DNA of 64,000 bases from Pacificimonas aurantium (lineage in GTDB: Bacteria; Pseudomonadota; Alphaproteobacteria; Sphingomonadales; Sphingomonadaceae), in the NCBI RefSeq assembly GCF_020092905.1, contig NZ_JAGSGB010000002.1:434001-498000 (forward strand). The letters run 5' to 3'. Under the pieces are notes generated by a model. That model was given only the letters and a program-made list of their open reading frames with translations, did not search any database and had not been told where the DNA came from. Below, in pieces: positions 1 through 64,000 of this stretch. Both the position numbers and the translations under genes were made by a program. Within the stretch, counting starts at the first letter, position 1, and each line of letters begins with the position of its first letter.

Positions 1-330
1 GCCGCAGACGAACATGATCGCCTGGCGGACATGGTCGTCATTATCGAGGGACAGCTCCTCATTGGCCTCGATCAGGCCGGCAGCGTTCTCGCTGATGGTG
101 CGAAACGGAGCCGAATAGATGCACAGGAAAAGACGGTTCTTCACTTCAGGCGGAACCTGCTCGGCCTGAAGGATACCGTTGGCGAGCGCAAAATGACGCG
201 CCGCGGCCTGGACGGCTTCGGGCGAAGGTGCGTCAGCCTCGGGCGCTGCGGGCGCCTGCGCGGTGGACGGCGCGGAAACAAGCGCCGCAAGCGGAGCGGC
301 GGCGGCGATGAACGCTTTGGAAAACTTCAT
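1..330 (-). CDS. Exported protein of unknown function (partial, 3' end outside window)
   Basis: The first 110 codons of a minus-strand gene are present, and the frame is open to the window edge. The N-terminus is a clear Sec signal peptide (MKFSKAFIAAAAPLAALVSA followed by a TAQA-type cleavage site near residue 26). After it come an Ala/Pro-rich linker and a domain with two cysteines, in FLCIYS and MFVCG. The start lies 4 nt downstream of the efp stop, so the gene is probably co-transcribed with efp. I do not recognise the family. A periplasmic location is inferred from the signal peptide. Confidence 0.7.
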   Translation of the reverse strand, partial: MKFSKAFIAAAAPLAALVSAPSTAQAPAAPEADAPSPEAVQAAARHFALANGILQAEQVPPEVKNRLFLCIYSAPFRTISENAAGLIEANEELSLDNDDHVRQAIMFVCG

Positions 331-334
331 AAGA

Positions 335-898
335 TCAATCGGCCCTTCGGACATATTCCTGATTGTAGACGTCGACGACGACGCGCGTGCCTGCCGTGAT
401 GTGCGGCGGCACCATGATACGGACGCCGTTGTCGAGGACTGCCGGCTTGTACGAGCTGGACGCGGTCTGTCCCTTTACCACCGCATCGGCCTCGACGATG
501 TCCGCCTCGACCTGCTCCGGCAACTGCACGGAGATCGGCTTCTCCTCGTATAATTCAAGCATCACCTGCATGCCGTCCTGCAGAAAGGCTGCAGCGTCTC
601 CCAGCAGGTCGGCCGGCAGGGTCACCTGCTCGAACGTTTCGGTATCCATGAAGGTGAGCATGTCGTCTTCGGCATAGAGATACTGGAAGTCCTTGGTATC
701 CAGCCGGACCTTCTCCACCGTCTCCGAGGACCGGAAACGATTGTTGGTTTTCCGGCCGTCCATCAGGTTCTTCATCTCGACCTGCATGTAGGCGCCGCCC
801 TTGCCGGGCTGCGTATGCTGGATCTTCACGGCACGCCAAAGGCCGCCCTCGAACTCGATGATGTTGCCCGGACGAATGTCCACGCCGGAAATCTTCAT
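335..898 (-). CDS. efp: Translation elongation factor P
   Basis: EF-P rescues ribosomes stalled on polyproline. The 187-residue length is typical. The protein opens with [12 protein letters not shown] and carries the tip loop QPGKGGAY, with the usually modified lysine at about residue 33. The KOW-like N-domain is followed by two OB domains ending in the usual [18 protein letters not shown]-type tail. The start at 898 is chosen because the family begins at MKISG; the 23 upstream in-frame residues do not look like EF-P. No EpmA- or EpmB-type modification gene is visible here. A small exported protein gene follows after 4 nt. Confidence 0.96.
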
Positions 899-1170
899 TG
901 GATCACCATGTGAAAGAAGCTGCAGGAATTGCTGCGCGGCCTTATCAGCCGGACCGCCCCGCCTCAAGCCGCGCCGGGAAGCCCGCCCGCAGCGCAGAAG
1001 CCCTGTTACCGCTACGTCCGGTCCCTACCCGATCCCCTGTTGCATCGCAGCAACAGACCTTCGACCGGCCGACAAATTCCGCGGAACGCCGCGGCTTTTC
1101 CGTCAATTGTGGTGGTCCCGATGCGGGGGAGTTTTCCCGCCATCGGTGCGTAACAGTGGAGTATTTGACT

Positions 1171-1770
1171 ATGAAGACGATTTCGATTCTTGCCGCCGCA
1201 GCCGCGCTTTCCGTTCCCGGCGGCGCGCTCGCCCAGTCCGCGGATTTCTCGGGCCCCTATGTCGGCCTCTCGGCCAGCTACCAGGACTTCGACGCCGATA
1301 GCGATATCGACGAAACCGATTTCGACGAGAGCTTCTTCAACGGCCTCGGATACGGCATCGATGGCGGCACGTTCGGCGGCTACGCCGGCTACAGTGCCCC
1401 GCTAGGCCGCAACGCGATCATCGGCGCCGAAATCAACGGTGCTTTCGGCGAGTCCGAGATCGACGGTGAATATGGCATCACCGGTCATATCGGCGTGGTC
1501 CCGACAGAAGGTGTGATGCTGTTCGCCCGGGGCGGGTATCAGGAGATCAACTTCGATACCGGCAACATTCTCGAAGAGTTCGGGCAGCTGAACCCGGATG
1601 TCGAAGAGGACATCGACGATGATGATCTCGGTCTCGACGACACACAGGGCGACTATACCGTCGGTGCCGGGGCCGAGTTCGCCGCCGGCCCGGGCGCGTT
1701 CCGCGTCGCGGTCGACACGGTCGCGTTCGACACAATCAAGGTCGGCGCCGGTTACACGCTGCGCTTCTAA
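1171..1770 (+). CDS. Outer-membrane beta-barrel protein
   Basis: This 199-residue protein has a signal peptide (MKTISILAAAAALSVPGGALA, cleavage after ALAQ). Alternating Gly/aromatic strands follow, and the protein ends in GAGYTLRF; a terminal Phe is the classical outer-membrane sorting signal. A strongly acidic stretch at residues 145-160 (EEDIDDDDLGLDD) is likely a surface loop. It resembles the small OmpA-like/opacity-type 8-strand barrels; no peptidoglycan-binding domain is present. The start is set by the signal peptide, with a TGGAG site 9 nt upstream. It is divergent from efp and followed by a strong terminator. Confidence 0.85.
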   Translation: MKTISILAAAAALSVPGGALAQSADFSGPYVGLSASYQDFDADSDIDETDFDESFFNGLGYGIDGGTFGGYAGYSAPLGRNAIIGAEINGAFGESEIDGEYGITGHIGVVPTEGVMLFARGGYQEINFDTGNILEEFGQLNPDVEEDIDDDDLGLDDTQGDYTVGAGAEFAAGPGAFRVAVDTVAFDTIKVGAGYTLRF

Positions 1771-1788
1771 GTCGGCCTGAACAACATG

Positions 1789-1828
1789 AAAGGGCGGTGC
1801 GGGGCAGACCCGCGCCGCCCTTTCTTTT
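1789..1828 (+). terminator. Rho-independent terminator of the outer-membrane protein gene
   Basis: A nearly perfect GC-rich hairpin (AAAGGGCGG.GCGGG, short loop, CCCGC.CCGCCCTTT) is followed by TTTCTTTT. It begins 19 nt after the barrel gene stop. On the other strand it sits between thiE and the barrel gene, with a weaker T tract. Confidence 0.85.
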
Positions 1829-1864
1829 GGAGTTCGCGGTTTGTCATGCCGACTGTCGGCTCGT

Positions 1865-2548
1865 TCAGGCGCGCAGCAGATCGGCAAAGGCGGCGACACA
1901 GGCAGCCGGACTGTCGGCATGGTTCCAGACAGCACCGGACACGGCGAGGAAATCTGCTCCCGCCTCGACCAGCGGGGCTGCGTTCCCTGGAGAGATACCG
2001 CCGATCGCGACGCAGGGGATCTCGCTGACCGTCGTCCACCAACCCAGAATGGAGGGGTCGGGACGGTGCACCGTCTCCTTGGTGGCGGTGTCGTAAAAGC
2101 TGCCGAAGGCAACATAGTCAGCCCCGGCCTCGGCCGCTTCCATGGCAAGATGGCGGCTATCGTGGCAGGTCACGCCGATCTGCGCATCGTGACCGAGAAG
2201 GCTACGCGCCTCGGCGATGTCGCCGTCCCCCTGGCCCAGATGCACGCCGTCGGCGTCCAGTTCTCTTGCAAGGTCCGGCCTGTCATTGACGATCAGGGCC
2301 ACATCATAGGCTGCCAGGATCGGTTTGAGGACGCCCCCTGCCCGCATGATCTCCATGTCGCTGGCGTCTTTCAGTCGAAGCTGAAACGCCGCCACGGGCC
2401 CGGCATCCAGCACGGCCTTCAGGACCTCTGGAAAGCCGGGATCATAGGCGGGCGGGGAAATAAGGTAGAGCTGGCACGGGGGGCGGCCATCGCCCTCCCC
2501 TTCGGGAAAGCGTGACGCAAACTCTGGATCCAGGTCGATCTTGGCCAT
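1865..2548 (-). CDS. thiE: Thiamine phosphate synthase
   Basis: ThiE joins hydroxymethylpyrimidine diphosphate and thiazole phosphate to make thiamine phosphate. The 227-residue TIM-barrel protein shows the family's QLRLKD substrate motif, [17 protein letters not shown], the central [23 protein letters not shown] and the terminal phosphate-binding [10 protein letters not shown]. It is the last gene of the tkt-gap-pgk-fba run, 14 nt after fba. ThiE-like proteins attached to glycolytic operons occur in sphingomonads, and other thi genes are not in the window. Confidence 0.92.
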
Positions 2549-2562
2549 CGCCAGCCCGCCCT

Positions 2563-3471
2563 CTATTCGCCGGTCTGCACCGTCTTCAGGGTGGAGGCGG
2601 TATAAATCTTGTCGATCGCCGCACCCAACGTCTTGTCGAATTCGTCATCCGACTGCTGATGACGGAGATCCTGTAGCAGCGCGCGGCTGAAGCTGGCGAT
2701 CATGCCCCGATTCTTCGCCAGTTCCGCACAGGCCTCGTCCTGCGAAAACCCACCCGACAGGGCGACGACGCGCGCGCAGTTCGGATGCGCGATCAGCGGA
2801 GCGAAAAGGTCGGGTTGGGCCGGAATGGACAGCTTCAGCATGACCCGGCTACCATAGGGACGCGCATCGAGCGCACGGTAGAGTTCGTCGCGAAGAATTT
2901 CGTCGGACTGGGTACGGTCGGCGCTCTTGATATTCACTTCGGGCTCGACGATCGGCATCAGCCCCTTGTTGAGGATGCGGTTTGCTACCTCGAACTGCTG
3001 GTCTACGACCTTCGCAATGCCACTCTTCGAGGCGGACTGGATCACCGACCTCATCTTCGTACCGAAGATGCCGCGCGAATTGGCGCGGTCGAGGAGAGCG
3101 TCGAGCTCGGGCATGGGCTTCATCAGCTGGACGCCATCCTCTTCGTCGGCGAGGCCCTTGTCGACCTTGAGGAAGGGAACCACCCCGCGCTCCCACAGCA
3201 GCGTGGGGACCGGCGTACCGTCCGCATCGCCGTCCATGGTCTTTTCGAAGAGAATCGCGCCAAGCACTTTCTGCCCGTTGAAGGACGGTGCGGTGACGAT
3301 ACGGCTGCGCATCTGGTGAATGAGGCCGAACATCTCCTCGTCGCCGGAATATTCGCTTTCCTCGATGCCGTAGCCTTTCAGCGCCTTCGGGGTCGAGCCG
3401 CCGGACTGGTCCAGCGCCGCGATGAAGCCGGCACCGCCGACGATTTGCGCCATCATTTTCGGATCGTGCAT
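2563..3471 (-). CDS. fba: Fructose-bisphosphate aldolase, class I
   Basis: This enzyme cleaves or forms fructose-1,6-bisphosphate through a Schiff base. The 302-residue protein begins [11 protein letters not shown] and contains [16 protein letters not shown], the substrate region [11 protein letters not shown] and the Schiff-base lysine in VMLKLSIP. These are class I features of the short bacterial type, not the metal-dependent class II. The start at 3471 has a GAGGGA site 6 nt upstream; a start 7 codons earlier has none. It lies between pgk and thiE in one operon. Confidence 0.93.
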
Positions 3472-3606
3472 GGGGTTTCCCTCGAATTCCATTGAACCGT
3501 AACTGCGTCCGCCCTCGTAGCGAACGCTCGTCCTACCGGCAACGCCGCCCCGCCTGCCCCGTTGCTTAGTTCCGGACGGATTTCGGCAGCGGAAACAAGC
3601 GCGTGT

Positions 3607-4806
3607 TCAGGCTTTCAGCGCGTCGACGCCCGGCAAATCCTTGCCCTCCATCCATTCCAGGAAGGCGCCGCCGGCCGTCGAAACAAAGGAGAAGTCCTCG
3701 GCCACACCGGCATGGTTGAGAGCGGCAACCGTATCGCCGCCGCCGGCAACCGACACCAGCGACCCATCCTTCGTAAGCGCGGCCGCCGTTTTTGCCAGCT
3801 GCACCGTCGCTGCGTCGAAGGGCGCAATCTCGAACGCCCCCAAGGGCCCGTTCCAGACGAGTGTCCGGCAAGTCTTCAAGACATCGCCCAGTGCCTCTAC
3901 GGCGGCGGGTCCGACATCCAGGATCATCTCATCGGCAGCTACTTCGTGCACGTTCACCGTGCGGTTCTCGGCACCCTCGGCGAACTCCTTCGCCGCGACG
4001 ACGTCATAGGGCAGGTGCACGGTGCAATTCGCTGCATCCGCGCGGTCGAGAATATCGGTCGCGGTACTCGTCAGGTCGTGCTCGCAAAGGCTCTTGCCGA
4101 CATCGACACCCTTTGCGGCAAGGAAGGTGTTGGCCATACCGCCGCCGATGATCAGGTGGTCCACCCGCTCGACGAGATGAGTGAGAACATCCAGCTTCGT
4201 CGAAACCTTCGCCCCGCCAACGACGGCGGCGACCGGATGACGCGGATTGCCGAGCGCCGCATCGAGCGCCTTCAGCTCTGCCTCCATTGCCCGCCCCGCA
4301 TAAGCGGGCAGAAGGCGTGCAAGCCCTTCAGTCGAGACATGAGCGCGGTGAGCCGCCGAGAACGCGTCGTTGACGAAGGCGTCGCCGAGCTTTGCAATCC
4401 GCTTCGCCAGATCCGGATCATTGCGCTCCTCACCTTCGTGGAAGCGCGTATTCTCGAGAACGGCGATGTTCCCGGCCTCCATCAGGCCAATCGCTTTTTC
4501 AGCGACGTCTCCGAAGGTTTCGGTCACGAACAGGACTTCGCGCCCCAGCACCTTTTCCAGCTCGGCCGAGATAGGAGAGAGGCTCAGCATCGGATCCTCC
4601 TTTCCCTTGGGCCGGCCGAAATGGGACAGGACCAGAACCTTCGCGCCCCGGTCGGCGAGTTCGGTCAGGGTAGGAACAGCGCTGCGCAGACGCGTATCGT
4701 CGGTAACATCGCCGTCTCGCACAGGGACGTTCAGATCGCAGCGAACGAAGACCCGCCTGCCGGTCAGGTCGGCCGGCAGGTCGTCGATGGTCTTGAAATC
4801 AGCCAT
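3607..4806 (-). CDS. pgk: Phosphoglycerate kinase
   Basis: Pgk transfers phosphate between 1,3-bisphosphoglycerate and ADP. At 399 residues it is full length: MADFKTIDD start, [11 protein letters not shown] near residue 20, SHFGRPKG substrate-binding arginine, the central [19 protein letters not shown] and the C-terminal nucleotide loop [11 protein letters not shown]. The start at 4806 is the family start; 24 in-frame upstream codons are rejected. It lies 17 nt after gap. Confidence 0.97.
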
Positions 4807-4823
4807 GTATTGTTCGCCACCCT

Positions 4824-5828
4824 CTAGAAGGAGGCCATCACCTTGGCCGTGTCGATCATGCGGTTCGAAAAGCCCCACTCATTGTCGTACCAGCTGACCA
4901 CGCGGGCGAGCTTTCCTTCCAGGACGGCCGTTTCCAGGCTGTCGACGGTGGAGCTGGCCGGATAATGGTTGAAATCCGAACTGACGAGCGGCTGGTCGGT
5001 AAAGTCGAGGACGCCCTTCATGGCGCCGCTCGCAGCTGCCTTCAGTGCTGCGTTCAGTTCCTCGGCGTTCGTATCGCGGCCCGGCGTGAAGACGAGATCG
5101 ATCAGGCTGACATTCGGGGTCGGAACGCGCACGGAGGAGCCATCCAGCTTGCCGTTGAGGTCGGGCAGCACCAGGCCGACCGCGCGCGCGGCGCCCGTCG
5201 TCGTCGGAATCATGTTCTGCGCTCCGCCGCGGGCCCGGCGCATGTCGCCGTGCATCTGGTCGAGCATGCGCTGGTCGTTGGTGTAGCTGTGGATCGTCGT
5301 CATGAAGCCGCGCTCGATCCCAACGGTCTCGTGCAGGACTTTGGCCACGGGCGCGAGGCAGTTGGTCGTGCACGAAGCATTCGAGACCACAAGGTCATCG
5401 GCCGTAAGGGTATCGTGGTTCACGCCGAACACGACGGTCTTGTCCACACCCTTGGCGGGCGCGGAGATAAGGACGCGCTTCGCGCCCGCGTCGAGATGCG
5501 GCTGGCTCGCGTCCTTCGACTGGAAGAAGCCGGTGCATTCCAGCACCAGATCGACACCCATATCCTTGTGCGGCAGCTTGCCGGGATCGCGCTCCGCGGT
5601 AACGGCGATCTTCTTGCCGCCGACGGTGATGCTGTCCTCGTCCGCTTCCACGGCGCCCGGAAAGCGGCCATGTGTGGAATCATACTGGAACAGGATGGCA
5701 TTGGCTTTGGCATCGGCAAGATCGTTGATCGCGACCAGTTCGAAATCATGGTCGTCCCGCTCCAGAAGCGCGCGGGCCACCAGGCGGCCAATACGTCCGA
5801 AGCCGTTGATCGATACCTTCACCGTCAT
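4824..5828 (-). CDS. gap: Glyceraldehyde-3-phosphate dehydrogenase, type I
   Basis: Gap oxidises glyceraldehyde-3-phosphate with NAD(P) and phosphate. The 334-residue protein has the Rossmann start [12 protein letters not shown], the active site [12 protein letters not shown] with the catalytic Cys, and the C-terminal [13 protein letters not shown]. The ATG at 5828 has a GAGAGG site 7 nt upstream and is preferred over an in-frame TTG two codons earlier. The residue after the NAD-binding strand is Asn (AINDL), compatible with NAD use. It lies between tkt and pgk. Confidence 0.97.
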
Positions 5829-5854
5829 GTCCAAACCTCTCGCTCTTGTTCTTC

Positions 5855-7843
5855 TTAGGATTCCAGTTTCGCCTTAACCCGCGCCACGACCTGGTCGGGC
5901 GTAAAGCCGAACTTCTCGAACAGGGCAGGCGCCGGAGCCGACGCGCCGAACCGGTCGATGCCGATCGACAGCCCGTTCAGCATGACATGCTCGGCCCAGC
6001 CCTGCGTCGTTCCCGCCTCGATCGATACCCGCAGGATCTCGCCGGGCTGGACGTTCGGCAGCAGCTCTTCCTTATAACTATCGGGCTGCTCGGCGAAGAG
6101 TTCCCAGCAGGGCATCGATACGACATCGCAGCCCACACCGTCCTTCTCCAGCCGGTCCGCCGCTTCCAGCGCGAGGTGAACCTCGGACCCGGTGGCAATG
6201 AAGATGACCTTACGCGCGGCATCCGCCGCCTTCAGGCGGTAGGCGCCCTTGGCTGACAGATTGCCCACGCGTCCCTCGAGGCGCACCTGCGGCAGACCCT
6301 GGCGGGTCAGGGCCAGCGCGGCGGGCGTTTCCTTGTCCTTCAGCGCCAGCGCCCAGCATTCGGCGGTTTCCACCGCGTCGGCAGGCCGGAACACGCGCAG
6401 GTTGGGGATCGCGCGCAGCGACATGACCTGCTCGATCGGCTGGTGGGTCGGGCCGTCCTCGCCGAGGCCGATGGAATCATGCGTAAGGACATGCACCGCA
6501 CGAACCTGCTGCAAAGCGCCGAGACGGATCGCCGGACGCGAATAGTCGGAGAAGATCAGGAAGGTTCCGCCATAGGGGATGACACCGCCGTGCAGCGCCA
6601 TGCCGTTCATCGCCGCCGCCATGCCGAATTCGCGAATGCCGTAGAAGACATAGCGTCCGGAATAGTCCTCGGCCGAAAAGACGCCGATATCCCCGGCGCG
6701 GGTGTTGTTCGATCCCGTCAGGTCGGCGGAGCCCCCCATTGTCGACGGAACGGCGCCGTTCAGCACCTTCAGCACATTCTCGGAGGACTTGCGCGTCGCC
6801 TCCTTCACCGGCTCGGCAATCAGGCTATCGATATGCTGTTCGATCGCCGTCTCGAAGCCGTCGGGCAGTCCGCCGTCCATGCGCTGCGCGAACTCGTCCC
6901 ACTGCGGCTGCTTCTTCGCCTTATCGAGCCAGGAAGCGCGCCGGTCGGCGCAGCCACACCCGATCTCGCGCCAGGCGGAAAGGATCGCGTCCGGGATTTC
7001 GAACGGCGGCGCGGTCCAGCCGAGGGTCTCGCGCGCCGCTTCGATTTCGTCGCCGCCGAGCGGCGCGCCATGGGTGGCGGAGGTGCCCTGCTTGTTGGGG
7101 GCGCCGTAGCCGATGACGGTGCGCGCGGCGATCAGGCTGGGGCGCGGGTCGGCCTTTGCGGCCTTCATTGCAGCATCCAAGGCAGCCGGATCATGGCCGT
7201 TGCATTCAACGACGTGCCAGCCAGCGGCGGCGTAGCGAGCCTGGATATCCTCGCTGGTCGAGAGGTCGGTCGGGCCGTCGATGGTGATGCGGTTGTCGTC
7301 CCAGATGACGTTGAGACGGCCGAGCTTCAGATGCCCGGCGAGGCCCACCGCCTCATGATTGACACCTTCCATGAGGCAGCCGTCGCCGGCGATCACCCAG
7401 GTGCGGTGATCGACGAGCGCATCGCCGTAGACCGCGTTCAGATGGCGCTCCGCCATCGCCATGCCCACGGACATCGCAAGCCCCTGACCGAGCGGGCCGG
7501 TGGTCGCCTCGACGCCGTCGAGAAGAAAATTCTCCGGGTGGCCGGCACAGGGTCCGTCGAGCTGGCGGAAATTGCGGATGTCGCCGATCGTCGGACGTTC
7601 GTAGCCTGTCAGGTAGAGCAGCGAATAGATCAGCATCGAGCCGTGACCGGCGGACAGGACGAAGCGGTCGCGGTCGTACCAGTGCGGATCGGCGGCATCG
7701 AACTTCAGATGCTTCTGGAACAGGACCGTAGCGGCGTCTGCCATGCCCATGGGCATGCCCGGATGGCCGGAATTGGCTGCTTCCACCGCGTCCATAGTCA
7801 ACGCGCGGATGGCATTTGCGAGGTCGTCGTGCGAAACGCTCAT
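5855..7843 (-). CDS. tkt: Transketolase
   Basis: The ThDP-dependent enzyme moves two-carbon units in the pentose phosphate pathway. It is 662 residues, the usual length. Motifs in order: SGHPGMPMGMAD near residue 25, GHGSMLIYSLLYL, GPLGQGLAMSVGMA, the ThDP motif GDGCLMEGV...NVIWDDN, and later HDSIGLGEDGPTHQPIE. The reading frame stays open far upstream, but the family starts at MSVSHDDLAN. No strong Shine-Dalgarno site precedes this ATG. It is the first gene of the five-gene operon that ends with thiE, and is divergent from the zapA operon. Confidence 0.96.
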   Translation of the reverse strand: MSVSHDDLANAIRALTMDAVEAANSGHPGMPMGMADAATVLFQKHLKFDAADPHWYDRDRFVLSAGHGSMLIYSLLYLTGYERPTIGDIRNFRQLDGPCAGHPENFLLDGVEATTGPLGQGLAMSVGMAMAERHLNAVYGDALVDHRTWVIAGDGCLMEGVNHEAVGLAGHLKLGRLNVIWDDNRITIDGPTDLSTSEDIQARYAAAGWHVVECNGHDPAALDAAMKAAKADPRPSLIAARTVIGYGAPNKQGTSATHGAPLGGDEIEAARETLGWTAPPFEIPDAILSAWREIGCGCADRRASWLDKAKKQPQWDEFAQRMDGGLPDGFETAIEQHIDSLIAEPVKEATRKSSENVLKVLNGAVPSTMGGSADLTGSNNTRAGDIGVFSAEDYSGRYVFYGIREFGMAAAMNGMALHGGVIPYGGTFLIFSDYSRPAIRLGALQQVRAVHVLTHDSIGLGEDGPTHQPIEQVMSLRAIPNLRVFRPADAVETAECWALALKDKETPAALALTRQGLPQVRLEGRVGNLSAKGAYRLKAADAARKVIFIATGSEVHLALEAADRLEKDGVGCDVVSMPCWELFAEQPDSYKEELLPNVQPGEILRVSIEAGTTQGWAEHVMLNGLSIGIDRFGASAPAPALFEKFGFTPDQVVARVKAKLES

Positions 7844-8019
7844 AGGAGTAAAGGCTCTACCTTGAAGTCTTGGGACGCGGAAACATCGACACTGGCACCC
7901 AGTCCAGCACCGACACCGGACGGACGGTCCACGATGGTTTCGCAGCCCGCTACTCGGCTTTGCCGAGACTCGCAACCAGCCGTGCCGCCTGCGGATGAGG
8001 AGACGTCGACCTTCCGGCG

Positions 8020-8049
8020 TTGACGAATCATGAGACGCAGTCTTACGAA
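8020..8049 (+). promoter_or_regulatory. Candidate promoter for the coiled-coil/zapA operon
   Basis: In the 239-nt gap between divergent tkt and the coiled-coil gene, TTGACG (8020-8025) lies 18 nt before TACGAA (8044-8049), 33 nt upstream of the GTG start. A small hairpin CTCGGC-TTT-GCCGAG also lies in this gap near 7953-7967. The assignment is by spacing and similarity only. Confidence 0.3.
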
Positions 8050-8082
8050 CCCTAAATAACCCCTTTTCCAGACAGGTGTTTC

Positions 8083-8364
8083 GTGGCCGAAGACGCAGAC
8101 CTCCCCGCCCGACTGGCCCGCCTGGAGGCGGCGCTTGCGAAGCTCGAATCGGGGGTTGCGGAAAAGCTGGGAGACTCGCACGCCGCCGCGGGCCTGCGCC
8201 GCGAACATGACGAACTGGTGCAGCGCCATGACCGGCTGGTGAAGGAAACCCGTGCCGCCGCAGCGGATCTGGACGTGCTGCTTGGCAAAGACCAGCCGGG
8301 GTCGAAGGCTGCGGGTTCCGATCTTCCGGCCGAGGCTGGTGCGCACGAAATGGGAGCTCGCTGA
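8083..8364 (+). CDS. Small coiled-coil protein upstream of ZapA
   Basis: A 93-residue, almost entirely helical protein with heptads (LPARLARLEAALAKLESGVAEKL, then LRREHDELVQRHDRLVKE). Its GTG start follows an AGG-rich stretch and its stop overlaps the zapA ATG by one base (TGATG), so the two are translationally coupled. Position and coiled-coil nature suggest a ZapB-like or DUF4164-like partner in Z-ring assembly. That role is an inference. Confidence 0.75.
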   Translation: MAEDADLPARLARLEAALAKLESGVAEKLGDSHAAAGLRREHDELVQRHDRLVKETRAAAADLDVLLGKDQPGSKAAGSDLPAEAGAHEMGAR

Positions 8365-8783
8365 TGGCGGAAGTCCGGGTCGAGGTTGGCGGGCGCACCT
8401 ACCCGCTCGCCTGCCGTACCGGTGAAGAAGAGCTGATCCGCCGACTTGCCGCGGTCGTCGACGAAAAAGCCAGAACACTGACCAGCCAGCTCGGCTACCT
8501 GCCCGAAGTGCGCCTGCTCCTGATGTCGGCCATCATGATCGCCGAGGAAATGCAGCGACAAGGTAGTGCCAGCGGTAGCGACGCCGGTAACACCGATCAG
8601 GCGGCAGCGGACCCCGACCGGGAAGGCGATATCGCCGTCGCCGAACGAAGAGGCGAGGAAGCAGAGCGCGCCGCAGCCGTGGCCATCGACCGCGCCGCCG
8701 AACGCGTGGAAAGCCTGCTGGCGGCTCTAGACCGCGGCGAATTGGATCCGCCCCCCCTTGAGAGCGACCGTCCGAGCGCCTAA
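8364..8783 (+). CDS. zapA: Cell division protein ZapA
   Basis: ZapA bundles FtsZ filaments. The N-terminal 70 residues show the family pattern: MAEVRVEVGGRTYPLAC, EEELIRRLAAVVDEKA, and a helix with LLLMSAIMIAEEM. The C-terminal half is an acidic/Ala-rich extension ending in a helix (RAAERVESLLAAL). It is coupled to the preceding coiled-coil gene, and a 6S RNA follows directly after its stop. Confidence 0.9.
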   Translation: MAEVRVEVGGRTYPLACRTGEEELIRRLAAVVDEKARTLTSQLGYLPEVRLLLMSAIMIAEEMQRQGSASGSDAGNTDQAAADPDREGDIAVAERRGEEAERAAAVAIDRAAERVESLLAALDRGELDPPPLESDRPSA

Positions 8784-8789
8784 ATTCGA

Positions 8790-8957
8790 TGGCGACGGAT
8801 ACTGCCTGGTACGAGCCGAAGCGAACATCCCTGAGGCGATACAACATCCAAGGGAGCTGTCCCTGTTCGGGGCCTTGCCCCGATGCATACGGCGCCCACC
8901 TGACGTACTTGGCGTCAGAGGATATTCCAGCAAACGGCCAAGGCGGTTCCGTCACCT
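8790..8957 (+). ncRNA. ssrS: 6S RNA (RNA polymerase-binding regulatory RNA)
   Basis: 6S RNA binds sigma70-RNA polymerase and mimics an open promoter. The location between zapA and the 5-formyl-THF cyclo-ligase is the classical ssrS locus. The ends pair: GACGGA (8794-8799) with TCCGTC (8948-8953), and ACTGCCTGG with CCAAGGCGGT, giving a long closing stem of the expected size (about 165 nt). Internal segments CATCCCTGAGGCG and GACGTACTTGGCGTC resemble the arms flanking the central bubble in proteobacterial 6S RNAs. Exact ends are estimates. Confidence 0.8.
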
Positions 8958-9003
8958 TCCTTCCGCCGCAGTCGAACCCTTTGCGTACAGACGGCCCCCG
9001 CAC

Positions 9004-9582
9004 GTGACCGGGCCCGCGATTACCGCTGAGCAAAAGGGCGAGCTTCGCCGCACGATGCGCAGCGAACGGCGTCGCCATGTCGCGTCGATGAGCGACGACG
9101 CGCGGGCGAAGGCGCTCTCCTCAGCCGCGCACAATGTAATGCAGGTCATCTGGCCGGAGGCGCGTCTCGGCAGCTATGCCCCCACAACGTATGAAATCGA
9201 CCCCGGGCCCTGCGAAGTGCGCCAGCATGAGCCGGCGGCCCTGCCCTGGTTCGCAGACCGCACGCCGAACATGATCTTTCGCGCCTGCGGCCCCCTGGTG
9301 GCCGGACCCTGGGGCCTGCCGCAGCCCGACGACGACTGCGAGGAGATCGAGCCCGACGTGCTGATCGTTCCTCTTCTGGCCGCAACGGCAGCGGGCGACC
9401 GGCTGGGACAGGGCGGCGGCCACTATGACCGTTATCTGGAGCGACGTACAAAAGCGGGCACCCGGCCGCGCACGATCGGCCTGGCCTGGGACTGCCAGTT
9501 GGTCGACAGCCTGCCGACCGAGCCCTGGGACGTTCCGCTGGATTTCCTCGCCACGCCAAGCCGCCTATATGGCGCGCCATGA
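9004..9582 (+). CDS. 5-formyltetrahydrofolate cyclo-ligase
   Basis: This enzyme (MTHFS, ygfA family) converts 5-formyl-THF to 5,10-methenyl-THF with ATP. The 192-residue product has the N-terminal ...GELRRTMRSERRRHV helix, the middle segment around EPDVLIVPLLAATAAGDRLGQGGGHYDRYL, which is the family's phosphate/folate-binding signature, and the C-terminal DVPLDFLATP. The start is uncertain; the GTG at 9004 is chosen because it gives family length and avoids the 6S RNA. Its stop overlaps the DUF2842 ATG (ATGA). Confidence 0.9.
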   Translation: MTGPAITAEQKGELRRTMRSERRRHVASMSDDARAKALSSAAHNVMQVIWPEARLGSYAPTTYEIDPGPCEVRQHEPAALPWFADRTPNMIFRACGPLVAGPWGLPQPDDDCEEIEPDVLIVPLLAATAAGDRLGQGGGHYDRYLERRTKAGTRPRTIGLAWDCQLVDSLPTEPWDVPLDFLATPSRLYGAP

Positions 9583-9812
9583 CAGAACTGCCCGCCCAGA
9601 CGCCGCCCGAGCCAAAACTGCGCAAGCCGCTAGGCGTGATCCTGATGATCGCGCTGATCGCGCTTTACGTCCTGATCGTGACCGCGCTGTCCGACCCCAT
9701 CAGCACCCTGCCGATAATGGTGCAGACGCCGATCTGGATTGCGCTGGGTATCGCATGGATATTTCCGTTGAAGCCGCTGGTACGCTGGATCGAAGTGGGG
9801 CGCTGGTCGTGA
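9579..9812 (+). CDS. DUF2842 small membrane protein
   Basis: This 77-residue protein has two predicted membrane helices (about residues 19-38 and 47-63) separated by a short polar loop, then PLVRWIEVGR. The layout and the terminal WIFPLKPLV.W pattern match DUF2842, an alphaproteobacterial family without known function. Its start overlaps the cyclo-ligase stop and its stop overlaps the next GTG, so three genes are coupled. Confidence 0.85.
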   Translation: MTELPAQTPPEPKLRKPLGVILMIALIALYVLIVTALSDPISTLPIMVQTPIWIALGIAWIFPLKPLVRWIEVGRWS

Positions 9813-10129
9813 GCGGCAGCATCGTTCCCGCCGCCGAGACGACGACGATGGCGGAGATCCGCGACGGCATCGACGAGCTTGACCGCCGAATCGTCGCGCT
9901 GCTGGGCGAGCGCATGCGCTATATCGAGGCCGCGGCGCGGGTGAAGCAGGACCGCGACGTGGTGCGGGACGAATGGCGCAAGGCGGACGTGATCGACAAG
10001 GCTGCGCAGGCAGCCGAAGATCATGACTTTCCGCCCGCCCTGGTGCGCGAAATCTACGAAGTTCTGGTCGAAGGCTCCATCGCGCACGAATTTGTCAAGT
10101 TCGACCAGTTGGGCGAGGCTGGAGAGTAA
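9809..10129 (+). CDS. Chorismate mutase, AroQ type
   Basis: This enzyme converts chorismate to prephenate in Phe/Tyr synthesis. The 106-residue all-helical protein has AEIRDGIDELDRRIVALLGERMRYIEAAARVKQ, with the catalytic Arg/Lys positions of the AroQ fold, then VIDKAAQ, PALVREIYEVLVEGSI. Isochorismate-pyruvate lyases (PchB) share the fold, so that activity is possible. The GTG at 9809 has GGGG 8 nt upstream and a 4-nt overlap with DUF2842; an ATG at 9848 is the alternative. Confidence 0.85.
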   Translation: MSGSIVPAAETTTMAEIRDGIDELDRRIVALLGERMRYIEAAARVKQDRDVVRDEWRKADVIDKAAQAAEDHDFPPALVREIYEVLVEGSIAHEFVKFDQLGEAGE

Positions 10130-10261
10130 CGCCTTTACCAATGAGGGTGGGCGCGGCGATCCCCCCCGCCTGGCCAAATTCGCGAAGAGGTGACGGCATA
10201 TCCCGCCCTCCGGCCTGGTGCCCCATGTGCACGAGATCCACCGGCGGTTTGATGCCCGCCG

Positions 10262-12304
10262 CTAGTTCGAAGCCGGGGTAAGCGGGCAGTAAAAGGACAG
10301 ACGAGGAAGCGGGACCGGGTCCACACCTGCTTCGGTAAGCGCCTGCGCGAGCAGAGGATAGGGCCGCGGATCGAAGCCGGGATCGTCCAGCATGACAAGC
10401 AGGGTGCGCTGGCGCGCGTCCCCGTCGGCGACCGGCCGGTTCCGCTCGATCTGGTCGCCAAGTCCGGAAATCTGCGCGACCTTCCATGCGATGTAGGAAG
10501 GTCCCTGCGCCTCGATCGTTCGACGAGCGAGACCCCGCGCATCGTCCGGGCGCGCTTCCGCGCACGCCTGCCCGACCCGCATCAGGGAATCGTAGCGCCC
10601 ATTTTCAGCCGCAACCGTCCCGTTCAGAAAGCTGGCCGCCTCCTCGGTCCGGCCGAGGAGAAGGAGCGAACTGTGGAGGACATAGGACCCGATCGGCGTC
10701 GGCTCCTGCTGCTGGTGATAGGTGACGAAGCGGTCGAGCAAGGCGGGAGCATCGGCAATATAGGCGGGGTCCTTCATCTGGATACGTCCGCGCGCCAGAT
10801 TGTAGTCGCTCAGCTCTGTCCAGACCCACTCCATCAACTCGCGGTCACGCATTGCGGCGGCAATGTAGGAGAGCATCGTCAGGATCGAATGATTGAGGGG
10901 CGCCGATGTCGCGCGCGTCTCCTCGTACAGCGCGAGAAGCTCGGCCCGCGCCTCTTCGAACCTCAGATGCCGAAGATCTAAATTGGCCCGCGTCGCTCGC
11001 CGTTCCCAGTCGTTGGGCGCATGGCGCGCCGCCATTTCCAGAAGTGCGAAGACCCTGTCCTCCGCCGTGGCCGGGTCTGGCGAATAGGGCCCGGGGAGGG
11101 TGAACCAGGCGAGGTCCTTCGCGGCCTGCGCGAAGGTGGGATCAAGAGCCACCGCGCGGCGCAGGTCCTCGATGGCATTCGCCACGCTGTCCGGATTGCG
11201 GAACCCCTCAAGCGAGTCGAGGATCTGGACGGCACGCGCATGCGCCTCGAACGCAGCAAGCGATGCCGTGCCGACCTCTGCCATTTCGGCAATCTTCTCG
11301 GGATCTGCCGCGACTTTGAGCGCGCGGGCGGTTTCGAAGGCGACCCGCTCGGTCAGGCTGATCAGACCTTCGCCGCGATCGGTGAGACGGCGGACCCAGA
11401 TTTCTGTGCCGGCGGCATCATGTACGGTGACCATCGCCTGGAGGGAATCGCCGGCAACCATGACAGTACCGGACACGAATGTGCCGATCCCTTCCGCCCC
11501 GGCAGCCTTCCAAGGCTCGGACGCCTGCGCGAGAGCGGCAGCAACCTGGCCGTCGACGACAATAAAGTCGGGAGAGCGACCGAGAACGTCGGTCAGCCGG
11601 TTGGCCATGGCACTGCCCAGCCAGGCTTCGCCGCTCGCGACCTCGAACGGCAAAATGGCGATGCGGTGGGGTGCAGTTTGCCCCGCAACGGAGTCCCGCG
11701 ACACTTCGGGTTGTTCGCGCGCAGGTAGAAATGCCCAGACGGCGGCTGCAACCAGGCCGAGGAGGAGCAATGCGCCCCCAGCAATCGCCAAGGGGCGGTA
11801 AGAGCGTCGACGTTCCCCGTCGACCGGCAGGGGCGCTTCGCCCTCGGCAGGTGACAGGGCAGGGTTCGGGCGTACAGGCAAAGCCTCGACATCTTTCAGG
11901 AACCGGTAGCCCTTGCCATGGTGGGTCTCGATCCAGTCGGGCGCACGTGCCGGATCGCCAAGTGCGCGGCGAAGCTCCCTGATCGCCGTGGTGAGCACCG
12001 TGTCGGAAACGGCCTGTGACGGCCACGCCGCGTCGAACAGGCGTTCCTTCGTGACGAGAAGCCGGGGGTTCATCATCAGCTCTTCGAGAAGCGTAAGCGC
12101 CTTGGCACCGAGCTGAAGCGGGACGGCCAAAAGCCAGGCGCGCTGGTCCCGGCGGTCGAGCACCAGGTCCCCCGCGACCAGGAAGCGCGCTTCGGCGCCA
12201 GCCTCGTCTCCGACCTCATGTTCCATCAATCTCGTGATACCCCAACGGCCGCGGAAGTCGAGCACCGGCGAAGACAGAGACCGAAGCCTGCTGACAATTT
12301 TCAC
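10262..12304 (-). CDS. Membrane-bound winged-helix (CadC-like) transcriptional regulator with TPR-like repeats
   Basis: A 680-residue protein. Residues about 40-125 form an OmpR/CadC-type winged helix (LQLGAKALTLLEELM...VSDTVLTTAIRELRRALGD...IETHHGKGYRFL). One membrane helix follows at about 160-185. A TolB/adenylate-cyclase-associated type domain (RIAILPFEVASGEAWLGSAMANRLTDVL) follows, and then helical TPR-like repeats to the end. The GTG start has AGGA 6 nt upstream. It lies 28 nt after the photolyase gene on the same strand. DNA binding by the N-terminal domain and sensing by the C-terminal part are inferred from the CadC family. Confidence 0.82.
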   Translation of the reverse strand: MKIVSRLRSLSSPVLDFRGRWGITRLMEHEVGDEAGAEARFLVAGDLVLDRRDQRAWLLAVPLQLGAKALTLLEELMMNPRLLVTKERLFDAAWPSQAVSDTVLTTAIRELRRALGDPARAPDWIETHHGKGYRFLKDVEALPVRPNPALSPAEGEAPLPVDGERRRSYRPLAIAGGALLLLGLVAAAVWAFLPAREQPEVSRDSVAGQTAPHRIAILPFEVASGEAWLGSAMANRLTDVLGRSPDFIVVDGQVAAALAQASEPWKAAGAEGIGTFVSGTVMVAGDSLQAMVTVHDAAGTEIWVRRLTDRGEGLISLTERVAFETARALKVAADPEKIAEMAEVGTASLAAFEAHARAVQILDSLEGFRNPDSVANAIEDLRRAVALDPTFAQAAKDLAWFTLPGPYSPDPATAEDRVFALLEMAARHAPNDWERRATRANLDLRHLRFEEARAELLALYEETRATSAPLNHSILTMLSYIAAAMRDRELMEWVWTELSDYNLARGRIQMKDPAYIADAPALLDRFVTYHQQQEPTPIGSYVLHSSLLLLGRTEEAASFLNGTVAAENGRYDSLMRVGQACAEARPDDARGLARRTIEAQGPSYIAWKVAQISGLGDQIERNRPVADGDARQRTLLVMLDDPGFDPRPYPLLAQALTEAGVDPVPLPRLSFYCPLTPASN

Positions 12305-12332
12305 AGAATTTCCTGATACCCGTGCAGAGAAG

Positions 12333-13859
12333 CTAGCGCAGGCCCTTCAAAAAGCTGCGGGCGCTTTGACGATAGTCGTCACGCCGCTTCTCATCCATCC
12401 GATCCCAGCTGCGATAGGGCATGGCGAGGCGGCGATTGTCCCCCAGCTTGTCCCGGTTGCGGTCAAGGAAATGCCAGTAGAGCGCGTTGAAGGGGCAGGC
12501 CCCCTCCCCCGTCTTCCGGTTCACGTCATACGTACAGCGGCCGCAATAGTCGGACATCTTGTTGATGTAGTTTCCCGAGGAGGCGTAGGGCTTCGTGCCC
12601 AGAAGCCCGCCATCGCCGAACTGGCTCATGCCGAGCGTGTTGGGCAACTCGACCCACTCATAGGCGTCGGCATAGACCTCAAGATACCACTCATGGACCT
12701 GTCGGGGGTCGGCGCCGATCAGAAGTGCGAAATTGCCCGTGATCATCAACCGCTGGATATGGTGGGCATAGGCATGCTCGACGGTCTGGCCCACTGCCTG
12801 GGAGAGGCAGTGCATGTCAGTTTCCCCCGTCCAGTAGAATGACGGCAGGTTGCGGTCCGCGTTCAGAAAGTTGCGATCACGATAGTCGGGCATCTCGCGC
12901 CAGTAGAGGCCGCGCACGAATTCGCGCCAGCCGATGATCTGCCGAATGAAGCCTTCGGCCGCGTTCAGGGGAGCATCGCCGTCCTGCCACGCCTGCTGAA
13001 CGCGGCGGCAGACGTCGAGCGGATCCAGAAAGCCGATGTTGAGATAAGGCGAGATGACCGCGTGATAGAGGAAGCTCTCGCCCGTCAGCATCGCGTCCTG
13101 ATATGTGCCGAAGCGCGGCAGGGCATCGGCGATGAAACGGTCGAGCACATTCTCGGCATCGTCCCTGGTCACGGCGAAGTCGAACCGGTCGAGCGTGCCG
13201 ATATTGTCCGGGAACCGCTCTGCGACGAGCTCCATGACCTCATGCGTGATACCGTCCGGTTCGAACGTCGGACGCTGCGGCATGAACAGGTCATCGTCGG
13301 CGGGCTTGCGATTCTCCTTGTCGAAATTCCAGCGCTCGCCCGCGGGGTCGCCGGCATCGGTCATCAGGAGGCCGGTCTTCCGGCGCATCTGACGGTAGAA
13401 ATATTCCATGGTGATGGACGTTCGCCCTTCGGCCCACTCCGCAAACTCTCCGAGCGAACAGATGAAGCGATCGTCGTCGAACATGCGAACGGGAATAGCG
13501 AACCTGTCGGGCCATTCCTCGATCATCTGCTGGACGCGCCATTCGCCCGCCTTCACGACGCGCACTTCTTCGATCTCGTACCGCTCGAGCGCGCGGGCGA
13601 GTTCGCCGGTGAAGCTGCCGCTATTCGCCTCGTCGGTCAGCGGGACATAATCGACCGACCAGCCAGCCTGGCGCAGCTCCTCTGCAAAATGGCGCATCGC
13701 CGAGAGGATGAAGACGAGCTTCTGCTTGTGGTGGGCGACGTAAGTGGTCTCTTCGTCGAGCTCCGCCATCAGGATGACGGTATCGTCCTTCGCGCAGCCG
13801 CGAAGCGAGGCGATGTCGCGCGTCAGCTGGTCGCCGAGCAAGTAGACGAGACGGGTCAT
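12333..13859 (-). CDS. Iron-sulfur bacterial cryptochrome/(6-4) photolyase
   Basis: A 508-residue flavoprotein of the FeS-BCP/PhrB family, which repairs (6-4) photoproducts or acts as a light sensor. N-terminal LVYLLGDQLT is the family start. The C-terminal cysteines at about 439, 442 and 455 (YCGRC...GEGACPFN), together with a Cys near 350 in TDMHCLSQ, match the four [4Fe-4S] ligands known in PhrB almost residue for residue. The FAD-binding helices contain AYAHHIQRLMITGNFALL. It is followed by a CadC-like regulator gene. Confidence 0.93.
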   Translation of the reverse strand: MTRLVYLLGDQLTRDIASLRGCAKDDTVILMAELDEETTYVAHHKQKLVFILSAMRHFAEELRQAGWSVDYVPLTDEANSGSFTGELARALERYEIEEVRVVKAGEWRVQQMIEEWPDRFAIPVRMFDDDRFICSLGEFAEWAEGRTSITMEYFYRQMRRKTGLLMTDAGDPAGERWNFDKENRKPADDDLFMPQRPTFEPDGITHEVMELVAERFPDNIGTLDRFDFAVTRDDAENVLDRFIADALPRFGTYQDAMLTGESFLYHAVISPYLNIGFLDPLDVCRRVQQAWQDGDAPLNAAEGFIRQIIGWREFVRGLYWREMPDYRDRNFLNADRNLPSFYWTGETDMHCLSQAVGQTVEHAYAHHIQRLMITGNFALLIGADPRQVHEWYLEVYADAYEWVELPNTLGMSQFGDGGLLGTKPYASSGNYINKMSDYCGRCTYDVNRKTGEGACPFNALYWHFLDRNRDKLGDNRRLAMPYRSWDRMDEKRRDDYRQSARSFLKGLR

Positions 13860-13919
13860 GCCAAGCCTGAATGACCGCGGATGCGGGCCGGTTTCACCGG
13901 TGCGACGATAAGGGGGAAA

Positions 13920-13996
<77 letters not shown>

Positions 13997-14269
13997 GTGG
14001 GAGTTCCGGGAGCGGCTTTGCGTCACCGGAGGCGCGCCATGTACGTAGGCTGCCGGACCCTGTCAAGCGGATGTCACACGGGAAATTGCAAGACGGGAGA
14101 TTTTTCGGAGAACGGCCCGGCCCCGATCGCGGCGACGTGATCCACCGGCGCAGGCGTTCCGGTGCTGGCCCCGGTACTGACCCCGTACTGGCCTGGCACT
14201 GGAGCGCGCGGCCGAAACCGCCTAGGCGCACGCCTGAAACCTGCCTCTCTCCAACAGACTGGACCGTCC

Positions 14270-14974
14270 ATGAAGATCCTCGTCACCGGAACGTCGCGCG
14301 GCATCGGCGCGGCCATCGAAACCGAACTTGCAGAACGCGGCGCGGCCGTGATCGGACATGGAACGGCGGCAGGACCCAACCGGGTCGGTGCGGACTTCAC
14401 CCGGCCCGGCGCGGCCCAGGAACTGTGGGCGAAAGCGAAAAGCGCGCTGGGCGGCGAGATCGACGTCCTCGTCAACAATGCGGGGCTGTTCGACAAGGTG
14501 CCTCTGGGATCGAGCGACGAGGACTGGAGCGAAGGGTGGGCGCGCGGCCTCGCCATCAACCTCCAGGCGCCCGCAGACCTCAGCCGCCTCGCCATCGAAC
14601 ACTGGAAGGCGCGCGGCACCGGCGGCCGCATCGTCAACATCGCCAGCCGTGCAGCCTATCGCGGCGACGGCATCGACTATGGCCATTATGCGGCGGCGAA
14701 GGCGGGGCTGGTCGGCCTCGGCAAGACGCTGGCGCGCGGCCTCGCGGGTGAGGGCATCCTCATCTACACCATCGCGCCGGGCTATGTGATGACCGGCATG
14801 GCGGAGGACTATCTGGCCAGCCGTGGGGGCGAAAAGCTGCTCAACGACATTCCGCTCGGCCGGGTCGGCACCCCCGAGGAGGTCGCCAGCATCGCGGCCT
14901 ATTGCGCCTATGACGCTCCGGCTTCCATGACCGGCAGCGTCATCGACATGAACGGGGCAAGCTTCGTTCGCTGA
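14270..14974 (+). CDS. SDR-family oxidoreductase
   Basis: A 234-residue classical short-chain dehydrogenase: TGTSRGIG cofactor loop at residues 6-13, NNAG at about residue 80, catalytic Ser in VNIASRAAY, YxxxK (YGHYAAAKAG), then the PG motif in APGYVMTGM. The missing acidic residue after the second strand, with His/Gly instead, suggests NADPH more than NADH. The substrate is unknown; FabG-like. The start is set by the Rossmann fold. It stands alone, convergent with the ABC-F gene. Confidence 0.85.
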   Translation: MKILVTGTSRGIGAAIETELAERGAAVIGHGTAAGPNRVGADFTRPGAAQELWAKAKSALGGEIDVLVNNAGLFDKVPLGSSDEDWSEGWARGLAINLQAPADLSRLAIEHWKARGTGGRIVNIASRAAYRGDGIDYGHYAAAKAGLVGLGKTLARGLAGEGILIYTIAPGYVMTGMAEDYLASRGGEKLLNDIPLGRVGTPEEVASIAAYCAYDAPASMTGSVIDMNGASFVR

Positions 14975-15003
14975 GGCTTTCGGGCGCCAGGCCGTTCGGC
15001 GGG

Positions 15004-16884
15004 CTAAGCCGTTTCGAGGGCCGAAGCGGCCTCAAGCCAGGCGGCCTCGGCACGCGCGAGTTCGCCCTCGAGCTCGGCGCGGCGCTTCATGAGGTCGGCG
15101 ATCGCCGCGCCGTTGCCAGCCAGCGCGGGATCGGCCACCGCCGTATCGACGATGGAGATGTCGCGGCCGAGACGGGCCATGGCGGCCTCGTGCGTGGCCG
15201 CGCGTTTCTTGAGGTCCTTCTGCTGTTCGCGCGACAGCGCGGGAGGGGACGCCGGAGTGGAGGCTTGAGCGGGCGCGGCCGACTTCGCCCCGGCGCCCTG
15301 CCCCTTCGCGCCGCCCTTCCGCTCCCGCCGGCCGAGAATGAAGTCGGTGTAATCGTCGAGTGTGCCGTCGAAATCCTCCGCGCGGCGATCGGCGACGAGA
15401 ACCAGCCGGTCGGCTACCAGCTCGATCATGTGACGATCGTGACTGACGATGATGACGGTGCCCTGATATTCGTTCAGCGCCTGAACGAGGGCTTCGCGCG
15501 TGTCGACGTCGAGATGGTTCGTCGGCTCGTCGAGGATAAGAAGATGCGGGGCATGGCGCGTGATGAGCGCGAGCGCGAGGCGCGCCCGCTCCCCGCCCGA
15601 CAGGCTGCCGATCAGCTGCGTGGCGCGTTCCCCGGAAAAGCCGAACCTGCCGAGCTGCGCGCGGACCTTTGCCTGCGGCGCGCTGTCCATCTGGCGCGTC
15701 ATCTGCTCGAGCGGCGTGGCCGTCCGGTCGAGTTCCTCGACCTGATACTGAGTGAAGTACCCCACGGTCATCTTGCCAGACGCATGCACTTCGCCGTCCA
15801 TGGGGGGCAGCTGAGCCGCCAGAAGCCGTGCCAGCGTGGTCTTGCCATTGCCGTTCTGCCCCAGGAGCGCGATGCGCTCATCGGGGTCGATGCGCAGGTT
15901 GAGACGCGACAGAACCGGACGCCCGTTATAGCCGACGGACGCCATGTCGAGCGTCATGAGCGGCGGCTTCAGCTCTGGAGAAGAGGGAAAGTCGAAGGAT
16001 AGCGTCGGATCCTCGATCACGGCCGCCACCGGCTTCATCTTTTCGAGCGCCTTCACCCGGCTTTGCGCCTGCTTTGCCTTCGATGCCTTGGCCCGCCAGC
16101 GGTCGACAAACGCCTGCAGCTTCTCGCGCTCCGCCTGCTGCTTGCGCGCCGTTGCCGCCTGCTGAGCCAGATGTTCGGCGCGCTGCCGCTCGAAGCTGTC
16201 GTAGCCGCCGCTGTAGAGTTTCGCGCGTCCCTGCTCGATGTGGAGGATATGATCGACCACATTGTTGAGAAGGTCGCGTTCGTGACTGATCACGACCATG
16301 GTGGCGGGATAGGCCTTCAAAAAATTCTCGAGCCACAGCGTCGCTTCGAGGTCGAGGTGGTTCGACGGTTCGTCGAGGAGGAGCAAGTCGGGCTGCGAAA
16401 ACAGCAGCGCCGCGAGCGCAACGCGCATCTTCCAGCCGCCCGAGTAGCTGTCGACCGGCCTGCCCTGCATCTCCTCATCGAAGCCTAGCCCGACCAGAAT
16501 GCGCGCCGCGCGGGCCTCCGCGGACCAGGCGTCGATCATGTTGAGGCGCTCGTGAATCTCGCCTAGCCGTCCAAGGTCCTCACAGGTCTCGGTTTCCTCG
16601 AGGAGAGCCGCACGCTCGGTATCGGCGGCGAGGACCAGCTCCAACGGCGTAGCCTCGCCGCTCGGCGCCTCCTGCTCCAGATAGCCGATGCGCATGCCCT
16701 TCGGCAGGTCGAAGTCGCCGCTGTCGGTCTCGATCTCCCCGATCATGACCTTCATCAGGGTCGACTTGCCTGCACCGTTCCGACCCACGAGCCCGACGCG
16801 CCCGCCCGGCGGGATCGCCGCGGACGCGCGGTCCAGGATGGTTCGGCCGCCAAGCCGCACCGTGATGTCCTTCATCGTCAGCAT
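15004..16884 (-). CDS. ABC-F family ATP-binding protein
   Basis: A 626-residue soluble protein with two ABC domains: Walker A GLVGRNGAGKST and GQNGNGKT; signatures SYSGGWKMR and LSGGERARL; Walker B LLLDEPSNHLD and LILDEPTNHLD. A linker rich in Lys/Arg/Gln (about residues 230-290) and a C-terminal coiled coil (about 550-626) are present. ABC-F proteins act on the ribosome; YheS/Uup-type housekeeping is more likely than antibiotic resistance, judging by the long C-terminal coiled coil. The ATG at 16884 or one three codons later could be the start. Confidence 0.93.
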   Translation of the reverse strand: MLTMKDITVRLGGRTILDRASAAIPPGGRVGLVGRNGAGKSTLMKVMIGEIETDSGDFDLPKGMRIGYLEQEAPSGEATPLELVLAADTERAALLEETETCEDLGRLGEIHERLNMIDAWSAEARAARILVGLGFDEEMQGRPVDSYSGGWKMRVALAALLFSQPDLLLLDEPSNHLDLEATLWLENFLKAYPATMVVISHERDLLNNVVDHILHIEQGRAKLYSGGYDSFERQRAEHLAQQAATARKQQAEREKLQAFVDRWRAKASKAKQAQSRVKALEKMKPVAAVIEDPTLSFDFPSSPELKPPLMTLDMASVGYNGRPVLSRLNLRIDPDERIALLGQNGNGKTTLARLLAAQLPPMDGEVHASGKMTVGYFTQYQVEELDRTATPLEQMTRQMDSAPQAKVRAQLGRFGFSGERATQLIGSLSGGERARLALALITRHAPHLLILDEPTNHLDVDTREALVQALNEYQGTVIIVSHDRHMIELVADRLVLVADRRAEDFDGTLDDYTDFILGRRERKGGAKGQGAGAKSAAPAQASTPASPPALSREQQKDLKKRAATHEAAMARLGRDISIVDTAVADPALAGNGAAIADLMKRRAELEGELARAEAAWLEAASALETA

Positions 16885-16986
16885 GGACGACCGCCTAGCA
16901 TGACCATGCGAGAAGCGGCAGAGGCCTTGTGAAAAGGCGCGGAGGACCGGGCGCTCGCTGGGAAAGGCAGCCCCCGCCGCCGGAAG

Positions 16987-18318
16987 CTAGTCCCGCGGCT
17001 GGAGGGCGAGCCTGCTCATAAGGACCGCCATGCGCTTCGCCTGTCGGGTGATCGAATCTAGCAGCACATACTCGCCCGGGGCGTGACTGTTGCCGCCATC
17101 CGTTGCCATGCCGGCGAGCGCTGCATCGACATATTCCGACACGAAGCTGATGTCCGCGGCCCCGCGCCGTGCGGGATCCCATTCCCCGAGTTCGGGCAGA
17201 CCGAGATCGCGGCTGACCTCGTTGAGTTCGCCCAAGAGCGCACGATTTGCCTCCTTCGGCGCCATGGCGGGGTAGCCATCGTCCGAAAATACGAGCTCTG
17301 CGTCCGTCCCCGGCAGATTGAGCGCGACGATCGCCTGCATCTTCGCGCGCACATCGGCATCCTGTTCTGGTGTCAGCGTGCGCAGCCCGCCGCGCGCCAC
17401 CGCAGTTTGCGCAATAACATTGGTCTTGCCCGACGAGGAAATGGCGAGCCCGCGGTCGTCGATCTCCGCAGTCGTTCCGCCGCCCATGACGCCCACGTTG
17501 AAGGTCAGATTGCCTTCGCGCACATCGCTGCGCCAGTCATCGAGGATGCGCACCATTTCGTAGATCGCGCCGTAGCCCGAAGCGTCGGAAAAGACACCGC
17601 TGGAGTGGGCCTGACGTCCGGTGGTGGTCAGCGTCCAGCTGGTGGAGGACCGGCGTGCGATGGTGCCATATTCAAGACCATCCGCATCGACGGACAGCCC
17701 CTCGAAACCGAGCGCGACATCGGCCCAGCGGCCAGCCTCTATGAGGTCGCGGCGCGCGACGTCGAGCGGCGAACCGGGACGCTCCTCATCACCCGTCAGG
17801 ACGATCTTGATGTCGGCGGGCGCGAGCGTTCCCGCCGCTTTCATCGCGGAGAGAGCCGAAAGCAGAACGGCGATACCGCCCTTGTCGTCGGCGACACCCG
17901 GTCCGATCGCCCGGTTCGGATCGTCCGGATCGAGCTCGTAGCGCTGGAACGGGGAATCCGGCTCGAACACGGTGTCGAGATGGCCGATGAGCAGCATACG
18001 CTTGCCCTCGCCCGAGCCTTCATGCGTCAGGACGAGATGCCCGGCGCGGCCCGTCTCGGCCATGTCGATCCACTCGGCTGTAAAGCCCAGCGGTTCGAAG
18101 GCCTCCCGCACCATCTGCCCTACGCGCCGCACACCCTCGACGTTGAGGGACCCTGAATTGACGTTCACGATCTCCTCGAGGAAGTCCTCAACAGTCTCGG
18201 TCTCCGCCTCGACGGCAGCGGGAATGCGCTGCTCAGCGGGGCTAAGCTGTGCAGCGGCCGGAACCGCCGCTGCGGCGATGGGGAATGCGAGAAGGGCGGC
18301 GCAACGGGCGGTAAACAT
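16987..18318 (-). CDS. Exported M20-family metallopeptidase (carboxypeptidase G2-like)
   Basis: A 443-residue protein with a signal peptide (MFTARCAALLAFPIAAAAVPAAAQ). Zinc-site motifs are in order: LIGHLDTVF, GPGVADDKGG, TGDEERPGS and a late SHAPGEYV. The central dimerisation segment contains HSSGVFSDASG. This layout fits the glutamate carboxypeptidase/CPG2 branch, which removes C-terminal Glu or similar residues in the periplasm. The gene starts 2 nt after the quinone-reductase gene stop, so they are probably one operon. Confidence 0.88.
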   Translation of the reverse strand: MFTARCAALLAFPIAAAAVPAAAQLSPAEQRIPAAVEAETETVEDFLEEIVNVNSGSLNVEGVRRVGQMVREAFEPLGFTAEWIDMAETGRAGHLVLTHEGSGEGKRMLLIGHLDTVFEPDSPFQRYELDPDDPNRAIGPGVADDKGGIAVLLSALSAMKAAGTLAPADIKIVLTGDEERPGSPLDVARRDLIEAGRWADVALGFEGLSVDADGLEYGTIARRSSTSWTLTTTGRQAHSSGVFSDASGYGAIYEMVRILDDWRSDVREGNLTFNVGVMGGGTTAEIDDRGLAISSSGKTNVIAQTAVARGGLRTLTPEQDADVRAKMQAIVALNLPGTDAELVFSDDGYPAMAPKEANRALLGELNEVSRDLGLPELGEWDPARRGAADISFVSEYVDAALAGMATDGGNSHAPGEYVLLDSITRQAKRMAVLMSRLALQPRD

Positions 18319-18320
18319 CC

Positions 18321-19301
18321 TCAGTCGCCAATCTCTACGAGAACCTTGCCCATGGCCTTTCGGTCCATCATCCAGCGAATGGCTTCGCCGCCCTCTTCAA
18401 GAGGGAACCGCTTCGACACGTAAGGCTTCAGCTTGCCGTCGTTCAGCCAGCCCATCAGCTCGGTCATATTCTCCTGGTGAACCTTCGGTTCGCGGGCCGT
18501 GAAGGATCCCCAGAACACGCCCACGATGGCGGCGCCCTTGATGAGCGGCAGATTCATGGGAAGTTTCGGGATTTCGCCGCCGGCAAAGCCGATAACAAGA
18601 TAGCGGCCATTCCATCCGATAGAACGAAATGCGGGTTCGAAAAACTTGTCGCCCACCGGATCGTAGATCACGTCAGGGCCTGCACCGCCGGTCGTCCGCT
18701 TGATCCCCTCGCGAAGATCTTCATCGCTATAGTTGATGAACTCGGTGGCCCCATATTCCTTGCAGAGGTCGAGCTTTTCCTGCGTCGACGCAGCGGCGAT
18801 CACCTTCGCGCCCATCAGCTTGCCGATCTCGACCGCAGCGAGGCCGACGCCCCCGGCAGCGCCCAGAACGAGCAGAGTCTCGCCCGGTTTCAGGTCGCCG
18901 CGCTGTTTCAGCGCATGATGGGAGGTGCCGTAGGTCATGGTGAAGCCCGCGGCGATATCGAAATCCATATCGTCGGGGATGGGAATGACCCGGCTGGCAT
19001 CGACGGCGATCTGTTCGGCGAACGCACCGTTGCCGCACATGACCAATACCCGGTCACCATCCTTCAGATGGGAAACGCCTTCCCCCAGCTTGTCGACGAC
19101 GCCCGAGGCCTCGCCTCCAGGAGAGAAGGGCAGGTCGGGTTTGAACTGATAGAGGTTGCGGATGATCAGCGTGTCCGGGAAGTTCACCCCCGCCGCCTTC
19201 AGGTTGATGCGAACTTCACCCTTCTTCGGCTCGGGCGAGGGAACATCCTCCACCACGAGCTTTTCCGGCGGTCCGTGTTCCTTGCAAAGCAGCGCTTTCA
19301 T
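18321..19301 (-). CDS. NADPH:quinone oxidoreductase-family (zinc-independent MDR) protein
   Basis: A 326-residue medium-chain reductase: MKALLCKEHGPPEKL, substrate domain with FPDTLIIRNLYQ, PGGEASGVV, the nucleotide motif LGAAGGVGLAAVEIG and the C-terminal EEGGEAIRWMMDRKAMGKVLVE. It lacks the structural-zinc cysteines. The start at 19301 follows GGAGG by 7 nt; ten upstream in-frame residues are rejected. The substrate may be a quinone or an enoyl compound. Confidence 0.88.
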   Translation of the reverse strand: MKALLCKEHGPPEKLVVEDVPSPEPKKGEVRINLKAAGVNFPDTLIIRNLYQFKPDLPFSPGGEASGVVDKLGEGVSHLKDGDRVLVMCGNGAFAEQIAVDASRVIPIPDDMDFDIAAGFTMTYGTSHHALKQRGDLKPGETLLVLGAAGGVGLAAVEIGKLMGAKVIAAASTQEKLDLCKEYGATEFINYSDEDLREGIKRTTGGAGPDVIYDPVGDKFFEPAFRSIGWNGRYLVIGFAGGEIPKLPMNLPLIKGAAIVGVFWGSFTAREPKVHQENMTELMGWLNDGKLKPYVSKRFPLEEGGEAIRWMMDRKAMGKVLVEIGD

Positions 19302-19355
19302 TTCGATCCCTCCAAGTCTGTTTTCGTTCATTTCCGGCAGACGTCCTGCCGGGCT

Positions 19356-20258
19356 CTAGGAGCCCGCAGCGGCAGCGTCGACCAACGCTTTCGCGAGCAT
19401 CCTGAATTCCGCCTCGCGCGGGCTCGACTTGCGCCAGATAAGCGCAATCTCGCGCGACGCATTGCCCTCAAGCGGGCGGACCTCGACGTCCGTTCCGCGG
19501 AGAAGGCCGGCGTCGAGCGCCATTTGCGGCACGAGCGTAAGCCCGAGCCGGTTATCGACCATCTGGATGAGCGTGTGAAGCGAGGTACCGATGACCGACG
19601 CCTCGGTACGAAATTCGGGCCGGCGACACGCGGCAAGGGCATGTTCTTTGAGACAGTGCCCATCCTCGAGAAGGAGAAGCCGGTCGCCGTCAATTTCGCC
19701 GGCGGCCACGCTTTCGGCTGCCAGCGTCTCATCGTCCTTGTGAGCTGCGACCAGCAGACGGTCGTCGAACAGCTTCTCGGTCTCCACCTCCCCGCAGCCA
19801 TAAGGCAGTGCCAGAAGCACACAGTCTAGCTGCCCCTTCTGGAGTGCGTCGCAGGCGCCCGAACTCGGCTCCTCGCGCAGAAACAGCCTCAAATTCGGAT
19901 GCGCCTTGCGCAGCGCCGGGAGCGCACGAGGCAGGAAAAAGGGCGCGATGGTGGGAATCACACCAAGTCGCAGATCGCCCGTCAGCGGCTTCGATTCCAT
20001 CTGCGCGAGTGCGGCGAGATCTTCGGCATCGGCGAGAATCCGCCGCGCCCGGTCGGCGATGCGGTCGCCCAAAGGCGTAAAGCGGACGACGCGCCGGGTA
20101 CGCTCCACGAGGTGCGCATCGAGAAGCGTTTCAAGCTCCCGGATGCCCGCCGAGAGGGTCGACTGAGTGACGAAGCTGGCCTCTGCCGCGCGGCCGAAAT
20201 GGCCATAGTCCGCAAGCGCCACGAGATATTGCAGCTGCTTCAGCGTAGGTAGATGCAT
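19356..20258 (-). CDS. oxyR: LysR-type hydrogen-peroxide-responsive regulator OxyR
   Basis: A 300-residue LysR protein: N-terminal helix-turn-helix (YLVALADYGHFGRAAEASFVTQSTLSAGI), then the effector domain. The peroxide-sensing loop LLLLEDGHCLKEHALAAC places Cys202 and Cys211 with the same eight-residue spacing as C199/C208 of E. coli OxyR. It is divergent from ahpC with a 157-nt gap, which fits direct control of the peroxidase and negative autoregulation, as known for this family. Confidence 0.93.
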   Translation of the reverse strand: MHLPTLKQLQYLVALADYGHFGRAAEASFVTQSTLSAGIRELETLLDAHLVERTRRVVRFTPLGDRIADRARRILADAEDLAALAQMESKPLTGDLRLGVIPTIAPFFLPRALPALRKAHPNLRLFLREEPSSGACDALQKGQLDCVLLALPYGCGEVETEKLFDDRLLVAAHKDDETLAAESVAAGEIDGDRLLLLEDGHCLKEHALAACRRPEFRTEASVIGTSLHTLIQMVDNRLGLTLVPQMALDAGLLRGTDVEVRPLEGNASREIALIWRKSSPREAEFRMLAKALVDAAAAGS

Positions 20259-20415
20259 GATCGGCCCCTTCGATCATTCCGTCAAAAAAAATTAATTGGC
20301 TGATTATAGGAACCACTCCCATATGCAAGCCCGTTGACGAGGTGAGTGAGGGCCCGAGCGGGCTTCCCGCCCGCCTCGTTCACCCGAGTTTTACCAAAGC
20401 AGGAGAGCAACCAGC
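20259..20415. promoter_or_regulatory. oxyR-ahpC intergenic control region
   Basis: This 157-nt divergent region has an AT-rich core (AAAAAAAATTAATTGGCTG then ATTATAGGAAC, about 20284-20314), in contrast to its GC-rich surroundings. ATAG-type half-sites fit the known OxyR consensus only loosely. TTGGCT and CATATG 18 nt apart could be an ahpC promoter. AGGAG lies 10 nt before the ahpC ATG. The binding site is inferred from layout. Confidence 0.45.
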
Positions 20416-20958
20416 ATGCTGACGATTGGCGACAAGCTTCCCGAATTCAACGTCCCCGCACAGAAGGGTGTCGACGCGCTTCCGGACGACGAGCGCATCA
20501 GCCACAGCGATTTCGAGGGCAAGTGGAAGATCCTGTTCTGGTGGCCGAAGGACTTCACCTTCGTCTGCCCGACCGAGATCATCGGCTATGGCGACCTCAA
20601 GGAAGATTTCGAAGACCGCGACGCGGTGCTGATCGGTGCTTCCACCGACACCGACTTCGTACACTTCGCATGGCGTAAGTCCGACGAACGTCTCGCCGCC
20701 CAGGATTTCTGGTGGCTGGCCGACAACAAGAAGGAACTGGCCAATGCGCTCGGCATCGTCGACGCCGACGCCGGTGTCGCCCTGCGCGCGACCTTCATCG
20801 TCGACCCGGACAACATCATCCAGCACATCACGATCAACGGCCTGAACGTCGGCCGTAACCCGCAGGAGACGCTGCGGATCCTCGATGCGCTGCAGACCGA
20901 CGAACTGTGCCCGTGCAACTGGGACCAGGGTCAGGAAACGCTGAAGCCGGCCGCGTAA
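20416..20958 (+). CDS. ahpC: Peroxiredoxin (AhpC-type, 2-Cys)
   Basis: This protein reduces peroxides through a cysteine. It has 180 residues; the peroxidatic Cys51 is in FTFVCPTE and two C-terminal cysteines (165, 167) in ELCPCNWD could resolve it. The Trp-rich WWPKDF and the short length are typical of the AhpC form that pairs with AhpD, not AhpF. It lies next to oxyR (divergent) and ahpD (same strand, after a terminator). Confidence 0.93.
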   Translation: MLTIGDKLPEFNVPAQKGVDALPDDERISHSDFEGKWKILFWWPKDFTFVCPTEIIGYGDLKEDFEDRDAVLIGASTDTDFVHFAWRKSDERLAAQDFWWLADNKKELANALGIVDADAGVALRATFIVDPDNIIQHITINGLNVGRNPQETLRILDALQTDELCPCNWDQGQETLKPAA

Positions 20959-20980
20959 GCCGACTTCCTCTACCCGATCA

Positions 20981-21019
20981 GGGGCGGCGCCGGTCATTCG
21001 TCGCCGCCCCTTTTCTTTT
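20981..21019 (+). terminator. Rho-independent terminator between ahpC and ahpD
   Basis: GGGGCGGCG, an 11-nt loop, CGCCGCCCC, then TTTTCTTTT. It starts 22 nt after the ahpC stop. It may lower ahpD expression relative to ahpC, or separate the two transcripts. Confidence 0.85.
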
Positions 21020-21090
21020 CATGAGACCGTGCCGCGTACCGGTGCGCCTCACTCCCCCGAAGCCGTTCCCCGAAACGAAAGGACGCCCCC

Positions 21091-21612
21091 ATGTCACAGG
21101 TCAAGGACCTCGCCCGCGAACTTCCCGACTATGCGAAGGACACGAAGCTCAACATCGGCTCGCTGCTCGGAGACGGCACCGTCGACGAGCAGAAGAAATA
21201 CGGCCTGCTGGTCGCCTGTGCCCATGCCACCAGCTACGGCCCGCTGATCGATGCCGCCGAAGAGGAAGCCGGCGAGCATCTTTCCGAAGAGGCGATGAAC
21301 GCCGCCAAGGCGGCTGCCAGCCTGATGGCGATGAACAACATCTACTACCGCTTCACGCACCTCGCCGGGAACGACGAATATGCGAACATGCCCGCCAAGC
21401 TGCGCATGAACGCGATGGCCAATCCCGGCGTCGACAAGGTCGACTTCGAACTGTGGTCGCTGGCCGTCAGCGCCATCAACGGCTGCGGCATGTGCATCGA
21501 CAGCCACGAGAAGGTGCTGATCAAGGAAGGCGTCAACGCCGAGACGATCCAGTTCGCCGTCCGCATGGCGGCCGTCGTCTTCGCGCTCGGCCGCACGCTC
21601 GCGGCGGCCTAG
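21091..21612 (+). CDS. ahpD: Alkylhydroperoxidase AhpD
   Basis: AhpD acts as the thioredoxin-like adaptor that re-reduces AhpC. The 173-residue helical protein carries the catalytic CxxCxxxH motif (NGCGMCIDSHE; Cys132, Cys135, His139). The start MSQVKDLARELPDYAKD is the family N-terminus and has AGGA upstream. It ends convergently with the TSUP gene, overlapping by 4 nt. Confidence 0.94.
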   Translation: MSQVKDLARELPDYAKDTKLNIGSLLGDGTVDEQKKYGLLVACAHATSYGPLIDAAEEEAGEHLSEEAMNAAKAAASLMAMNNIYYRFTHLAGNDEYANMPAKLRMNAMANPGVDKVDFELWSLAVSAINGCGMCIDSHEKVLIKEGVNAETIQFAVRMAAVVFALGRTLAAA

Positions 21613-22355
21613 CCCCCGGCGACAGCCGAATAGATCCCGTAGGCGCTCGTGAGGATGATCACGGCGCCTGCGAGGATCAGGAGCGATCGCGGCTTGAGAT
21701 ACCGCACCGCGATCGGGCCGAGCGGCGCCGCGATCAGCCCGCCGACGACAAGGCCCAGAGTGGCCCTCGTAAACGCCTCGAAGCCGAGCGAGAGGATGAA
21801 GGTGACCGAGATGGTCAGGGTCAACAGGAACTCGGCGCTGTTGACCGTGCCGACGGTGGTGCGCGGGCTCGAGCCCTGAAGCAGCAGGTTGGAGGTGACG
21901 ACCGGTCCCCAGCCGCCACCGCCCGCAGCATCGAGAAATCCGCCCGCCAGGCCGATCGGCGCGACGATCTTCGGTTGCTTGGGCACCGGCGGATAGCGCA
22001 GCGCCCGCCAGAGGAGCAGGACCCCGATCCCCAGAAGATAGGCGAGCACGAAGGGCTTGGCGGCCGACGCGTCTATGCTGCTGAGAACATAGGCCCCGAG
22101 CGCGCCGCCGATCAGGCCCGGCAGGACGAGCCGGCGAAACAGGCGCCAGTCGATGTTCCGGGCCGCGATATGGCCCATGCCGCTGACGCCCGTCGTCACG
22201 CATTCGGCAAGGTGCACGCCCGCCGACGCAGCCGCGGGCGGCACCCCGAAGCCGATCAGCAATGTCGAAGAGATGACCCCGAAGGCCATGCCCAGCGCGC
22301 CGTCAACGAGCTGGGCGAGGAAACCGACTAGGACGAACGGAAGAAGGTCGGCTAT
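21609..22355 (-). CDS. TSUP (TauE/SafE) family membrane transporter
   Basis: A polytopic protein of about 248 residues (7-8 membrane helices), family of sulfite/organosulfonate exporters. Motifs: GALGMAFGVISSTLL, AASAGVHLAECVTTGVSG, GLAGGFLDAAGGGGWGPVV. The first ATG (22289) would remove half of helix 1. The conserved N-terminus (ADLLPFVLVGFLAQLVDGALG) continues upstream in frame, with no ATG, GTG or TTG; an ATA codon at 22355 sits where Met is expected. It is divergent from cysE, so a sulfur-related role is plausible. Confidence 0.8.
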   Translation of the reverse strand: MADLLPFVLVGFLAQLVDGALGMAFGVISSTLLIGFGVPPAAASAGVHLAECVTTGVSGMGHIAARNIDWRLFRRLVLPGLIGGALGAYVLSSIDASAAKPFVLAYLLGIGVLLLWRALRYPPVPKQPKIVAPIGLAGGFLDAAGGGGWGPVVTSNLLLQGSSPRTTVGTVNSAEFLLTLTISVTFILSLGFEAFTRATLGLVVGGLIAAPLGPIAVRYLKPRSLLILAGAVIILTSAYGIYSAVAGG

Positions 22356-22437
22356 CTGCGTGACAGTTTTTTCTGGCCGGCCCGCCCCTTGCGCAGCGCG
22401 GGGTGAGACGACAATTAACGCCCAGGCCGGTTATCAT

Positions 22438-22456
22438 ATTCCTGTTTTGCAGGAAT
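22438..22456. promoter_or_regulatory. Perfect 7-bp inverted repeat in the cysE leader, possible operator
   Basis: ATTCCTG-TTTTG-CAGGAAT lies 37 nt before the chosen cysE start and just after a TATCAT/CATATT-like -10 element, in the divergent region shared with the sulfur-type transporter. It has no following T tract, so a protein operator is more likely than a terminator. The regulator is unknown. Confidence 0.45.
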
Positions 22457-22493
22457 GAAACGACCGAAGATTGCGAATGCAGGAGTGGCCAGG

Positions 22494-23186
22494 ATGTTCC
22501 GCGAACTTGTCGCATATCTCGACAGCGTGAAGCAGCGCGATCCGGCGGCCCGCTCGCGCTGGGAGGTGCTGCTCTATCCCGGTGTCTGGGCTCTCGGCGC
22601 CCACCGCCTCGCGCACTTCCTCTACCGCGGAGAGCTCTACCTGCTGGCCCGCGTGGTGAACCACATTGCGCGCATGTTCACCGCGATCGACATCCATCCC
22701 GGGGCGCGCATCGGCAAGCACCTGTTCATAGATCACGGCTTCACGGTGATCGGCGAAACCGCGGAGATCGGCGACGACGTCACCATCTACCAGTGCGTGA
22801 CCTTGGGCGGGACCAATCCGGCGAACGGCGTGCCCGGCAAGCGGCATCCGACGCTCGACGACGGCGTCATCGTCGGCTCCGGTGCGCAGATTCTGGGGCC
22901 CATCTATGTCGGCAAGCGTGCGCGCATCGGCGCCAATGCGGTCGTCACGCGCGAAGTGCCCGAAGGCGCCACGATGGTCGGAATTCCAGGTAAGCCGGTC
23001 CCCGTCGCCGCCGAGAACTACGCCGCCGACTTCATGCCCTATGGCACCCCCTGCGCGGATCGCTGCGATCCCGCCATGCAGCAGATCGAGGCGCTGAGGG
23101 CCGAATTGCAGGCGCTGGAGGAGCGCCTTGACGCTTCCCGGCGGGGGGCGGATGATCCCCAGCCGCGCAAACGCATAGGGAGATAG
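22494..23186 (+). CDS. cysE: Serine O-acetyltransferase
   Basis: CysE acetylates serine in the first step of cysteine synthesis. The 230-residue protein (EpsC-like short form) starts MFRELVAYLDSVKQRDPA. It has the hexapeptide left-handed helix region (IDIHPGARIGKHLFIDHGFTVIGETAEIGDDV, then GGTNPANGVPGKRHPTLDDGVIVGSGA) and a C-terminal coiled segment. The ATG at 22494 has AGGAG 8 nt upstream; an in-frame ATG at 22455 overlaps an inverted repeat and is less likely. The TAG stop is in frame with the next gene. Confidence 0.94.
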   Translation: MFRELVAYLDSVKQRDPAARSRWEVLLYPGVWALGAHRLAHFLYRGELYLLARVVNHIARMFTAIDIHPGARIGKHLFIDHGFTVIGETAEIGDDVTIYQCVTLGGTNPANGVPGKRHPTLDDGVIVGSGAQILGPIYVGKRARIGANAVVTREVPEGATMVGIPGKPVPVAAENYAADFMPYGTPCADRCDPAMQQIEALRAELQALEERLDASRRGADDPQPRKRIGR

Positions 23187-23189
23187 TCA

Positions 23190-23540
23190 ATCTCAGCAAG
23201 TGTCACGCCGCTGTTCGGCGACAAGAAGAACAAAGACACGCAGGTCCTGTTCGATCGCCACGAGATCAACCAGATCATGAACCTTTACGGCCGCATGGTG
23301 TCTGCGGGTCAGTGGCGCGACTATTCCATCGATTTCGAAAGCCGCGAGGCGCGCTTCAGCGCCTTTCGCCGCGCGGCCGACCGGCCGGAGATTTCGATCG
23401 TCAAGCGGCCCGACCTGGCACGCAAGCAGGGCCTGTACGCGCTTCTGGGAGAAGCCGGGCAAACGCTGAAACGCGGCAGCGATCTGAAAAGCCTGATGGC
23501 GCCTCTGGAACGGCGCCTCATGAAGCTGGTGGAGGCCTAG
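23190..23540 (+). CDS. DUF2794 protein with apparent non-standard start codon
   Basis: The conserved DUF2794 body is clear: VLFDRHEINQIMNLYGRM, WRDYSIDFESREARFSAFRR, PDLARKQGLYALLGEAG, TLKRGSDLKSLM. The first ATG (23277) lies inside this conserved block, so translation must start earlier. The frame is bounded upstream by the cysE TAG at 23184-23186 and has no ATG/GTG/TTG. An ATC codon at 23190, 7 nt after GGGAG, is the best-placed start. Function is unknown; the family is common in alphaproteobacteria next to biosynthetic genes. Readthrough of the TAG is the alternative. Confidence 0.75.
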   Translation: MSASVTPLFGDKKNKDTQVLFDRHEINQIMNLYGRMVSAGQWRDYSIDFESREARFSAFRRAADRPEISIVKRPDLARKQGLYALLGEAGQTLKRGSDLKSLMAPLERRLMKLVEA

Positions 23541-23575
23541 CGGCGGCCTAATTCCCGCCCCGCTGGCCCGCCCGA

Positions 23576-24223
23576 TCAGTTGGAGCCTGACGCGGCCTCT
23601 GCGCCGGCAGAGGTCTGCGCAGCCTCCATTGCGCCGGCATCGCGCTTTTCCAGAAGCGCCCAATAGTCCGGAGCGCTCATCCCCAGCTGGTTTACCTCGT
23701 CGGCGTTCAGCTCCATCTGATGGATGGTGAAGCTCTTGGGCTTCTTCATCAACTCCTCGCGCGGCTCGACCACGAGGCCCGACCGGCGCATCGCCTCGGC
23801 AACGAAATGCACGCAGTTCCGGTTGTTGAGGCTGTACGTGTTGTCGCCTTCATCGCCCCACTCGGTCACGAGCGAACGCACCCGCTCCACCTGACGGTCG
23901 TCGATGTCCAGCTCGAACCAGACGTCGCTGTTCGCCATATAGTCGGGCTCGGTGAAATCGATCTTCCCGGCCACGTCGGTGAGGAGGATCAAGGGACTCA
24001 CCGTTTTTACGGTGAAGCCATAGCTTTCGTCGACGACCTCACCGTCCTTCATGTGCCCGCGCAAGGTGACGAAGGCGTGAGGGAAATATTCCCCCGTGTC
24101 CTGAGACCAGAACGCGATGGTGACCTGGGCCGCACCAGGGGCGGACCAGACGAGAGCGCAAAGAGCCACGAGCGCGGCAAGGAAAGTCCGCATCTGTACG
24201 GCTAGGACGAATTTACGAAGCAT
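23576..24223 (-). CDS. Exported protein with NxxNCVHF (papain-like) motif
   Basis: Up to 215 residues. A second Met at residue 11 begins a good signal peptide (MRTFLAALVALCALVWSAPGAAQ), so 24193 may be the true start. The middle carries YSLNNRNCVHFVAEAMRRSGL, a Cys followed two residues later by His, as in cysteine-protease or amidase-like exported proteins (DUF4105-type), preceded by a beta-rich half. The C-terminal 40 residues are Ala/Glu-rich. Neither substrate nor family is firmly identified. It is convergent with the DUF2794 gene. Confidence 0.7.
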   Translation of the reverse strand: MLRKFVLAVQMRTFLAALVALCALVWSAPGAAQVTIAFWSQDTGEYFPHAFVTLRGHMKDGEVVDESYGFTVKTVSPLILLTDVAGKIDFTEPDYMANSDVWFELDIDDRQVERVRSLVTEWGDEGDNTYSLNNRNCVHFVAEAMRRSGLVVEPREELMKKPKSFTIHQMELNADEVNQLGMSAPDYWALLEKRDAGAMEAAQTSAGAEAASGSN

Positions 24224-24317
24224 GGCGCATATTTACCGCCTGACCGGTTCGGTACAAGAGGACTGACGGCGGGGCTAAAGCGAGCTCTAATCGCGCACCG
24301 CCAATGGCATCGCCAGT

Positions 24318-24566
24318 TCAGATCAGGCCTGAGACTGCGCTTCCTGCGAGAAACCCGAAGACCTGCGCGACGACGTAACCGCCCACGAAGACCAGGAAAG
24401 CGGCTATCCCCCGACCTGCCCCGCGGCTGCGAATGGTGCCCCAGAGGAGCCCCAGAGGAAGAACGAAGATGATGAGGAGCTTCAGCCAGATGGGCGGGGG
24501 CTCCTTGCCGTGAAGCCGCGAGTCCGCCGCCGTCCAGATGATGCAGGCGGCCAGCAAGGGGACCAT
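24318..24566 (-). CDS. Small membrane protein, probably longer at its N-terminus
   Basis: The ATG-started frame gives 82 residues with two or three hydrophobic helices (IWLKLLIIFVLPLGLLWG, GIAAFLVFVGGYVVAQVFGFLAG). Upstream the same frame stays open for about 50 codons, and after a basic stretch encodes IAYGVALVIAFISGG, a further membrane helix, but holds no ATG/GTG/TTG. It directly follows the SDR gene. No family is recognised. Confidence 0.5.
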   Translation of the reverse strand: MVPLLAACIIWTAADSRLHGKEPPPIWLKLLIIFVLPLGLLWGTIRSRGAGRGIAAFLVFVGGYVVAQVFGFLAGSAVSGLI

Positions 24567-24717
24567 GAGCGCGAAATCGAACGCGGTCAGTTGCGCCGCG
24601 GTCCGATCGAGAAAGCCGCTCTGTCCCCCGCTGATGAAGGCGATGACCAGCGCAACGCCGTAGGCGATGCGCCGCGTGCGCCGCGCGCCGCCTACCGGCG
24701 AGCCGGGATTCCCCTCG

Positions 24718-25617
24718 TTAACTGATCTCTCCCTGGCGCCCCATCACGAGTGCACCCTGCTCGGATCCGGACTGCGGCACGGTTTCGCCCTCCCGGTCCA
24801 CAATTTCGGAGAACCGCTTGGCAATGGTCTCGGCTGTCCGCTCTTGCTCGCGCAGCATGATCCCCTTGGTCAGAGTCACATGGGCCGCGTGATAGCCGCC
24901 CGCACCGGCGCCGAGAATCGTATTGGTCGGTGCCTCGTCGGATGCGAGGAACACGACTGCGGGCGCAACCTTATCCGGCGAATAGATCTCCAGCATCTGC
25001 TCGGGCATGATGTCTTCGGTCATACGCGTGCCGGCGACCGGGGTGATGGTATTCACATGAATGTTGTTCTTCGCGCCTTCCAGCGCCAGCGACTTCATCA
25101 GCCCCACCAGGCCGAGCTTCGCAGCGCCGTAGTTCGTCTGTCCGAAATTTCCGTAGAGACCCGTCGAGGACGCGGTCATGACGATGCGGCCATAATTGGC
25201 ATCGCGCATGTGCTGCCACACCGCCTTCGTGCAATTCACCGAGCCCATCAGGTGCACGTCGAGGACAAACTGGAAGTCGTCCAGCTCCATCTTCGCGAAG
25301 CTCTTGTCGCGCAGCACGCCGGCGTTGTTCACGAGGATGTCGATCCTTCCCCACTTGGACATGACCTGGTCGACCATGGCGAAGACGGCGTCGCGGTCGG
25401 TTACGCTGGCGGGACTGGCGATCGCCGTTCCGCCCGCCTCTTCGATCTCCGCCACCACGGATTCGGCGGCCGTCGCGGACCCACCGGTGCCGTCGCGCGC
25501 GCCGCCAAGGTCGTTCACCACGACCTTCGCACCCCTTTTACCAAGGTCGAGGGCATATTCGCGGCCGAGGCCGTTGCCGGCGCCGGTGACGATCGCAACG
25601 CGGTCGGTGAAATCCAT
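24718..25617 (-). CDS. SDR-family dehydrogenase (MFE-2/FabG-like)
   Basis: A 299-residue short-chain dehydrogenase: VTGAGNGLGREYALDLGKRGAKVVVNDLGG, NNAGVLRD, catalytic Ser in MTASSTGLYGNFGQTNYGAAKLG with YxxxK. The long Gly-rich insert after VVNDLGG (RDGTGGSATAAESVV) matches the (3R)-hydroxyacyl-CoA dehydrogenase domain of multifunctional enzyme type 2. A role in acyl-CoA or PHA metabolism is therefore likely. The start at 25617 has GGAG 6 nt upstream. Confidence 0.88.
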   Translation of the reverse strand: MDFTDRVAIVTGAGNGLGREYALDLGKRGAKVVVNDLGGARDGTGGSATAAESVVAEIEEAGGTAIASPASVTDRDAVFAMVDQVMSKWGRIDILVNNAGVLRDKSFAKMELDDFQFVLDVHLMGSVNCTKAVWQHMRDANYGRIVMTASSTGLYGNFGQTNYGAAKLGLVGLMKSLALEGAKNNIHVNTITPVAGTRMTEDIMPEQMLEIYSPDKVAPAVVFLASDEAPTNTILGAGAGGYHAAHVTLTKGIMLREQERTAETIAKRFSEIVDREGETVPQSGSEQGALVMGRQGEIS

Positions 25618-25712
25618 GTCAGTCTCCAAAAGTCATAGCTGCCGCCTGCCCTAGCGAAGGGCGGAGAAAGCCGGAACCCTGCCCTTTCATCAGGCTGGGC
25701 CGCCGCCCTGCC

Positions 25713-26426
25713 TCAGCTCTGACCCACACCGGAGTCGAGGGCATAACCCGCGGAACGGACGGTTCGGATGATGTCGCTGCGGCCATTGGCGTTGATCGCC
25801 TTGCGTAACCGGCGGATGTGGACGTCCACGGTCCGCTGCTCGACATAGACGTCGCGCCCCCAGACGGCATCCAGCAATTGTTCGCGGCTGAAGACACGGC
25901 CTGGATGTTCGAGAAAATGGCGCAGTAGCCGGAATTCGGTCGGCCCGAGCGAGATGGCTTCGCCGGCGCGCACGACCTTATGCGCACCGAGGTCCATTTC
26001 GATGTCGGCATAGCTGAGCGTGGCGCCCGCAATGGCCGGGCGCAGCCGCCGGAGCACCGCATTAATGCGGGCGACCAGTTCGCGGGGACTGAAGGGCTTC
26101 GTGATATAGTCGTCTGCGCCGGTTTCGAGGCCCCTGATCCGGTCAGCCTCCTCGGTCCGTGCGGTCAGCATGATGATCGGCACATTCTGGGTCGCGGGAC
26201 TGCGGCGAAGTCGGCGGCAGACTTCGATTCCGGAAAGGTTGGCGATCATCCAGTCCAGAATGACGATGTCCGGACTTTCCTCCTGCGCAAGGACGAGTGC
26301 CTCTTCGCCATCCTCGGTCTGGACGGTCGCAAAGCCTTCCTTCTCCAGATTGTAGGTCAGCAGTTCAACGAGGTTTGTATCGTCTTCGACGATCAGAACC
26401 TTCGGATCCATGGCCTGTTTTCCCAT
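25713..26426 (-). CDS. phoB: Phosphate-regulon response regulator PhoB
   Basis: Receiver domain with the phosphorylated Asp in VILDWMIANLSG (about residue 58), IMLTARTEE and DYITKPFSPREL. A winged-helix output domain follows with LGPTEFRLLRHFLEHPGRVFSREQLLDAVWG and VDVHIRRLRKAI. 237 residues. The first ATG lies 2 nt after the phoU stop; MDPKV five codons later is an alternative start. It is the last gene of the phoR-pst-phoU-phoB operon. Confidence 0.95.
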   Translation of the reverse strand: MGKQAMDPKVLIVEDDTNLVELLTYNLEKEGFATVQTEDGEEALVLAQEESPDIVILDWMIANLSGIEVCRRLRRSPATQNVPIIMLTARTEEADRIRGLETGADDYITKPFSPRELVARINAVLRRLRPAIAGATLSYADIEMDLGAHKVVRAGEAISLGPTEFRLLRHFLEHPGRVFSREQLLDAVWGRDVYVEQRTVDVHIRRLRKAINANGRSDIIRTVRSAGYALDSGVGQS

Positions 26427-26428
26427 GA

Positions 26429-27148
26429 TCAGAGCGGCAGAGAAATTTCCGTGGCGTCGCCGCCCTTCGGACGGTCCGCGATATGATCACCGGTTGCGCT
26501 GTAGTGTACCATTTCGGCGATATTCGTAGCGTGATCGCCGACGCGTTCCAAATTCTTGATGATGAAAATGAAATGTGTCGCGGTCGCGGTCTGGTTCGGG
26601 TCCTCGGCAATCTGAGCGAGAAGCGCCTGGAACAGACTTTCATAATAGTCGTCGATTGCCTCGTCGCCGGCGGCAACCTTCTTGGCCAGCTCCGAGTCGC
26701 GCTGGGCGAACGATGTCAGCGCGTCATCCAGGAGGGACGATGCCATGCGCGCCATTTCCGCGATGCCGGGGTGAACCCCGCGGTCGACATGCCCCGCCAA
26801 CACAGAAACCCGGCGCGCGCAATTCTTCGCATAGTCGCCGACCCGTTCGATGACCGAACCGATCTTAAGCGCAGCGATGACTTCGCGCAGATCGCCCGCC
26901 ATCGGCGCACGGCGCGCGATAATGGAAATGGCATAGGCCTCAGCCTCCATCTCCATCTCGTCGAGCTCCTTGTCCTTCGCGCAGATGCGGTCGGCAGCTT
27001 CCTCGTCGCTGGTCAGCAAAGCCTCGATGCTGTCGTCGAGTTGCTTGCGTGCAAGTCCGCCCATGCGCCCGATCATGGACCGCAGCGAGCGCAAGTCATC
27101 GTCGAAGGACTTGACGGTGTGGCCGGGAGGGGAAGGCGGTGACGACAT
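26429..27148 (-). CDS. phoU: Phosphate transport regulator PhoU
   Basis: Negative regulator that links the Pst transporter to PhoR. The 239-residue protein is a pair of three-helix bundles with the metal-binding E/DxxxD-type motifs KIGSVIERVGDYAKNCA and IIKNLERVGDHATNIAEMV. A Pro-rich N-terminus precedes the first helix. It lies between pstB (20 nt) and phoB (2 nt). Confidence 0.95.
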   Translation of the reverse strand: MSSPPSPPGHTVKSFDDDLRSLRSMIGRMGGLARKQLDDSIEALLTSDEEAADRICAKDKELDEMEMEAEAYAISIIARRAPMAGDLREVIAALKIGSVIERVGDYAKNCARRVSVLAGHVDRGVHPGIAEMARMASSLLDDALTSFAQRDSELAKKVAAGDEAIDDYYESLFQALLAQIAEDPNQTATATHFIFIIKNLERVGDHATNIAEMVHYSATGDHIADRPKGGDATEISLPL

Positions 27149-27168
27149 GGGTTCTCCAATAGTCCGGA

Positions 27169-27978
27169 TCAGCCGAAGCGACCGGTAATATAATCTCGCG
27201 TACGGTCCGCCTTGGGATTCGTGAATATCTCGTCGGTCGGCCCGTACTCCACAAGATGCCCCAGGTGGAAAAACGCCGTGCGCTGCGACACACGGGCGGC
27301 CTGCTGCATATTGTGCGTGACGATCACAATGGCATAGCGGCCCTGGAGTTCATCAATCAATTCTTCAACCTTCGCCGTGGCGATTGGGTCCAAGGCCGAA
27401 CAGGGTTCGTCCATCAGGATCACCTCCGGGTCGACGGCGATCGCCCGCGCAATACACAGGCGCTGCTGCTGGCCGCCCGACAGCGCCGTCCCGCTTTCGT
27501 CGAGCCGGTCCTTGACCTCGTTCCAAAGTCCGGCGCGCTGCAGGCTGGTTTCGACGATCCGGTCCATGTCGGTCTTGGATTCCGCGAGCCCGTGAATGCG
27601 GGGGCCGTAGGCGATGTTCTCATAGATCGACTTGGGGAACGGGTTCGGTTTCTGGAACACCATGCCGACCCGGGCGCGCAGCTGCACGACGTCCATCTTC
27701 GGATCGTAGATATCGCGCCCGTCAAGATCGATGTCGCCTTCGACCCGCGCGATATCGATGGTGTCGTTCATTCGGTTGAAGCACCGCAGGAAGGTCGACT
27801 TGCCGCAACCGGAGGGCCCGATGAAGGCCGTGACATAATGCGAATCGACGTCGATCGAGACGCTGCGCACGGCCTGCTTCTGTCCGTAGAAGACGCTGAC
27901 GTCGCGTGCCGTCATCTTGGCGTCGTTGCGGAGCGTCATCTCTTCGTGAACGACGGTCTCGGTGTCGTATTCGGCCAT
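27169..27978 (-). CDS. pstB: Phosphate ABC transporter ATP-binding protein PstB
   Basis: ATPase of the high-affinity phosphate importer. Walker [11 protein letters not shown]-loop [13 protein letters not shown], signature [14 protein letters not shown], Walker [16 protein letters not shown] and switch VTHNMQQA. The ATG at 27978 overlaps the pstA stop by one base (TAATG), which decides the start. 269 residues. Confidence 0.97.
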
Positions 27979-29270
27979 TACCAACGCCTCTCGAACTTAT
28001 TACGCAGATAGATGGCGAGTGCATTCATACTGAGAAGAACCGCAAGGAGCACCATGATCGCCGCGGAAGTCTTTTCAATGAAGCCTCGGCCTACCTCATC
28101 CGACCACAGGAAAATCTGTACCGGCAGCACCGTCGCGGGCTGCGTCACCCCTTCGGGTATGTCCGACACGAACGCGCGCATGCCGATGAGAAGCAGCGGT
28201 GCCGTTTCCCCCAGCGCGCGGCTGACGCCGATAATCGTACCGGTCAGAATGCCGGGCAGCGCCACCGGAAGGACATGGTGGCTGATCACCTGAAGACGCG
28301 ATGCGCCGACCCCGAGCGCAGCATCCTTGATGGAGGGCGGCACCGACTGGAGCGCGACGCGCGCGGCAATCACGATCACGGGAAGGGTCATGAGCGCCAG
28401 CGTCAGCCCGCCGACGAGCGGCGCCGAGCGGGGCATGCCGAAGAAATTTAGGAATACCGCCAGGCCCAGAAGACCGAAGATGATCGAGGGCACGGCCGCC
28501 AGGTTGTTGATCGATACCTCGATGATGTCGGTGATGCGGTTCTTCGGCGCATATTCCTCAAGATAGACCGCGGTCATCACGCCGATGGGGAAGCTGATCG
28601 CCAAGGTAACGAGAATGGTGAGGATGGAGCCGATAAGCGCGCCCCAGACGCCCGCAAGTTCGGAACTGGTGCTGTCTGCGCGGCTGAGAAAACCACTGTT
28701 GAAGGCAAGGCGCACCCGGTCCGATTCTCGCAGGTCGCGATAATCTTCGACCATCTCGTCATCGACCACGCGGCGCTCTGCCGGAAGCGTGAAGTCGACA
28801 TCGCCCTTGGCCATCAGGTCGACCTCCGGCGAGGCGACGACCCAGACGCGCTCGGTCTGCCCGAGAAGCCCCGGGTTTTCCTCCATCCGCTCACGCAGGC
28901 GCAGCCATGCGCCCTCGCTGGCGACGCGCTCCGTCCCGAACTGCTCGCGGAGGTCGCGGCGCAGAAGCGTGCGGTAGTCGGCGCGGGCAAGTGAGCCGCT
29001 TTCGGCGGTCAGCTCGTCCTCGACATAGGTCACCTCGACGGCGACCTCGGCGCGCTGGAACCCGCGCCAGCCATCGGAGACGATCGTGAACAGGAGAAAG
29101 GCCAGGAAGCCGGCGGCAAGGACGAGCGCGGCCAGCCCGAAAAAGCGGAAACGCCGTTCGCGTGCATAGCGGCGCCGGATGCGGCGCTGCATCGCGTTCG
29201 AATGCCATTCCGTCGGGGTGCGCTCGGGAAGGGTCTCGCCGGTGTCGCTGGGCGATGACGGATCAGTCAT
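27978..29270 (-). CDS. pstA: Phosphate ABC transporter permease PstA (with DUF3333-type region)
   Basis: Inner-membrane permease. At 430 residues it is longer than E. coli PstA (about 300). The extra N-terminal part holds a cytoplasmic tail, one helix ([22 protein letters not shown]) and a roughly 120-residue region before the permease helices, as in the DUF3333 form found in alphaproteobacteria. The core has the EAA-like loop [29 protein letters not shown]. It overlaps pstC by 8 nt. Confidence 0.94.
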
Positions 29271-30651
29271 AAGCCTCCCGGTAGCGCTTCACGACCGCGA
29301 GCGCGTAGATGTTCAAAAGGAGCGTCACGATGAAGAGGACGAGACCGAGCGCGAAGGCGCTGAGCGTCTTGGCCGAGTCGAATTCCTGGTCGCCGGTCAG
29401 AAGCTGCACGATCTGCGCCGTGACGGTGGTGACGGATTCGAAGGGGTTCGCCGTCAGATTTGCCGCCTGACCCGCCGCCATCACCACGATCATGGTCTCG
29501 CCGATGGCCCGGCTGACGGCGAGGAGTATGCCGCCGACGATCCCGGGCAGCGCGGCCGGCACGAGGACCTTCTTGATCGTTTCGGACGGCGTTGCGCCCA
29601 TGGCGAGGCTGCCATCGCGCATCGAGCCGGGAACGGCCGAAAGCGCATCGTCCGCCATCGAGGATACGAAGGGGATGATCATGATCCCCATGACCGCGCC
29701 GGCGGCGAGGGCGCTTTCCGACGACGCGCTGTCGATACCGATGGAAATGGCGAATTCGCGCACCGCCGGCGCGACCGTCAGCGCCGCGAAATAGCCGTAG
29801 ACGACCGTCGGCACACCGGCGAGAATCTCGAGCAGGGGCTTGAGGATGCGGCGCGCGGAGGCACCGGCATATTGCGTCAGATAGATGGCGGACATCAGGC
29901 CGAGCGGAATCGCGACGATCATCGCGATGATCGCGCCGATGAACACGGTGCCCCAGAAAAGCGGCACGGCACCGAACGCGCCGGTAGAGCCGACCTGGTC
30001 CTCGCGGATTGCGGTCTGCGGCGACCACTGCGTGCCGAAGATGAACTCGAACGGCGATACCCGGCTGAAGAATTCGAGGCTTTCGTAAAGCAGCGACAGG
30101 ACGATGCCGAAGGTGGTGAGAATCGCCACCAGCGACGCCAGCGCGAGGACGATCGTGGCGAAGCTTTCCACATGCGTGCGGGCGCGAAATTCAGACTGGC
30201 TGTTGAGCCAGGCATAGCCGCCGCCGATCAGCGCGAGAAGCAGCGCGAGGCCACCGATGACAAGGCGCCAGAAGCCGACAAGCTCGCCGTAGACGGGGAC
30301 GGCGGCGGCCACATTCTCGTTGAAGGCCGCCGGCAGCGCGCCGGAATAGACGGCGCGCAGCTCGTTGAGAAACGCCTGCTGCTCGATGCCGCTACCCGGA
30401 CGAATCGCCTCGGGGATGCGGGCAAGCGTCTGCTGCGCGACGATATTGTCGCCGAGCACCGCCCAGAAGACGATGACCAATATGGCGGGCACGAAGGCAA
30501 GGATCGCCGCCCAGGCGCCATGGTAGACGGGACGCGAGTGCGAGCGCATCGTTCCCGCCGGTCCGCCGAACGCCGCGGCCCGGGCACGCGTCGTCAGATA
30601 GGCGAGAACCGCCAGCGCGACGATGATCAGTGCGAATCCGCCTAGCGTCAT
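29263..30651 (-). CDS. pstC: Phosphate ABC transporter permease PstC
   Basis: Partner permease of PstA, 462 residues, with a long N-terminal region holding two or three helices and an intervening periplasmic segment before the core. The core shows PSETIKKVLVPAALPGIVGGI (EAA loop) and EILAGVPTVVYGYFAAL. No periplasmic PstS gene is adjacent. It begins 139 nt after phoR. Confidence 0.94.
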   Translation of the reverse strand: MTLGGFALIIVALAVLAYLTTRARAAAFGGPAGTMRSHSRPVYHGAWAAILAFVPAILVIVFWAVLGDNIVAQQTLARIPEAIRPGSGIEQQAFLNELRAVYSGALPAAFNENVAAAVPVYGELVGFWRLVIGGLALLLALIGGGYAWLNSQSEFRARTHVESFATIVLALASLVAILTTFGIVLSLLYESLEFFSRVSPFEFIFGTQWSPQTAIREDQVGSTGAFGAVPLFWGTVFIGAIIAMIVAIPLGLMSAIYLTQYAGASARRILKPLLEILAGVPTVVYGYFAALTVAPAVREFAISIGIDSASSESALAAGAVMGIMIIPFVSSMADDALSAVPGSMRDGSLAMGATPSETIKKVLVPAALPGIVGGILLAVSRAIGETMIVVMAAGQAANLTANPFESVTTVTAQIVQLLTGDQEFDSAKTLSAFALGLVLFIVTLLLNIYALAVVKRYREAYD

Positions 30652-30789
30652 GTGCGCGTCCGCGCCCCCTACATAAACTCTGTCTTCAATCGCAATGCCG
30701 CACCCAGCCTGCCATGTCCAAGCTGGCGATCCGATTTGCGCGGCGGTCGAACCCGGCCCTACTGACGAGCGCAGTTTGCAGAATTGTGA

Positions 30790-32082
30790 CTAAATCGCGC
30801 GAAGATCCTCCGGCAGGGCCGGAAGCGCTCCTCCGGCCTCGCCGGAAAGCGGCCCGGCAAGCGGAATCGTGAAGGAGACGACGGTCCCCACGCCCGGCTC
30901 GGACCGTATCTCGAGCTTGCCGCGGTGGCGTTCGACGATGTGCTTCACGATCGCCAGCCCGAGCCCGGTTCCGCCGAGGCGGCGCGAGCGGCCGGCGTCG
31001 ACGCGGTAGAAGCGCTCGGTGAGCCGGGGAATATGCTCGGGCAGGATGCCCTCCCCCTCGTCCCTGACCGAAACGAGGACCGAATTCTCCGCGCGGCGCA
31101 GGGACAAGGTCACCGGCGACCCGCTGCCACCATATTTGAACGCATTCGAGACGAGGTTGCGCAGAACCTGAAAGATCTGGTCGCGGTCGGCGAGCACCGG
31201 CGGAAGATTCGCCTCTGCATCGACAATGAATTCGTGGCCGCCGGCGTCCGCTTCCAGTTCCACGGTCTCCGAAAACTCGTCGACCAGCGCGAGGAGGTCG
31301 GTGCGCGTACGGGGCCGCATCGACTTGTCGAGCTCGACCCGCGAGAGCGACAGCAGATCGTCGATCAGCCGGGTCATGCGACTGGTCTCCTCGTTCATCA
31401 GCCCGAGAAACCGCGTGCGGGCGGCCTCGTCGTCGGCCGCTGCACCCTGAAGCGTCTCGATGAACCCGGAGACCGTTGCGAGCGGCGTGCGCAGTTCGTG
31501 GCTTGCATTGGCGACGAAATCCGCACGCATCCTCTCCGTCGCGCGCACCTGGCTGTAGTCGACGAAGTTCATGAGCAGGCGGTGTTCGTCGATGGGGGCG
31601 ATCCGCAGTCGGTAGGTGCGGCCCGCAGCCGCAAAGCTGTCGAGTTCGCGTACGACCTCCGACCGCTCGCTGATGGCGATATCGACCGCCTCCAGCGCGA
31701 CCGGGTGGCGAATGGCGAGGCGGACATCCTCCGCCGGCACCGTGCCGAGAAGCTCGCGCGCCGCGCTATTCGCGGCCACGACGTCATGCTCGGTCGTGAC
31801 GACGAGAGCGGCGTCCTCCAAGACTTCCAGCCCGATCGTATCATCGGGCAGCACGACCGGCTCGGCAGGCTCGCGCTCCTCATCCTCTTCTTCGCTCGAA
31901 ACGAAGCTCTGGCGCGTGAACAGGCCGGGAAGCAGCATGACTGCGACCGCGGCGGCCACGAAGGCGAGCGCCTGCGATCCCGTACCGGCACCGAAGCCGA
32001 TGAGCAGCAGCAGGCCCGCAACGATGTACAGCCGGGCCGGATATTCAACGAGCATCGCTCTCTTCCATTTTTTGGTATTCAT
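30790..32082 (-). CDS. phoR: Phosphate-regulon sensor histidine kinase PhoR
   Basis: 430 residues. Two membrane helices in the first 55 residues, an acidic linker (SSEEEDEERE), a PAS-like domain (about 80-170), HisKA with phospho-acceptor His195 in NASHELRTPLA, and an ATPase domain with NLVSNAFKYG, DEGEGI and GGTGLGLAIVKHIVERHRG. The lack of a periplasmic sensor domain fits sensing through PstCAB-PhoU. First gene of the operon in this order. Confidence 0.95.
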   Translation of the reverse strand: MNTKKWKRAMLVEYPARLYIVAGLLLLIGFGAGTGSQALAFVAAAVAVMLLPGLFTRQSFVSSEEEDEEREPAEPVVLPDDTIGLEVLEDAALVVTTEHDVVAANSAARELLGTVPAEDVRLAIRHPVALEAVDIAISERSEVVRELDSFAAAGRTYRLRIAPIDEHRLLMNFVDYSQVRATERMRADFVANASHELRTPLATVSGFIETLQGAAADDEAARTRFLGLMNEETSRMTRLIDDLLSLSRVELDKSMRPRTRTDLLALVDEFSETVELEADAGGHEFIVDAEANLPPVLADRDQIFQVLRNLVSNAFKYGGSGSPVTLSLRRAENSVLVSVRDEGEGILPEHIPRLTERFYRVDAGRSRRLGGTGLGLAIVKHIVERHRGKLEIRSEPGVGTVVSFTIPLAGPLSGEAGGALPALPEDLRAI

Positions 32083-32254
32083 CTCATATTAGCCTCGAGA
32101 GGCGAAGACGAACTGTCGGTGTTTTTTACGAAAACGCATCGACGGAAGAGAATAGGAACCAGTTTTCAACAGTTTCCGCCTATGGTATGCTACTTGCATG
32201 GCAAAGCGCGGACTGCGTATTTTCGGCAGAATTGAGTAAGGTTGGCAGGCGAGC

Positions 32255-32851
32255 ATGAACGAGAAGGCTGAAAACGGCGCGGCACAGGATGCCGAACCGG
32301 GCCGTCGCGGTGGCGATGCGCCTGCCGAGCAGCAGGCTATAAACGCGAAGACGGCAAATCGCCGCCGGGTCCTGAAACTCGGCGCGCTCGCGGTACCCGC
32401 CGTGGCAACCCTGTCCCCCTCCATGGCGATGGCAACCTATGGCAGCGGCGGCGGGGGCTGGGGCGGCGGTGGCTCCGGCGGTGGCGGCACCAGCGGTGCA
32501 GCCGTATCGCTGATGATGTGCACCGTGCCGATGCCCTCCTATGTTTCGGAGGACGGCTACCCGGTCGAACAGCGCGACATTTACTACTCGGGCTCGGGCT
32601 ACAAAAAGCAGATGTACACCTACCGGTCCGGACAATGGTGGCGCGTCTACGAAGGCCCAAGCGCGGGCAGCTATTCCGGGCAGGAACTGAAGGACTCCTC
32701 GGAAGCCGGTTGGAGCACGCCGTCCGGTGTGAGCGGCGACGAATATGAGGCCCATCTCAACTATATGTACCGCGTCGGCACACGCGAAATCGAGGGTGCC
32801 GGCCTGACCTGCCTCGTCAGCCTGACCAACAACCTCAATCTTCACATCTGA
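32255..32851 (+). CDS. Glycine-rich, Tat-type exported protein of the HPr-rel-A cassette
   Basis: 198 residues. After a polar N-tail of about 40 residues comes NRRRVLKLGALAVPAVATLSPSMAMA, a twin-arginine-like signal (R-R-R-V-L-K). A Gly-rich tract (about residues 65-85) follows, then a Tyr/Ser-rich domain with two cysteines (MMCTV and LTCLV). I do not recognise the domain. The PqqD-like gene follows 7 nt later, so this is the likely substrate or structural product of the cassette; that is inference from order. Confidence 0.75.
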   Translation: MNEKAENGAAQDAEPGRRGGDAPAEQQAINAKTANRRRVLKLGALAVPAVATLSPSMAMATYGSGGGGWGGGGSGGGGTSGAAVSLMMCTVPMPSYVSEDGYPVEQRDIYYSGSGYKKQMYTYRSGQWWRVYEGPSAGSYSGQELKDSSEAGWSTPSGVSGDEYEAHLNYMYRVGTREIEGAGLTCLVSLTNNLNLHI

Positions 32852-32858
32852 GCCTGGT

Positions 32859-33134
32859 ATGCGCTACCGCCTGAGGGCGGACGAGGTCAGGATCGAACCC
32901 CTGGCCGGGCTGACACTGGCCCATCAGCGCCTGTCGGGCGAGACCCACGTCCTGTCCGAGGAAACGGCTGCGATCCTCGATGCCCTCCCCGAACGCGGCG
33001 GGTCGCCTGCAGAGATCGGCCGTATCTTGACGGAACGGTTCGAGATCGTGGAGGCCGAAGATGTCGGCCTGACCGGGTCGATCGAATCCCGGCTGGAGGA
33101 GCTGCGCGCGCTCGGTCTCGTCGAGCGCGCCTGA
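32859..33134 (+). CDS. PqqD-family protein, HPr-rel-A type
   Basis: 91 residues with the PqqD winged-helix pattern: LTLAHQRLSGETHVLSEETAAILDAL, then GSPAEIGRILTERFEI and a C-terminal LEELRALGLVERA. PqqD folds (RRE domains) usually bind leader peptides and hand them to modifying enzymes. It lies between the Tat-type protein and the HprK-related kinase gene (7 nt gap). Confidence 0.85.
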   Translation: MRYRLRADEVRIEPLAGLTLAHQRLSGETHVLSEETAAILDALPERGGSPAEIGRILTERFEIVEAEDVGLTGSIESRLEELRALGLVERA

Positions 33135-33141
33135 CAGGCAG

Positions 33142-34014
33142 ATGAAACGCGTGCGCCTGCGGATCGGCCCGGCGATATTCGAGCTGCGCTCGCCCTTTCG
33201 TTCGGTGTTGACGGAGGTGGAAGCGCTCTACCGGCGCTACCCGCAAAATCTCGATGGAGAGATTTTCGATTTTTCGGTCACCGGACTGCCGGTGAGCCCA
33301 TGGCGCCGCTTTCTCCGCCCCTCAATAATGTTCGGCGGCGATTTTTCGCTTGCCGACATCGTTCCCGTTGAAAAGCGGCTGGGCCTTCTGGGCTTCGAAA
33401 TGGCCATCAATCTGCAGATGGCGCTGGGCTATCTGCGCCATATCGTCGTCCATGCCGCATCGGCCGCCAAGGATGACGAAGCGATCCTGATCACCGGCGA
33501 GTCCGGATCGGGCAAAAGTACCTTGTCGGCGCTTCTCAGTTACCAGGCCAGGTGGCGGCACATGGGCGACGAGCTTGCACTCCTATCGCTGGAAACGCGT
33601 CCGCTGCTGCATCCTTATCCCAGGCCGATCAGCCTGAAGAACGAGTCCATTCCGGTCATGGAATCGCGCGCGCCGGAGGATCGCTTCGGCCCGTTGCTGA
33701 CCGACACGGTAAAGGGCGATGTGAGACATCTGGTTCCCCCCCAGCGCGCCATCGAACAGATGGACCGCCCCGCCCTACCCAAGCTTGTCATCTGCCCGCA
33801 TTTCGAAGCGGGCCGGGAACCCGCCGTCCGCCGCATGACGGAATCCGAATGCTATGTGCGGCTGTCGACGGCCTCCACCAACCAGCTTCGCCTGGGCGAA
33901 CGGGGGTTCGATGCGATGGTCTCTCTGGTGAAAACCGTACCAGCCTACGACATCAGCTATGGCTCGAGCGAAGACGCGCTGAAGCTGGTCGACGAGCTTT
34001 GGCAGCAGGCATGA
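33142..34014 (+). CDS. HprK-related kinase A
   Basis: 290 residues. The centre holds a P-loop, ITGESGSGKSTLSALL, followed by WRHMGDELALL and PYPRPISLKN, the order seen in HPr kinase/phosphorylase C-terminal domains. There is no HprK N-terminal domain, and no HPr gene is near. HprK homologues in lasso-peptide clusters phosphorylate a peptide Ser, so a peptide or protein target is plausible. It overlaps the nucleotidyltransferase ATG by 4 nt (ATGA). Confidence 0.85.
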   Translation: MKRVRLRIGPAIFELRSPFRSVLTEVEALYRRYPQNLDGEIFDFSVTGLPVSPWRRFLRPSIMFGGDFSLADIVPVEKRLGLLGFEMAINLQMALGYLRHIVVHAASAAKDDEAILITGESGSGKSTLSALLSYQARWRHMGDELALLSLETRPLLHPYPRPISLKNESIPVMESRAPEDRFGPLLTDTVKGDVRHLVPPQRAIEQMDRPALPKLVICPHFEAGREPAVRRMTESECYVRLSTASTNQLRLGERGFDAMVSLVKTVPAYDISYGSSEDALKLVDELWQQA

Positions 34015-35072
34015 CCGGCCCCTCCATGCTGCTGTTCGAGGCTCTGCGTGAACCGGAACGCCTTCTCGCCCTGACCGCGAAGGACTGGAACGGACTGATC
34101 CGCGTCGGCCGGGCAGAACGCCTGCTTGCCACGCTGGGAACACGAGCGGAGGGCCTTGCCCTGCCCGTGCGGGCAGCCGCGATCCTGGAGGAAGCGCGGC
34201 TCGACGCGGAACGCGGGCAGGACCGGATTCGCTTCGAGATAGACCGCATGGCAGAGACCTTGCTTCCGCTCGGATTCCCGGTCGTCCTCCTGAAAGGCGG
34301 CGCGTTCCTGATGGCCGGGCTGTCACCGCTTCCCGGACGGGAGATAGGCGATCTCGACATTCTCGTGCCCCGTGACCGGATCGGCGAGGCGGAACGCACC
34401 CTGCGAGAGGCGGGGTGGATTTCGGTGAAGGCCAGCGGCGGATATGACGACAGCTATTACCGCGAGTGGATGCACGAGCTGCCGCCGCTGGCGCACAGAT
34501 CGCGGGGCAATGTCATCGACCTGCACCATAATGTTCTGCCGCCGACCGGACGGCTGGCGCCCGACGCCGCCGGCATGATCGATCGGGCGGTGCGTCTGCC
34601 CGGCGGGCTGTTCATCTTGTCGCCCGAAGACATGCTGATCCATGCCGCCCTGCACGTCGCCTATGATGGGGATTTCCATGGCGGGGCCCGGAACTTGTGG
34701 GATATCGACCGCCTTTTCCGCGCATTCAGCAGTGCCGATGCGGCGTTTGCCGAGAGCCTTAGGGACACGGCGCGCGCACAGGGGCTCATGCTTCCCGTGC
34801 GGCGCGCGCTCTTTCTGGCACAGGCCCTCTACGGCACGCCGGTTCCCGCCGCGCTGTCGAAGCGAACGGACCCGGTGGACATACTGGCGAAAAGGAAACT
34901 CCAAGGCCGCGACCGCTATGGCCGCCAGCGCACGCCGGTTGCGGATTTCATTCTATACGCCCGTGGTCACTGGCTGCGCATGCCGCCGTTCATGTTGGTG
35001 CGCCACTTGTGGACCAAATGGAGGGCGCGGCGACGTGAAGCGCGGGACGCAACTCGTCGAACCGGTCGATGA
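34011..35072 (+). CDS. Nucleotidyltransferase-family protein (NTP_transf_5 type)
   Basis: 353 residues. The catalytic region shows VVLLKGGAFL, then GREIGDLDILVPRDRIGEAERTL, the GxxGDxDhhV-like pattern of minimal nucleotidyltransferases, with DLHHNVLPP and HAALHVAYDGDF further on. Such proteins accompany HprK-like kinases in peptide-modification clusters. The basic C-terminus (KWRARRREARDATRRTGR) is encoded in DNA that overlaps the convergent gph gene by 83 nt. Confidence 0.85.
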   Translation: MTGPSMLLFEALREPERLLALTAKDWNGLIRVGRAERLLATLGTRAEGLALPVRAAAILEEARLDAERGQDRIRFEIDRMAETLLPLGFPVVLLKGGAFLMAGLSPLPGREIGDLDILVPRDRIGEAERTLREAGWISVKASGGYDDSYYREWMHELPPLAHRSRGNVIDLHHNVLPPTGRLAPDAAGMIDRAVRLPGGLFILSPEDMLIHAALHVAYDGDFHGGARNLWDIDRLFRAFSSADAAFAESLRDTARAQGLMLPVRRALFLAQALYGTPVPAALSKRTDPVDILAKRKLQGRDRYGRQRTPVADFILYARGHWLRMPPFMLVRHLWTKWRARRREARDATRRTGR

Positions 35073-35691
35073 CCGCGGCGGTCTCGAGCTCTTCCGCAGG
35101 GCAATCGAGATATCCCGGCCGGAAGAGGATGAACGGAATGCGCGCTGCCGCGGCGGCGCGGGAATCGACGCTGGAGTCGCCGACATAGACGGCGCGGCGA
35201 GGATCGCCGCCAGCGCCGACAATGGTCTCCGTCAGGTGACGCGGGTCAGGTTTCTTCACGTCGAGCGAGTCGGCCCCCAGAATGGCGGCAAACCTGGGCG
35301 CCCAGCCAAGCGCTTGAATCAGATCGCGAGCCAGCGCCGCCGGCTTGTTGGTGCAGACCGAAAGAAGCGCATCCTCCGCCAGCGCGTCGAGAGCCGCTTC
35401 CACCCCCGGCCAGGGCCGCGACCCTACGCAAATATTGCGGGCATAGTGATCGAGGAAGACCGGCACGCCCTCGTCGAGCATCCGCTCCGAGCCCCCTCCC
35501 GTGAGGGCCAGGCCTTTCTCGATCGTGCGACGCGCGCCATGGCCGACCATGTCGCGTACCCGGTCGGTCTCGACATGGGGGCGGCCGAAATGATCAAGCA
35601 CCGCGTTCATGGCGGCGGCAAGATCCGGGGCCGTATCGACAAGCGTACCGTCGAGATCGAAACAGACGGAGGGACGGGGCGTTTCGGGCAT
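34990..35691 (-). CDS. gph: Phosphoglycolate phosphatase-type HAD hydrolase
   Basis: 233 residues. HAD motifs: FDLDGTLVDTAPDL at the N-terminus, SVCTNKPA, and VKKPDPRHL...VYVGDSSVDSRAAAAA. The helical cap domain follows motif I, as in Gph. The last 28 codons overlap the end of the nucleotidyltransferase gene on the other strand. Confidence 0.88.
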   Translation of the reverse strand: MPETPRPSVCFDLDGTLVDTAPDLAAAMNAVLDHFGRPHVETDRVRDMVGHGARRTIEKGLALTGGGSERMLDEGVPVFLDHYARNICVGSRPWPGVEAALDALAEDALLSVCTNKPAALARDLIQALGWAPRFAAILGADSLDVKKPDPRHLTETIVGAGGDPRRAVYVGDSSVDSRAAAAARIPFILFRPGYLDCPAEELETAAVIDRFDELRPALHVAAPSIWSTSGAPT

Positions 35692-35806
35692 GACGCCTTC
35701 CCTCTATGAGATGTCGGCGATTCACAAGGCAGCGTCGCTGGTGCGAGGCGAGAACGGGACGGGGACGCGGCGCCTCTGCAGCGTTCCAAAGGGAGGAATA
35801 GCGAAT

Positions 35807-37165
35807 ATGGGTTCACGATCTCTGGCGGTGGTCATCCTCGCCGCCGGCAAGGGCACGCGCATGAAATCGGAGCTGCACAAGGTTCTGCATCCGGTGGGCG
35901 GACGGCCGATGCTGCTGGGACTTATCGACGAGCTGCGCAAGCTCGACCTGAAGAAAAGCGTCGTCGTTGTCGGCGCAGGCGGCGAGAGTGTGCGCTCCGC
36001 GGCCGAATCCGACGATGTATTGTTCGCCGAGCAGACCGAACAACTGGGGACCGCACATGCGGCGCTGATGGCGCGCGACACGCTGAAGAATTTTACTGGC
36101 GACGTGCTGGTCTGCTTCGGCGACGTGCCGCTGCTGAAAGCCGCGACGGTCGAGACGATGCAGCAGCGCCTGGCCGCAGAGGACCGGCCGGCCAGCGTGG
36201 TGCTGGGCTTCCGGCCCGCCGATCCAAAGGCTTACGGCCGCGTGATCGCCGACGAGGCCGGACGCATCCGCAAGATGGTCGAATTCAAGGATGCGAGCCC
36301 CGAAGAGCGCGCCTGCGACCTGTGCAATGCCGGCCCGCTGATGGCCCGGGGCGAGGAGCTGTTCGACCTTCTCTCGCGCATCTCCAATGACAATGCTCAG
36401 GGCGAATATTATCTTCCCGACGTCGTCACTGTGGCGGCCGCGGATGGCCGCGACAGCGCGGTGGTCGAAGCCCCCGAGGCCGAGGTTGCTGGCGTGAACG
36501 ACCGGCGCGACCTCTCACGCGCCGAGGCGCTGTGGCAGGAGGAACAGCGCGAGCATATGATGATGGCCGGCGTGTCCTTGCGCGCGCCAGAGACGGTGTA
36601 TTTTTCCTACGACACCCGGATCGAGCCCGATGTGGTCGTCGAACCGCATGTGGTGTTCGGTCCCGGCGTACGCGTCGACCGCGGCGCGGCGATCCGCGCC
36701 TTCAGCCATCTGGAAGGCGCTCATGTGGGACCGGACTGCGAAGTCGGGCCCTATGCCCGGCTGCGGCCCGGTGCGAAGCTGGAGCGCGGCGCGAAGATCG
36801 GCAATTTCGTGGAAATGAAGAAGGCCGTGCTGGGCGAAGGCGCGAAAGCTAATCACCTGACCTATCTGGGCGATGCCGAAGTCGGGCCCAGGGCGAATAT
36901 CGGCGCGGGAACGATCACCTGCAATTATGACGGCTACTTCAAATACAAGACGGAGATCGGCGCGGAGGCCTTCATCGGCTCGAATTCCGCGCTGGTGGCC
37001 CCCGTGCGCATCGGCGATGGGGCGATTGTCGGTGCGGGCTCCACGGTGACGGAGGATGTCGAAGCAGGCGACCTGAGGCTGGAGAGGGCCGCGCAGGCGA
37101 GCAAGTCCGGCTGGGCGGCGCGATTCCGCAAGGCCATGCAGGAGAAGAAGTCGCGGTCGCGTTGA
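35807..37165 (+). CDS. glmU: Bifunctional UDP-GlcNAc pyrophosphorylase/glucosamine-1-phosphate acetyltransferase
   Basis: GlmU makes UDP-GlcNAc for peptidoglycan and LPS. 452 residues: N-terminal uridyltransferase (LAAGKGTRMKSELHKVLHPVGGRPM; EQLGTAHAALMA; CFGDVPLL; AGVNDRRDL) and C-terminal left-handed beta-helix (GAHVGPDCEVGPYARLRPG; KIGNFVEMKKAVLGEGAKANHLTYLGDAEVG; NIGAGTITCNYDG). The start at 35807 has GGGAGG upstream. It lies just ahead of glmS. Confidence 0.97.
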   Translation: MGSRSLAVVILAAGKGTRMKSELHKVLHPVGGRPMLLGLIDELRKLDLKKSVVVVGAGGESVRSAAESDDVLFAEQTEQLGTAHAALMARDTLKNFTGDVLVCFGDVPLLKAATVETMQQRLAAEDRPASVVLGFRPADPKAYGRVIADEAGRIRKMVEFKDASPEERACDLCNAGPLMARGEELFDLLSRISNDNAQGEYYLPDVVTVAAADGRDSAVVEAPEAEVAGVNDRRDLSRAEALWQEEQREHMMMAGVSLRAPETVYFSYDTRIEPDVVVEPHVVFGPGVRVDRGAAIRAFSHLEGAHVGPDCEVGPYARLRPGAKLERGAKIGNFVEMKKAVLGEGAKANHLTYLGDAEVGPRANIGAGTITCNYDGYFKYKTEIGAEAFIGSNSALVAPVRIGDGAIVGAGSTVTEDVEAGDLRLERAAQASKSGWAARFRKAMQEKKSRSR

Positions 37166-37166
37166 C

Positions 37167-37247
37167 ATGGGAGATGCGCTCGTGGCCAAGACCAGTTTCG
37201 ACTTTCCCGAGGACGCGCCCGGCGTTCCGGTGCCGTATCAGCTTTAA
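37167..37247 (+). CDS. 26-residue open frame between glmU and glmS
   Basis: ATG one base after the glmU stop, then 26 codons ending 15 nt before glmS. It ends FPEDAPGVPVPYQL. No homologue is recalled. It may be a small protein, a coupling leader for glmS, or a chance frame. The glmS ribosome-binding site (AAGGAG) overlaps its stop codon. Confidence 0.3.
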   Translation: MGDALVAKTSFDFPEDAPGVPVPYQL

Positions 37248-37262
37248 GGAGATCGCGTAGAC

Positions 37263-39089
37263 ATGTGCGGAATCATCGGAATTATCGCGGAGCGCGACGT
37301 TGCCGACGAGCTGTATGACGGGCTGAAGCGGCTGGAATATCGCGGCTACGACTCTGCCGGCATCTGCACGCTTACCGGCGGCGGGATGGAGCGCCGCCGG
37401 GCGAAGGGCAAGCTGCACAATCTGCGCGAAAAGCTGACGAAGGAGCCGCTGGGCGGCCATATCGGCATCGCCCATACGCGCTGGGCGACGCATGGGGCGC
37501 CGACCGAGGACAATGCCCACCCGCACGCAACGAAGCATGTCGCGCTGGTGCACAACGGCATCATCGAGAATTTCAAGGCTCTGCGCGAGGAACTGGTCCG
37601 GGACGGCCGGACGCTGGAAAGCGACACCGACTCCGAAGTCGTCTGCCACCTGATCAGCCGCGAGGTCGAGGGCGGCGCCAGCCCCGAAGATGCGCTGAAG
37701 ACCGTCCTGCCGCGCCTGCGCGGCGCCTTCGCGCTCGCCATCCTGTTCGCCGACCGGCCGGACATGATGATCGGCGCACGCAAGGGCTCGCCCCTTGTCG
37801 TCGGCTTCACCGACGAGGGGGAGACCTATCTCGGCTCCGACGCTCTGGCGCTTGCCGGGCTGACCCAGCGCATCTGCTATCTGAAGGAAGGCGACTGGTG
37901 CGTCGTCACGCGCGACGGGGCGACGATCTACGACGCCGACAATCAGCGGGCGAACCGCGAAGTCGTGACCTCGGGAGCGAGCGCCGCGGCAGTCGAGAAG
38001 GGCGAGTATCGCCACTTCATGCAGAAGGAAATTTTCGAACAGCCCACCGTCGTCGCCCAGACGCTGCAATCCTATGTGCGCCCGCTGGAAGAGCAGGTCG
38101 CGCTGCCGGACATGGACTTCGACCTGGCCGGTGTGAAGCGCGTCTCAATCGTGGCCTGCGGCACCTCCTACTATGTCGGCATGATCGGCAAATACTGGAT
38201 CGAGCAGTTCGCGCGCGTTCCGGTCGAAGTCGATGTCGCCTCCGAATATCGCTACCGCGACCCGGTGATGGAGGAGGGCCAGCTGGCGCTGTTCATTTCG
38301 CAGTCCGGAGAGACGGCGGACACGCTCGCCGCCATGCGCCACTGCGCAGAGGCAGGTCTGACGACGGCGGGCATCATCAACGTGCCTACATCGACGATGG
38401 CGCGGGAAGCCGACCTCCTGATGTCGACCCATGCGGGTCCCGAGATCGGCGTCGCCTCGACCAAGGCATTCACCTGCCAGCTGGCGGTTATGGCGGCCTT
38501 CGCCACCAACCTCGCCCGCGCGAAAGGCCGCCTGCCCGCGGACGAAGAGCGCGATATCGTCAAGCATCTGCAGGAAGTACCGCAGTTCATGACCGAGGCG
38601 CTGGACCGAGACGGCAAGATCGAGGCGGTGGCCCAGTTCGTGTCGAAAGCGCGCGACGTCCTCTATCTGGGCCGCGGCCCCGACTATCCCATGGCACTGG
38701 AAGGCGCCCTGAAGCTGAAGGAAATCAGCTATATCCATGCCGAGGGCTATGCGTCGGGCGAGATGAAGCACGGGCCGATCGCGCTGATCGACGAGACCGT
38801 CCCGCTGATCGTCATGGCCCCCTCGGGACCCCTGTTCGAGAAGACCGTGTCCAACATGCAGGAGGCCCAGGCCCGCGGTGCGCAGGTTGTGCTGATCTCG
38901 GACGACGAGGGCATCGCGGAAGCCGGCGACGACGTCGTCGAATATATCCGCATGCCGAAGGTGCACCCGCTGATCGCGCCGCTCGTCTATGCGATTCCGG
39001 TGCAACTGCTGGCCTACCATGTCGCCGTGGCAAAGGGCACGGACGTCGACCAGCCGCGCAATCTCGCCAAGTCCGTCACGGTCGAGTAG
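37263..39089 (+). CDS. glmS: Glutamine-fructose-6-phosphate aminotransferase
   Basis: GlmS makes glucosamine-6-phosphate. 608 residues: N-terminal glutaminase with nucleophile Cys2 (MCGIIGIIA), HTRWATHG and HNGIIENF; then two SIS sugar-isomerase domains (ACGTSYYVG, ISQSGETADT, GRGPDYPMALEGALKLKEISY) and the C-terminal DQPRNLAKSVTVE. AAGGAG lies 10 nt upstream of the ATG. No GlmS ribozyme is expected or seen. Confidence 0.98.
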   Translation: MCGIIGIIAERDVADELYDGLKRLEYRGYDSAGICTLTGGGMERRRAKGKLHNLREKLTKEPLGGHIGIAHTRWATHGAPTEDNAHPHATKHVALVHNGIIENFKALREELVRDGRTLESDTDSEVVCHLISREVEGGASPEDALKTVLPRLRGAFALAILFADRPDMMIGARKGSPLVVGFTDEGETYLGSDALALAGLTQRICYLKEGDWCVVTRDGATIYDADNQRANREVVTSGASAAAVEKGEYRHFMQKEIFEQPTVVAQTLQSYVRPLEEQVALPDMDFDLAGVKRVSIVACGTSYYVGMIGKYWIEQFARVPVEVDVASEYRYRDPVMEEGQLALFISQSGETADTLAAMRHCAEAGLTTAGIINVPTSTMAREADLLMSTHAGPEIGVASTKAFTCQLAVMAAFATNLARAKGRLPADEERDIVKHLQEVPQFMTEALDRDGKIEAVAQFVSKARDVLYLGRGPDYPMALEGALKLKEISYIHAEGYASGEMKHGPIALIDETVPLIVMAPSGPLFEKTVSNMQEAQARGAQVVLISDDEGIAEAGDDVVEYIRMPKVHPLIAPLVYAIPVQLLAYHVAVAKGTDVDQPRNLAKSVTVE

Positions 39090-39157
39090 CGGATCGCCGA
39101 AGGGCGGCGCCGGAGATTTCCGGGCCGCCCCAAGCTGTTCGCGGTACAGGCTCGCGC

Positions 39158-41455
39158 CTACGCGGCGACCGGTTCCCGCACCGTGCCGGCCATCGGGGGC
39201 GCCCAACCGTCCGGCCCCGAAAGCCTGCCCCCTGCCGGGCGCGATGCAGTATCGCGCTCGGACGAAACGCTTGTCTTGAACCGTTCGGTATGCCCGACCA
39301 GCGCATCGATCTCGGTATCGAGATTCCTGGCGGCCGCCGAAGTTTCCTCGACCATCGCGGCATTCTGCTGCGTGGACTTGTCCATCGTATTGACCGCAGA
39401 ACTGATTTCCGAGAGCGACGACGACTGGGCCTGATTGTCCTCGGCCATCCGCCCCAATAGCTCGTTTACCTTGTTCACTCCGTCGTGGATGGTGTCGAGA
39501 GCTCCATCGACGCGCTCGACCGATTCCACGGCCAGCCCGACTTCGGTCTGAGTCACGGTGAGCTGACTACGCGCGTTTTTCGCTTCCTCCTCGGCGCGCA
39601 TCGCAAGCGAAGAGACCAGATCGGCGACGACCGCGAATCCGCGACCGGCCTCGCCGGCCCGGCCAGCCTCTACCGCGGCGTTCATGGCCAGCACGCGGGT
39701 CTGGAACGCGATCTTGTCGAGACCCTCGATGACCGTGTCGATACCCTCCGCGCTTTCGGACACACGGCTCATGGCCTGAACCGCGTCAGCGGCAATCGCA
39801 CGGCCGTCGCCGACCCTGGCCATCGCCTCATCGGCTTGCCGGACGGTTTCACCAGCCGCGGACGCCGTGGACTGAAGGCGCCCCTCCACGTCGCAAAGCG
39901 TGGCCGCGGTCTGTTCGAGGCTTGCGGCGTTGCTCTCGGTTCTCCGCGCCAAATCTTCCGAGGCCTGCGAGATTTCGCTCGAGCTCGCCCGAATCTCGAC
40001 CGCGGTGCGGACGATCGATCCCATCAGGTCGTGGAGGCCATCGACCGCCTGATTGAAATTCTGCTTCAAGCCCGCAAAGGGCCCGATGAGATCGGCCTCG
40101 ACCCGGTGCGTCAGGTCGCCCTTTGCGAGCGCATCAAGACCCGTTCCGATGCTATCGCAAATCAGGCGCGTCTGTTCTGCCTTGGCCTCCTCGGCCGCCT
40201 TCAACTGGCTGCGCAGGGCATCGACACTCTGGCCCAGATCGACCAGTTCGTTGCGGCCGGCGGGGAGAGGAAGTGCATCATCCAACTGCCCCCGAGCAAT
40301 GCTGTCGGTCGCGTCTCCGATCTGACGCAGCGGCACGACGATACTACGACCAATCAGGAAGACGAGCGTAGCCAGAACTCCTCCGACGAGAAGAATAGCA
40401 AGCGCGTTCAAGAGCAATTGCAGGTCGGCAGAGCGCTTCTGCGCGTCGGCTACGGCGACCATATGCTCGCCAATCGAGCTATCGATCGTCTTGAGGTCGT
40501 CGATCTTTTTTGTGATCGCCGTCCACCACCGCGCGGCGTCGACATTCAAGGGCTCGCCCTCCAGCGCGCTACGATGCGCCCCATCCCTGAATTGCTGCAC
40601 GGTCTGCGAAGCCGGGCTGGCAAGCACGCGCTCCAACTCCGCAATCTGTTCCGCAGTGGCGGCGAGACCAAAGCGGCGAAATTCATCGTCCTGAAGTGCG
40701 ATCAGGCTGACGAACTTGCGGTAGATCGGCGCGGGAAACGCACCGGCGCCGAAGCCCGTCGCCCCCATGGCGCGCTCAAGTCCGGCATCCTCTTTCGCAT
40801 GGATAACGGCGAGATATGCATCAGCTTCGCGGCTCTGCGCTTCGTCGGACCCAACTTCCAGAAGCGTTTCGATGCTGCGAAGCCCGTCATTCACGAGACC
40901 GGTATATGCACCGGCAAGCTCAGGCACGGTGAGCGCCATGTCATCGATCCGGCCGCGCATCGTCGAAAGCGCGCGGACACCGTTCTGCAGGTCGAGCACA
41001 TGTTCCGCCGCCTCTTCCGAAACCGCGCTGGCCTCATAGTCGGCGAGTTCCGTTTCCAGTGCGGCAAGACTCGCGTCGGTTGCAGCACGCTGACGGGGAA
41101 GCTCTTCGGCGAATTTCGCGCCGCCGCTGCCGGTATAGCCTGCCGAAAGCCCTCGCTCGCGCTGAAGTTCATGCACAAGGTCGCTGACCCCCGCCGCGAT
41201 GTGGGCAGCGCCGGCTAACCGCACTGCCTGCGCCCTCTGGTCGAACAGCGAAGACACATCGCCTGCAATCAGGAAGAGCGCCGCCAGAGCAGGGAAGACA
41301 CTAATAAGTAGCAAGCGCCGAGAAATGCTCATGTTGGACAGTACAGAAGCGCCTTCCGTTTTCCGGTGGTTCTTGGATATCGCCGAGAGACCAGATGGGT
41401 CTTCATCAATGAAGACCTTGTCAGCTTTTGAAGTCATGTCGCTATATCGGCCCAT
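39158..41455 (-). CDS. Methyl-accepting chemotaxis protein with NIT sensor domain
   Basis: 765 residues. Membrane helix at about 47-65, a periplasmic all-helical region with the NIT (nitrate/nitrite-sensing) signature ELQRERGLSAGYTGS, second helix at about 350-375, HAMP (GRSIVVPLRQIGDATDSIARGQ), and a signalling domain whose hairpin tip reads DKIAFQTRVLAMNAAVEAGRAGEAGRGFAVVA. The end is a short Pro/Gly tail. No che genes lie nearby. The start is at 41455 or six codons later. Confidence 0.92.
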   Translation of the reverse strand: MGRYSDMTSKADKVFIDEDPSGLSAISKNHRKTEGASVLSNMSISRRLLLISVFPALAALFLIAGDVSSLFDQRAQAVRLAGAAHIAAGVSDLVHELQRERGLSAGYTGSGGAKFAEELPRQRAATDASLAALETELADYEASAVSEEAAEHVLDLQNGVRALSTMRGRIDDMALTVPELAGAYTGLVNDGLRSIETLLEVGSDEAQSREADAYLAVIHAKEDAGLERAMGATGFGAGAFPAPIYRKFVSLIALQDDEFRRFGLAATAEQIAELERVLASPASQTVQQFRDGAHRSALEGEPLNVDAARWWTAITKKIDDLKTIDSSIGEHMVAVADAQKRSADLQLLLNALAILLVGGVLATLVFLIGRSIVVPLRQIGDATDSIARGQLDDALPLPAGRNELVDLGQSVDALRSQLKAAEEAKAEQTRLICDSIGTGLDALAKGDLTHRVEADLIGPFAGLKQNFNQAVDGLHDLMGSIVRTAVEIRASSSEISQASEDLARRTESNAASLEQTAATLCDVEGRLQSTASAAGETVRQADEAMARVGDGRAIAADAVQAMSRVSESAEGIDTVIEGLDKIAFQTRVLAMNAAVEAGRAGEAGRGFAVVADLVSSLAMRAEEEAKNARSQLTVTQTEVGLAVESVERVDGALDTIHDGVNKVNELLGRMAEDNQAQSSSLSEISSAVNTMDKSTQQNAAMVEETSAAARNLDTEIDALVGHTERFKTSVSSERDTASRPAGGRLSGPDGWAPPMAGTVREPVAA

Positions 41456-41947
41456 AATTACGCAAGTTCATGATACGAATATTCTCGCTATCGAATAGAC
41501 AAGACCCCTCTGCCTATCCGGCACTCACCGGGCGAACCGGCGCCTGTGAGTGTATGAACTCATTCTATAGGTGGATTCCCGTACCCAAGACGACCGACCA
41601 TTAAAAAATTCGCTCTGATATGAGTTAGTTTTGACCTAAAGCATATTGCTTCAGGAGTGAGACTAGAAACGTCTTTAAAAAGGCATTCAGAAAATAGTCT
41701 TTTGACTCCGATCTAAAGACTATTTTCCCCAAACCAGTTTAATTGATCAGTAAAATACAGCCATACCTAAAGTACTCATGACCGCTTCTTGCGCCCGTTT
41801 CAGACTGGCTGACCGAAGAACCAAGGTGGCGCGGCATCGCGCAAGGTTCTTTTAATGACCTGGCGAATCGCAGCTTACACGGCTGGCTGATGCAGAATGT
41901 TCCCGGATTGCCGGCCTACCGGCACTCCCGATATCTACCGGGGGGCG
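41456..41947. other. AT-rich intergenic region without a supported gene
   Basis: 492 nt between the chemoreceptor start and the receiver gene stop. No frame looks coding. The middle (about 41600-41770) is clearly more AT-rich than its surroundings and holds a perfect inverted repeat, listed separately. A promoter for the chemoreceptor must lie at its left end. Confidence 0.6.
41690..41727. repeat. Perfect 13-bp inverted repeat with 12-nt spacer
   Basis: GAAAATAGTCTTT (41690-41702) and AAAGACTATTTTC (41715-41727) are exact reverse complements. The hairpin is AT-rich and symmetric with no separate T tract, so it could be an operator or an RNA structure. AGAC and GTCT also flank TAGAAAC just upstream (about 41661-41674). 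Confidence 0.8.
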
Positions 41948-42307
41948 CTAGGAGCGCCCGCAACGCTCGCGAAGCAGACTTTCCAGCTCGTCGAGGCGGA
42001 ACGGCTTCGTCACTACGGGGGACCCTTCGAGGGCCGGAGGGAGGTCGAGCGCATCCCCGTAGCCGGTGGCGAAGATGACCGGAATCCCGCGACCGGCCAG
42101 CGTTTCGGCAACGCCGATACTGCGCTCGCCGTTCAGGTTTACGTCGAGCAGGGCAATGTCCGCCTCGCAATCGCCGGCGAGGCTTTCGGCATCGGCAAGT
42201 GTCTCCGCCGGTCCGACCAGCGTCCACTCCATATCCTCGATGAGTGCCTCAAGGGACATCATTACGAGGGCGTTGTCTTCGGCCACCAGAACGCGGCGAG
42301 TGGTCAT
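41948..42307 (-). CDS. Stand-alone response-regulator receiver protein
   Basis: 119 residues made only of a receiver domain: VLVAEDNALVMM, phospho-acceptor Asp55 in IALLDVNLNG, IFATGYG and VTKPFRLDEL. The short length and VNLNGE pattern resemble the receivers paired with HWE-type kinases and general stress signalling in alphaproteobacteria. No kinase is adjacent, and the partner is unknown. Confidence 0.87.
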   Translation of the reverse strand: MTTRRVLVAEDNALVMMSLEALIEDMEWTLVGPAETLADAESLAGDCEADIALLDVNLNGERSIGVAETLAGRGIPVIFATGYGDALDLPPALEGSPVVTKPFRLDELESLLRERCGRS

Positions 42308-42442
42308 GCGAATTCACCTTTCCCTGGCCCGGCGTTAGGCCAAACCCATATCGAAAGGCAAGAACGCCTTGCATATCGGTGCCGGAGACGGTGAGGCGCC
42401 CCAACCCCCTCTGCAAAGTTCGAAGAGAGAAGGTCTGCATAC

Positions 42443-43786
42443 GTGTCTGACTATGATTATGATTATTTCGTCATCGGCGGTGGCTCGGGCGGCGTTCGGA
42501 CCGCACGCATTGCGGCCGGGCACGGCGCCAAGGTCGGCCTGGCAGAGGAGTACCGCGTCGGGGGTACCTGCGTCATTCGCGGCTGCGTTCCGAAGAAACT
42601 GCTGATCTACGGGGCACATTTCGCCGAGGACCTGGTCGATGCCGAACGTTTCGGCTGGACGGTCAACGACAAGTCCTTCGACTGGCAAACCCTGCGCAAG
42701 AATGTGCTGGAGGAGGTCGACCGGATCGAAGGGGCCTATACCTCCACACTCGAGAGCCACAAGGTTGACGTCTTCCATGACCGCGCGGTCTTTCAGGACG
42801 CGCATACATTGAAGGTCGGCGACCGTACGATCACCGCAGACAAGATCTGCATCGCCACAGGTGCGCGTCCAGGCCGTTTCCCCTGCGAGGGACAGGAACA
42901 TGCGATCACCTCCAACGAGGTCTTCCACCTCGAAAAGCTGCCCGACAGCATCCTGATCGCCGGCGGCGGCTACATCGCCAATGAATTTGCCGGCATCTTC
43001 AACGAACTGGGCAGCAAGGTCACGGTCGTGAACCGGTCCGACAAGCTGCTGCGCGCCTATGACCATTCGGTCGTCGAGCGGATGATGCACATCGCGACGA
43101 TCAAGGGTATCGAGTTCGTCTACAACGCGCCCTTCGCAAAGGTCGAAAAGCGCGAGGACGGCGGCGTCCGCGTGACGACGGAGGGCGGCGAGACGCTCGA
43201 AGCCGACTTGCTGCTTGCCGCCATCGGCCGTCCGCCGAATACCGACGGCCTCAATCTGGAAGATGTCGGCGTCGACCTGACCGACAAGGGCGCGATCCGT
43301 GTCGATGACGCGTCGCGGACCAGCGTCGACAACATCTTCGCCGTTGGCGACGTCACCGACCGGGTACAGCTGACGCCGGTCGCGATCCGAGAAGGGCACG
43401 CCCTCGCGGACACATTGTTCGGAGGCAATCCCTGGACGGTAGACTATGACTGCATCCCGTCGGCCGTCTTCAGCCACCCGCCCATCGCCCAGGTTGGCAT
43501 GACGGAAGCCGAGGCGCGCGACACGCTGGGCGGGGTTGAGATCTACACGTCCGATTTCCGCGCAATGAAGAACGTGCTCGCGAACCGGAACGAGCGGTCG
43601 CTCTACAAGCTGGTGGTCGATTCTGCGACGCGCAAGCTGGTGGGCGCACACATGATCGGCCCCGACGCACCCGAAATCATGCAGGCGCTCGCGATTGCGG
43701 TGAAGGCCGGCCTTACGAAGGAACAGGTCGATGCCACGGTCGCGATCCACCCCACCATGGCGGAAGAACTGGTCCTGATGCGCTGA
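42443..43786 (+). CDS. gor: Glutathione-disulfide reductase
   Basis: 447-residue FAD/NADPH enzyme: FVIGGGSGGVRTAR, the redox disulfide GGTCVIRGCVPKK (Cys43, Cys48), IATGARPG, the NADPH-binding AGGGYIANEFAGIF, GDVTDR, and the C-terminal catalytic HPTMAEELVLM. The NADPH-side Arg in VVNRSDKLL supports NADPH. GTG start. It is in line with the peroxide-defence genes elsewhere in the window but not linked to them. Confidence 0.95.
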   Translation: MSDYDYDYFVIGGGSGGVRTARIAAGHGAKVGLAEEYRVGGTCVIRGCVPKKLLIYGAHFAEDLVDAERFGWTVNDKSFDWQTLRKNVLEEVDRIEGAYTSTLESHKVDVFHDRAVFQDAHTLKVGDRTITADKICIATGARPGRFPCEGQEHAITSNEVFHLEKLPDSILIAGGGYIANEFAGIFNELGSKVTVVNRSDKLLRAYDHSVVERMMHIATIKGIEFVYNAPFAKVEKREDGGVRVTTEGGETLEADLLLAAIGRPPNTDGLNLEDVGVDLTDKGAIRVDDASRTSVDNIFAVGDVTDRVQLTPVAIREGHALADTLFGGNPWTVDYDCIPSAVFSHPPIAQVGMTEAEARDTLGGVEIYTSDFRAMKNVLANRNERSLYKLVVDSATRKLVGAHMIGPDAPEIMQALAIAVKAGLTKEQVDATVAIHPTMAEELVLMR

Positions 43787-43874
43787 CCCGCCGAAACCGT
43801 CCGAATGCTATAGCTTGGGCATGTAAGACGAATGGTTTGTTGCGCGCCGGGCGGCGCTTCGCCAAGATTGAAGG

Positions 43875-45257
43875 ATGACCGAAGTGAGTAACTGGCAACC
43901 GGGCAGCTGGCGCAATTTCGAAGCGCGGCAGCTGCCGTCCTATCCCGACACCGCAGCTCTGGCGGAGGCCGAGCAATTGCTGGGCACCTATCCCCCGCTC
44001 GTGTTCGCGGGCGAGGCACGTCAGCTCCGCGAAGACCTGGCCGAGGTGGCCGGCGGCAAGGCCTTCCTGCTGCAGGGCGGCGACTGCGCGGAGAGCTTTG
44101 CGGAGTTTCATCCGAACAACATCCGCGACACGTTCCGGGTGCTGCTGCAGATGGCGGTCATCCTTACCTTCGGCTCCAAGATGCCGGTGGTGAAGGTCGG
44201 CCGCATGGCAGGCCAGTTCGCAAAGCCCCGGTCGGCCGACATGGAAGAACAGGGCGGCCAGTCCCTGCCCTCCTATCGCGGCGATATCGTCAACGACATC
44301 ACGTTCGAGGAAGGCGGCCGCAAACCCAATCCCGAGCGCATGCTGCGTGCCTATATGCAGGCGGCAGCGACGCTGAACCTGCTGCGCGCACTCGCCCAGG
44401 GCGGCTATGCGAATCTGCATCAGGTTCACCGGTGGAATCTCGACTTCGTCGGACAGTCGGCAGGCGAGAAGTACCGGGAAGTCGCATCGCGCATCGGTGA
44501 CGCGCTGGACTTCATGGCGGCCTGCGGCGTCGATCCCGACAGCGTGCCGCAGCTGCACGGCACCGATTTCTACACCAGCCACGAGGCGCTGCTGCTCGGC
44601 TACGAACAGGCGATGACGCGCCAGGATTCGCTGACCGGCAAATGGTACGACACATCCGCACATCTGCTGTGGATCGGCGACCGTACGCGCTTCTCCGGCT
44701 CGGCCCATGTCGAGTTCCTGCGCGGCGTGGGAAATCCCGTGGCGATGAAATGTGGCCCGAGCCTCGAGCCGGACGACCTGATCCGCCTGATCGATACGCT
44801 GAACCCCGACAACGACCCCGGACGCCTGACGCTGATCAGCCGGTTCGGGCATGACAAGGTCGAGGAGGGCCTGTCGAAACTCGTCCGCCGCGTGAAGGCG
44901 GAAGGGCGCAGCGTCGTCTGGTCCTGCGATCCGATGCACGGCAACACGATCAAGTCGGGCTCCGGCTTCAAGACGCGGCCCTTCGAGCGGATCCTCTCCG
45001 AGGTATCGTCCTTCTTCGCCGTGCACCGCGCCGAGGGAACGCATGCAGGCGGCATCCACTGCGAGATGACCGGCCAGAACGTGACGGAGTGTACCGGCGG
45101 GGCGGCGGCGATCACCGACGAAACGCTGGCCGACCGCTATCACACCCATTGCGACCCCAGGCTGAACGCCAGCCAGTCGATCGAGCTGGCCTTCCTGCTG
45201 GCAGAGAATATCCGGACGGAGCTCGAGAAGGACGAGCGCGCCGCTGCCGCGGCCTGA
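43875..45257 (+). CDS. Class II 3-deoxy-7-phosphoheptulonate synthase
   Basis: First enzyme of the shikimate pathway. 460 residues, plant/actinobacterial-type AroA(II): [54 protein letters not shown]-equivalent [24 protein letters not shown] and [15 protein letters not shown]. The start is the ATG at 43875, or a GTG three codons later. Together with the chorismate mutase at 9.8 kb it supplies aromatic amino acids. Confidence 0.95.
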
Positions 45258-45372
45258 CCACCCTTTTCGGCGGCGATCCGGGGTCCGCGCGGATTCTTGC
45301 GGCCCGCCATATTGACAAGCGCGGGCGGCCTTCATAGGTCGCCCGTCTTCAAGCCGCGCTTCCCGCGCGAGC

Positions 45373-45448
45373 GGCCCCTTCGTCTAGCGGTCCAGGACGT
45401 CGCCCTCTCACGGCGAAAACACGGGTTCGAGTCCCGTAGGGGTCACCA
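45373..45448 (+). tRNA. tRNA-Glu (CTC)
   Basis: Acceptor GGCCCCT/AGGGGTC, D arm CGTCTAGCGGTCCAGGACG, anticodon stem TCGCC/GGCGA with loop CTCTCAC (anticodon CTC), T arm ACGGGTTCGAGTCCCGT, encoded CCA. Its last 17 nt form the left end repeat of the genomic island, so the tRNA stays intact. Confidence 0.95.
45432..45448 (+). repeat. attL: 17-bp direct repeat in the tRNA-Glu 3' end
   Basis: TCCCGTAGGGGTCACCA covers the T-arm end, acceptor 3' strand and CCA of tRNA-Glu. The identical sequence recurs at 61754-61770 in the same orientation. Confidence 0.9.
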
Positions 45449-45512
45449 TTTCCCAAAATGCGGTCCAATTCCCCTCGGACCGACGGGATTCCGCACTTTG
45501 TTAACCGCCGAC

Positions 45513-45534
45513 TGGTACAAAAAGGTGGTACAAA
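45513..45534 (+). repeat. Left TGGTACAAA repeat pair (possible integrase arm sites)
   Basis: TGGTACAAA at 45513-45521 and 45526-45534, 13 nt apart, immediately before the integrase start. The same element recurs at 61684-61692 near the right end, where a CGCTACAAA variant lies 13 nt upstream. Arm-type integrase or excisionase binding is an inference. Confidence 0.5.
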
Positions 45535-47424
45535 GTGAGAAGACGAATGTCGGGCCCTCAGCGTCGTAAAAAATCCCAGAACCTCTACTATCGGAAGGTC
45601 GTACCTGAGCAGCTTCGGCCCATCATCGGCAAGCGGGAGATTGTAGAGTCACTCGGTACGCCATCTTGGCAAGAGGCTGAAGAGCGCTGGCACCGCAAGG
45701 AGGCCAGCGTTCTTGCCTGGTTCGCGAAAGCGGAACAGGAGCTCAACGGAGAAACGCTAGCTGAAGCCCGCCGCCTCGTTACTGCGTTCCTTGACCGCAG
45801 CGAGGCCAAGAACCTCTTCCGGGAAGATGTCCTTCTTCTAGGCATCCGCATGTGCGCCGCCCGGCTTCTTTCCGCTCTACCAAACTCGAAAAGCTTACTC
45901 GACCGAAGCACCTGCATGGTGCTGTTTGAGCTAGAAGAGCTCGAGCATAGGGATGATTTAAGTCACCTCAGTCACCTCATCGATGAACCTAAAGAGTTAG
46001 ATAAGCTTAGGCTCGCCCCAGCCCTCGAAAGCTCGAAATACAACCGCGGCTTATCACTGATTTCGTATCCTGACCGGCTTCTGAAGGCCGGTGTTTACGA
46101 TCCGCTTCTTGGCGAGGCTGGCATGGTGCTCGCAGGCTTTGAGGGCAAACGTAGCTGGCCATTCTACCTGATGGTGTGCCGTGCATGGGCCGAGGCCCTG
46201 GTCTTCCACCGCGACCCAACCTGGAGCGAGTTCGCAATTGAGTCGCTGCACCCGTACCCCCAGGTGATCTTGAATACGAGACCGGGTGAGATTGCTTGGC
46301 CCTCAGAGCAGCTATGCGTGTCTGAACAAGAGAGGGCCCCAGCATCTGTAAGCCGTCCGGAAACCAAGAGGATCATTTCCAAGCGAGATCACACTATCTC
46401 GGACGCATTTGAACTTTGGAAGCGGTATGCGCAGCCGTCCCAGAAGACTCTAGGAGAAGCAAAGCGGGCCGTGGAAAGGCTAAAGGCGATCATAGGCGAT
46501 GTCGGCATTACCACAATCACGAAGTCTGTAGTGCGGGAGTTCCGTGACGCGGTTCAGGAGCTTCCAGCGTATACCAAGCTCGAGAGGCTTGTGTCCGAAG
46601 GAGCCTCAGCGATTATATCTGCTGCCAAGGCTGCAGACCCCAACTACCGAATGCCTTCGCCAAAGACGGTAAAGAAGGATTTCCAACTTCTCGCCGCGAT
46701 TTTCGGACAAGCCGAACGCGAGGAGTGGATAGAAACAAATGTCTTCGCGGACGTAGATATCGCGGGCTATAGAAGGGACAGTAAGCGAACGATATATCCC
46801 CTTACCGACTCGATGATGGTTAAGCTGTTCGCGTCGCCCTTATTCACCGGCTGCAACGGAAAGCGCGACTTAGATCTTACCAAGCCGGGCGAGTTCATTT
46901 TCCAGGATGAGCTATACTGGTTCTTCGTCCCCGGCGTGACTCTCGGTCCGCGCTTGAATGAAATTGGCCAGATTTTGCTGGCGGACATCGAATCGGTCAC
47001 CGCGCCTGCAGGAAAATACAAGGGTCGAACGGTGCACGGCACGCAGGTTTTGCGATTCACGAAGAACGACTCATCAGCCCGCCCGTTTGTTTTCCACTCG
47101 CTTCTTATCGATCTTGGACTCATGGAGTACGTCGAACGGCGCCGGCAAGCAGGTGAGACGTACTTGTTCGACGTAAAGGCCGACAAGAACGGCAGCTTTA
47201 CGAAGGAGCTATCACGTCGCGTCAATCGGTATATCGATCGAGCTGTCACCGACGATCTCAGATACGTTTTTCATAGCTTTCGGCACGATTTCAAAGGCCG
47301 TGCCGACAGTTCTGGAGTTTCGACCAGGGTAAATGACCAGATCACGGGTCACGCCTCGGTCCGTGGCAGATCGCTACGGCTTCGCCTCGCTATTCCGCCT
47401 GAGCGAAGAGGTCGAGAAGGTTGA
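45535..47424 (+). pseudogene. Tyrosine site-specific integrase, frameshifted before the catalytic Tyr
   Basis: About 629 residues. N-terminal SAM-like region (LYYRKVVPEQLRPIIGKREIVESLG, DUF6538-like), a core-binding domain (SDAFELWKRY...), and the catalytic domain with the Arg region VTLGPRLNEIGQIL, Lys, and SFRHDFKGRA (HxxR), then ITGHAS. The expected continuation, VADRYGFASLFRLSEEVEKVDLF with the nucleophile Tyr at 47375-47377, is in the +1 frame; the main frame runs on as unrelated Arg-rich sequence to 47424. A short indel between about 47359 and 47363 explains this. A GTG start at 45535 or ATG at 45547 is possible. Confidence 0.85.
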
Positions 47425-47981
47425 CCTCTTCTTTATTGATCGCGAACGGCTGATTCAGAGCGCGAGAGCCGCTTCCGGGAGCTATCAAGCGGTTTTTCAT
47501 CATCAGCGCGCCGAGTTTGTTCGAACCACGCACGGGCTGTGAAGTTTCGCATGGGAGCGCGGCGCGTCCGACGCCGTGCGCAGCACCCAACGTACTGCGC
47601 TCCCCACTGGGCACTCTCGTCCTTCACGCCACGTTCACTGGCTCAAAGGAAATGGCGCGAAGGTTCGAAGGCGCTGGACTGAACGCCTATGCGGCTGATC
47701 TGCTTTGTAACGCGCGAAGGTTGCTGGCGTTCGAAGCCCCCGAACTTGAAACTTGGGAGTTCGATTTCGTCAGGCATCTCTTCTGCCAATGCGCGAGTGT
47801 GCCCGCGTAAGAGCGGAACGAACGCGAACTGAGGATACCGCTGACGATTGCACCCTCATCTTCTGCAGAGGACCGTGAGTGCGGTAGCAGGCCGCGCCAG
47901 CGCGCATAGAGAAGGGCGGTAGTATGCGGGCTGTAAGCGAGCACGTTGACGGACATCTGTCGGACTGTGCAAGTCCATGTG
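47425..47981. other. Island stretch after the integrase, no well-supported gene
   Basis: The displaced integrase C-terminal frame continues here to a stop at 47540-47542. Beyond it a 97-codon plus-strand frame (47517-47810) has no recognisable features, and its N-terminal half looks non-coding. The 3' half (EGAGLNAYAADLLCNARRL) might be a gene remnant. Confidence 0.4.
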
Positions 47982-48836
47982 ATGAAGCTTCTCGATGAGA
48001 CTACCGCGCTTGACGCGATCCGTGCCCTTCTTGCGGGAGCCGATCACGCCCGTATTGCGGTTGCTTTCTGGGGCGAGGGCGCGATTAGCCGGCTTGGTCT
48101 GGGTCGTCCGGGGCTATCGCTTGAAATTCTCTGCAACCTTGATTCCGGCGCATGCGATCCGGCCGAACTGCGACGGCTTCTCAATCTCCCCGACATTGAA
48201 CTGCGATCGCACCCGGCACTTCACGCTAAGTTCTATTGGACAGCTGGAGGCGCTGTACTCGGTTCCTCGAACGCCTCGGCCAACGGCCTTGCCCTTGAGT
48301 CCGCTGCGGCGACCGGCTGGCACGAAGCCAATATCAGCATCGCCGATCCGCAGGTCCTAGCCGATATCGACCGCCGGTTCACCGACCTGTTCACCGGTGG
48401 GTATCCTGTTGGCCCCGACGACCTCGATCGGGCGGCGCTGATCTGGAAAGCTAGGACGCGGCAGGCCCCGACCGGGCGGCGCTTGGCCTCGTCACTGTTC
48501 GAGGCATGGCGGACAGCCCCCCGGCACCCGATATGGAAGCGCGTCAAGGTGGCCTACTGGCGTGAAGACCTGTCCCCCGAGGATCAGGCCTGGGTCAACG
48601 GTGAAATCGCGGATGGGCGCCTCGTTTCCGAGGTCGGCGCTTATGACGGGTGGAATGAGCATATCGCCCCGGGCGATCTGCTGATCGATTTCGAAGTTAG
48701 CGGCAAAAGTCCGACCTATTCCGGAACTTGGAAAGCCGTGCCTGGCGGCGGTCGCGAACGGCTGCGGCTGGTGCTGCCCGTGAAATGGTTTGCCTTGCAG
48801 GCACTCGGTCAGTTCCCGGTTTCAGAGCAGGAGTAG
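47982..48836 (+). CDS. Phospholipase D-like (single HKD) protein
   Basis: 284 residues. The N-terminal 130 residues match the PLD superfamily nuclease half: IRALLAGADHARIAVAFWG, then ELRSHPALHAKFYWTAGGAVLGSSNASANGL with the HxK...N-type catalytic motif. Only one HKD motif is present, so a homodimer is needed for catalysis, as in Nuc/BfiI-type nucleases. The C-terminal half has no known fold to my eye. It sits in a defence island; a DNA or RNA target is inferred. Its TAG stop is in frame with the next gene. Confidence 0.8.
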   Translation: MKLLDETTALDAIRALLAGADHARIAVAFWGEGAISRLGLGRPGLSLEILCNLDSGACDPAELRRLLNLPDIELRSHPALHAKFYWTAGGAVLGSSNASANGLALESAAATGWHEANISIADPQVLADIDRRFTDLFTGGYPVGPDDLDRAALIWKARTRQAPTGRRLASSLFEAWRTAPRHPIWKRVKVAYWREDLSPEDQAWVNGEIADGRLVSEVGAYDGWNEHIAPGDLLIDFEVSGKSPTYSGTWKAVPGGGRERLRLVLPVKWFALQALGQFPVSEQE

Positions 48837-48866
48837 GCTGCGTTAGCTGCAATCGCGGCGGCTGCT

Positions 48867-49268
48867 GTGGCGAAACACGGGGACGGTGACGGGAACGCGA
48901 TCGTCAATTTTGCCGATGCCATGGCGCTGATCGGTGAGCAGGCCGGTCCATCGCGCGCCCGCGCATTCGACCGCGCGATGCAGCAAAATTATCATGAGGC
49001 GACGACATTCGGATACCGGCCGACCAAGTTCCTTCAAATGCTTGCCGAACACGGCGGGGTCGAGACGGCACGCCGTCTGATTCGTGGTTCGGCAACGAGC
49101 GGATTTGAGACGCTGTGGGAGCATGGCCGCCTCGATCGGTCCGTCGAAGCCCTGATCCTCCAGCCGCCATGGCGCGAACTGTTTTCAGACGAGGAGGCAA
49201 AGATCGCGCGGCGCCGGCTAAAGGACTTCGACTACGCTCCTGACAGTAAGCCGGCAGGCGGCGGGTAA
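48867..49268 (+). CDS. Hypothetical protein with conserved helical C-terminal domain
   Basis: About 133 residues from a GTG. The second half (GGVETARRLIRGSATSGFETLWEHGRL, DRSVEALILQPPWRELFSDEEAKIARRRLKDFDY) resembles a helical module that I recall at the C-terminus of various defence-associated proteins. The frame is continuous with the PLD gene apart from the TAG at 48834-48836, and the ten codons before the GTG (AALAAIAAAA) look coding, so the real start or a readthrough fusion is open. Confidence 0.6.
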   Translation: MAKHGDGDGNAIVNFADAMALIGEQAGPSRARAFDRAMQQNYHEATTFGYRPTKFLQMLAEHGGVETARRLIRGSATSGFETLWEHGRLDRSVEALILQPPWRELFSDEEAKIARRRLKDFDYAPDSKPAGGG

Positions 49269-49389
49269 TCCGGATCCTGCGACATCCCGATGGGTCGGTC
49301 CACGTCGGTGGGACACGAGTAGTCGCGCGCGCTAGGCGGGCTGAAGTGCCGGCGCAGGCGCCACTAGGCGCAAATAGGCTTTGCCTCGG

Positions 49390-50343
49390 TCAGTTATCCG
49401 CCGGCCAGCCGCGTCGCCGGCTGATGGCTGCGCGCGCCTGCTCGAAGTGCGGGTCCTCCCGTGTCAGTGGGGTGCTGAACACAACCCGTGGCCGATCAAG
49501 CGCCGCACGGTCCTCAGCAGTTACCTCGCCGGCGATAGCCCGGCGGATTTCGGCGGGCAGACCCTCTGCTGGCGCGACCACGAAATCTGGATCGGCGGTG
49601 CGTGCTGCCTCTCCGCGGATCGCGTTGATCCGTTCGGCGACGAGCGCCGGATGAAACGCCAGCCCCGGATAGAGCAGCGGATGAAGACCAGTTGCCCGCA
49701 GAAACTCGGTGCCCGGTGCCGCCGCCGGCGGCGGCGGGGCAGGCAGAGGAAGGACGGGCCAGCACAGCAGGTCGGAGAGGGTCATGAACCCGGCGCGCCA
49801 GTGGCTGACCTTCTTTTCTTTTCGCGTACAACCCCCGGTGACAGTTGCGACAATGTCGCGTGCGAGGCGGACATTGACGCCTTCAACTGCCGGCAATGCG
49901 CCGGACGCTGGAGCCAGTGCCGTTTCCGGATGATAGAACATGTAGAGCGGCAGCGTATCCATGCTGTCCGGTTTTGTTGCGGCGTGGCTGACTAGAGTCT
50001 GCGCCTGACTGCCTTTAGGCGTGCCGTGGTCGAGATGATCGTAAAACCAATAAGTGGATCCGTCCTTCAGCGTCGCTTCCTTGGAACGCTTTGCCTGAAT
50101 CATCAGACGCAGATAGCTGCCGCCGCCGACCTCATGCGGCGCCGCATAGATCCAGTCCATATCCGCCCCGGTTGCTGTTTCATCCGGAAAATTCACACGG
50201 ACGCCGAATGGCTGCAGCGATACAAGGCCCATCATCAGCAGATCGGTCGCGGTCTCCTCACGGAAGTTGCGGGTAAGATGCCGGTCACGTTCGAGCAGTA
50301 TCGCAAGATCTTTTGGGAAACGGTTGGCAAATTCGCAGAGCAT
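49390..50343 (-). CDS. Putative nuclease-like protein with QAK motif (DUF6615-like)
   Basis: 317 residues. Region 30-90 has ETATDLLMMGL, GADMDWIY and LRLMIQAKRSK, the E...D...QxK order of restriction-endonuclease-like folds. FYDHLDHGTPKGSQAQTLVSHA and LPLYMFYHPE follow. The C-terminal half contains a Pro-rich stretch (LPLPAPPPPAAAPG) and helices. The family guess rests on these motifs only. It faces the PLD pair and the HEPN-like gene, with no evident partner. Confidence 0.6.
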   Translation of the reverse strand: MLCEFANRFPKDLAILLERDRHLTRNFREETATDLLMMGLVSLQPFGVRVNFPDETATGADMDWIYAAPHEVGGGSYLRLMIQAKRSKEATLKDGSTYWFYDHLDHGTPKGSQAQTLVSHAATKPDSMDTLPLYMFYHPETALAPASGALPAVEGVNVRLARDIVATVTGGCTRKEKKVSHWRAGFMTLSDLLCWPVLPLPAPPPPAAAPGTEFLRATGLHPLLYPGLAFHPALVAERINAIRGEAARTADPDFVVAPAEGLPAEIRRAIAGEVTAEDRAALDRPRVVFSTPLTREDPHFEQARAAISRRRGWPADN

Positions 50344-50745
50344 TTTGCGGCAGTCCTCCCGGTTTCCCCCTTATAGGTGGCATAAACGATGTGTTCGCGT
50401 CGACAGCGGAATTAACGCTGGCGTGGGGGGGGTAAGCGGAGCGCACTCTAGCCGCTTCGATGAAGCCGCCAAGGTTCGCGCGCTTCTGCTCAGCAGCGCG
50501 ACACTCTCGTTTCTGACGGTGCGCAGGTCGGCGGCTGGGCCCCAGACTCGCGCGCACGCTGCCGCGCCGTCCGCCCTTCACGAGGGTGCCCGGATCGGGG
50601 CGAAGTAGGCGACAGGCAGAAGGCAGGGATTTCGCGACCTTAAGAAGGTAGCGGCAGTCGTGTGCGTTACGCTCGAATTACCGTGCCGATCATGGCATGT
50701 CGAAATCGACATACCAACGAATATTGGCATTCAAAGAGCAGACGG
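50344..50745. other. Island intergenic stretch, no gene supported
   Basis: 402 nt between two divergent genes. Frames on both strands are short or Arg/Ser-rich with no domain pattern. The promoters of both neighbours must lie here; none is obvious. Confidence 0.5.
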
Positions 50746-51498
50746 ATGAAACTGCAGAACAGCGATTACGCCCACTTCTTCTTCGATGACTATGATCTCG
50801 AAGCCCAGCTGATTGCGATCCAAGGATTCCTCGACCGATCACGGGAGGACGAGGATAAGGAAGCGACCCGGATCAAAGCCCTTGCCCGCCGCGCGGAGGA
50901 GATCGGCGATGACCAACTTGTCGGCATGTACACCCTCACCGTACACGCTTCGGTCTACAGCGATGCAGCCCGCAGCGCCGCTGCCGTTGGGATGCTCGCT
51001 CCATTCGTGGAAAACTTGTTCACGGGTATCTTCCGCGGCATCGGCGAGGAAGAGGGCGATTATCTTGGCAGCGATAAGGATTCCAAACGGTCGAAACTCT
51101 CACGCGCACACTTCTGGAACCCTCACTTTAGCTTCACTTCCAGAGAGGTGAAGACTAGTCTCGTTGACGGCATCGTCCAACTCGCCGAAGCTGCGAAACT
51201 GACGTCGCGCCTGCCTGCCGACACCCGCAAGGTGCTCGAAGCTCTGTTCGAATACCGTAACGGCATGCTGCACAACGGTTTCGAATGGCCGCCCGAGCGA
51301 CGCGAGAAGTTTGCCGACCGCATCCGCAACTGGGATACATCCTGGTTCATCAGTGCAGTGTCCGGTGGCAAACCTTGGGTCTGGTATATGTCGGATGTCT
51401 TCATCAGCCGGATTCTCGCGTTTATCGACGAGGTGATCGAAGCCGCGGGCCAGCATGCCCACGAATTGTATTTCCCCGATCACTTAGCCAGCGGCTAA
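50746..51498 (+). CDS. HEPN-like protein
   Basis: 250 residues, mostly helical. EYRNGMLHNGFEWP at about 169-182 contains R171-x4-H176 with Asn after Arg, the active-site pattern of HEPN ribonucleases. A preceding LFTGIFRGIG and YSDAARSAAAVGMLAPFVENL fit the HEPN four-helix core. The antitoxin-type partner gene usual for HEPN toxins is not visible. Role in RNA cleavage is inferred from the motif. The start ATG is chosen by the onset of the conserved-looking sequence. Confidence 0.6.
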   Translation: MKLQNSDYAHFFFDDYDLEAQLIAIQGFLDRSREDEDKEATRIKALARRAEEIGDDQLVGMYTLTVHASVYSDAARSAAAVGMLAPFVENLFTGIFRGIGEEEGDYLGSDKDSKRSKLSRAHFWNPHFSFTSREVKTSLVDGIVQLAEAAKLTSRLPADTRKVLEALFEYRNGMLHNGFEWPPERREKFADRIRNWDTSWFISAVSGGKPWVWYMSDVFISRILAFIDEVIEAAGQHAHELYFPDHLASG

Positions 51499-51627
51499 GG
51501 CCAGTAGCAGAAGCGCCGCCTCACTTGCCTCGCTCGCCACATTCTCGAAATTCGACACCGTTACCCCAACCAGCCGGATCGGCTTCTCCGCCGGCAGCAC
51601 GCTGTTTGCGAGATCGCATGAGGGGCC
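51484..51627 (-). pseudogene. C-terminal fragment of DNA polymerase IV (dinB-like)
   Basis: Reading the minus strand, the stop at 51484-51486 is preceded by LANSVLPAEKPIRLVGVTVSNFE, which matches the little-finger C-terminus of Y-family DNA polymerases (EKPVRLLGV..S). Only about 45 codons remain, and upstream the frame loses similarity. The fragment overlaps the 3' end of the HEPN-like gene. Confidence 0.5.
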
Positions 51628-52097
51628 GAGCAGTCTCGCGGCTGCGGATGGCGCCTGCTATGCTGTGCGCGCGCAGGCCCTGCTGGAAAACGACCAAGTG
51701 GATATTGATAGCGGTCGCGAATGTGGCTGCCTGAACGGATGTCTGCTCAACTTATTCTAATCCCGACTCCGGTAGTCTCTATCGGACGACATCGCGGCCA
51801 GATCGAGCCGCTAATCCCATGCTCGCTTTCAGGTCCGTCGATCAGGTCGCCGAATGAGAGGGATGGGGGCGCAATGTGGACCGGCAGCTAGGCGCCCCAA
51901 CCTTGCTCATTAGGGCTATGAACGCCTGATCCCTAAAGCGGTGATTGGATACAGATCTGATAGATGCAGGCTGTGCCAATTCCACAACGGGCTCGAAAAC
52001 CACGCCGGTCGACAATTCGGTTTGACGATGCGGACTAAACCTCTTTTGCATCAAGTCGTTCTTCATGTAGCGAATGCAATGAAATTGCGGGGGCCGC
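51628..52097. other. Island stretch before the Mza-type operon, no gene supported
   Basis: 470 nt without a convincing frame. A promoter for the operon beginning at 52098 is expected in the last 150 nt, which are less GC-rich, but no clear -35/-10 pair stands out. Confidence 0.4.
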
Positions 52098-53555
52098 GTG
52101 AAAACAATATCGAATCCTCCAGACGCGTTGTCTCTGATGACTTCCGCTCGCAGCTTCGGAAACTACGATCTTGCGGCGGCTATCGCGGACCTGATTGACA
52201 ATAGCATCAAGGCAAACGCGACAAGAATCTGGATCACCATCCGCTTCAATGCTGCCGATCCGCTCGTCACCATTGTCGACGATGGCGATGGCATGAGCGA
52301 AGCGGAACTGCATGCAGCGATGCGTCCGGCGTCCACCAATCCTACCGAGGAGCGCTCGCCTGACGACCTGGGACGATTCGGGTGGGGCATGAAGTCCGCC
52401 TCCTTCTCCCAGTGCCGCAAGCTCACCGTCCTGTCCCGACAATATGGTGCGGCGAGCGGCGCAGTCTGGGATCTGGACGACATCAATGGCTGGTCGATGG
52501 GCGTGCTGAGCTCCGATGAGGTCGCGCAGGTTCAGGATGAGCATCTTCCGACGGACCATGGAACCGAAGTAAGGTGGTCGAACTGCGATCGTCTGTCGGA
52601 AGGTGGCCGGATCAGCAGCGATGCCTTCAACGAACTCGTCGCGCACGCGCGTCGCACGCTCCCGCTGGTCTTCCACAGATTCTTAGAAGGCAAGGCGGCC
52701 GACAGGCCGAAGCTGTCTATAAACCTGAACGGTCAGGCGCTCGAGCCGTTCGATCCCTTCTACATGTCCCACAACGCGGCCGTTCCTCTCGAAGAGGAAA
52801 CCTTGCTGGTTTCGGGAGCACCTGTCCGCATCCGCCCACACATCTTGCCGCACTACTCAAAGCTCTCGGATACCGAGCACGAGAAGCTTGGGGGTAACGA
52901 GGGCTTTTTGCGCAATCAGGGTTTCTACGTCTTCCGCAACGACCGCCTCATCGTGCACGGCACTTGGTTCCGTCTAGCGAAGTATGGGGAGATGTCACAA
53001 TTGATCAGGATCGGCGTCGACATTCCCAACTCCATGGACGAGATATGGAAGATTACCGTCGACAAGAGCGATGCACAGCTGCCCACGCCGCTTAGGAACC
53101 GCCTGCGCCAGATAGTTGATGGACTGAAGGGGCGCTCGTCGCGCGTCTACAGGTCGAAGGGGGGCAGGATCGATCGCCCGGGCAAGGTGCCTGTCTGGTC
53201 GAGATACACAAGGAACAACGAGGTCACCTATCGGATCAATTCGGAGCATCCGATCATATCGAGCCTGCTGTCGTCGGGCGAAGGCCCCCTCGCCGCAACC
53301 GTCATCAACCTGATCCAGTCGAATTTCCCGGTATCCGCATTCGTCGACGATGCGAACCTGCGACCGGAGAACATCAGTCAGACGGTTGCGAGCCGAACCG
53401 AGATGAAGGCGCTGCTCGACGTGACCATTCCGTCGATGCTGATAGCCAATGACAACGATCTTTCTGCGATGATCGATGAACTCAGGCGGACCGAACCGTT
53501 CAGCGCGAACTGGCCCATGGTAAAGGAATATCTCGATGCGAAGGGTTGGAAATGA
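52098..53555 (+). CDS. GHKL (MutL/Hsp90-type) ATPase of a Mza-type defence operon
   Basis: 485 residues. Bergerat ATP-binding fold: AAAIADLIDNSIKA (N box), TIVDDGDGMSEAEL (G1), DDLGRFGWGMKSASFSQC (G2 lid). The remainder has no endonuclease motif that I can see. GTG start. Its stop overlaps the next ATG (ATGA). The gene order GHKL-Z1-DUF4420-AIPR matches the Mza antiphage system found in large-scale defence screens, where the ATPase was described as MutL-like. Confidence 0.88.
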   Translation: MKTISNPPDALSLMTSARSFGNYDLAAAIADLIDNSIKANATRIWITIRFNAADPLVTIVDDGDGMSEAELHAAMRPASTNPTEERSPDDLGRFGWGMKSASFSQCRKLTVLSRQYGAASGAVWDLDDINGWSMGVLSSDEVAQVQDEHLPTDHGTEVRWSNCDRLSEGGRISSDAFNELVAHARRTLPLVFHRFLEGKAADRPKLSINLNGQALEPFDPFYMSHNAAVPLEEETLLVSGAPVRIRPHILPHYSKLSDTEHEKLGGNEGFLRNQGFYVFRNDRLIVHGTWFRLAKYGEMSQLIRIGVDIPNSMDEIWKITVDKSDAQLPTPLRNRLRQIVDGLKGRSSRVYRSKGGRIDRPGKVPVWSRYTRNNEVTYRINSEHPIISSLLSSGEGPLAATVINLIQSNFPVSAFVDDANLRPENISQTVASRTEMKALLDVTIPSMLIANDNDLSAMIDELRRTEPFSANWPMVKEYLDAKGWK

Positions 53556-56305
53556 CGGACAGGAATGCGGAATTCAGCTACTTTCAGAAGAAAGTAGCGG
53601 AAAGCTACAGGGAAGATCTGCAGCAGATGGCGTCCATACCGCGGCACGCCATAGAAGAGATACTTGATGACGATCCGTTCGGGCTGCCTGAAACCGATAT
53701 GGAGGATATCCGCAAGCGGCTCGAATTCAGCTTTTCGGTCCGTCAGGATGCGGGCCACGCCGTCCGCAGCGACTACAAGCCTTGGCTCGGCGATCGCGCC
53801 ATCGACTTCCGCTACTGGAAACGGCTGCGACAGTATTTCATCGACGACGACATCCTGCCGGCGAACGTGGTTTCCCGCCTTCATCAGGTGACCGACGAGG
53901 TGCTCGACTACTGCGGCGATCCCGAGGATTCAGGAACGTGGAAAAGACGTGGCATGGTCATGGGCCATGTCCAGTCGGGCAAGACCACCAACTACGCATC
54001 CCTGATCTGCAAGGCTGCGGACGCGGGCTACAGGATCGTCATCCTTCTGGCCGGTCTGACGAACTCCCTGCGTACTCAGACGCAGGAGCGGATCGACGAG
54101 ACGTTCATCGGCAAGAAGTCCCTTTTCGGTCAGCGAAATCCCGAGAAGATGCCGATCATGATGTATTCGGACGGCGAGCTGAAGTATCCCGCATACGGGA
54201 CGACCCGTGACTCCGATTTCCAGAAGGCGATGGCCAGCCAGTTCGGCGTGTCGCTGGATAATCTCAAGGATCCGATCATCTTCGTTACGAAGAAGAACAA
54301 GGCGATCTTGGAGAACATGCTCGAGTGGATCGAGCAGCAGCGGCAGGGCGGCCAGTTGATCGACGAGCCCCTGCTCCTGATCGACGACGAGGCCGACAAC
54401 GCCTCGGTGAACACGCATGCCGACCCGACCCGGTCCACCGCGATCAACGAGGTGATCCGCAGGATACTCCAGCAGTTCTCGCGTTCCTCCTACGTCGGCT
54501 ACACGGCCACGCCCTTCGCCAACATCTTCATCGATCCCGATTCCGAGGACGAGATGCGCGGCGACGATCTTTTCCCCCGGCATTTCATCAAGGCACTAGA
54601 TCCACCAGGAAACTATGTCGGGGCAACGAGCGTGTTCTCGCCGGAGGGCAGGCTTCGCCAGCAGATGGTCCGCATCGTGGAGGACTATCCTGACATCCTC
54701 CCACTCAAGCACAAGAAGGATCATGTGCTCGAGGAACTGCCGCCCAGTCTGCTCGAAGCGATCCGCGCCTTCGTTCTCGTCAGAGCGATCCGGATTCTGC
54801 GTGGCGACGGCAGTGCGCACTGCACGATGATGATCAACGTGAGCCGCTTCAATGACGTGCAGGAGAAGGTCGAGGGTCTTGTCTTCAAGTATCAGACCAG
54901 GCTCGACAACGCGATCCAGACCAACGCTGGGCTAGGTGACGAAGCCACTGCCGACCCGGACATCGCTGCCCTCGCGCAGACCTTCGCCGCGGAATACTGC
55001 GAAACGGAGTTCAGCTTCACGGACATCCTTGAAGCGCTGTCGGAAGCGTCTCGCTCGATCCGGGTCATCACCGTCAACATGCGAGGCGGCAAGCTGGACT
55101 ACGAGGCCAAAAAGAAAGATGGCCTGCACGTCATCGCGATCGGCGGTCTGGCTCTGTCTCGTGGCCTGACGCTAGAGGGGCTCAGCATCAGCTATCTGCT
55201 GCGCAATTCGGCTGCTTCCGACACCCTAATGCAGATGGCGCGCTGGTTCGGCTACAGGCGCAACTACGAGGATCTGTGCCGCCTCTACATCTGCGAGACT
55301 TCGGTGAGGCATTACGAATATATCGAGGAGACGATCGAGGAGCTGCGCGGCGAGCTCAAGCGCATGGAGATGCGCGAGGAGACGCCCGAGCAGTTCGGTC
55401 TCAAGGTCAGGCGCAGCGAGACCGGAATCCTGATTACCGCAGCCAACAAGATGCGTCACTCGACGAGGGTTCAGCTCGCCGAGACTTTCGCGAACAAGCA
55501 TGTTGAGGGCTTCGCCCTGCTGAATGACGATGCCGTCAATCAGCGAAATCTCGAGGCGACGACGACGTTCATCGAAGAGCTCGGTGAACCGGTTTCTGAA
55601 GATACAGTCACGGATGAGCAGCTCGCAGAAGACGTCGCCAAGCATCTCGTCTGGAAGGACGTGGAAGGGAGAAGGGTTCTCGACCTCCTCACGCGCTTCG
55701 AGTTCCATGCGAACCAGCCTTCTCTCGCCAGGATAGACGGGTCTCATTCGCTGTTCGGCGACTATGTTGAGGATCGACTTGGCGACGAACTTGAGACTTG
55801 GGACGTGATCGTCCCGTTCAATCTTGGCGATCGTCCGTCGACGATCGATGCGGCCACGCTGAGGCGATACGAAAGCCTCCCCATCAGGAAGCGCAACAGC
55901 GGCCGGGTCATTTCCTCGTCCGACGGCATCCCGGCCTATAAGCCCACCGGCAATCGCAATCGCGTTGCCGATCCGGATGATGCCGCAATCCTGCTGACGA
56001 GGCAGCAGAAGGATCTTGCCGAAGCACTCAAGACTGAAGGAACGACCTTAAGGGGGGATCGCGCTTACTGTTCGGTGCGAGAGAGGCCAGTCCTCCTGAT
56101 CCACCTCTTCAAGGTCACGGACCCCGGAAAGGGAATGGAGGATCTCGCCCTCGAGAACACTCCTATCGTGTCCCTCAGCTTCTTGATGCCGGACAGCGAG
56201 AAGCAGACGATCCCGCGGACCTATGAAGTGAACGCGGTCTACCGCAGGCAGCTCGCACTCTTCGGGGCGGAGCAAGACGACGACGAGGAGATGCTCGGTG
56301 CCTGA
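53552..56305 (+). CDS. Z1-domain ATPase/helicase-like protein of the Mza-type operon
   Basis: 917 residues. Walker A GHVQSGKTTNY (about residues 138-148), VILLAGLTNSLRTQTQERID, DDEADNASVNT (Walker B at about 285), SYVGYTATPFAN (motif III-like) and late GGLALSRGLTLEGL with QMARWFGYR, the superfamily-2-like core that defines Z1. The family acts in restriction-like systems. It overlaps the ATPase gene by 4 nt and the nuclease-like gene by 8 nt. Confidence 0.92.
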   Translation: MTDRNAEFSYFQKKVAESYREDLQQMASIPRHAIEEILDDDPFGLPETDMEDIRKRLEFSFSVRQDAGHAVRSDYKPWLGDRAIDFRYWKRLRQYFIDDDILPANVVSRLHQVTDEVLDYCGDPEDSGTWKRRGMVMGHVQSGKTTNYASLICKAADAGYRIVILLAGLTNSLRTQTQERIDETFIGKKSLFGQRNPEKMPIMMYSDGELKYPAYGTTRDSDFQKAMASQFGVSLDNLKDPIIFVTKKNKAILENMLEWIEQQRQGGQLIDEPLLLIDDEADNASVNTHADPTRSTAINEVIRRILQQFSRSSYVGYTATPFANIFIDPDSEDEMRGDDLFPRHFIKALDPPGNYVGATSVFSPEGRLRQQMVRIVEDYPDILPLKHKKDHVLEELPPSLLEAIRAFVLVRAIRILRGDGSAHCTMMINVSRFNDVQEKVEGLVFKYQTRLDNAIQTNAGLGDEATADPDIAALAQTFAAEYCETEFSFTDILEALSEASRSIRVITVNMRGGKLDYEAKKKDGLHVIAIGGLALSRGLTLEGLSISYLLRNSAASDTLMQMARWFGYRRNYEDLCRLYICETSVRHYEYIEETIEELRGELKRMEMREETPEQFGLKVRRSETGILITAANKMRHSTRVQLAETFANKHVEGFALLNDDAVNQRNLEATTTFIEELGEPVSEDTVTDEQLAEDVAKHLVWKDVEGRRVLDLLTRFEFHANQPSLARIDGSHSLFGDYVEDRLGDELETWDVIVPFNLGDRPSTIDAATLRRYESLPIRKRNSGRVISSSDGIPAYKPTGNRNRVADPDDAAILLTRQQKDLAEALKTEGTTLRGDRAYCSVRERPVLLIHLFKVTDPGKGMEDLALENTPIVSLSFLMPDSEKQTIPRTYEVNAVYRRQLALFGAEQDDDEEMLGA

Positions 56306-57284
56306 AGCACGCGACGACTGGGCGGACATCAGTGCCTCGAGTGGCAGCTACACAGAGAGGCGTGCGGACCCCGATCACCCGCTGGATTTCTTTCGCGCGC
56401 GAAGTGATCGTGGCAACTACATCCTGCTCCTGAAGGTCGATGACATGCCGGAAGTCGATAACTTGCCTGCACTTTCGGGCCTCGACTTTCGCCACGTTCG
56501 CCATGAGGATCGCGCCGACGAGCTGGTCCTGGAATTGCGCGATGCGGAGCAGTTCTCGATCTTCCGTGCGCTGGTGTCCGACGTGATGAACGCGACTGCC
56601 GACATGCCGGTCGGACAGAATTCGAGCGGCGCCCTGCGGGTCGTCCATCGCATTCATCGCTGGCAGAGACTACTTAAGCACAGGCGTGAGAAGATACTTT
56701 CTCGTCAGGCGATCATCGGCCTCTTCGGCGAGCTCCACTTCATGCGCCACCGTATCTGGCCACGAATTGGCGCCGCGGCGGCGATCTCATGCTGGCGTGG
56801 CCCCTACGGTGACGAGCAGGATTTCGCGATCCATGGCTGGATCATCGAGACCAAGGCGCAGCTCTCCACTGCCGATCAGGTGCTCAGGATCAGCTCCGAA
56901 GCACAGCTGGACACCGACTCCGGCCCTATCGTGCTCTGCCACCAGTCGTTCGCTTCGAGCCCCTCGGCAAGCGGCGACGACATTTCCCTCAATGGGATGG
57001 TAGATCGCTTGCGAAGCGATCTGGCATCCGAGGCTCCGAGCAGTCTGGACCTGTTCGAGGCCGGTCTGGTGAACGCCGAGTACGACCATCGCCCGGAATA
57101 CGATCAGGAATGCTGGAAGCCGGTGACTCTGAGCATCTTCGAGATCGAGGATGGTTTCCCTCGTCTGGTTCCATCCTCGATGGCATCGGGGATCCGGCGG
57201 GTCAGCTACCAGATAGTGCCGGCCGCCTGCGCCGACTTCCGCCGGGAACCGGGCTGGCTCGACAGGGAGGTGCTGGGTGCCTGA
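56298..57284 (+). CDS. PD-(D/E)XK motif protein (DUF4420) of the Mza-type operon
   Basis: 328 residues. LFGELHFMRHRIWP, then WRGPYGDEQDFAIHGWIIETKAQLS: an upstream Glu, an Asp and ExK in the spacing of PD-(D/E)XK nucleases. The N-terminal part has an Asp-rich VDDMPEVDN stretch. GTG start in the string GGTGCCTGA, which also holds the stop of the Z1 gene. It is a likely effector nuclease; cleavage is inferred from motif and family. Confidence 0.88.
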   Translation: MPEARDDWADISASSGSYTERRADPDHPLDFFRARSDRGNYILLLKVDDMPEVDNLPALSGLDFRHVRHEDRADELVLELRDAEQFSIFRALVSDVMNATADMPVGQNSSGALRVVHRIHRWQRLLKHRREKILSRQAIIGLFGELHFMRHRIWPRIGAAAAISCWRGPYGDEQDFAIHGWIIETKAQLSTADQVLRISSEAQLDTDSGPIVLCHQSFASSPSASGDDISLNGMVDRLRSDLASEAPSSLDLFEAGLVNAEYDHRPEYDQECWKPVTLSIFEIEDGFPRLVPSSMASGIRRVSYQIVPAACADFRREPGWLDREVLGA

Positions 57285-59376
57285 GGAAAGTTCGATCGAG
57301 GACGATTACCGCGAGTTCCGTGAGGAGCTTCTCCGGGACGCCGAATTTTCCGGCGAGCCGCAGCGCGCGGCCTTCTTCCAGATGTTCGCGGAACTTGCCG
57401 CCGACAACGGGGATACCGCCGATCTCACCTACGCGCCGGTGTTCCGCGAGGGTGCCCGAGGATATCAGGTGGACGGCTATGCCTGGGATGCGGAGCGCGG
57501 AGAGCTGCATGTCGCGATCTCCGACTACCATGCGGACGAGAACCTGCAGACGATCAACATGGACCGTCCCAAGCAGCTGTTCGGCCGCGTGCGCCGTTTC
57601 TTTCAGCATTCGGCAGGAGAAGATTTCATCGACTCGCTTGAGGAAACGAGTCCTGCGTTTGAGCTTGCCAATCTGGTCAACCAGGCTGGCAGCCAGATAA
57701 AGCGGATCCGGTGCGTGATCTTCAGCAACGCACGGCTTTCCACGCGCAAGAAGACGCTGGAAGCCGAAGAGGTGATCGGCGCGAAGATGACGCTGAACAT
57801 CATCGACTTCGTACGCTACCTCGACATCGCCAGCGCGCGCGGTGGAACCGAGCCGATCGAGCTGGAGGTCCGCGAACTCAACGAAGGGCTGCTCCCCTGC
57901 CTAGATGCCCACGATCCCGGGTCCGACACCCAGTCCTATCTCGTTGTCATGCCGGGAGAGCTGCTTGCTCGCATGTACGGGCTTTATGGCGCGAGGCTCA
58001 TGGAGCAGAATGTCCGCACCTTCCTTCAGGCGAGAACGAAGACTAACAAGGGGATCATTCACACCGCATCCGACCAGCCGGAGCGCTTCTTCGCTTACAA
58101 CAACGGCATCACGGCGACTGCCAACGGTCTCGTGATTGAGAAGGATGAGGACGGTCGGCCCGGCATCTCGCAGATCCGGAACCTGCAGATCGTGAATGGC
58201 GGACAGACGACAGCATCGCTGCTCTACGCCGGCGATCGTGGGTCGGCGGACCTGTCCAAGATCTTCGTCCAGATGAAGCTGACGGTGATCGATCCGGATC
58301 AGGTGGACACAGTCGTCCCGCTGATCTCGCGTTTCGCGAACACCCAGAACAAGGTCAGCGAAGCCGACTTCTTCTCTAACCACGAATTCCATGTGGAGAT
58401 GCAGAAGATCTCGCGCAGGCTGGCCGCGCCGGCGGCGGCAGGAAGGCTCGCGACGACCAAGTGGTTCTACGAGCGGGCGCGAGGGCAGTATCGAACGGAG
58501 TGCGGCCTTCGCACAACCGCCGAGAAGCGGCGCTTCCAGATCGAGTATCCTCGCAATCAGGTCATCCAGAAGACCGACCTCGCGAAGTATCAGATGTCGT
58601 TCCGGCCTGCCCCGCATGTCGTCAGCACGGGCGCGCAGAAATGCTTTCTCGAGTTCGCGAAGGAGATAGATCAGCAGTGGCAGACCTCGCGCACGACTTT
58701 CAACGATGCATTCTTCAGGGAGATGGTCGCCAAGGCGATAATCTTCCGCTGGGTCGACAAGCACGTGGGAACGTCGGACTGGTATAAAGAGGACCGCGGC
58801 TACAAGGCGAACATCGTGACCTACACGATCGGCTGGCTCGTCGATCATCTCTCCCGGGAGGGCCGCAAGCTGGATTTCGATATGGTGTGGAAGGAACAGG
58901 ACGTGCCCGAAGAGCTTCAGGTCGCCTTCACCGATCTTGCACCGCAGGTGGCCGGAGTAGTGAAGTCACCGCCACCGAGCATCTCGAACATCAGCGAGTA
59001 TGCCAAGAAGGAGATTTGCTGGAAGGCCTTGTGCGAAGGCGAATTCGATTTCACCGGAAACCTCAAGGCTTCCACTATTGGCATGGAGGAGGTCCGGCAG
59101 CGGAAGAAGGACAATCGTTCGGAAGGGGAGATCGATATCGAGATCGGCTTCGACACTTTCGTGCTCGAGAACGTGAACAGGATCTGCGAACTGGAGGATT
59201 TCGCCAAGCGGAAGAGGATCATGACGCCGAGCGCCGCTTCCGCGATCCGCAAGCTGAGGAGCGGGAGGATCGATCTGGCACGAAGCGACAAGAAAGGCCT
59301 GAAGCAGCTCCTAGGCAAGCTGGATGAGTTCAGCGCAGGACCTCGCGCATGGGCGCGCGAGAAGGAGCGCGTCTGA
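57277..59376 (+). CDS. AIPR-family protein of the Mza-type operon
   Basis: 699 residues. AIPR (abortive infection phage resistance) signature: VRTFLQARTKTNKGI, FFAYNNGITATA, and IRNLQIVNGGQTTASLLYAG near residues 295-315, with RFANTQNKVSEADFFSN afterwards. The N-terminal domain (ISDYHADENLQTINM) is the usual restriction-endonuclease-like part. GTG start inside a second copy of GGTGCCTGA at the junction. Last gene of the plus-strand operon. Confidence 0.92.
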   Translation: MPEESSIEDDYREFREELLRDAEFSGEPQRAAFFQMFAELAADNGDTADLTYAPVFREGARGYQVDGYAWDAERGELHVAISDYHADENLQTINMDRPKQLFGRVRRFFQHSAGEDFIDSLEETSPAFELANLVNQAGSQIKRIRCVIFSNARLSTRKKTLEAEEVIGAKMTLNIIDFVRYLDIASARGGTEPIELEVRELNEGLLPCLDAHDPGSDTQSYLVVMPGELLARMYGLYGARLMEQNVRTFLQARTKTNKGIIHTASDQPERFFAYNNGITATANGLVIEKDEDGRPGISQIRNLQIVNGGQTTASLLYAGDRGSADLSKIFVQMKLTVIDPDQVDTVVPLISRFANTQNKVSEADFFSNHEFHVEMQKISRRLAAPAAAGRLATTKWFYERARGQYRTECGLRTTAEKRRFQIEYPRNQVIQKTDLAKYQMSFRPAPHVVSTGAQKCFLEFAKEIDQQWQTSRTTFNDAFFREMVAKAIIFRWVDKHVGTSDWYKEDRGYKANIVTYTIGWLVDHLSREGRKLDFDMVWKEQDVPEELQVAFTDLAPQVAGVVKSPPPSISNISEYAKKEICWKALCEGEFDFTGNLKASTIGMEEVRQRKKDNRSEGEIDIEIGFDTFVLENVNRICELEDFAKRKRIMTPSAASAIRKLRSGRIDLARSDKKGLKQLLGKLDEFSAGPRAWAREKERV

Positions 59377-59425
59377 CCACCGCGTTAGCTCTTCGAACGT
59401 CCGGCTTTCCCGACGGTCGCGGTAT

Positions 59426-60946
59426 TCAGTCGAGCGCGCCGAGCAGCTTGGCTAAGACCTCTGCTATCTGGCGGGCCAGCAACGGAGGGACGGCGTTGCC
59501 GACTTGGACGTATTGCTGTGTCCTGTTCCCTTCGAAGAAGTAGTTGTCCGGGAAGGTCTGCAGTCTCGCCGCCTCGCGGACAGTCAGGCTTCGACACTGC
59601 TGCGGGTCGGGATGGATGAAATAGTGGCCGTCCTTGGATATGTGACTGGTTACCGTGGTCGCCGGACGATCCCAGCTCTGCACCCTGAAGCGGTCGGCGA
59701 ACTTGCCGCTGTCCCAGTTCCGGTGCGCAGGAGCAAGGTCGGCGGGAAACTCGTTCGCCTTTGGGGAACGTCCCTCGACCTCCGCAAATGCGGAGGCAAA
59801 GGCATACCGTGCAAGATCACTCTCCATGTGACCGCGGCTCTCGTGGTTCGGCATGCCGATCAGTCGCCCGTCCGCCGTCCAAGACCCCAGTCCGTTGTCG
59901 CGGATCGAAGTCACTGCGAAACTCGAGCGTGGCGGAACCTCGTGGCGATCACGGTGCTGCTTCGCGACCGCTCGCAGCCGTCTGGCGACCTTCTCGCGAC
60001 CAGCACGGGTGCAGGCGACGGCGGCAAGGTCCGCGGCGCGGATCGCGGCGGTTCTCCAGCCTTCGGCGGAATCGCCGCCCCTGCTGAGGCCACTCCGTAG
60101 TCCGGGCATGTCCGCCAGCGTGTCGCGAACCGTGGCCGTGCGGCCGGAGGGAACCAAGAGATGGCCGTCTCCCGGCAGGGCCGGCAGCCATGCGGCGATA
60201 TCCCTGCGAAGCCCCACGAGTATCACCCTGTGCCTGCATTGCGGGACGCCGAAGTCCTCGCATCTGATTAGGTTGCCCGAATGCAGACCGCGTGTCTTGT
60301 CCACGAGCGGAAGAAGGACGTAACCACCACCATCGCCTCCCGCAGCCCGGAGGTCCGTCAGCACCTTGTCGATGATGCTCTCGCCGCCGACCTTTGCGGA
60401 CAGCATCCCTTTAACGTTCTCCATGACGAACGCGGCAGGTCGGAGCCTCTCGAGGATCCGGATGTATTCCCGATAGAGGAAGTGGCGGTGGTCCTTCTCG
60501 GCCTCGTAGTCCGCTATCCCGCGATTTCTCGCGCGCCCGACGAGGGAGTATGCCTGACAGGGGGGTCCACCTATCACCACGAACTCGGCATCGCCCTCCG
60601 CGGTCAGTTCGCCGAGGCGCGCGTCGATCAACGTTTTCGCGTCGGGCGTCCCGAGCTCCAGCATCCTCGTTTCCAGAACGGCGGATTCCCATTCGGCGGG
60701 ATGCGCCGCGATCAGTTCTTCCTTGCTCGTCTCACCGGCGATGTATTCGTAGTATTCGCTTGGCGCGTCCTCGAACTGCCTGAAGAACGCCCTCAGGCGC
60801 AGCGTCGCGAATGCGGAGGCTTCCCTTTCCACGGAGATGGAGATCGGGAAGATCCTCGAACCGTCCTTATGACGCATCGTCGAGAAGCCCTCGGCCAAGC
60901 CGCCCGGTCCCGCGAACAGGTCGACTGTCTTGAACTTCGGCTTCAT
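59426..60946 (-). CDS. dcm: DNA (cytosine-5-)-methyltransferase
   Basis: 506 residues from the ATG at 60946 (an in-frame TTG 11 codons upstream is possible). C5-methylase motifs in order: I DLFAGPGGLAEGF, IV GGPPCQAYSLVGRARN, VI FVMENVKGML, VIII QCRHRVILVG, and X VQVGNAVPPLLARQIA. The roughly 100-residue insert between motifs I and IV is longer than in E. coli Dcm. The target sequence is unknown. It converges on the AIPR gene and is divergent from vsr; it may protect host DNA from the Mza-type system or modify it for recognition. Confidence 0.93.
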   Translation of the reverse strand: MKPKFKTVDLFAGPGGLAEGFSTMRHKDGSRIFPISISVEREASAFATLRLRAFFRQFEDAPSEYYEYIAGETSKEELIAAHPAEWESAVLETRMLELGTPDAKTLIDARLGELTAEGDAEFVVIGGPPCQAYSLVGRARNRGIADYEAEKDHRHFLYREYIRILERLRPAAFVMENVKGMLSAKVGGESIIDKVLTDLRAAGGDGGGYVLLPLVDKTRGLHSGNLIRCEDFGVPQCRHRVILVGLRRDIAAWLPALPGDGHLLVPSGRTATVRDTLADMPGLRSGLSRGGDSAEGWRTAAIRAADLAAVACTRAGREKVARRLRAVAKQHRDRHEVPPRSSFAVTSIRDNGLGSWTADGRLIGMPNHESRGHMESDLARYAFASAFAEVEGRSPKANEFPADLAPAHRNWDSGKFADRFRVQSWDRPATTVTSHISKDGHYFIHPDPQQCRSLTVREAARLQTFPDNYFFEGNRTQQYVQVGNAVPPLLARQIAEVLAKLLGALD

Positions 60947-61014
60947 CGAGGCGATCTGTTCTTCATGAAGCCCGATCAATACCAGGTTGGCGAGTTATCG
61001 CCAGGGAAGATCTC

Positions 61015-61452
61015 GTGGCGGACATAGTGGATGCTGCCAGCCGGTCGAGGATGATGGCCAGCATCCGCGGAAAGGACACGAAGCCGGAATTGACCCTGCG
61101 GCGGGCACTGCACCGAAGGGGACTTCGATACCGGCTACATTGGAAAAAGCTTCCAGGCCGCCCCGACCTCGTTTTTCCCCGATTCAGGGCCGCGCTCTTC
61201 GTTCACGGGTGCTTCTGGCATCAGCATGAGGGATGTCGTTTCGCCACCACGCCTGCCACGAGGACCGAGTTCTGGCAGGCGAAGTTCGATGCCAACGTTG
61301 AAAGGGACCGCAGGAACCAGTGCGATCTCGCTAACAGCGGATGGAAAGTGGGTGTCGTCTGGGAGTGCTCGATCAGGAAGCGGGGGGGTGAGGCGATCGC
61401 GAGCGAAGTGAACGCATGGCTGCCTAGCGACGAAAAGAATTTCGAGATTTGA
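61015..61452 (+). CDS. vsr: Very short patch repair endonuclease Vsr
   Basis: Nicks at T:G mismatches created by deamination of methylcytosine. 145 residues: VDAASRSRMMASIRGKDTKPEL, LPGRPDLVFPRFRAALFVHGCFWHQHEGC (catalytic Asp and zinc ligands), KVGVVWEC. GTG start, with no ATG before residue 13. The divergent dcm neighbour gives the functional pair. Confidence 0.93.
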   Translation: MADIVDAASRSRMMASIRGKDTKPELTLRRALHRRGLRYRLHWKKLPGRPDLVFPRFRAALFVHGCFWHQHEGCRFATTPATRTEFWQAKFDANVERDRRNQCDLANSGWKVGVVWECSIRKRGGEAIASEVNAWLPSDEKNFEI

Positions 61453-61660
61453 AACGACGTCAACCACTACGGCTGGATCGGACCTGAGCTTGGCCTTAAA
61501 AAGGTCGTCGCAGCAACGTGGCGGCTGCTAACGCCATTTCGGACCAAGACCAGACAGTCCGTTCCCGGCCCCACAAGCGACCTCCCTAGGCCTTATCATC
61601 AATCGCCCGGAGGACGGTTGGCATGCGACGGTTGACGTTCTCACTGCCCGGATTCAAAGG

Positions 61661-61692
61661 TGGTCCAAGGCGCTACAAACGGGTGGTACAAA
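61661..61692 (+). repeat. Right TGGTACAAA-type repeats
   Basis: TGGTCCAAG (61661), CGCTACAAA (61671) and TGGTACAAA (61684) in the same orientation as the pair at 45513-45534; the last two have the same 13-nt spacing. GGTGGTACAAAG is identical at both ends. Confidence 0.45.
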
Positions 61693-61753
61693 GCCACCGT
61701 TTGCGCTGACAGAGGATGGCAGTTTTCTGCGGTTTTCAAAGTGCAGCGACCCC

Positions 61754-61770
61754 TCCCGTAGGGGTCACCA
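61754..61770 (+). repeat. attR: second copy of the tRNA-Glu 3' end
   Basis: TCCCGTAGGGGTCACCA, identical to 45432-45448 and in the same orientation, with no tRNA body in front. It marks the right end of the island. Confidence 0.9.
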
Positions 61771-61984
61771 GCCGCTCTCGCGAAAACCTTGCGATCCCGG
61801 GTTTTCGCCACGCTTGCTGCGGCGTACCGGCTCTAGAGATTCCTGAATGTCAGCGACCGGCGCACGCTGATCGAGGCGTGCCGGCGCTGCTTCGCCCCCC
61901 TGTTCACAATCGAGGGACGTCCGCGCGAGCCGGCCAGGAGAGCGGCCGGCACTACCGCCCTCCCCGCCATGCTGGCGAACCGTA

Positions 61985-62746
61985 TTACTTCCCCGTCCAG
62001 TTCGGCTTGCGCTTCTCTGCGAACGCAGCCGCGCCCTCGCGCGCGTCCTGGGACGTAAAGACGGGAGCCATCAGCTTACCCTGCCGCTTCCAGCGCTCCT
62101 CCATCGGCCAGCCACGCGATTCGTCGATGATCTGCTTCGAGACCTGCACCGCGAGCGGGCCATTCTCGTTGATCTTCGCTGCGAGCGCCTTTGCGGCCTC
62201 CAGCGCAGGGCCGTCCGTCACCTGATTGATCAGACCGATTTCGTAGGCGCGGGCGGCGTCGATGAAATCGCCGGTCAGCGCCAGCTCCATGGCGATCCGC
62301 TGGGGGACCTGGTCGGGCAGCCGAATGAGGCCGCCGGCGCCGGCCACAAGGCCGCGCTTCACTTCGGGAATGCCGAACTTCGCGCCCGCATTGGCGACGA
62401 TCAGGTCGCAGGAGATCATCAGTTCGAGACCGCCGGCAAGCGCATAGCCTTCGACCGCGGCGATCAGCGGCTTTTTCGGCGGCGCTTCGCAAAGACCGCC
62501 GAAGCCGCGCCCGGGGACGGACGGCGTCTCGCCCTTGAGGAAGCCCTTGAGGTCCATGCCCGAGCAGAAGGTGCCGCCGGCCCCGGTCAGAATGGCGACG
62601 CGCAGCGAATCGTCGCTGTCGAGGCGGTCGAGCGCGGCGGCAATGCCTTCCGACGCCGCCTTGGTCATGGCGTTCTTGGCGTCCGGACGGTTGATGGTGA
62701 TGGTAAGGATGCCGTCATCTTCGACGGTGAGGATTTCCTCGCTCAT
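61985..62746 (-). CDS. Crotonase-family enoyl-CoA hydratase/isomerase
   Basis: 253 residues. TITINRPDAKNAMTKA, the oxyanion-hole segments ILTGAGGTFCSGMDLKGF and AAVEGYALAGGLELMISCDLIVA, then FGIPEVKRGLVAGAGGLIRL. The hydratase catalytic Glu position reads PEVKRGLVAGAGG, in which the second Glu is replaced by Gly/Ala, so it may not be a simple hydratase. Single gene, next to the island end. Confidence 0.88.
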   Translation of the reverse strand: MSEEILTVEDDGILTITINRPDAKNAMTKAASEGIAAALDRLDSDDSLRVAILTGAGGTFCSGMDLKGFLKGETPSVPGRGFGGLCEAPPKKPLIAAVEGYALAGGLELMISCDLIVANAGAKFGIPEVKRGLVAGAGGLIRLPDQVPQRIAMELALTGDFIDAARAYEIGLINQVTDGPALEAAKALAAKINENGPLAVQVSKQIIDESRGWPMEERWKRQGKLMAPVFTSQDAREGAAAFAEKRKPNWTGK

Positions 62747-62887
62747 GGATCGCTCCCTGTCATTGTCGGGCCGCAGCCCCGTTGTTGGAGCGCGGACCCT
62801 ACAGGATCGAAGCGGCGCGTAAGCCTCGCGGAATGGGCAAGGTATCGGCGAGCCTCCGCCCGCAGGCCGGGTGACGGCTCCGACCGG

Positions 62888-63571
62888 TCAGCCGGTAACG
62901 ACGTGCGCGTCGACCGGGACCGTCAGCGACGAAATGATGCGCGCCGCGCTGCCGTCGCCATTTCCCTCGGCGGCCGCTTCGAGCGTATCCTGTTTCGCCG
63001 GGTCGTCGAGAGCGACGGTCACCGTGCGAGCGGAGCGAATGCTGTGGCCGGACAGAGCAACGAGCTCTTCACCGTCCCCGGTCCGGAGCGCGGCCGCACG
63101 GATATCGCCGGGGCTGTCGATGGCCTCGTCCAGATCGTCGCTGGCGACCAGCCCGGCCACGTCACCGCCGGAGGACATGGTCAGAAGAATGAGGTCGAAG
63201 GGCCAGCTGAGATCCTCGAGCCGTGCGTTCGCGGCGCTGCCGGCGAGCTTGTAGTCGGGGTTTTCGCTGCCCAGCGGCATGACGCGCGCGCCCTTCGGCA
63301 TGAACAGGCGCGCAAGCTTCGCAACCTGCGAGCGCTCATCGTCCACCGCGACCAGATAGTCATGCGTCGGCACGATCGTGACATGGCGCCAGTCGCGCTT
63401 CTGCGCCGCGAGAGTCTCGTAGGCGGGCATCAGGAAGTCGGCGGCGGGCAGTGCAACGAGCGCGTCGCGGCGGGCATCGAGCGCGCTGTCGATGATGAAA
63501 CCGATGTCCCCCGCAAGCGACCCGGCGAATTCTTCTGAATCCGCCGCATCCCACATTTCGAGTTCGGTCAT
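62888..63571 (-). CDS. 6-phosphogluconolactonase-like (NagB/DevB-fold) protein
   Basis: 227 residues. DEFAGSLAGDIGFIIDSALDARRDALVALPAADFLMPAYETLA replaces the usual GGSTP loop, followed by WRHVTIVPTHDYLVAVDDERSQVAKL (the DER region) and DLILLTMSSGGDVAGLVASDD (the GxGxDGH region, altered). The overall order fits the sugar-phosphate isomerase/lactonase fold, but the catalytic motifs are weak, so activity is uncertain. Confidence 0.6.
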   Translation of the reverse strand: MTELEMWDAADSEEFAGSLAGDIGFIIDSALDARRDALVALPAADFLMPAYETLAAQKRDWRHVTIVPTHDYLVAVDDERSQVAKLARLFMPKGARVMPLGSENPDYKLAGSAANARLEDLSWPFDLILLTMSSGGDVAGLVASDDLDEAIDSPGDIRAAALRTGDGEELVALSGHSIRSARTVTVALDDPAKQDTLEAAAEGNGDGSAARIISSLTVPVDAHVVTG

Positions 63572-63599
63572 GCGGCCTCGCGGGTCAGGGGGAAGAAAA

Positions 63600-63674
63600 T
63601 GGTGGGCGCAGGAGGGTTCGAACCTCCGACCCCTGCGATGTCAACACAGTGCTCTACCACTGAGCTATGCGCCC
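63600..63674 (-). tRNA. tRNA-Val (GAC)
   Basis: Minus-strand cloverleaf: acceptor GGGCGCA/TGCGCCC, D arm AGCTCAGTGGTAGAGC, anticodon stem CTGTG/CGCAG with loop TTGACAT (anticodon GAC), T arm GGAGGTTCGAACCCTCC, encoded CCA. Confidence 0.95.
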
Positions 63675-63737
63675 CACCGGAAGACGGGCATGTAGCCGGG
63701 CGCCCCGTGCGGCGCAAGGGCCTATCTTCGCCTATTT

Positions 63738-64000
63738 TCAGGCAGCCAGCATGCGTTCGATTTCGGCCGTCAATTCGCGCAGGTGAAAGGGCTTCGACAG
63801 CACCTTCGCCCCTTGCGGCGCACCGGAGTTCTTCGACAGGGCAACGGCAGCAAAGCCGGTGATGAAAATCACCCGCATGCCCGGCTGCAGCTCGGCAGCG
63901 CGCTGGGCAAGTTCGATGCCGTCCATTTCGGGCATGACGATATCGGTCAGCAGGAGGTCATATCCCCCCTCCGTGAGATAAGGGATCGCCTCCGTACCGC
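63738..64000 (-). CDS. cpdR: Response regulator CpdR (partial, 5' end outside window)
   Basis: The last 87 residues of a receiver: YDLLLTDIVMPEMDGIELA with the phospho-Asp, MRVIFITGFAAVAL, GAKVLSKPFHLRELTAEIERMLAA. The FITGFAAVAL...KVLSKPFHLR stretch and terminal LAA match CpdR, which delivers substrates to ClpXP during the alphaproteobacterial cell cycle when unphosphorylated. Confidence 0.9.
   Translation of the reverse strand, partial: GTEAIPYLTEGGYDLLLTDIVMPEMDGIELAQRAAELQPGMRVIFITGFAAVALSKNSGAPQGAKVLSKPFHLRELTAEIERMLAA

Follow-up and report, generated by a model that had tools for sequence, protein, structure and literature searches.

What does the HPr-rel-A cassette of Pacificimonas aurantium modify? 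The cassette lies at positions 32255 to 35072 of the window, the whole stretch of 64,000 nucleotides analyzed here, and no substrate of the TIGR04352 and TIGR04353 families that define its kinase and its PqqD-like protein is described in the open-licence papers that could be searched. The original prediction regarded the locus as a modification system acting on a small exported protein, and the conservation and co-occurrence of the upstream gene support this assignment at the sequence level. The cassette appears to attach a chemical tag to its own small exported protein before export, probably at a Ser residue that never varies. A likely target with an invariant candidate site makes this named but unstudied orphan system testable.

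Organization of the cassette and its enzymes

All four predicted open reading frames are present on the forward strand. The gene of the precursor P0001, the proposed substrate (32255..32851; 198 residues), is followed by those of the PqqD-like protein P0002, the proposed leader binder (32859..33134; 91 residues), the kinase P0003, which has a predicted HprK/PEPCK fold (33142..34014; 290 residues), and the NTP_transf_5 nucleotidyltransferase P0004 (34011..35072; 353 residues). Seven nucleotides separate the PqqD-like gene from the kinase gene, and the ATG of the nucleotidyltransferase gene overlaps the kinase stop codon as ATGA. The divergent neighbor, assigned by family match, encodes a PhoR-like sensor kinase (30790..32082, reverse strand) and is genomic context outside the proposed pathway. 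Between it and a convergent HAD-like gene, identified by eye, lie the four cassette genes only, and no B2 leader protease is found in this interval. The original prediction had also noted the absence of a lasso cyclase, and this holds for the whole genome: the best match reaches 205.9 bits against a cut-off of 525 and is located on contig C7 beside the exosortase A (XrtA) gene, away from the cassette. Such sub-cut-off matches also occur in 9 of 14 control genomes.

The family assignments of the three enzyme-side genes are borne out by curated models. P0003 scores 226.8 bits against TIGR04352 (HprK_rel_A; cut-off 200), P0002 scores 45.6 bits against TIGR04353 (PqqD_rel_X; cut-off 35) and P0004 scores 145.8 bits against PF14907 (cut-off 31.2). 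By alignment, H104, K125 and D143 of the kinase correspond to HprK residues. H104 (33451..33453, forward strand), the counterpart of the conserved HprK His, is invariant in 39/39 sequences of alignment A1 (39 of 90 kinases) and in 40/40 of A4 (P0003 with 39 of 44 kinases from named genomes). The P-loop GESGSGKST (33496..33522, forward strand), which includes K125, is recognized from the sequence and from alignment with HprK, and D143-E144 (33568..33573, forward strand), both invariant, align with the HprK Asp-Asp pair. In the nucleotidyltransferase, D114-x-D116 (34350..34358, forward strand) and D170 (34518..34520, forward strand) are invariant in all seven aligned sequences (A5), D170 presumably being the third carboxylate.

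The predicted kinase structure (pLDDT 96.8) matches the folds of PEPCK and HprK. The best match over the whole length is PEPCK (1aq2; Z 16.5, rmsd 4.5, 272 residues), HprK (3tqf) is matched at a Foldseek E of 2.7e-5, and the kinase family profile also picks up HprK structures, through the P-loop region, with an E of 7e-5. Hpr_kinase_C (PF07475) is absent from the 17 Pfam matches of P0003 at E <= 1. Because the nearest whole-length fold is that of a small-molecule enzyme, we infer protein phosphorylation by P0003 from its family. Against solved structures, the nucleotidyltransferase profile gives a weak match to one chain (E 0.95).

A hypervariable protein with a predicted export signal and a terminal CxxS motif

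P0001 combines a twin-arginine signal with a Gly-rich stretch, and its only Cys residues are C89 and C186, as expected from the original prediction of a small exported protein with two Cys, whose export is likewise predicted. The twin-arginine core R36-R38 of the leader (RRRVLKLGA; 32360..32368, forward strand) is conserved in alignment A2, which holds 50 of 86 precursors; R37 is invariant, and R36 and L40 occur in 90% or more. Cys89 (32519..32521, forward strand), the N-terminal Cys of the mature part, is invariant in 50/50, as are C186 and S189 within T185-C186-L187-V188-S189 (32807..32821, forward strand), a [ST]CxxS motif whose Ser189 is the proposed phosphorylation site. The only invariant residues of A2 are thus one Arg, two Cys and one Ser, and mean column identity is 15%; the family is hypervariable, yet the leader, the Cys residues and the terminal motif are kept. 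Both Cys are also invariant in A3 (P0001 with 31 of 36 precursors from named genomes). The Gly tract that the original prediction emphasized is real in P0001, but none of the 31 relatives aligned with it in A3 has one at this position, and it was rejected as a core. Two further identities were discarded: the matches of P0001 to SepX/GlpR and to UCR_Fe-S_N are far below cut-off, and a lipoprotein is disfavored by a signal end that lacks Cys.

The comparison across HPr-rel-A loci that had been proposed does show that the upstream gene is conserved. Along with a twin-arginine leader and a Cys, the [ST]CxxS motif, within the last 60 residues, is present in 114/114 distinct sequences from the order and the named genomes, although this invariance is partly built in, since the profiles that recruited the relatives contain the motif. 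The motif is present in all 18 clusters formed at 40% identity, and it falls within the last 25 residues of 110/114 precursors compared with 45/4,984 control ORFs. Ser189 is not the last residue: nine residues follow it in P0001, and 5-9 residues follow the motif Ser in 94 of 111 precursors of the order Sphingomonadales. Most precursors exceed 120 residues and carry a twin-arginine leader. Beyond the order, the mini-precursors at L218 and L199, of 74 and 82 residues, retain little but leader and motif, and the smallest core there comprises about 12 residues, with the cleavage site judged by eye.

Membership of P0001 in the family does not depend on its own contribution to the profile. With its sequence left out, P0001 is found at E = 4.3e-15 among 8,929 ORFs (best non-family ORF, 0.39), and the portion past residue 60 alone gives E = 1.4e-5 with the same leave-one-out profile. 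No NCBIfam or Pfam model recognizes the family among the 50 members scanned. Stray matches are limited to a single member for each of five NCBIfam models (best E 9.6e-5) and to a single member for one Pfam model (E 0.0037). TIGR01409, the Tat-signal model, matches 1/50 at E <= 0.01, and this weighs against the proposed reading. A search of the PDB with the predicted precursor structure gives nothing at E <= 0.001, the best match being at 2.3. In this model the CxxS tail falls in blocks with pLDDT of 59 and 50, compared with 87-92 for the domain, as would be expected of an accessible linear motif.

Co-occurrence and genomic neighborhood

Genomes were sampled from the order (196), the phylum (398) and another class (274). 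The order yields 90 kinases: 88 exceed the cut-off, and two full-length ones, at 197.7 and 187.8 bits, fall slightly short of it. Most of these 90 loci contain relatives of all four genes in the same order, and this recurrence indicates that the set is more than a chance assembly. A precursor relative, whose conservation the original prediction had named as a test, lies upstream of the kinase in 82/90 loci, and the remaining eight genomes carry it elsewhere. PqqD-like and nucleotidyltransferase relatives are each found in 88/90 loci, the two nucleotidyltransferase misses being contig ends. Precursor (E <= 1e-6) and full-length kinase are both present in the same 90 genomes and both absent from the other 106 (n = 196, uncorrected for phylogeny), where absence of the kinase means absence of a full-length match, short P-loop matches being present in most such genomes. 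Precursor presence in the genomes that contribute to A2 is partly circular, whereas absence elsewhere is not. Because neighboring genes are acquired and lost as a unit, this co-occurrence counts for less.

The cassette is intact in several families, and the kinase exceeds its cut-off in 61/398 genomes drawn from the phylum. The matches listed include at least 71 loci from named genomes, 27 of which (L135-L161) are distant P-loop relatives. Among the other 44 listed loci the precursor is nearby in 36; the exceptions number eight: L110 at a contig end, L117, L119 and L123, which are Sphingopyxis-like, and L129 and L132-L134, from outside the order. In one genome (G053), precursor and PqqD-like gene stay together, apart from kinase and nucleotidyltransferase, an arrangement that fits a leader and its binder.

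Outside the order, 50/59 loci pass a filter for an upstream ORF bearing a signal. These comprise 24 proteins of type i, which carry the terminal CxxS, 22 of type ii, which lack it, and four others; a terminal CxxS is therefore not universal for HPr-rel-A. Among the nine loci that the filter removed, L197 reads as type i and L134 as type ii. In a kinase tree (n = 87), all 25 type ii systems, including L134, L173 and L208 labeled by eye, fall in one clade (100/92) with no type i system inside.

In all 35 genomes outside the window's family that have the cassette and the gene of exosortase A on one contig, 4.1-14.5 kb separate the two (best XrtA match per genome at >= 177 bits, distances from start to start). 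The six kinase genomes without an XrtA match at this threshold are 62-96% complete. The neighbors of the cassette there include exopolysaccharide genes, as judged by family for 20 chosen neighbors in four loci. This linkage suggests a role with exopolysaccharide. Within the window's family the cassette is away from the XrtA locus and the precursor is still kept. Neither this linkage nor the C-terminal CxxS had figured in the original prediction. An asparagine-synthase-like amidotransferase near the cassette in the four loci meets TIGR03108, an XrtA-system model, at three of them (the L046 match is partial and below cut-off), and in none does it reach the lasso cyclase cut-off.

A PhoR-like match (E <= 1e-20) lies upstream on the opposite strand in 45/59 loci, and a PhoR-like gene also adjoins the unlinked precursor in 5/5 loci examined. 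At L046 the neighbors are PhoB, above its NCBIfam cut-off, and a protein whose best family is PhoR (301.7 bits against a cut-off of 334.2). Upstream of 81 precursors, a scan for Pho boxes finds eight regions with at least 11/14 matching positions, about two being expected from single-base shuffles; the best match upstream of the window's precursor is 9/14. Several of these regions on the phoR strand resemble each other and may serve phoR itself.

Proposed pathway, alternatives and related systems

We hold with moderate confidence that the upstream exported protein is the dedicated substrate of the HPr-rel-A cassette and is modified stepwise at Ser189. This reading is supported by the gene order, the co-occurrence, the invariant Cys, Cys and Ser residues and the retained H-K-D and D-x-D...D residues. 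In the cytoplasm, the PqqD-like protein would bind the twin-arginine leader and present the precursor, and the kinase would phosphorylate the never-varying Ser within the C-terminal [ST]-C-x-x-S motif. The NTP_transf_5 protein would add a group to the phosphate, either a nucleotide or, as PsmN is reported to do, a hexose. The product would then be exported by the Tat pathway with cleavage of the leader after an A-x-A site, and C89 may pair with C186 in the periplasm. If this is right, Ser phosphorylation and phosphate capping of the lasso type extend to exported proteins, and such chemistry is tied to exopolysaccharide loci in a system whose kinase occurs above cut-off at the frequency given above for the phylum. 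An extension of this scheme, in which the CxxS Ser carries a sugar-phosphate or nucleotide that the XrtA machinery extends or couples to polysaccharide in a new protein-glycan linkage, is offered tentatively and is rather doubtful. If it were true, a Tat-exported carrier would anchor or prime the matrix, and its variable middle could change freely with the leader and CxxS preserved.

The most serious competitor, which we consider unlikely but well worth weighing, accepts the precursor as substrate and places the modification, for instance a nucleotide from the nucleotidyltransferase or a phosphate from the kinase, on the Thr or Ser beside C186 or elsewhere, with CxxS serving recognition or a C89-C186 disulfide; the invariant residues could indeed be structural rather than a modification site. 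The residue preceding the motif Cys is Ser or Thr in 133/135 sequences, both Cys are invariant and type ii substrates do without the terminal motif. However, that preceding residue alternates between Ser and Thr, whereas position +3 from the Cys is Ser in 114/114 profile members, and HprK-type lasso kinases reportedly target a C-terminal Ser. An improbable reading makes the precursor a periplasmic partner or sensor and gives the kinase and nucleotidyltransferase a sugar or lipid intermediate from the exopolysaccharide pathway as their substrate. It would account for the PEPCK-like fold and, outside the window's family, for the tight linkage of the cassette to XrtA and exopolysaccharide genes, but the presence of a PqqD-like protein implies that the substrate is a peptide, the substrate type tracks the kinase tree and, outside the order, the core can be as small as some 12 residues, judged by eye.

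Two further readings carry very little weight. In a decayed lasso peptide cluster the cyclase and protease would have been lost; the trio of PqqD-type binder, kinase and nucleotidyltransferase is the one reported for phosphoglycosylated lasso clusters, and four cassettes outside the window's family have an asparagine-synthase-like amidotransferase close by. Yet that enzyme fits the XrtA system at three of these loci and at none reaches the lasso cyclase cut-off, the genome has no cyclase above cut-off, and an intact cassette with mostly long, twin-arginine precursors recurs in several families. Still less credible is a kinase that targets HPr or another PTS protein, with its neighbors as unrelated cargo. 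The family is named after HPr kinase and the genome contains an HPr gene, but about 1.6 kb from that gene, on a different contig (C1) from the cassette, lies a separate HprK above the Pfam cut-off; P0003 shows no Hpr_kinase_C match, and its full-length relatives and the precursor agree in 196/196 genomes.

The cassette can be compared with several known systems. With HPr-rel-A it agrees in a kinase and a PqqD-like protein above curated cut-offs and an adjacent nucleotidyltransferase, which we take to be part of the definition of HPr-rel-A; the upstream family escapes existing models, and its CxxS motif and XrtA link emerged from this analysis. P0003 shares fold, P-loop and H-K-D residues with HprK and PEP carboxykinase but differs from HprK as described above. 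GAK, presumably the name of the HprK_rel_B system, and SynChlorMet (ScmC) have an HprK-like P-loop in common with it, and the scores of P0003 (15.2 of 200 bits for HprK_rel_B and 22.2 of 125 for ScmC) cover the P-loop region only. Outside the window's family, the cassette has the XrtA/PEP-CTERM exopolysaccharide system as its genomic neighbor. PEP-CTERM proteins have a C-terminal hydrophobic helix, whereas the precursor ends in CxxS without one.

The parallel to lasso peptides drawn in the original prediction is apt. According to reviews, HprK-type lasso kinases require a His-Lys-Asp-Asp motif and act on a C-terminal Ser, and PsmN adds hexoses to the phospho-Ser (PMC8498205, PMC9266682). The residue on which lasso kinases act is the very last one. 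The systems of PadeK (paeninodin), ThcoK and SyanK and the pseudomycoidin system (PsmK/PsmN) reportedly share an HprK-like kinase and a PqqD-type leader binder with the cassette, PsmN being likened to P0004 by its nucleotidyltransferase annotation rather than by PF14907 membership. In contrast to the lasso systems, the cassette has no adjacent cyclase or B2 protease, the second Asp of the kinase Asp-Asp pair is Glu, and the precursor has a twin-arginine leader, a long hypervariable mature part and a Ser near the terminus rather than at it. With its conserved RR leader, conserved CxxS and PqqD-like predicted binder, the cassette is a candidate RiPP system.

The HPr-rel-A cassette and its enzymes

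The cassette, which is a member of the named HPr-rel-A system, consists of four genes on the + strand spanning 32255-35072 of the window. They encode a precursor of 198 aa that carries a twin-arginine signal, a PqqD-like protein of 91 aa (TIGR04353, 45.6 bits, cut-off 35), a kinase of 290 aa (TIGR04352, 226.8 bits, cut-off 200) and a nucleotidyltransferase of 353 aa (PF14907, 145.8 bits, cut-off 31.2), and the start codon of the nucleotidyltransferase gene overlaps the stop codon of the kinase gene. The exact coordinates and the curated model matches confirm the four genes of the original prediction. The precursor belongs to no credible family among the curated NCBIfam and Pfam models. Sphingomonads provide the closest named kinase relatives among the matches listed, from which records of the own genome were possibly excluded.

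The predicted kinase structure, a confident model (pLDDT 96.8, pTM 0.92), matches PEP carboxykinase over its full length (1aq2, Z 16.5, rmsd 4.5, 272 residues) and, over a more local region, HPr kinase (3tqf, E 2.7e-5), and the best sequence match of the kinase family among solved structures is HprK (1ko7, E 7e-5). The kinase alignments (39/39 and 40/40 rows) show no variation at H104, at the K125-containing P-loop or at D143-E144. HprK has Asp-Asp where the cassette kinase family has Asp-Glu. Residues K95-G96, D114-x-D116 and D170 of the nucleotidyltransferase are kept in all seven aligned sequences. A separate HprK and HPr are encoded on contig C1 of the window's genome.

A precursor family linked to the kinase

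Among 196 genomes drawn from the order Sphingomonadales, 88 encode a kinase above the TIGR04352 cut-off and two more a full-length kinase slightly below it. A precursor profile, seeded with ten sequences and trained on ORFs upstream of the kinase at these 90 loci, finds a relative upstream in 82 of them, usually immediately 5' of the PqqD gene. PqqD relatives and nucleotidyltransferase relatives are each present at 88 of the 90 loci. The precursor lies up to ~1.3 kb farther off than usual at loci L032 and L040, and family members flank the PqqD gene on both sides at L005. Two precursors per cassette locus have been seen at L005, L057, L064 and L084. All eight genomes whose kinase locus has no local precursor encode one elsewhere; one of these loci, L081, ends at a contig end, and the precursor of genome G172 lies ~4 kb upstream, outside the stretch initially taken around the kinase. 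No precursor was found in two kinase-less genomes checked alongside these eight. The upstream gene is therefore conserved across the HPr-rel-A loci of the order, a comparison that the original prediction had proposed: precursor and full-length kinase are present together in 90 of the 196 genomes and both missing in the remaining 106 (Fisher p ~2e-54 for the 88 kinases over cut-off, uncorrected for kinship). Against a leave-one-out profile from which the window sequence was excluded, the window precursor scores E 4.3e-15 in a search of 8,929 ORFs, and 1.4e-5 without its signal, compared with 0.39 for the best non-family ORF.

The mean column identity of 50 aligned precursors is 15%, yet R37, C89, C186 and S189 are invariant; the two Cys and the near-terminal Ser are the sole invariant residues of the mature part. 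An [ST]CxxS motif lies within the last 60 residues of all 114 distinct sequences from the order and from named records, which form 18 clusters at 40% identity, although this invariance is partly built in because the recruiting profile itself contains the motif. It lies within the last 25 residues in 110 of the 114, versus 45 of 4,984 control ORFs. The motif Cys is followed by a mostly hydrophobic residue, a variable residue and Ser, after which L, I, F or V usually comes; 5-9 residues follow the motif Ser in 94 of 111 order precursors. The middle of the precursor ranges from short to long stretches rich in Gly, Ser or Asp. Long Asp runs occur there at many loci outside the window's family (L034, L046, L060, L068, L090 and others) and possibly bind metal. 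In a scan of 50 precursors against NCBIfam and Pfam, each model that matched at all did so for a single precursor. In the predicted structure of the L107 precursor, CxxS lies in a low-confidence tail behind a small, confidently predicted domain, and the model matches no solved structure at E <= 0.001.

Genomic neighbourhood and proposed substrate types

Exosortase A (XrtA) reaches at least 177 bits in 84 of the 90 kinase genomes, in 75 of them over cut-off, and is found in 52 of the 106 genomes without a full-length kinase. Outside the window's family, cassette and XrtA share a contig in 35 genomes and are 4.1-14.5 kb apart in every one of them; they are on separate contigs in 17 genomes, and six lack XrtA. 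Within the family, they share a contig in 16 of 32 genomes, at least 51 kb apart, and are on separate contigs in 16. Twenty neighbours at four other loci include the XrtA amidotransferase, XrtA glycosyltransferase, FemAB and tyrosine autokinase families. Because of this proximity and these exopolysaccharide-type neighbours, the cassette resembles an accessory of exopolysaccharide loci, one that in sphingomonads is placed elsewhere.

A PhoR-like gene (30790-32082, - strand) is divergent from the window precursor gene, which starts at 32255, and a PhoR-like match lies likewise upstream on the opposite strand at 45 of 59 loci (L032-L090). Such a gene also adjoins the kinase-distant precursor at all five loci examined (L236-L240), indicating that the precursor, not the enzymes, accompanies phoR. 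Eight genomes (G029, G046, G052, G055, G070, G073, G087 and G099) carry extra precursors on another contig (L228-L235), and thus a single set of enzymes may act on several substrates. No PhoR-like neighbour was found for these Kordiimonas-type copies. By eye, most of them adjoin an RNA polymerase sigma factor-like gene and several also a short YciI-like gene.

In a phylum-wide sample of 398 genomes, 61 encode a kinase above the TIGR04352 cut-off, including 13 of the window's order, and so do 27 of 274 genomes from the class to which one of the 61 belongs. At 50 of 59 kinase loci outside the order, a filter-based search finds an upstream protein with a twin-arginine-like signal; 24 of these are type i, with the same terminal motif (CWxS in 19), and 22 are of a second type without terminal CxxS (type ii). 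Among the type ii proteins (L129, L132, L134, L175, L176, L190, L203-L224), most carry C-[ST]-x-S-G...S-G-N-x-S...[ST]-P-G-[YFW] near the mature start, together with a longer C-terminal region. Two type i mini-precursors of 74 aa and 82 aa (L218 and L199) are mostly just leader and CxxS core; after its signal, with the cleavage site placed by eye, that of L218 has scarcely more than GSACISCNASLI. A tree of 87 kinases places every one of the 25 type ii systems, along with three unclassified ones, in one supported clade (100/92) that has no type i member, and hence substrate type tracks kinase history. The L209 precursor ends AAWASIVERGP, with Trp at the position of the type i motif Cys, and its kinase groups with type i.

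Proposed working mode and comparison with lasso-peptide tailoring

No paper on the HPr-rel-A system was found in the open-licence literature searched; the proposed substrate family, the candidate Ser and the link to exosortase are new within the libraries searched. According to two reviews (PMC8498205, PMC9266682), HprK-type lasso kinases phosphorylate a C-terminal Ser that is the conserved feature of otherwise dissimilar precursors and require a His-Lys-Asp-Asp set, and PsmN adds hexoses onto phospho-Ser by an unsettled route. The three kinds of enzyme in these tailored systems, PqqD-type protein, kinase and nucleotidyltransferase, are also those of the cassette. This trio, together with a precursor in which two Cys and a near-terminal Ser are the sole invariant mature residues across the 50 aligned sequences, leads us to propose by analogy that the cassette probably works in four steps: the PqqD-like protein would bind the precursor leader, the kinase would phosphorylate Ser189, the nucleotidyltransferase would cap the phosphorylated residue, and the modified precursor would be exported by Tat. 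In genome G053, precursor and PqqD-like genes (L239, 4755-5512, - strand; PqqD profile match 5e-16) share a contig and the kinase and nucleotidyltransferase genes are on a different one (L004), a pairing expected if precursor and PqqD-like protein bind each other. The sequence comparisons support the earlier reading of the cassette as a putative modification system for an exported protein, and sharpen it with a conserved putative substrate family and a candidate Ser. The likeness to lasso systems drawn in the original prediction also holds by analogy: the cassette appears to resemble lasso-peptide tailoring, without itself being a lasso cluster.
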